DNA of 22,281 nt, from contig PMCA01000005.1 of the NCBI GenBank assembly GCA_003153935.1, positions 60,927-83,207 of the forward strand, given 5' to 3'. The position numbers were made by a program, and so were the translations under genes. Of the stretch, positions 1 through 22,281 are shown in pieces. Under the pieces are notes generated by a model. The model had not been told where the DNA came from. It was given only the letters and a program-made list of their open reading frames with translations, and made no database searches. This DNA is from Elusimicrobiota bacterium (GTDB lineage: Bacteria; CAYTYR01; UBA6262). Numbering within the stretch: the stretch's first letter is position 1; every line of letters begins with the position of its first letter.

Positions 1-1267
1 TGTAGTCGGTCTGGTAGAAGCGGCCGTTCGCAAGCAGCGCGCCGTCCAAGCCGCCGCTCCGGGCCTGGTTGAGCAGGTCACCCATCATCAGCGCCAGCGG
101 GCCGTAGCTCCCGGACGCGACGACCGGGGCGCCCGCGGAGAAGGAGACTGTCCCGAGCGCCTTGGCGTAGTTCTTCGTCCAGCGCTGGCGTTGCGCTGTG
201 GAGGCTGATCGATAGTCGGCCAGCGCCGCCGCCAGCGCCGGGTCGCTCTTGCCCGGAATGCCAAGCGGGCGCAACACGAAATCCCGAGCGCTGTCGATCG
301 GAATACGCACGCCTGCCAGGCGCGCGAGCGAAAAGGAATCGATCACGTTCTGCCCGGTGCCCGGTGTGTGGGTGTAGGGCGGTCCGTAGGTAGCGGAGTC
401 ACTCGTCCCCGCGAGCTCGGAGGTCGCCGTGGCGAGGAAGTCCGCCGGGGCGGCGTTGGCCCAACGGGCGATGGTCACCGGCTTTTCGTCCGGCGAGGAG
501 AAGACCGCCGCGAAGACCACCGCAAGCAGCAGGATCACGCCGACGGCGGCCACCAATTCCTTGATCAAGTCGTAGCGCCGCTTCGCTCCTTTCCACTCGA
601 GCGCCGGATCGGGTGCGCTCGGGAAGTCCGGGTCATCCTTCGCCGCTGCATTCGGCGTGCGGGCCGGAAGCGGCGGGACGACACCGCGCAGGCGCACGAG
701 CAGAACGTGAACGACGACGAAACTGGTCAGCACGAGCGGCAGCAGCACGATGTGCCAGACGAGCATCTGACCGGTGTTGAGGACGTTGAAGACGGCGCCG
801 ATCCCAGAGGCGTTGAGCCCGTCCTTGGCTTGCGTGCTTATCCACTGGGAGTCGAAGTTCTGCTGCGAGAGGTAGCCGGTGAAGGCGGTGGCGATCGCGA
901 TCAGAAAGCAGATTGCGCCGATCATCCAGGTCAGCGCGCGGCGCCCTCGCCAAGCGGCCATGCTGAACTTGGCCCAGAGGTGAATGGCCATGAAGAAGAA
1001 GAAGGACTCCGCCGACCAGAGGTGGAGGCTGTTGACGAAGCGCCCGATGCCGGAGACATGCCACCAGGTCGGGCCGAAGATCACCAGTACCACCCCCGAG
1101 CCGACCACTACGACCAGCGAAGCGATGGTCAAGACGCCGAACACGTAGACCCAAGACGAGACATAGATGGGCTGGTGCTCGGCCAGCAGCTTCTCGGGCG
1201 GAAGTGCGCGCACGGCGCGTTCGCGAAGGCGTCCTGTCCAGGTAGTTGGCGCCTCGGACGCGCTCAT
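1..1267 (-). CDS. Cytochrome b (b6-type) of a bc-type quinol oxidoreductase, partial
   Basis: The frame is open from an ATG at 1267-1265 to the left edge, giving 422 residues without a stop, so the C-terminus lies outside. Residues 40-65 form a first membrane helix. Helix B carries His82 and His96 (14 apart) and helix D carries His172 and His187 (15 apart), which is the haem-ligand spacing of b6-type cytochromes. Another helix lies near 237-256. After it comes a long soluble-looking part with a YGPPY motif near 294, not the usual helices of the Qo half. By family it should bind two b haems in the membrane and oxidise quinol. Its start overlaps the stop of the upstream small gene as ATGA. Third positions are almost all G or C, unlike everything to the right of about 1,970. 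Family is confident; the organism is inferred to be actinobacteria-like. Confidence 0.85.
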   Translation of the reverse strand, partial: MSASEAPTTWTGRLRERAVRALPPEKLLAEHQPIYVSSWVYVFGVLTIASLVVVVGSGVVLVIFGPTWWHVSGIGRFVNSLHLWSAESFFFFMAIHLWAKFSMAAWRGRRALTWMIGAICFLIAIATAFTGYLSQQNFDSQWISTQAKDGLNASGIGAVFNVLNTGQMLVWHIVLLPLVLTSFVVVHVLLVRLRGVVPPLPARTPNAAAKDDPDFPSAPDPALEWKGAKRRYDLIKELVAAVGVILLLAVVFAAVFSSPDEKPVTIARWANAAPADFLATATSELAGTSDSATYGPPYTHTPGTGQNVIDSFSLARLAGVRIPIDSARDFVLRPLGIPGKSDPALAAALADYRSASTAQRQRWTKNYAKALGTVSFSAGAPVVASGSYGPLALMMGDLLNQARSGGLDGALLANGRFYQTDY

Positions 1268-1518
1268 TGTTTGTCGCGCTCGCGTGGGAAGGGCAAAGCA
1301 ATCGCAAGTGCAAAGACGACGACCATGAGCACGATCACGATGAGGTTGGCGACCGAGATCTGCAGTCCGCCGAGGTGGATGTAGTGCGGTTTTCCGCCCA
1401 GGATCGAGGCGACCGCGACGATTCCGAGAAGCCTGTTCGCGGGCCGCCTCGGCAGCGAAATCAGGGCGCGGTCTACTCGGCCTGATGCCCGGCCTGGTAG
1501 TTCACGCTTACCGATCAT
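1264..1518 (-). CDS. Small membrane protein upstream of cytochrome b
   Basis: This 84-residue product has a basic N-terminal half and one strongly hydrophobic helix near the C-terminus (about residues 55-78), followed by a charged tail ending RERDKQ. I chose the ATG at 1518 because a GGAG lies about nine bases upstream; the frame stays open further upstream, to an ATG at 1641, but that part looks like low-complexity GC-rich filler. Its TGA overlaps the cytochrome b ATG, so the two are probably co-translated and it may be a small partner of the quinol oxidoreductase. I do not recognise a family. Codon use matches the neighbouring cytochrome b. Confidence 0.55.
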   Translation of the reverse strand: MIGKRELPGRASGRVDRALISLPRRPANRLLGIVAVASILGGKPHYIHLGGLQISVANLIVIVLMVVVFALAIALPFPRERDKQ

Positions 1519-1728
1519 CTGCGGCGCTCCGAGAGCCCCTCCATCTCGTTTGGAGCGTACCACCTCCCCGTTGCGCGAACCGGGCGTCTTGAGTCCGATC
1601 GAGATTTGCCTCGGGCCGCCGCCGAGCGAGAGCGCGAGCAAGCTTTTGTTTCACTCCGGGTCTGGCAGCGGTCTCGCGGCGGCCGCTCGATCGCAAGGCG
1701 CCGGCGAGGCATGTGCTACCTTCGCTGC
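1519..1728. promoter_or_regulatory. Divergent intergenic region between the cytochrome b operon and thrC
   Basis: These 210 bases separate two diverging genes, so promoters for both directions are expected here. A TACCTT at 1716-1721 just before the thrC ATG could be a -10 element of a leaderless transcript, as is common in actinobacteria, but one hexamer in GC-rich sequence is weak evidence. No hairpin or repeat stands out. Confidence 0.3.
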
Positions 1729-2823
1729 ATGTCCGAGGCGCCAGTGCATCAGCCCGCTGTGAGAGCGGGATGGAGGGGTGTTATCGAGGAGTACCGGCGC
1801 TTCCTGCCCGTCTCCGAGCAGACGCCTGTCGTGACCATGCTCGAGGGCGGCACGCCTCTGATCGAAGCCCCGCGGCTCTCCGAGCGCGTCGGCGCCAAGG
1901 TCTGGCTCAAGTTCGAGGGGCTCAACCCGACCTGCTCCTTCAAGGATCGCGGCATGACCATGGCCATTTCCAAGGCAGTGGAAGAGGGCAGCAAAGCGGT
2001 TATTTGCGCCTCTACCGGTAATACTTCCGCGTCAGCGGCGGCTTATTCGGCGCGCGCCGGTATCAAGTGCGTGGTCCTGATACCGGAGGGAGCGATTGCG
2101 CTCGGTAAACTTTCCCAAGCGATGATCCACGGGGCGCAGGTCCTGCAGATCAAGGGTAATTTCGACGACGCGTTGGAGCTGGTGAAGGAGATCAGCGGCA
2201 AATATCCGATAACCCTGGTTAATTCGCTTAATCCCTATCGCATCGAAGGGCAGAAATCCGGCGCCTTTGAGATCGTTGATGCCCTGGGTGAAGCTCCAGA
2301 TTACCAGTTCATGCCGGTCGGCAACGCCGGCAACATCACCGCTTACTGGAAGGGTTATAAGGAATATAATGAAAAAGGTAAAGCTAAAACCCGCCCGAAA
2401 ATGATGGGCTTCCAGGCCGAGGGCTCGGCGCCGATCGTGCTGGGGCATCCGGTCAAGGATCCAAAGACTTTAGCTACCGCCATTAAGATCGGCAACCCGG
2501 CGTCCTGGAAACAGGCGGAAGCCGCCCGAGATGAATCCGGTGGCGTTATCGATATGGTTTCCGATGATGAAATTGTGGTCGCCTATAAGATGCTGGCTAA
2601 AATGGAAGGCGTTTTTTGTGAGCCGGCCAGCGCCGCGGGCGTAGCCGGGCTGAAGAAATATATTGAAAAAGGTTATTTCGCTAATCAAAGTTCGGTGCCC
2701 AAGGTAGTATGCATACTCACAGGGCATGGTCTAAAGGACCCGGACAGAGCTATCAAGGTGGCTATCCAGCCAAAAGTGGTGGAAGCGAAAATAGACTTAA
2801 TTAAAAAAGAAATTGGTTTGTAA
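1729..2823 (+). CDS. thrC: Threonine synthase, apparently a composite of two genomes
   Basis: The product (364 residues from the ATG at 1729) is a fold-type II PLP enzyme that converts O-phosphohomoserine to threonine. The PLP lysine is Lys72 in an SFKDRGM motif, followed by the ASTGNTSASAAAY stretch, a glycine-rich phosphate-binding VGNAGN and a C-terminal LTGHGLKDP. The reading frame is intact and length is normal. Codon use changes sharply inside the gene: codons before about 1,965 are almost all G/C-ending, while those after it include ATT, GCA, AAT, ATA and TTA like the downstream genes. The ATG at 1711 is an alternative start, and GTG 1759 would also suit the family. The neighbours apgM and lysC belong to the same aspartate-family pathway. 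Function is secure; whether the gene exists in this form in any cell is doubtful. Confidence 0.9.
   Translation: MSEAPVHQPAVRAGWRGVIEEYRRFLPVSEQTPVVTMLEGGTPLIEAPRLSERVGAKVWLKFEGLNPTCSFKDRGMTMAISKAVEEGSKAVICASTGNTSASAAAYSARAGIKCVVLIPEGAIALGKLSQAMIHGAQVLQIKGNFDDALELVKEISGKYPITLVNSLNPYRIEGQKSGAFEIVDALGEAPDYQFMPVGNAGNITAYWKGYKEYNEKGKAKTRPKMMGFQAEGSAPIVLGHPVKDPKTLATAIKIGNPASWKQAEAARDESGGVIDMVSDDEIVVAYKMLAKMEGVFCEPASAAGVAGLKKYIEKGYFANQSSVPKVVCILTGHGLKDPDRAIKVAIQPKVVEAKIDLIKKEIGL
1935..1985. other. Composition switch point inside thrC
   Basis: Upstream of here codons run CTC AAC CCG ACC TGC TCC; downstream they run ATT TCC AAG GCA GTG GAA, then AGC AAA GCG GTT ATT. The switch coincides with the most conserved DNA of the gene (PLP-lysine motif, AAG at 1942-1944). 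It marks either an assembly join between two organisms or a homologous recombination point. Confidence 0.6.
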
Positions 2824-2850
2824 AATTATAACTGGAATAACGGGGATAAT

Positions 2851-3573
2851 ATGAAAGAAGTCGCACTTCCTGAAAAACTAAAGAAAAGCCTTGGAGAATT
2901 TGTAACAGGTATAAAAGAAATTTACTCCTCGGAACTGATTTCCGTGATCATTTACGGCAGCGCTGCCAGCGGAGAATTTATTGCCAAGCGCTCCAATGTA
3001 AACCTGCTGGTGGTATTGGCCAATACTGATATTGCCACTTTGCAAAAGGCCACCGGGTTGATCAGAAAATGCAAACGATGCGTGCCATTATTCTTGACGG
3101 AGAAATATATTACTTCTTCTCTGGATGTTTTCCCGGTCGAGTTCCTGGATATGCAGGAAAATCACGTAACGCTGGATGGCAGGGATATATTAAAGGATCT
3201 TAAGATTGAACTTAATAATTTAAGATTTCAATGCGAGCAAGAGCTCAAAGCCAAGCTGATCCATTTAAAGCAGATATATCTTAATTCAAATAAGGATAAA
3301 GCTGCTTTGCGGGAGGCGCTGTTTAAATACTTTACCTCGGTAACGCATATCAGCAGAAATCTTTTACGCTTAAAGAACCGAATGCCCACAGGTAAAAAAG
3401 AGGATATTTTTAAAGGATTAGCCGAGGATTTCAAGATCGATCCCGCTCTTTGGGAAAAAATATGGCTGGCCATGAATAATAAAATAACGGTAAATAATCA
3501 AGATATAGAGCAGATATATGGCGGTTTTGTAAAAGACCTGGAAAAAATAGTGGGCATTGTAGATGAAATGTAA
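2851..3573 (+). CDS. Nucleotidyltransferase-fold protein with degenerate active site
   Basis: Residues 33-56 show the start of a pol-beta-type nucleotidyltransferase fold: the Gly36-Ser37 pair in a YGSAASGEF segment, then SNVNLLVVL where active family members have an SDxD metal-binding pair. Both acidic positions are Asn here (Asn49 and Asn51, codons AAT and AAC), so metal-dependent catalysis is doubtful. The C-terminal half (about 110-240) is mostly helical and charged, resembling the substrate-binding part of small nucleotidyltransferase-like proteins. The last codons overlap the start of the TPM-domain gene by 11 bases, so the two are probably translated together. A GGGGAT sequence shortly before the ATG is the likely ribosome-binding site. 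The substrate, if any, cannot be told from sequence; a binding or scaffold role is an inference. Confidence 0.75.
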   Translation: MKEVALPEKLKKSLGEFVTGIKEIYSSELISVIIYGSAASGEFIAKRSNVNLLVVLANTDIATLQKATGLIRKCKRCVPLFLTEKYITSSLDVFPVEFLDMQENHVTLDGRDILKDLKIELNNLRFQCEQELKAKLIHLKQIYLNSNKDKAALREALFKYFTSVTHISRNLLRLKNRMPTGKKEDIFKGLAEDFKIDPALWEKIWLAMNNKITVNNQDIEQIYGGFVKDLEKIVGIVDEM

Positions 3574-4312
3574 AGCCATACTGCGGATCTTCTTTCTTTT
3601 GCTATTTCTCCTGGCGGGGAATACTGCCTCTGCCCTGGAAATACCCAAGCCGGAAGGATGGGTAAACGATTTCGCCGGAGTAATTACGCCGGAATACAAG
3701 GAGAAGCTGAATTCTTTAATAACTGAATTGGAGCAAAAAACAAGTTCGGAGATCGCGGTTGTAACGATTAATTCGATAGCACCTTATGATGAAAAAGAAT
3801 ACTGCAGGATGCTCTTTGATAACTGGAAACCTGGTAAAAAAGGCAAAGACAACGGGGTGCTGGTCCTTGTAGCCATACAAGAAAGACGCTGGCGTATCGA
3901 AACCGGTTATGGAGTAGAGGGAGTTTTGCCGGATGGCCTTTGCGGGGAAATTGGCCGCAACTATATGGTGCCAAGTTTTAAAAATGGGGGTTATGGAGAG
4001 GGATTATATAACGGCGTTGCGGCGATAGCCAAGGTGCTCGGAGGAGAACCTTTAAATAATGTAGAAAAAAAACGGAACAAATCCAATGAATTCATGGATA
4101 ATATTGACACATGTTTATACATTCTATTTATCTTAGCGATCTGCATTATACAGTTAGTTTATAACCTAAGACATAAAGGACACGGTAGTGGCGGTTTCTG
4201 GGGTGATAGTGGAGGGTTTTTCGGCGGTGGCGGCGGATTCTCCGGCGGAGGTGGTTTTGGCGGTTTCGGTGGTGGCGGGGGAGGCGGCGGCGGCGGTGGC
4301 GGCGGATTCTAA
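3563..4312 (+). CDS. TPM-domain (YgcG family) exported membrane-anchored protein
   Basis: A signal peptide covers residues 1-24 (hydrophobic core 9-18, likely cut after ASA). A TPM domain follows (about 30-155), recognisable by VNDFAGVI, SSEIAVVTI, a KGKDNGVLVLVA stretch and RIETGYGVEG near 112-125. One membrane helix lies at about 183-203. The tail from about 207 to 249 is nearly all Gly with Phe, typical of this family. TPM proteins include thylakoid phosphatase-like and photosystem-II-repair members; in bacteria the role is unclear but they recur beside LemA. Here the gene overlaps the nucleotidyltransferase-like gene upstream and lemA begins 24 bases downstream. Inferred location is the cell envelope, with the TPM domain outside the cytoplasm. 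Confidence 0.88.
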   Translation: MKCKAILRIFFLLLFLLAGNTASALEIPKPEGWVNDFAGVITPEYKEKLNSLITELEQKTSSEIAVVTINSIAPYDEKEYCRMLFDNWKPGKKGKDNGVLVLVAIQERRWRIETGYGVEGVLPDGLCGEIGRNYMVPSFKNGGYGEGLYNGVAAIAKVLGGEPLNNVEKKRNKSNEFMDNIDTCLYILFILAICIIQLVYNLRHKGHGSGGFWGDSGGFFGGGGGFSGGGGFGGFGGGGGGGGGGGGGF

Positions 4313-4336
4313 AGTTATAGTTGAGGAGATAATAAA

Positions 4337-4894
4337 ATGAAAAAGTTCTTAATCGGATTAGTTATAGTTCTGGCGGTAATGGTGATCGGCTATATTTCCA
4401 TTTATAACGGTATTGTTTCAAAACATGAGACTATTACGGCTAAATGGGCCCAGGTGGAAAATCAGCTCCAAAGGCGCAACGATTTGATCCCAAACCTGGT
4501 GAATACGGTGAAGGGTTACGCTGCTCATGAAAAGACTCTATTGGTGGATATAACCAACGCCCGCTCGCAATGGGGTAAGGCTACGACCACCGAAGATAAG
4601 ATCAAGGCTGCCGGGGCGGAAGATGCCGCTCTGTCGAGATTGCTCCTGGTGGTAGAAAACTATCCGAACCTGAAAGCGGACCAGTCCTTTCTAAAACTAA
4701 TGGATGAGTTAGCTGGGACCGAGAATCGGATTGCCGTAGAAAGAATGCGTTACAATGAAGCAGTACAGGATTACAATATTTCAGTCAAGAAATTTCCAGG
4801 TAACATAATCGCCGGTATGGCAGGCTTTAAGCCGGCCACTGAATATTTTAAAGCGGAAGAAAAAGCCAAAACGGTTCCGGAAGTGAAGTTCTAA
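4337..4894 (+). CDS. lemA: LemA family protein
   Basis: This 185-residue protein has an N-terminal membrane helix (about 4-25) and then the long helical LemA domain. The recognisable core is the NQLQRRNDLIPNLVNTVKGYA stretch at about 46-66 and the TENRIAVERMRYNEAVQDYN stretch at about 131-150. The C-terminus ends in a conserved-looking FKAEEKAKTVPEVKF segment. LemA proteins are membrane-anchored helical-bundle proteins of unsettled function, very often encoded next to TPM-domain genes as here. A GAGGAG precedes the ATG. The pair probably acts together at the envelope. Confidence 0.92.
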   Translation: MKKFLIGLVIVLAVMVIGYISIYNGIVSKHETITAKWAQVENQLQRRNDLIPNLVNTVKGYAAHEKTLLVDITNARSQWGKATTTEDKIKAAGAEDAALSRLLLVVENYPNLKADQSFLKLMDELAGTENRIAVERMRYNEAVQDYNISVKKFPGNIIAGMAGFKPATEYFKAEEKAKTVPEVKF

Positions 4895-4909
4895 CAAAAG
4901 AAGGTCATT

Positions 4910-6109
4910 ATGAAATACGCGATATTAATTGGCGATGGCATGGCGGATTATCCGATTCCGGAGTTGGGTTTCAAATCCATCCTGGAAAAAGCTAATACCG
5001 CCAACATGGACGCGATGGTAAAGGCCGGACAGGAAGGGCTAGTCAAGAATATTCCCGACAACCTGCCTGCGGGCAGCGATGTCGCGGCTTTATCTTTACT
5101 TGGCTATGATCCGGCTAAATTTTATACCGGACGCGGCCCGCTGGAAGCGGCTAACATGGGCGTGGACCTGCAGGATGATGAAACCGCGTTCCGCTGTAAT
5201 ACCGTCACCGTTGACAAGGCGGTCATGACCGATTACAGCGCCGGCCACATCAGCACCGAAGACGCGAAAATATTGATCGAATATATGCAGTCCAAGCTGG
5301 GGACGGATAAAGTCCATTTTTACCCTGGCATGAGTTACCGGCATTTAACCGTTATCAAGGGGGATTACGCGGCGTTGAAGACCACCCCGCCTCACGATAT
5401 CAGCGGCCAGAAGATCGAACCATATTTACCAACCGGACCGGGACAGGAGCTGGTCAGGGGCCTGATGTTTGACTCGGTCCCATTGTTGGAAACTCACCTG
5501 GTCAACCAGCGGCGTATCGACAAGAATAAACGTCCCTGTAATATGATCTGGCTGTGGGGACAGGGCAAGAAACCGCAACTGGCTTCTTTTAAGGAAAAAT
5601 TCGGGTTGACCGGATCGATCATCTCCGCCGTGAACCTGATCAAGGGATTGGGCCGGTATGCCGGGCTTAATGTTATAGAAGTGCCGGGCGCCACCGGTTA
5701 CATTGATACCAATTATCGCGGTAAAGCGGAATACGCCCTGCGGTCACTGGAGAAGAATGATTTTGTCTTTGTGCACGTGGAAGCTCCGGATGAAGCCGGG
5801 CATAACGGCGATGTTCAGATGAAAATTAAAGCGGTGGAGGATTTCGACCATGAAGTAGTGGGCCGCGTATATGAGGGTATCAAGAAATTCGGGGATTACC
5901 GTATTATCGTCCTGCCGGATCATCCCACCCCGGTATCGTTGAAGACCCATACTCGGGACGCGGTGCCTTTCGTAGTCGCTGGCTCGGATATTCCCGCCAG
6001 CGGATTACTCAGGTTCGATGAATTGACCGTGAAGAAGACCAAAAATATATATGACCAGGGCTTTAAGCTGATAGAAAAATTCTTAAGCAAAGATAAGTTC
6101 GACATATAG
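4910..6109 (+). CDS. apgM: Cofactor-independent phosphoglycerate mutase family; possible homoserine kinase
   Basis: The 399-residue product belongs to the archaeal-type, alkaline-phosphatase-superfamily phosphoglycerate mutases. Metal-binding and catalytic segments are visible: GDGMADYP at residues 8-15, GSDVAALSLLGYDP at 55-68 with the likely nucleophile serine, HVEAPDEAGHNGD near 290, and LPDHPTP near 340. By family it interconverts 2- and 3-phosphoglycerate. Its place between thrC and lysC matters: members in this setting have been modelled (TIGR02535) as a proposed homoserine kinase, which would supply the substrate of ThrC. No classical thrB is present in the window. The start ATG has a GAAGG upstream. 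Family assignment is firm; which reaction it performs is open. Confidence 0.9.
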   Translation: MKYAILIGDGMADYPIPELGFKSILEKANTANMDAMVKAGQEGLVKNIPDNLPAGSDVAALSLLGYDPAKFYTGRGPLEAANMGVDLQDDETAFRCNTVTVDKAVMTDYSAGHISTEDAKILIEYMQSKLGTDKVHFYPGMSYRHLTVIKGDYAALKTTPPHDISGQKIEPYLPTGPGQELVRGLMFDSVPLLETHLVNQRRIDKNKRPCNMIWLWGQGKKPQLASFKEKFGLTGSIISAVNLIKGLGRYAGLNVIEVPGATGYIDTNYRGKAEYALRSLEKNDFVFVHVEAPDEAGHNGDVQMKIKAVEDFDHEVVGRVYEGIKKFGDYRIIVLPDHPTPVSLKTHTRDAVPFVVAGSDIPASGLLRFDELTVKKTKNIYDQGFKLIEKFLSKDKFDI

Positions 6110-6121
6110 GGGGTGTTTGAC

Positions 6122-7342
6122 GTGGGCTTAGTGGTGATGAAGTTCGGCGGCTCCAGCGTGGCTAATGCGGAAAAAATAAAAAATGTGGCCAGGCGGGTGA
6201 TCCAGACCAGGGATAAAGGCAATAGAGTGGTGGTAGTGGTTTCTGCGCCCGGCGACACTACCGATGATCTGATCACTATGGCCGAGGGCATTACCCCGGA
6301 GCCGGATCCCCGGGAGATGGATATGCTATTGGCTACCGGTGAGCAGATCTCCATCGCCCTGCTGGGGATGGCGATCAAGGATAAGGGCTGCAAGGCGATA
6401 TCCCTGACTGGCGCCCAGGTGGGTATCCTGACCGATAATACCCATTCCAACGCCAAGGTCAAACATATACCGACCGATAAAATTAGGAAAGAATTAAAAA
6501 GAGGCAATATAGTAATTGTGGCCGGATTCCAGGGCGTAACCGAAAATGAGGATATCACTACCCTGGGACGCGGCGGGTCAGATTTGACCGCGGTGGCACT
6601 GGCCTCGGTGCTCAAGGCCGATGTCTGCGAGATCTTTACCGATGTCATGGGGGTCTATACCACCGACCCACGCGTGGTGCCGGAAGCCAGGAAGCTGGAT
6701 ACCATATCTTACGACGAGATGCTGGAGATGGCCGGGCTGGGCGCACAGGTCATGCAAGCCCGTTCCATAGAAGTAGCCAAGAAATTTAATATCGATATTC
6801 ATGTCCGTTCCACTTTTTCCGAAGCGGAGGGAACGTTCATAACCAGGGAGGTTCAGAAAATGGAAGATGTAGTAGTCAGGGGTATTGCCAGCGATAAAAA
6901 CCAGGCCAAGATCTCGATCATCGACCTGCCGGATAAGCCCGGTGAAGCGGCGCGTATGTTCAAGGACCTGGCGGACAAGCATATTAACGTGGACATGATC
7001 ATCCAGTCCAGCGCTTCCGACGGCCGTAACGATATTTCTTTTACTGTCGGGCATAAGGACCTCTCTAAGACCCTGGAAGTGATGGAACGGATCCGGCGGG
7101 AGCTGGGTGCCAAGGATGTTATTCATGATAGCAACGTGGCCAAGGTCTCCATCGTCGGGGTCGGCATGCGTTCGCATGTCGGGGTAGCGGCCAAGATGTT
7201 CAGCGCCCTGGCGCGGGAAGGTATTAACATCGAGATGATCTCCACCAGTGAAATAAAGATATCCTGCGTGATCAAGAACACCCAGGTGGATAAAGCCGTG
7301 AAAGCGATACACCGGGTTTTTAACCTGGATAAGAAAAAGTAA
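6122..7342 (+). CDS. lysC: Aspartate kinase with C-terminal ACT domains
   Basis: I place the start at GTG 6122, because an AGGGGG lies at 6108-6113, eight bases upstream, and the protein then begins [12 protein letters not shown] as in the family; a GTG at 6113 would overlap the ribosome-binding site. The 406-residue enzyme phosphorylates aspartate with ATP, the first step toward lysine, threonine, methionine and diaminopimelate. Residues 5-12 carry the KFGGSS motif, GRGGSDLTA lies near 147, and [13 protein letters not shown] lies near 174. Two ACT domains fill about residues 262-400, so feedback inhibition by an aspartate-family amino acid (lysine and/or threonine) is expected. The gene starts 12 bases after apgM ends, indicating one operon. 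Confidence 0.95.
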
Positions 7343-7361
7343 AAAATTTAAGGACAGGGAT

Positions 7362-8918
7362 ATGAAAAAAATATATTTATACGATACTACTTTGCGGGAT
7401 GGCGCACAGACCGAGGGCATAAGTTATTCCCTTGAGGATAAGCTGGGGATAACCCAGAAACTGGATGAATTGGGCCTGGATTATGTCGAAGGCGGCTGGC
7501 CCGGCTCCAACCCCAAGGACATACTCTATTTCCAGAAAGTGAAGAAGCTCAAGCTGAAACATGCCCGGGTGGCGGCTTTTGGCAGTACGCGGCATGCCAA
7601 AAATAAGGCGTCTAATGACCCGAATATCAAGGCTTTGCTGGCGGCCAAGGTACCGGTGGTCACCATTTTCGGCAAGGCTTGGGACATGCACGTTAAATAC
7701 GCTTTGCGGGTGTCACTGGAAGAAAACCTGGCCATGATCTATGACTCGGTCAAGTTCCTGAAGAGCCGGGGCCTGGAAGTGGTCTTCGACGCGGAGCATT
7801 TCTTTGATGGTTTCAAGGATAACGCTGAGTACGCCCTCAAGTCTTTGCAGGCGGCCGAGCAGGCCGGGGCGGATTGTCTCGCGCTATGCGATACCAACGG
7901 CGGCTCGTTGCCTTTCGAAATTGAAGAGATGACCGCTAATGTGATCGGGGTGCTGAAAACACCGGTAGGCATCCACGCCCACAATGACGCGGACACGGCC
8001 GTGGCCAATTCGCTGGCGGCGGTACGGGCCGGCGCGGTGCAGGTCCAGGGCACCATTAACGGTTACGGCGAAAGATGCGGGAATGCTAATTTATGTTCCA
8101 TTATCCCCGGGATAAATTTAAAGCTGGGAGAGCTCTCCCTGAATGATAAGCAATTGGCGAAATTGACCTCGGTTTCCCGGTCGATCAGCGAGATCGCCAA
8201 TGTCGCGCCCAACGACCACCAACCCTACGTCGGCTGGAGTGCGTTCGCCCATAAAGCAGGCATCCATGTCAGCGCGGTAGAGCGCAAAAGCGAGACTTAT
8301 GAGCACATGGATCCCGGCTTGGTTGGTAATAAGCGCCGCGTCCTGGTTTCCGAGTTGTCAGGTAAGAGCAATATACTGTTGCTGGCCCAGAAGATCGGCT
8401 TAAAGCTGGATCCGGATAAGCCCCAGACCAAAGAGATACTGCAAAGGGTGAAAGAACTGGAGCATGAAGGTTACCAGTTCGAAGCAGCCGAGGCTTCGCT
8501 GGAATTGTTAATGAAGAAAGCCACCGGCCATTACAAGAAATTTTTCGACCTGAAAGGATTCAAGGTCATAGTGGAAAAAAGGCATGGCGAACTGGTTTCC
8601 GAAGCCACTATCAAATTATATGTCAATGATCAGCTGGTTCATGTTGCGGCCGAAGGCGATGGCCCGGTCAATGCGCTGGACGGCGCCTTGCGCAAAGCCC
8701 TGGATAAATTCTATCCGGGATTGCGGGAGGTCAAACTGGTGGATTATAAAGTGCGCGTCCTTAACACCGGAGCCGCGACTGCTGCCAAAGTCCGGGTCCT
8801 GATCGAGTCGCAGGATAAAGATAACCTGTGGACCACGGTCGGCGTAAGCGAGAACATCATCGAAGCCAGTTGGAATGCGCTGGTGGATTCAATTGAATAT
8901 AAACTGCTAAAGAAATAA
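7362..8918 (+). CDS. cimA: (R)-citramalate synthase
   Basis: This 518-residue protein condenses pyruvate with acetyl-CoA to citramalate, the entry to isoleucine that avoids threonine deaminase. It shares the DRE-TIM fold with LeuA, seen as [13 protein letters not shown] at residues 7-19, [14 protein letters not shown] near 204 (metal-binding His-x-His) and [12 protein letters not shown] near 233. The GAQTEG and GGWPGSNP segments distinguish the CimA-like branch from 2-isopropylmalate synthase, which is present separately here at 15344. A LeuA-type regulatory dimer domain occupies about residues 395-515, so allosteric control by isoleucine is plausible. It is followed after 30 bases by ilvD. 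LeuCD and LeuB, also encoded here, can carry citramalate on to 2-oxobutyrate. Confidence 0.93.
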
Positions 8919-8948
8919 ATTGTAAAAGTAGTGAAAGAGAGGAAATGT

Positions 8949-10613
8949 ATGCGCAGTGATGCAGCGAAAAAAGGGATGGAAAAAGCTCCGCACCGGTCAT
9001 TATTTAAGGCCATGGGATATACCAATGAGGAATTAGCCCTGCCGATCATCGGCATCGCCAATTCGGGTAATGAAATAGTTCCCGGCCACATTCACCTGGA
9101 TAAAATAGCTGAAGCGGTCAAGGCCGGAGTCCGTATGGCCGGCGGCACCCCTATGGAATTCCGCACAATAGGCATCTGTGACGGTATTGCCATGAACCAC
9201 GGGGGCATGAAATATTCCCTGCCGAGCCGTGAAGTCATCGCCGATTCCGTGGAGATCACGGCTAAGGCCATGCCCTTCGACGGTTTGGTGCTGATCCCTA
9301 ACTGCGATAAGATAATTCCCGGCATGGTCATGGCGGCGGCCCGCCTGAACATTCCCAGTATCGTTATAAGCGGCGGCCCGATGCTGGCCGGAAAAGACAG
9401 CGAAGGTCAAGCCTGTGACCTGGTGAAAAGCATGTTCGAAGGCGTGGGACGAGTGGCGGCCAAGAAAATGACCGAAGATGAATTATCCGCCCTCGAAGAT
9501 AAGGCGTGTCCCGGCGCGGGAGCCTGCTCCGGTATGTACACGGCCAATTCGATGAATTGTTTGTGCGAGGCCTTAGGTATTGCTTTGCCCGGCAACGGCA
9601 CGATCCCGGCGGTGATGGCGGCGCGTTACCGCTTGGCCAAATACGCCGGCATGCGTATTCTGGAGCTGGTGAAACGCAATATACGGCCCCGTGATATCAT
9701 GACCAAGAACGCTTTTCTTAACGCTTTCTCCGTGGATATGGCCTTTGGCGGTTCATCCAATACCGCGCTGCATTTACCGGCTATCGCCCGGGAAGCGGGA
9801 GTGGAATTTGAGCTGGGTATGATCAATGAGATCAGCGCCAAGATCCCGCATATCTGCAACATGGCCCCGGCCGGTCCTTATCATTTGCAGGACCTGGATG
9901 ACGCGGGCGGAGTGATGGCGATCATGAAGGAATTAAATAAAAAGAAACTGATAAAAACCACCCCGATAACGGTTACCGGCAAAACGGTGGAGGATAATAT
10001 AAAACACGCGGAAGTTAAAAACCATGAAGTGATACGGCCGTTGAACAAGCCCTATCACGCAACTGGAGGTCTGGCTGTGCTGAAGGGGACGTTAGCCCCC
10101 AACGGCGCGGTGGTAAAACAGATCGGCGTGGTCAGTGACATGCTGACCCATCTGGGCCCGGCGCGGGTTTTTGAGAGCGAGGAAGAAGCGGTGGCGGCCA
10201 TCTTGCATAACCGCATCAAGAAAGGCGACGTTATAATTATTCGCTATGAAGGTCCCAAAGGCGGTCCGGGGATGAGAGAGATGTTAACCCCGACCAGCGC
10301 TCTCTGCGGACTGGGACTTGATCGCTACGTCGCATTGGTCACGGACGGCCGGTTCTCCGGCGGTACCCGTGGCTGTGCCATCGGACATGTTTCTCCTGAA
10401 GCGGCGGAAGGCGGCCCGATTGCCATTATCAAGAACGGCGATATGATCCAGATCGACATCCCGAAAAAGAAACTGGACATACGATTGACCGAGATGGAGA
10501 TCAAAACCAGGCTGGCCCGCTGGAAAGCGCCGGCGCCAAAAGCCCGCGAAGGTATTTTAGGGCGTTACGCTAAATTGGTCACTAGTGCTTCTAATGGAGC
10601 AGTGTTGAAATAA
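8949..10613 (+). CDS. ilvD: Dihydroxy-acid dehydratase
   Basis: The start is ATG 8949, six bases after the strong AGAGAGG at 8936-8942, giving MRSDAAKKG as in the family; a GTG at 8931 would lie upstream of that site. The 554-residue enzyme dehydrates dihydroxy-isovalerate and dihydroxy-methylvalerate to the keto acids of valine and isoleucine. Cluster cysteines are visible at Cys119 ([10 protein letters not shown]), with Cys186 and Cys192 in a [10 protein letters not shown] segment. The segment equivalent to the extra cysteine of [2Fe-2S] plant and mycobacterial enzymes reads VPGHIHL (Gly45), which suggests the E. coli-like, oxygen-sensitive [4Fe-4S] type. That last point is an inference from family comparison. 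Confidence 0.95.
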
Positions 10614-10732
10614 AACAGTTCATAGTTCATTGTTGATGGTTGATAGAAAAAGCTTATGTTATTTTCTATCAACTACGAGCCCGATGAAATCGGGCGGACT
10701 ATCAACTATCAACTTTTAAATGGAGGAATTTT
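10614..10732. repeat. Heptad repeats in opposite orientations with two hairpins before ilvB
   Basis: This is the largest gap in the right-hand cluster. Four near-identical 7-mers run from 10618 to 10645 (GTTCATA, GTTCATT, GTTGATG, GTTGATA). The last continues as GTTGATAGAAAA (10639-10650), which pairs perfectly with TTTTCTATCAAC (10662-10673) over 12 bases with an 11-base loop. A second hairpin follows, GCCCGAT (10679-10685) with ATCGGGC (10689-10695), loop GAA. Two TATCAAC 7-mers (10700-10713) then repeat the heptad in the opposite orientation. A TGGAGG ribosome-binding site (10721-10726) serves the GTG start of ilvB. The structure could be a small mobile repeat, a terminator or attenuator, or an mRNA-processing element; no leader peptide rich in branched-chain codons is apparent. 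Confidence 0.7.
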
Positions 10733-12406
<1,674 letters not shown>

Positions 12407-12420
12407 TAACGGAGGTTTTA

Positions 12421-12900
12421 ATGAGACATACGATCAGTGTTTTAGTTGAGAACAAGGCCGGTGTTCTAGCGCGTATCGCCAACCTGTTCAGCGCCCGGGG
12501 CTACAATATCGACAGCCTGGCGGTTGGAGAAACCGAGGATCAGAGCATCTCCCGCATGACGATCATAGCGCGGGGTGACGAACGTATTGTGGAACAGATC
12601 GAGAAACAACTGAACAAGCTGGTGGACGTGATCAAGGTCAGTGATTTCATCCAGACCGAACACCTGGAGAGGGATCTGGTCCTGGTCAAGGTCAGCACCG
12701 ACAAGAGCACTCGTTCAGAGATATTACAGATCGTGGATATTTTCCGGGCCAAGATCGTGGACGTCGCGCCGACCTCGGTGATCATTGAGATGACCGGCAC
12801 GGAAGAGAAGATCAACGCCTTTGTCGAGATCGTCCGGCCGTTCGGCGTCAAGGAGATGGTGCGTACGGGTATCGTGGCGATGGCCAGAGGAAGTAAATAG
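12421..12900 (+). CDS. ilvN: Acetolactate synthase small (regulatory) subunit
   Basis: The 159-residue product has an N-terminal ACT domain (about 3-75) with the SVLVENKAGVLARIANLFSA segment and NIDSLAVG, followed by the C-terminal small-subunit domain, which activates the catalytic subunit. It gives IlvB feedback sensitivity, normally to valine. A GGAGG lies just upstream of the ATG, and ilvC follows after a 36-base gap with its own strong ribosome-binding site. The length is typical of the family. It could equally be named ilvH; naming within this family is arbitrary. Confidence 0.95.
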   Translation: MRHTISVLVENKAGVLARIANLFSARGYNIDSLAVGETEDQSISRMTIIARGDERIVEQIEKQLNKLVDVIKVSDFIQTEHLERDLVLVKVSTDKSTRSEILQIVDIFRAKIVDVAPTSVIIEMTGTEEKINAFVEIVRPFGVKEMVRTGIVAMARGSK

Positions 12901-12936
12901 GAAACAACAAAAAATAAAACAAGGAGGAACAAAGAA

Positions 12937-13935
12937 ATGGCAGTTAAGATGTATTACGACAAGGACGCGGACCTTAAATTATTAAAGGGTAAAGTCATCG
13001 GTATTATCGGTTACGGCAGCCAGGGCCATGCCCAGGCGCAGAACCTGCGGGACAGCGGCTTAGAGGTAATAGTGTCGGAGCTGAAAGGCACGCCCAATTA
13101 TGAACTGGCCGTCAAGCACGGGTTCAAACCCATGACGGCGGCAGATTTGGCCGCGAAAGCTGATATCATCCAGATGCTGGCCCCGGACCAGACCCAGGCA
13201 AAGATCTACCGCGACGCGGTGGAGCCGAACCTGAAGGCCGGTAAGGCGCTGATCTTCTCCCATGGTTTTAATATCCATTTCGGGCAGATCGTGCCCCCGA
13301 AGAACGTGGACGTGTTCATGATCGCCCCTAAGGGCCCGGGCCATCTGGTGAGACGCGTGTTCACCGAGGGCAGCGGCGTTCCTAACCTGATCGCTATTTA
13401 CCAGGATGCCACCGGCAAAGCCAAGAAGTACGCTTTGGCCTATGCCAAAGGTATCGGCGGAACAAGAGCCGGAGTCATTGAAACAACTTTCGCGGAAGAG
13501 ACCGAAACCGACTTGTTCGGCGAGCAAGTGGTACTGTGCGGCGGCGTGACAGAACTGGTCAATGCCGGTTTTGAAACTCTCGTTGCTGCCGGTTACCAGC
13601 CGGAGATCGCTTATTTCGAATGCATGCACGAATTAAAACTTATCGTGGACCTTTTCTATGAAGGTGGCATCAGCCGCATGAGATATTCGGTTAGCGACAC
13701 CGCCGAGTTCGGCGATCTGACCCGTGGTAAACGGATCATCACCGAAGATACGCGCAAAGAGATGGTCAAGATTCTCGAAGAGATCCGCAGCGGCAAATTT
13801 GCCACGGAATGGCTGTTGGAGAACCAGGCGGGTCGTCCGACCTTCAACGCTCTGCGTAAACGGACCGATGAAATGTTAATAGAAAAAGTCGGGGCGAAAC
13901 TACGCAGTATGATGAGCTGGTTAAAAAAGAAATAG
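12937..13935 (+). CDS. ilvC: Ketol-acid reductoisomerase, class I, atypical cofactor loop
   Basis: The 332-residue enzyme isomerises and reduces acetolactate and acetohydroxybutyrate. The Rossmann motif is Gly25-x-Gly27-x-x-Gly30. The Mg-binding acids include Asp192 and Glu196 in an ETDLFGEQ segment, with further Glu residues in the [18 protein letters not shown] region. The loop after the second strand reads [10 protein letters not shown] (residues 46-55). Common NADPH-using class I enzymes have an Arg and two Ser here to hold the 2'-phosphate. An acidic Glu48 with Leu49, Thr52 and Asn54 instead hints at NADH use; that is an inference. The AAGGAGG sequence upstream of the ATG is near consensus. 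psd follows within 10 bases. Confidence 0.96.
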
Positions 13936-13944
13936 TGAGGATAT

Positions 13945-14583
13945 GTGGGTATAAATAAAGAAGGCTTAAAATTGATCATGATCTTTCTGGGGCTCAGCCT
14001 GGCGTGTTTCCTGCTGAGCTACTGGAAAGATATTTTCGGGGTTATCGGCTTTGTCCTGTTCATCATCACCCTGTTGCTGGTGAATTTTTTCCGCGATCCC
14101 AATCGGAAAGTAGCGGAGAATGAGCAGTTGATATATTCTCCCGCGGACGGCGAAGTGATCGAGATCAAGCAGGTGAATGAAGATAAGTTCCTCAAAAGCG
14201 ACGCCATCGTGGTCAAGATATTCATGACGCCTCTGGACGTACACATACAACGCGCCCCGATCAAGGGGTTGATCAGTTACCAGGAATATAAGCAGGGCAA
14301 GTTCCTGCCCGCCAATCTGGATAAGGCCAGCACTGATAACGAGCAGAACCTGATAGGTATCAGCGGCAAGGTCAATGTCCTGGTAAAACAGATAGCCGGC
14401 CTGCTGGCGCGACGGATAGTCTGGTGGGCGCACTTGCAGCAGGGCGTATCCCAGGGAGAGCGCATCGGCATGATCAAATTTGGGTCGCAAGTGGATATAT
14501 ATGTTCCGCTGAACGTGGAGATTAAAGTAAAAATGCATGAGAAAGTAAAAGCCGGCTTGACCGTGATAGGAGAGATAAAATGA
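13945..14583 (+). CDS. psd: Phosphatidylserine decarboxylase proenzyme (short, archaeal-like type)
   Basis: The 212-residue proenzyme has two hydrophobic helices at about 10-26 and 29-47, then the catalytic domain with FFRDPNR and YSPADGEV segments. The self-cleavage site is the FGS motif in IKFGSQVD: Gly180-Ser181, where Ser181 would become the pyruvoyl group. It converts phosphatidylserine to phosphatidylethanolamine at the membrane. The start is GTG 13945 with a GAGG four bases upstream, rather close; ATG 13978 (residue 12) is possible but would clip the first helix. The stop TGA overlaps the pssA ATG, so the two consecutive steps of PE synthesis are translationally coupled. Confidence 0.92.
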   Translation: MGINKEGLKLIMIFLGLSLACFLLSYWKDIFGVIGFVLFIITLLLVNFFRDPNRKVAENEQLIYSPADGEVIEIKQVNEDKFLKSDAIVVKIFMTPLDVHIQRAPIKGLISYQEYKQGKFLPANLDKASTDNEQNLIGISGKVNVLVKQIAGLLARRIVWWAHLQQGVSQGERIGMIKFGSQVDIYVPLNVEIKVKMHEKVKAGLTVIGEIK

Positions 14584-15347
14584 AAAAAGGGCTTTACATC
14601 CTTCCCAGCCTGTTCACCCTGGGCAATATCGCCGGCGGGGTCTACAGCATTATCAATTCGATTAACGGACGCTTCCCCGATGCGGCCGCGGCGATCTTTG
14701 TCAGCCTGGTGTTTGACATCCTTGACGGACGCATCGCCCGCATGACCAAATCGGTCAGTAAATTCGGAGTGGAGCTTGATTCCCTGGCGGATTTGACCAG
14801 TTTTGGCATCGCTCCGGCTATTTTGATGTACCAATTTGTTTTGAATCATTATAATAATTTGGGAGGCGTGATCGCCTTTTGTTACATTATTGCCGCGGCG
14901 ATCAGACTGGCCCGTTTCAATGTTAAAGTCGACGAGGGCGCGCCCAGTGAGTATTTTCTCGGCTTGCCGGTCCCCGGGGCCGCGGGTATTCTGGCCGCTT
15001 TCGTATTGAGTTATAACATGTTTGCGCAGGATATAAAAGCTCGCGCCATTCCGGTCATCGTCAATACCATGCCCATCATGTCCAATTTTATCTGGGCGGG
15101 CATGCTGATACTGTCGTACCTGATGGTCTCCAATATCCATTACACCAGTTTCAAGAAAATGAAATTGGGCAAGGCTAAACCTTTGCGCTATTTGATATTC
15201 CTGACTGTTTTCGGCATGTTGTTATGGCTGTATCCTGAAAATATGATATTAATTGTTTTTGTGATGTATATACTGAGCGGGCTGTTTGATGTTTTCGCCC
15301 GCTTATCCAGATGGAGCAAGTTAAGGAGAATGGGAGATAAAAAATGA
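14580..15347 (+). CDS. pssA: CDP-diacylglycerol-serine O-phosphatidyltransferase
   Basis: The 255-residue integral membrane enzyme makes phosphatidylserine from CDP-diacylglycerol and serine, the substrate of the upstream Psd. The CDP-alcohol phosphatidyltransferase motif is complete: Asp46, Asp49-Gly50, Ala53-Arg54, Gly63, Asp67 and Asp71. Multiple hydrophobic helices follow to the C-terminus. It shares ATGA overlaps with psd before it and leuA after it. This lipid pair sits between ilvC and leuA in several other bacteria too (known synteny, for example in Geobacter), so it is a conserved arrangement and not a local insertion. Confidence 0.94.
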
Positions 15348-16891
15348 CCATTAAAAATGAAAATAAAATAATAATATTCGATACCACTCTGCGCGACGGC
15401 GAGCAATCGCCGGGTGCCAGTCTCAATACCACGCAAAAGATAGAGATCGCCAGGCAGCTGGCCAAGCTAAACGTGGACGTGATCGAGGCCGGGTTCCCGA
15501 TCTCCTCACCGGGAGATTTTGAAGCGGTGAAGATGGTCGCACAGCAAATTAAGGGCCCGCAGATCTGCGGGCTGGCCCGGGCACTGGAGAAAGACATCGA
15601 CGCCTGCTGGAACGCGGTCAAATATTGCAAGCGGCCCAGGATACACATATTCCTGGCCACCAGCGATGTCCATCTGAAATATAAGCTTAAGATGACTCGC
15701 GAGGAAGCTTACGCGGCCGCGGTCAAAGTGGTCAAGTATGCCAAGCGCTATTGCGAGGACGTGGAATTTAGCGCCGAGGATGCCGGTCGCACGAACCCGG
15801 AATATCTCTGGAGAATAATTGAAGCCGTGATCAAGGCGGGCGCTGGAACCGTGAACCTTCCCGATACGGTCGGCTACACTATCCCTAAAGAGTTCGGACA
15901 AATGATGAAGGATGTTTTTGAACATGTGCCGAACGTGGATCAGGCTGTCATTAGCACACATTGCCATAATGACCTGGGATTGGCCGTAGCCAATTCGCTG
16001 TCCGCGGTCATGAACGGCGTGCGCCAATTGGAATGCACCATTAATGGCATCGGCGAACGTGCCGGTAACGCTAGCCTGGAAGAGATAGTCATGGCGATCA
16101 AGACGCGCCGCGATTATTTCGGGGTGACCACTGACATTAATACCAAGGAGATATATAAAACCTCTCGCATGGTCAGTTCGTTGACCGGCGTACCGGTCCA
16201 GCCCAACAAAGCAGTAGTGGGGGCCAATGCCTTCGCTCATGAAGCCGGTATCCACCAGCACGGCGTAATGGTTGAGAAGAGCACCTATGAGATCATGGAT
16301 GCCAAGAGTGTAGGTTGGCAAGGTTCAGGACTGGTCCTGGGCAAACATTCCGGACGACACGCGCTGAAACAGCGCCTGAGCGCGCTCGGCTACGAGTTCA
16401 AAGATAAGGAACTGGAAAAAGTAGCGGAGCGTTTCAAAGTGCTGGCGGATAAGAAGAAAGAGGTCTTCGATGAAGACTTGGTCGCTATCGTGGAGGACGA
16501 GATCTCCCAGGTGGTCCCGGTCTATAAGCTGGACTATATTCACACTGTCAGCGGCAGCCAGACCATTCCGACTGCGACCATTAAATTGCGCAAGGGCGAT
16601 AAGGTCATCCAGGAAGCCAGCTCCGGCGACGGTCCCGTGGATGCTACTTATAAAGCGATCGACCGCGTGACTGGGTTGAAGTGCAAACTGCTGGAGTACG
16701 GCATCCGCGCGGTGAGCGGCGGCAAGGACGCGCAGGGGGAAGTGATGGTGAGGGTGCAGGACGCGAAGGGCAATATCGTCACCGGCCAGGGCGCTTCTAC
16801 TGATATTATAGAAGCGAGCGCTAAGGCCTACGTCAACGCGATGAACCGCCTGCTTTCTCGTAAAGCATCTAAGGTAAATAAACCAAAATAG
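15344..16891 (+). CDS. leuA: 2-isopropylmalate synthase
   Basis: The 515-residue enzyme condenses 2-oxoisovalerate with acetyl-CoA, committing carbon to leucine. [15 protein letters not shown] spans residues 12-26, EAGFP lies near 47, the metal-binding pair is His206 and His208 in STHCHNDLG, and [13 protein letters not shown] lies near 230. The C-terminal regulatory dimer domain, about 370-510, normally binds leucine for feedback inhibition. The product differs from the cimA product at 7362 by its GEQSPG and [13 protein letters not shown] segments. The start overlaps the pssA stop as ATGA. Confidence 0.95.
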
Positions 16892-16910
16892 TAGAAGGAG
16901 TATGTTGAAG

Positions 16911-18170
16911 ATGGGAATGACAATAACCGAAAAGATACTTGCCGCGCACTGCGGCCAAAGGGAAGTGCATCCCGGCGACCTCATCCAGGCCAAAGTAGAC
17001 ATCGCCCTGGGCAATGACGTCACTGCGCCTATCGCCATCAGCGAATTCAAGAAAGCCGGCGGTAAAAAGGTGTTCGATAAGAACAAAGTGGTGCTGGTGC
17101 CGGATCATTTCACTCCCTGCAAGGATATAAAATCAGCCGAGCAGGTAAAAATACTGCGCGAATTCGCCAAAGAGCAGAAGCTTAAATATTACTTCGAAGT
17201 CGGACAGATGGGCGTGGAACACGCCCTACTGCCAGAGCAGGGTATCGTTTTGTCCGGTCAGCTGATCATCGGCGCGGATTCGCATACCTGCACCTACGGC
17301 GCCTTGGGCGCGTTCTCCACCGGCGTCGGCTCCACCGATCTGGCCGCGGCCATGATCACCGGCGAATGCTGGTTCAAAGTCCCGGAGGCGATGAAGTTCA
17401 TTTATAATGGTAAACTGCCCAAATGGGTCGGCGGCAAGGACCTGATACTTTACACTATCGGCGATATTGGTGTGGACGGGGCGCTTTACCGTTCTATGGA
17501 GTTCGCTGGGGATACTATTTCGGCTCTGCCGATGTCTGATCGTTTCTCCATGTGCAACATGGCTATCGAGGCTGGCGGCAAGAACGGCATTATCGCGCCG
17601 GATGATACTACCATTAAGTATGTAGAAAAGGTAGCCAAAGAGCCATATGACACTTACGAGAGCGACAAAGACGCCAAGTATGTGGAAACTAAAGAATATG
17701 ATGTTTCCAAGCTAGAGCCGATGGTGGCTTTCCCTCACCTGCCGAGCAACGTTAAGCCGATCTCCAAGGTAGGCAATGTATTGATCGACCAGGTAGTGAT
17801 CGGTTCCTGCACTAACGGCCGCATCGAGGACCTGCGGTTGGCCGCTCAGGTGATTAAAGGTAAGAAAGTTCACAAATATATCCGTTTGATCGTCATCCCA
17901 GCAACTCAGCAAATCTGGCAGGAAGCGATGGATGAGGGTCTGTTCAAGATATTCATGGATGCCGGAGCGGCGATATCTACGCCGACCTGCGGGCCGTGTC
18001 TTGGCGGGCATATGGGCATATTGGCCAAAGGCGAAAGAGCCGTAGCGACTACCAACAGGAATTTTGTGGGCAGGATGGGGGATCCGGGCAGTGAAGTGTA
18101 TCTCTCCAACCCCGCCGTCGCCGCAGCCTCCGCCGTCCTCGGCAAGATAGCGAGTCCAGAGGAGTTATAA
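16911..18170 (+). CDS. leuC: 3-isopropylmalate dehydratase large subunit
   Basis: The 419-residue subunit, with LeuD, isomerises 2- to 3-isopropylmalate and can also process citramalate. The three [4Fe-4S] ligands are Cys300 (GSCTNGR), Cys360 and Cys363 (TCGPCLGG). I chose ATG 16911 because the AAGGAG at 16895-16900 is ten bases upstream; an in-frame ATG at 16902 sits only one base after that site. Unusually, leuD does not follow directly: four unrelated genes and about 2.4 kb separate the two subunits. Confidence 0.94.
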
Positions 18171-18213
18171 GGTATAACGGCTTGCTGGGAATTAGGCGGA
18201 TTGGATATAAACA

Positions 18214-18432
18214 ATGTTGACAGTAATTGTATTAACTTTGCTTTCGATATGCGTGATCAGGATTTTCAGTTTTGTTGAATCATGGTTGTGGCGGGTTATC
18301 TGGTTGGCGGTGGCGTTCTATGCCGTATTTGGACGCACATTCCCGGGTGGGGCCTTTGTGGTCCCGCTTGCTATAATGATTGCGTTCTCTTTGAAGGAAA
18401 CCATGGAGGACCATGGTATCAAATGGAAATGA
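18214..18432 (+). CDS. Small hypothetical membrane protein
   Basis: This 72-residue frame encodes two hydrophobic segments, about residues 2-19 and 27-60 with a small FGRTFPGG break, ending in a charged KETMEDHGIKWK tail. It lies between leuC and the DUF3795-like gene on the same strand, with a 12-base gap to the next start. The ribosome-binding site is weak (a GGAT at some distance from the ATG). I do not recognise a family. Coding is supported by the clean hydrophobic pattern and by filling a gap that would otherwise be empty. Confidence 0.5.
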   Translation: MLTVIVLTLLSICVIRIFSFVESWLWRVIWLAVAFYAVFGRTFPGGAFVVPLAIMIAFSLKETMEDHGIKWK

Positions 18433-18444
18433 AGGAAGTTTGTC

Positions 18445-18795
18445 GTGAAAGAGATCGTAGCAGATAGGCAATTGGTGGCGTATTGCGGGCTTTACTGCGG
18501 GGCGTGTAAGAAATATTTAGCCGAGAAATGTCCCGGCTGCCACAAGAACAAGAAAGCTTCCTGGTGCGCGGTGCGAAAATGCGCCAAGGAAAACAACTTT
18601 TATAGCTGCGCTGATTGCCGGTTGTATAGTAATATAATGGAATGCGGCAAGTTCAATAATTTCTTTTCCAAGGTGTTCAAGGTTCTGTTCAAGTCTGACC
18701 GCCAGGCCTGCATTCAGTTGATCAAGGACAAGGGTTATGTCGCTTTTGCCCAGGACATGGCCGCCAAAAAGGTTATGACTTTAAAAGCAAAATAG
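18445..18795 (+). CDS. Cysteine-rich DUF3795-like protein
   Basis: The 116-residue product has ten cysteines in its first 67 residues: 14, 18, 21, 29, 32, 41, 46, 55, 58 and 67, including YCGLYCGACKKYL and CPGCHKN. This matches the DUF3795 family, small proteins thought to bind zinc or another metal, with no settled function. The C-terminal 45 residues are basic and helical. The start is GTG 18445 behind GAAGGAAG (18431-18438). It sits in the block inserted between leuC and leuD and has no evident link to leucine synthesis. Confidence 0.75.
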   Translation: MKEIVADRQLVAYCGLYCGACKKYLAEKCPGCHKNKKASWCAVRKCAKENNFYSCADCRLYSNIMECGKFNNFFSKVFKVLFKSDRQACIQLIKDKGYVAFAQDMAAKKVMTLKAK

Positions 18796-18804
18796 GGGGG
18801 AAGG

Positions 18805-19635
18805 GTGAAAATTAAATCCTGGGTGATGACTTTGGCGCTTCTCACTGTTTGTTTAGCTGGTTTTTCGTATTTGTACGCCGACGATGAGGGATTTATTGGC
18901 GTCGATAATGCTAATGAAGAGCAAACGGTTGATTTGGGCAACAGGTTCTCTTTGGGCATTTGGGGTGGCTATTCCCAGATTAATATGAAAGATCTTAACA
19001 CCTATATAGATTATGAAAACGTCAAGTTTTACAGTGATGCTGGCAGTGATTATAAATATGATAAACCGAAAAATGCCATTGAAGCGGGATTGGACCTGAA
19101 TTATAAAATCACTCCTAATTTAAAAATAGGGCCTCGGGTGAGTTATATTACGGCTTCAGCCAAGAACGTTGTCTCTCTTGCGCCTGATAACTTCCAGAAA
19201 TACGAGGAGACGGACAAATATGATATGACCCTTTTGCCTATACTCATAGGCGGCGAATATTTTATTAAATACAGCGACAGAATGTCCTATAACTGTAAGT
19301 TGTACCTGGGATATGGGCTGGCCAGTATGAAAATAACCTACGATTCCAGCTATGAATCAAGTCTTGATCCTGATACCAATTACACTGATTCTACAGAGTC
19401 AAATTGGAAGGGCTCTAATTTTGTCGGCGAAGCTTCGATAGGCGGGGATGTCGCGATAAGCTCCGGGGTCTCTCTTGGCCTGGATCTGGGGTATAGATAC
19501 GCTAAGATCAAGAAGCTGAAATCCGACGCAGATAGTGATCTGGGGGGTATAGTTTTTGAAGATGAATTCGGCAAGGCCATTCCTTTGGATTTTAGCGGTC
19601 CGACCGCTGCTATTCGCGTCAATTTTATGTTTTAG
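18805..19635 (+). CDS. Candidate outer-membrane beta-barrel protein, copy 1
   Basis: The 276-residue product has a signal peptide (1-25, MKIKSW start, cut near LYA) and a mature part full of alternating strands, such as FSLGIWGGY, LDLNYKITP, IGPRVSY, LYLGYGLAS and LGLDLGYRY. It ends AAIRVNFMF with the terminal Phe expected of barrels inserted by the Bam system. The start is GTG 18805 behind a G-rich GGGGGGAAGG. It resembles small OmpA/OmpW-size porin-like proteins, but I cannot name a family. The next gene is a diverged paralogue, about half identical by eye with the same strand order. Confidence 0.75.
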   Translation: MKIKSWVMTLALLTVCLAGFSYLYADDEGFIGVDNANEEQTVDLGNRFSLGIWGGYSQINMKDLNTYIDYENVKFYSDAGSDYKYDKPKNAIEAGLDLNYKITPNLKIGPRVSYITASAKNVVSLAPDNFQKYEETDKYDMTLLPILIGGEYFIKYSDRMSYNCKLYLGYGLASMKITYDSSYESSLDPDTNYTDSTESNWKGSNFVGEASIGGDVAISSGVSLGLDLGYRYAKIKKLKSDADSDLGGIVFEDEFGKAIPLDFSGPTAAIRVNFMF

Positions 19636-19639
19636 TTCG

Positions 19640-19709
19640 GTAACAATATTCGGGAGGATTAATAATGAAATTGAAAGGCAAAGTGTGGAAGTTCAGGGAT
19701 AACATCAAT
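19640..19709 (+). repeat. Direct repeat copy 1 (duplicated leuD 5' end)
   Basis: These 70 bases match 20549-20618 without gaps, with six mismatches by hand alignment. They contain an intergenic stretch, the GGGAGGA ribosome-binding site, the ATG at 19665 and 15 codons equal to the leuD start (one Lys-to-Arg change). Similarity stops after AACATCAAT. Confidence 0.9.
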
Positions 19710-20543
19710 GCCTGGGGGATTTGTTTTGCATTACTGGCAGTTAGTTTAGCCGGTATTTCTTATTTGTATGCCGCTGACGACAGCTTTTTTAATGAAAACA
19801 ATACCACTGAAGAGCAGACAGTTACCCTGGATAACAACCATAGATATAGCCTAAGCGTTTGGGGTAGATATTCCATGCTCAATATGAAGTCTTTTAACGA
19901 TGATGTGGAATATTATTACGCAGATTATGTCCCGGCTCCAACCTATGATAAACCTAAAAACGGTTACGAAGTGGGCCTGGACCTGGGCTATAAGATCACC
20001 CCTAATTTAAGGATAGGCCCGAGAGTAAGTTATCTTATGGTTTCGGCCAAGAACGTTTACACGGACTCAGATAATACTTCCATGGGTAGTGGGTATTATT
20101 GGACGTACGAAGAAAAACAGGAATACCATATGACGCTTATCCCCATACTTTTGGGCGGCGAATATTTCACCAAATATAACGATAAATTTTCCTATAATTT
20201 TAAGTTATACCTGGGATATGGACTGGCCAGGATGAAATTAAATACTGGCTATGGCTTAGATTCAAACTATTATTCCCCGGATAGCTGGTCGGGAAGCTCA
20301 ACCTGGAAGGGCTCTGGCTTTGTCGGCGAGACCTCCGTTGGGGGAGAGATGGCTTTAAATTCCAGAGTCTCCCTAGGTATGGATTTAGGCTATAGACATG
20401 CCAATATCAAAGAAATGAAATTATCCGAGTCAGATTATGAAATCTCGACCGACCAGCAGATATGGAAGGACCATACCGGCCAGGTAATTCCTTTTGATTT
20501 TAGCGGCCCGATTGCTGCCATTCGCGTTAATTTTGCATTCTAA
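19665..20543 (+). CDS. Candidate outer-membrane beta-barrel protein, copy 2, with LeuD-derived N-terminus
   Basis: This 292-residue paralogue of the preceding barrel shares its YDKPKN, LGYKITPNL, IGPRVSY, ILLGGEYF, KLYLGYGLA and C-terminal DFSGPIAAIRVNFAF segments. Its first 15 residues, [15 protein letters not shown], are not barrel sequence: they equal the start of LeuD at 20574 except one Lys-to-Arg change. From Trp17 on it aligns with Trp6 of copy 1, so the LeuD piece replaced the original MKIKS start and now forms a long basic signal-peptide n-region before AWGICFALLAVSLAG. No other Met lies before the cleavage site, so this start is the one used. Translation is therefore driven by a copy of the leuD ribosome-binding site. 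Whether export still works with the longer n-region is not known. Confidence 0.82.
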   Translation: MKLKGKVWKFRDNINAWGICFALLAVSLAGISYLYAADDSFFNENNTTEEQTVTLDNNHRYSLSVWGRYSMLNMKSFNDDVEYYYADYVPAPTYDKPKNGYEVGLDLGYKITPNLRIGPRVSYLMVSAKNVYTDSDNTSMGSGYYWTYEEKQEYHMTLIPILLGGEYFTKYNDKFSYNFKLYLGYGLARMKLNTGYGLDSNYYSPDSWSGSSTWKGSGFVGETSVGGEMALNSRVSLGMDLGYRHANIKEMKLSESDYEISTDQQIWKDHTGQVIPFDFSGPIAAIRVNFAF

Positions 20544-20548
20544 GTTTA

Positions 20549-20618
20549 GTAACAATATACAGGAGGATCAATAATGAAGTTGAAGGGCAAAGTGTGGAAG
20601 TTCAAGGATAACATCAAT
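20549..20618 (+). repeat. Direct repeat copy 2 (leuD ribosome-binding site and first 15 codons)
   Basis: This is the original partner of 19640-19709. The pair lies 909 bases apart in the same orientation and brackets the barrel copy 2 body, so recombination between them would delete that gene and leave one intact leuD start. Confidence 0.9.
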
Positions 20619-21062
20619 ACGGATGAGATCATACCGGCCAGGTATTTGAATACCTTTGACGAGCAGGAGCTGGCTAAGCATTGCATGGAGGACGCGGACA
20701 AGGATTTCCCCAAAAAGGTAAAAAGGGGCGATATCATCGTAGCCGGCAAGAACTTTGGCTGCGGTTCTTCGCGCGAGCATGCGCCGATCTGTCTTAAAGG
20801 CGCCGGCATCTCCTGCGTTATCGCGGAAACTTTCGCGCGGATATTCTACCGCAATGCCATAAATATAGGTTTGCCGATCCTGGAGAGCGCGGAAGCCAGC
20901 AAAGATATCAAGGAAGGCGATACTATTGAAGTGGATCTCGATAACGGCAAGATCAAAAATACAACCCAGAACAAAATATACACCGCGCAGGCTTTCCCGG
21001 AGTTCATGCAGGAGCTGATCAACGCTGGCGGCCTGATGGAGTACGTAAAGAAAAAAACATAG
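20574..21062 (+). CDS. leuD: 3-isopropylmalate dehydratase small subunit
   Basis: The 162-residue subunit has the family start [20 protein letters not shown] (about 6-25) and the substrate-binding [11 protein letters not shown] near residues 61-71. Its length fits the short, archaeal-like class of LeuD. It pairs with LeuC to isomerise isopropylmalate and probably citramalate, given CimA in the same cluster. The start ATG lies behind AGGAGG. The first 15 codons and the preceding 25 bases are repeated upstream at 19640-19709 as the start of a barrel gene. The complete LeuD is intact and is the likely source of that copy. Confidence 0.94.
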
Positions 21063-21114
21063 CGTTAGGATTATGGAGTTGTTAAGCTGATACCAAGCGA
21101 TCGGGGGGCGGAGC

Positions 21115-21435
21115 ATGAAGAAATTTAATATCGAAGAGAATGTTTTTTTGCTGGTTTTTGGACTTATTTTCGGCATCTTCCATTTCCAGTTCGTGATCAG
21201 GCTGATATATTTCCATCCCCTGGAAGGCATCCCGGAGAATTTTGCCCTGATCTCTTATGACGCGCCTCTTTACTTTCTCTGGCAGAGCCTGAAGATCAAT
21301 GCGCCTATAGCGCTGACCAACCTGGCTTTTTCCGTTCTAGGGACGTTGATGTATGTAGGTTTTGGCGCCTTGATCGGTTCGGTGGTGGATAAGGTTATCA
21401 AGGATATTTCCAAATTACCCGCGGATAAACAGTAG
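21115..21435 (+). CDS. Small hypothetical membrane protein between leuD and leuB
   Basis: The 106-residue product has a hydrophobic segment near residues 10-32 and a second at about 67-90 (LTNLAFSVLGTLMYVGFGALIG), with a KVIKDISKLPADKQ tail. A GGGGGGCGGAG precedes the ATG. I recognise no family. It lies within the leucine gene run, so it is probably co-transcribed with leuD and leuB. Confidence 0.6.
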   Translation: MKKFNIEENVFLLVFGLIFGIFHFQFVIRLIYFHPLEGIPENFALISYDAPLYFLWQSLKINAPIALTNLAFSVLGTLMYVGFGALIGSVVDKVIKDISKLPADKQ

Positions 21436-21484
21436 TGTATCTTCCGCTGCTTTAAAAATACAAAACTAACAAGGAGGAGTGACT

Positions 21485-22281
21485 GTGAGTAAGACTTACA
21501 AGATCGGAGTAATGGGCGGGGACGGTACCGGCCCGGAGGTGCTTAAAGAAGGCCTGAAAGTATTAGACGCCGTCGGCAAAAAATATGGTTTGAAATACGA
21601 CCTGGTTGATTATGACCTGGGTGGAGAAAGATATAAAAAGACCGGCGAGACCGTGCCGGATTCGGTCATCCCGGAATTAAAGAAACTGGACGCCATTTAC
21701 CTGGGCGCTATCGGGCACCCGGACGTGAAGCCGGGCATCCTGGAGCTGGGCATTCTGCTGCGCATACGTTTCGAACTGGACCAGTACATTAATCTGCGCC
21801 CGGTTAAGTTGTATCCTAATGTCGCTACTCCGGTAAGGGATAAAGGGCCGGCGGAGATAGATTTCGTGGTGGTACGGGAGAACACGGGCGGAATTTACAC
21901 TGGACATGGCGGCGCTACCCGGATCGGGACGCCGGATGAGATCGCTACGCAAGTGATGGTCTATGACCGTCGCACCGTAGACCGTTGCATCAAGTACGCT
22001 TATGAGCTAAAAGAGAAAAGGAACAAGCTGAATCCCAAATACGTGGAAAAGCCTATTCACCTGGTTCACAAGAGGAACGTCCTGACATATTGCGGCGACC
22101 TCTGGTACCGCGCTTTCGAGGAAATGGGCGAGAAACAATATAAGAATCTCAAGCGTGACTACGCGCATGTGGACGCGACTACCATGTGGTTCGTGAAGAA
22201 TCCTGAATGGTTTGACGTGATCGTTACTGAGAACCTGTTCGGCGATATCATCACCGACCTGGGCGCGATGATCCAGGGCGG
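21485..22281 (+). CDS. leuB: 3-isopropylmalate dehydrogenase, partial
   Basis: The frame is open from GTG 21485, seven bases after AAGGAGG (21471-21477), to the right edge, giving 265 codons with the C-terminus missing. It shows the NAD-dependent beta-decarboxylating dehydrogenase fold: GGDGTGPEV at residues 11-19, the substrate-binding arginines in [21 protein letters not shown] (about 97-117), [13 protein letters not shown] near 130, and [20 protein letters not shown] at the end. It oxidises 3-isopropylmalate and may also act on 3-methylmalate from the citramalate route. The usual KANV segment reads [13 protein letters not shown], which could affect substrate preference; related isocitrate dehydrogenases are the main alternative, but the leu context favours LeuB. 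Confidence 0.9.

Follow-up and report, generated by a model that had tools for sequence, protein, structure and literature searches.

Fusion of genes to new expression signals by tandem duplication has been well documented, both for the his genes of Salmonella (Anderson and Roth 1978, cited in PMC11111574) and for citT of Escherichia coli (PMC5918244). In the E. coli long-term evolution experiment, the duplication placed a second citT copy behind the start region of another gene, and it also yielded a truncated rnk-citG fusion open reading frame at the joint (PMC5918244). The Salmonella his fusions, as far as the citing source presents them, likewise couple a gene to foreign expression signals through a duplication joint.

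Here we describe a locus in the leucine operon of an uncultured bacterium, where a second copy of a predicted outer-membrane barrel gene lies behind the start region of leuD, and where the joint also consists of a fusion reading frame. This is a clear natural example of a known route to chimeric genes, namely gene fusion by tandem duplication. It differs from the rnk-citG/citT case in that a promoter was captured there and the fusion reading frame was a by-product upstream of citT, whereas here the fusion reading frame is the retained gene. The captured part in the present locus includes the initiation site and the N-terminus, and the event, to judge from sequence divergence, is old and persistent. 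While the Salmonella his fusions belong to a laboratory system according to what the citing source conveys (PMC11111574), the present pair is natural, long-diverged and found in a sparsely sampled lineage. A limited literature search revealed no exact published precedent for natural start capture with an N-terminal graft.

The repeated leuD start

The window, by which we mean the whole analysed stretch of 22,281 nucleotides, is gap-free and flanked by two NN scaffold gaps. The genes of interest are arranged in the order leuC, a frame of 72 amino acids, a DUF3795 gene, barrel copy 1, barrel copy 2 and leuD. leuC (16902..18170), which encodes the large subunit of 3-isopropylmalate dehydratase, forms the upstream edge of a variable interval. 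It is followed by the 72-residue frame (18214-18432) and by the DUF3795 gene (18445..18795; PF12675, 28.2 bits with a cut-off of 22.6), which is the upstream neighbour of barrel copy 1 (18805..19635). Next come the fusion gene that contains barrel copy 2 (19665..20543) and an intact leuD (20574..21062) for the small subunit of the same dehydratase (TIGR02084, 266.8 bits with a cut-off of 245.85). leuC, the DUF3795 gene, both barrel genes and leuD all lie on the plus strand, as do the repeated segments and the junction described below. At the far left of the window, positions 1 to ~1955 have a GC content of 0.64-0.67, compared to about 0.5 in the remainder, and the join lies inside a threonine-synthase-like gene at the conserved motif FKDRGMTMA. 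Across the NN gap immediately to the left of the window, the 5' part of a thrC-like gene with a GC content of 0.5 terminates at this motif, too. The first ~1.95 kb of the window are probably a chimeric or contaminant assembly piece.

A preliminary description had reported that the 5' end of leuD is copied at the start of the second barrel gene. This repeat is real: positions 19640-19709 and 20549-20618 can be aligned without gaps over 70 bases and differ at exactly six of them (19650, 19652, 19660, 19670, 19676 and 19696 in the numbering of the first segment). A repeat finder delivered a longer version of 76 nt with 89% identity (19634-19709 versus 20543-20618), and the ungapped local score of the pair was 52, as compared to 7-11 in 20 shuffles. 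The repeat spans the Shine-Dalgarno (SD) sequence (GGGAGGAT / AGGAGGAT), the ATG and 15 codons of leuD. Three base changes separate the leader of the fusion gene from leuD codons 1-15, two of them silent and one a replacement (K11R). The match stops at AACATCAAT (position 19709), from where on the fusion gene consists of barrel sequence and reads GCC TGG GGG ATT, where leuD reads ACG GAT GAG. An alignment also bore out the reported pairing of Trp17 of the fusion with Trp6 of the upstream paralogue.

The homology is not limited to the leuD start. The similarity of the two barrel ends continues through the intergenic region to leuD codon 15 in one 142-bp match of 84.5% identity. The barrel 3' end, the intergenic region and the leuD start are thus present twice in this order, the second time with leuD itself. 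The source copy of the intergenic region, SD sequence, ATG and first 15 leuD codons occupies 20544..20618, and its counterpart with the copied region between barrel and leuD is found at 19636..19709. No other direct repeat within 10 kb that copies a gene start in a similar manner was found in ~303 kb of stretches of the genome to which the window belongs. The idea that leuD starts form a dispersed repeat family was rejected, since this genome has only two substantial copies.

Predicted barrel proteins and the fusion start

The two barrel copies are paralogues with 56-58% amino-acid identity (56-57% in pairwise searches, 58% in the alignment). Copy 1 passes the cut-off of the OMP_b-brl family of outer-membrane beta-barrels (PF13505; 30.4 versus 28.7 bits) and copy 2 lies at this cut-off, with 28.4 bits by hmmscan and 31.2 bits in the genome search. 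With this family both copies share a signal-peptide-like N-terminus and a C-terminal Phe, and no named subfamily reached its cut-off. A PDB profile search gave no meaningful match, and a structure model based on two sequences predicted strands, but without confidence (mean pLDDT 32.9).

Over 266 aligned codons, the barrel copies show a dN of 0.30 and a dS of 1.62, which corresponds to a dN/dS of about 0.19. Judging from these values, both barrels have apparently long been subject to purifying selection. These data also bear on the view that the repeat results from a misassembly, and that only a single barrel gene is located between leuC and leuD. It could be held in favour of this view that the leftmost ~1.95 kb of this contig look chimeric. 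However, about one in three aligned bases differs between the barrel copies, with indels and the aforementioned low dN/dS, so that neither a collapse nor a duplication during assembly accounts for the repeat. Moreover, this region has a uniform GC content and is located well inside a gap-free contig. We therefore regard a misassembly as improbable in the extreme.

Copy 1 starts at a GTG of its own and encodes its own signal peptide (MKIKSWVMTLALLTVCLAGFSYLYA). This GTG is located four codons past an in-frame stop (18793-18795), which fixes the start region of this gene. In contrast, the fusion gene of 292 codons (58% identity of its product to copy 1) combines leuD codons 1-15 with barrel copy 2, the latter beginning at about barrel codon 5. 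These 15 codons are all that was kept of leuD: an aconitase match is absent from the fusion, as is the catalytic swivel domain of LeuD (TIGR02084). In the first 66 codons of the fusion gene, in-frame ATG, GTG or TTG codons are found at residues 1, 3, 7 and 34 only, and every possible start ahead of the hydrophobic h-region is consequently derived from leuD. This supports the proposal that the fusion gene would use the initiation signals of leuD, as its reading frame offers no usable in-frame start ahead of the predicted signal-peptide core outside the leuD copy.

Alternatively, the leuD-like leader might be an annotation decoy, and copy 2 might be a pseudogene or translated from elsewhere. Yet, all 292 codons form one open frame, the leader shares this frame and has a well-placed SD sequence and ATG, and ATG, GTG or TTG codons are absent between the leader and the h-region. 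Together with the dN/dS of about 0.19, this makes such a decoy highly improbable.

Copy 2 has retained the features of a signal peptide. Its n-region has a net charge of +4 versus +2 in copy 1, and its h-region ICFALLAVSLA has a hydropathy of 2.73 versus 2.58. The h-region is followed by LYA-ADD, which would be a plausible signal-peptidase site. SD pairing is alike in both copies, and the structure predicted near the start (-30 to +45) is weak in copy 2 with -3.0 kcal/mol versus -15.6 kcal/mol in copy 1. Sec-dependent export tolerates a longer basic n-region. The product of copy 2 would presumably be exported with the new n-region in use, possibly to some benefit.

The leuC-leuD interval in related genomes

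The comparison comprised five genomes of the phylum, namely that of the window (G000), three of a sister genus (G001-G003) and one of another family (G004). Across these genomes, leuD-type starts are not common on unrelated barrel genes, as only leuD and the fusion gene carry them. On leuD itself, the start is conserved in all five genomes. At the protein level it is the same in G001 and G003, it has one change in G002, and it is still recognisable in G004. This sequence pattern indicates that the start is ancestral to leuD. The leuD sequences of G001-G003 are 85-91% identical to that of the window, and leuC is about 90% identical in the two genomes where it was found (90.5% in G003 and 89.5% in G001). 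The synonymous sites of leuD codons 1-15 are saturated between the genera, and these codons are therefore not strongly constrained there.

No barrel gene was found in G001-G003, and an arrangement with just one barrel was seen in none of the five genomes. No relative of the barrel outside the genome of the window was found in the phylum, in two scans of the genome_contigs set, or in the viral_contigs and plasmids sets. In the sister genus, the leuC-leuD interval holds a gene for a zeta-toxin-like kinase (PF06414) and other short genes, as well as a DUF3795 gene in G003. The interval is compact in G004, with about 0.28 kb from leuC to leuD and one small frame in between. Since the barrel is absent from the relatives, it was probably acquired within the lineage of the window, where it entered an interval that readily takes up genes.

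Several further features were observed. Directly 3' of leuD, the family to which the genome of the window belongs encodes a small predicted membrane protein without Pfam match (window 21115-21435; L014:6398-6733; L015:13022-13363), which is present in two copies in G003. In all three relatives, the first 12-18 codons of the DUF3795 gene recur as isolated copies within the leuC-leuD interval (L014:10244-10191, L014:9395-9359, L015:15777-15733 and L016:8766-8707, all on the minus strand), and G003 has two such start fragments plus a full DUF3795 gene. In addition, there is a dispersed hairpin repeat, consisting of GCGACCNTAGGGAGTCCGCC followed by a pairing GGCGGA arm (L063-L072, e.g. L069:1501 and L065:1070). 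With up to one mismatch allowed, there are 11 copies of it in G001, 11 in G003, two in G002 and one in the genome of the window. Two of its copies lie directly 3' of DUF3795 start fragments.

One may ask whether the interval is a hotspot in which the starts of resident genes are repeatedly copied beside inserted genes (leuD codons 1-15 in one case, 12- to 18-codon DUF3795 starts in the other), perhaps by one shared recombination process that gives new genes their start regions. We consider this quite unlikely. The DUF3795 fragments are short remnants that adjoin the hairpin repeat in two places, and no paralogous gene was seen to be fused to them.

Proposed origin and divergence of the duplicated unit

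The observations can best be explained as follows, and we give this explanation as a whole a probability of roughly 0.78. An outer-membrane beta-barrel gene would have been gained between leuC and leuD in the lineage of the window. A unit of ~0.9 kb, reaching from about barrel codon 5 to about leuD codon 15, would then have been duplicated in tandem, and the new joint would have fused the leuD SD sequence and first 15 codons in frame to the signal-peptide core of the barrel. Translation of copy 2 would start at the leuD-derived SD sequence and ATG, with the basic 15-residue stretch from leuD serving as an extended n-region of the signal peptide. Both copies would later have been retained under purifying selection while diverging. 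The repeated tract at the joint (barrel 3' end, intergenic region and leader) would have been kept more alike, probably by copy-to-copy conversion or by constraint on initiation.

A tandem duplication with the breakpoints previously proposed, after about leuD codon 15 and near barrel codon 5, is largely supported. It accounts for the fact that copy 1 has a native start while copy 2 has that of leuD, and for the doubled order of barrel end, intergenic region and leuD start. Moreover, the donor (leuD) and the recipient (barrel copy 1) are both intact and stand in tandem order with the fusion. The accompanying claim of short microhomology at the join was confirmed in part. In the junction zone (19698..19715), 9 of 15 bases are identical when the sequences are placed in register according to the downstream homology; this is better than 99.4% of random pairings, 0.6% of which equal 9 of 15, but it amounts to partial microhomology only. 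A microhomology-assisted joint is plausible, and because leuD and the barrel start share this partial similarity, the breakpoint cannot be placed to the base. From the arrangement of the sequences, we infer an origin by one single duplication event. With a barrel dS of ~1.6, this event is old by the measure of synonymous divergence.

Equal divergence across the duplicated unit would be predicted if one event had been followed by neither conversion nor constraint, although such uniformity is the expectation for one undisturbed event rather than a strict requirement. The observed divergence is not uniform, which counts against an undisturbed history. In the leader, 2 silent changes were found among 6.5 synonymous sites and 1 replacement among 38.5 sites, and about 5 of 23 intergenic sites outside the SD sequence differ (~0.22 in a hand count). 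The proportion of synonymous differences (pS) is 0.31 in the leader and 0.35 in barrel codons 271-290, as compared to 0.66 in the barrel. When barrel 3' end, intergenic region and leader are taken jointly, 12 of ~44 synonymous or intergenic sites differ versus 107 of ~154 synonymous sites in the other parts of the barrel (Fisher P about 1e-6, for a tract that was partly picked post hoc). The synonymous sites of the leader taken alone give P = 0.05. Thus, the event would be old, but the divergence of the leader and of the barrel 3' end is far lower, which implies that something further happened. The low divergence of the joint tract suggests later homogenisation or conversion, a constraint on initiation, or a younger leader, and the data fit any of the three.

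A younger leader would fit an origin in two steps, in which a copy of the intergenic region and leuD codons 1-15 later took the place of the native start of the second gene in an old, diverged tandem pair of barrels. The lower divergence of the leader (pS 0.31) and of the intergenic region (~0.22) relative to the barrel (pS 0.66) speaks for this course of events, as does the finding that the first 15 codons of leuD are not strongly constrained, with synonymous sites saturated between genera. However, divergence is also lower (pS 0.35) in the 20 aligned barrel codons that precede the final two, a finding that a replacement of the start alone leaves unexplained, and conversion or constraint is preferred over a later start replacement for this reason. 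Furthermore, the two-step course requires an extra breakpoint in the short region past copy 1, whereas one tandem duplication yields the same map in one step, and the leader has few synonymous sites (6.5). On balance, we consider an origin in two steps unlikely, though it has more to commend it than the other alternatives, and we favour the single tandem duplication with the joint tract kept alike afterwards.

In this natural genome, the joint of a chimeric gene made by duplication is still readable, with donor, recipient and product side by side. The locus shows how an exported protein could acquire a start site and an extended n-region from the gene for a cytoplasmic enzyme, without any new sequence. 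It therefore provides a concrete case for asking whether the duplication-fusion products known from laboratory evolution persist in nature.
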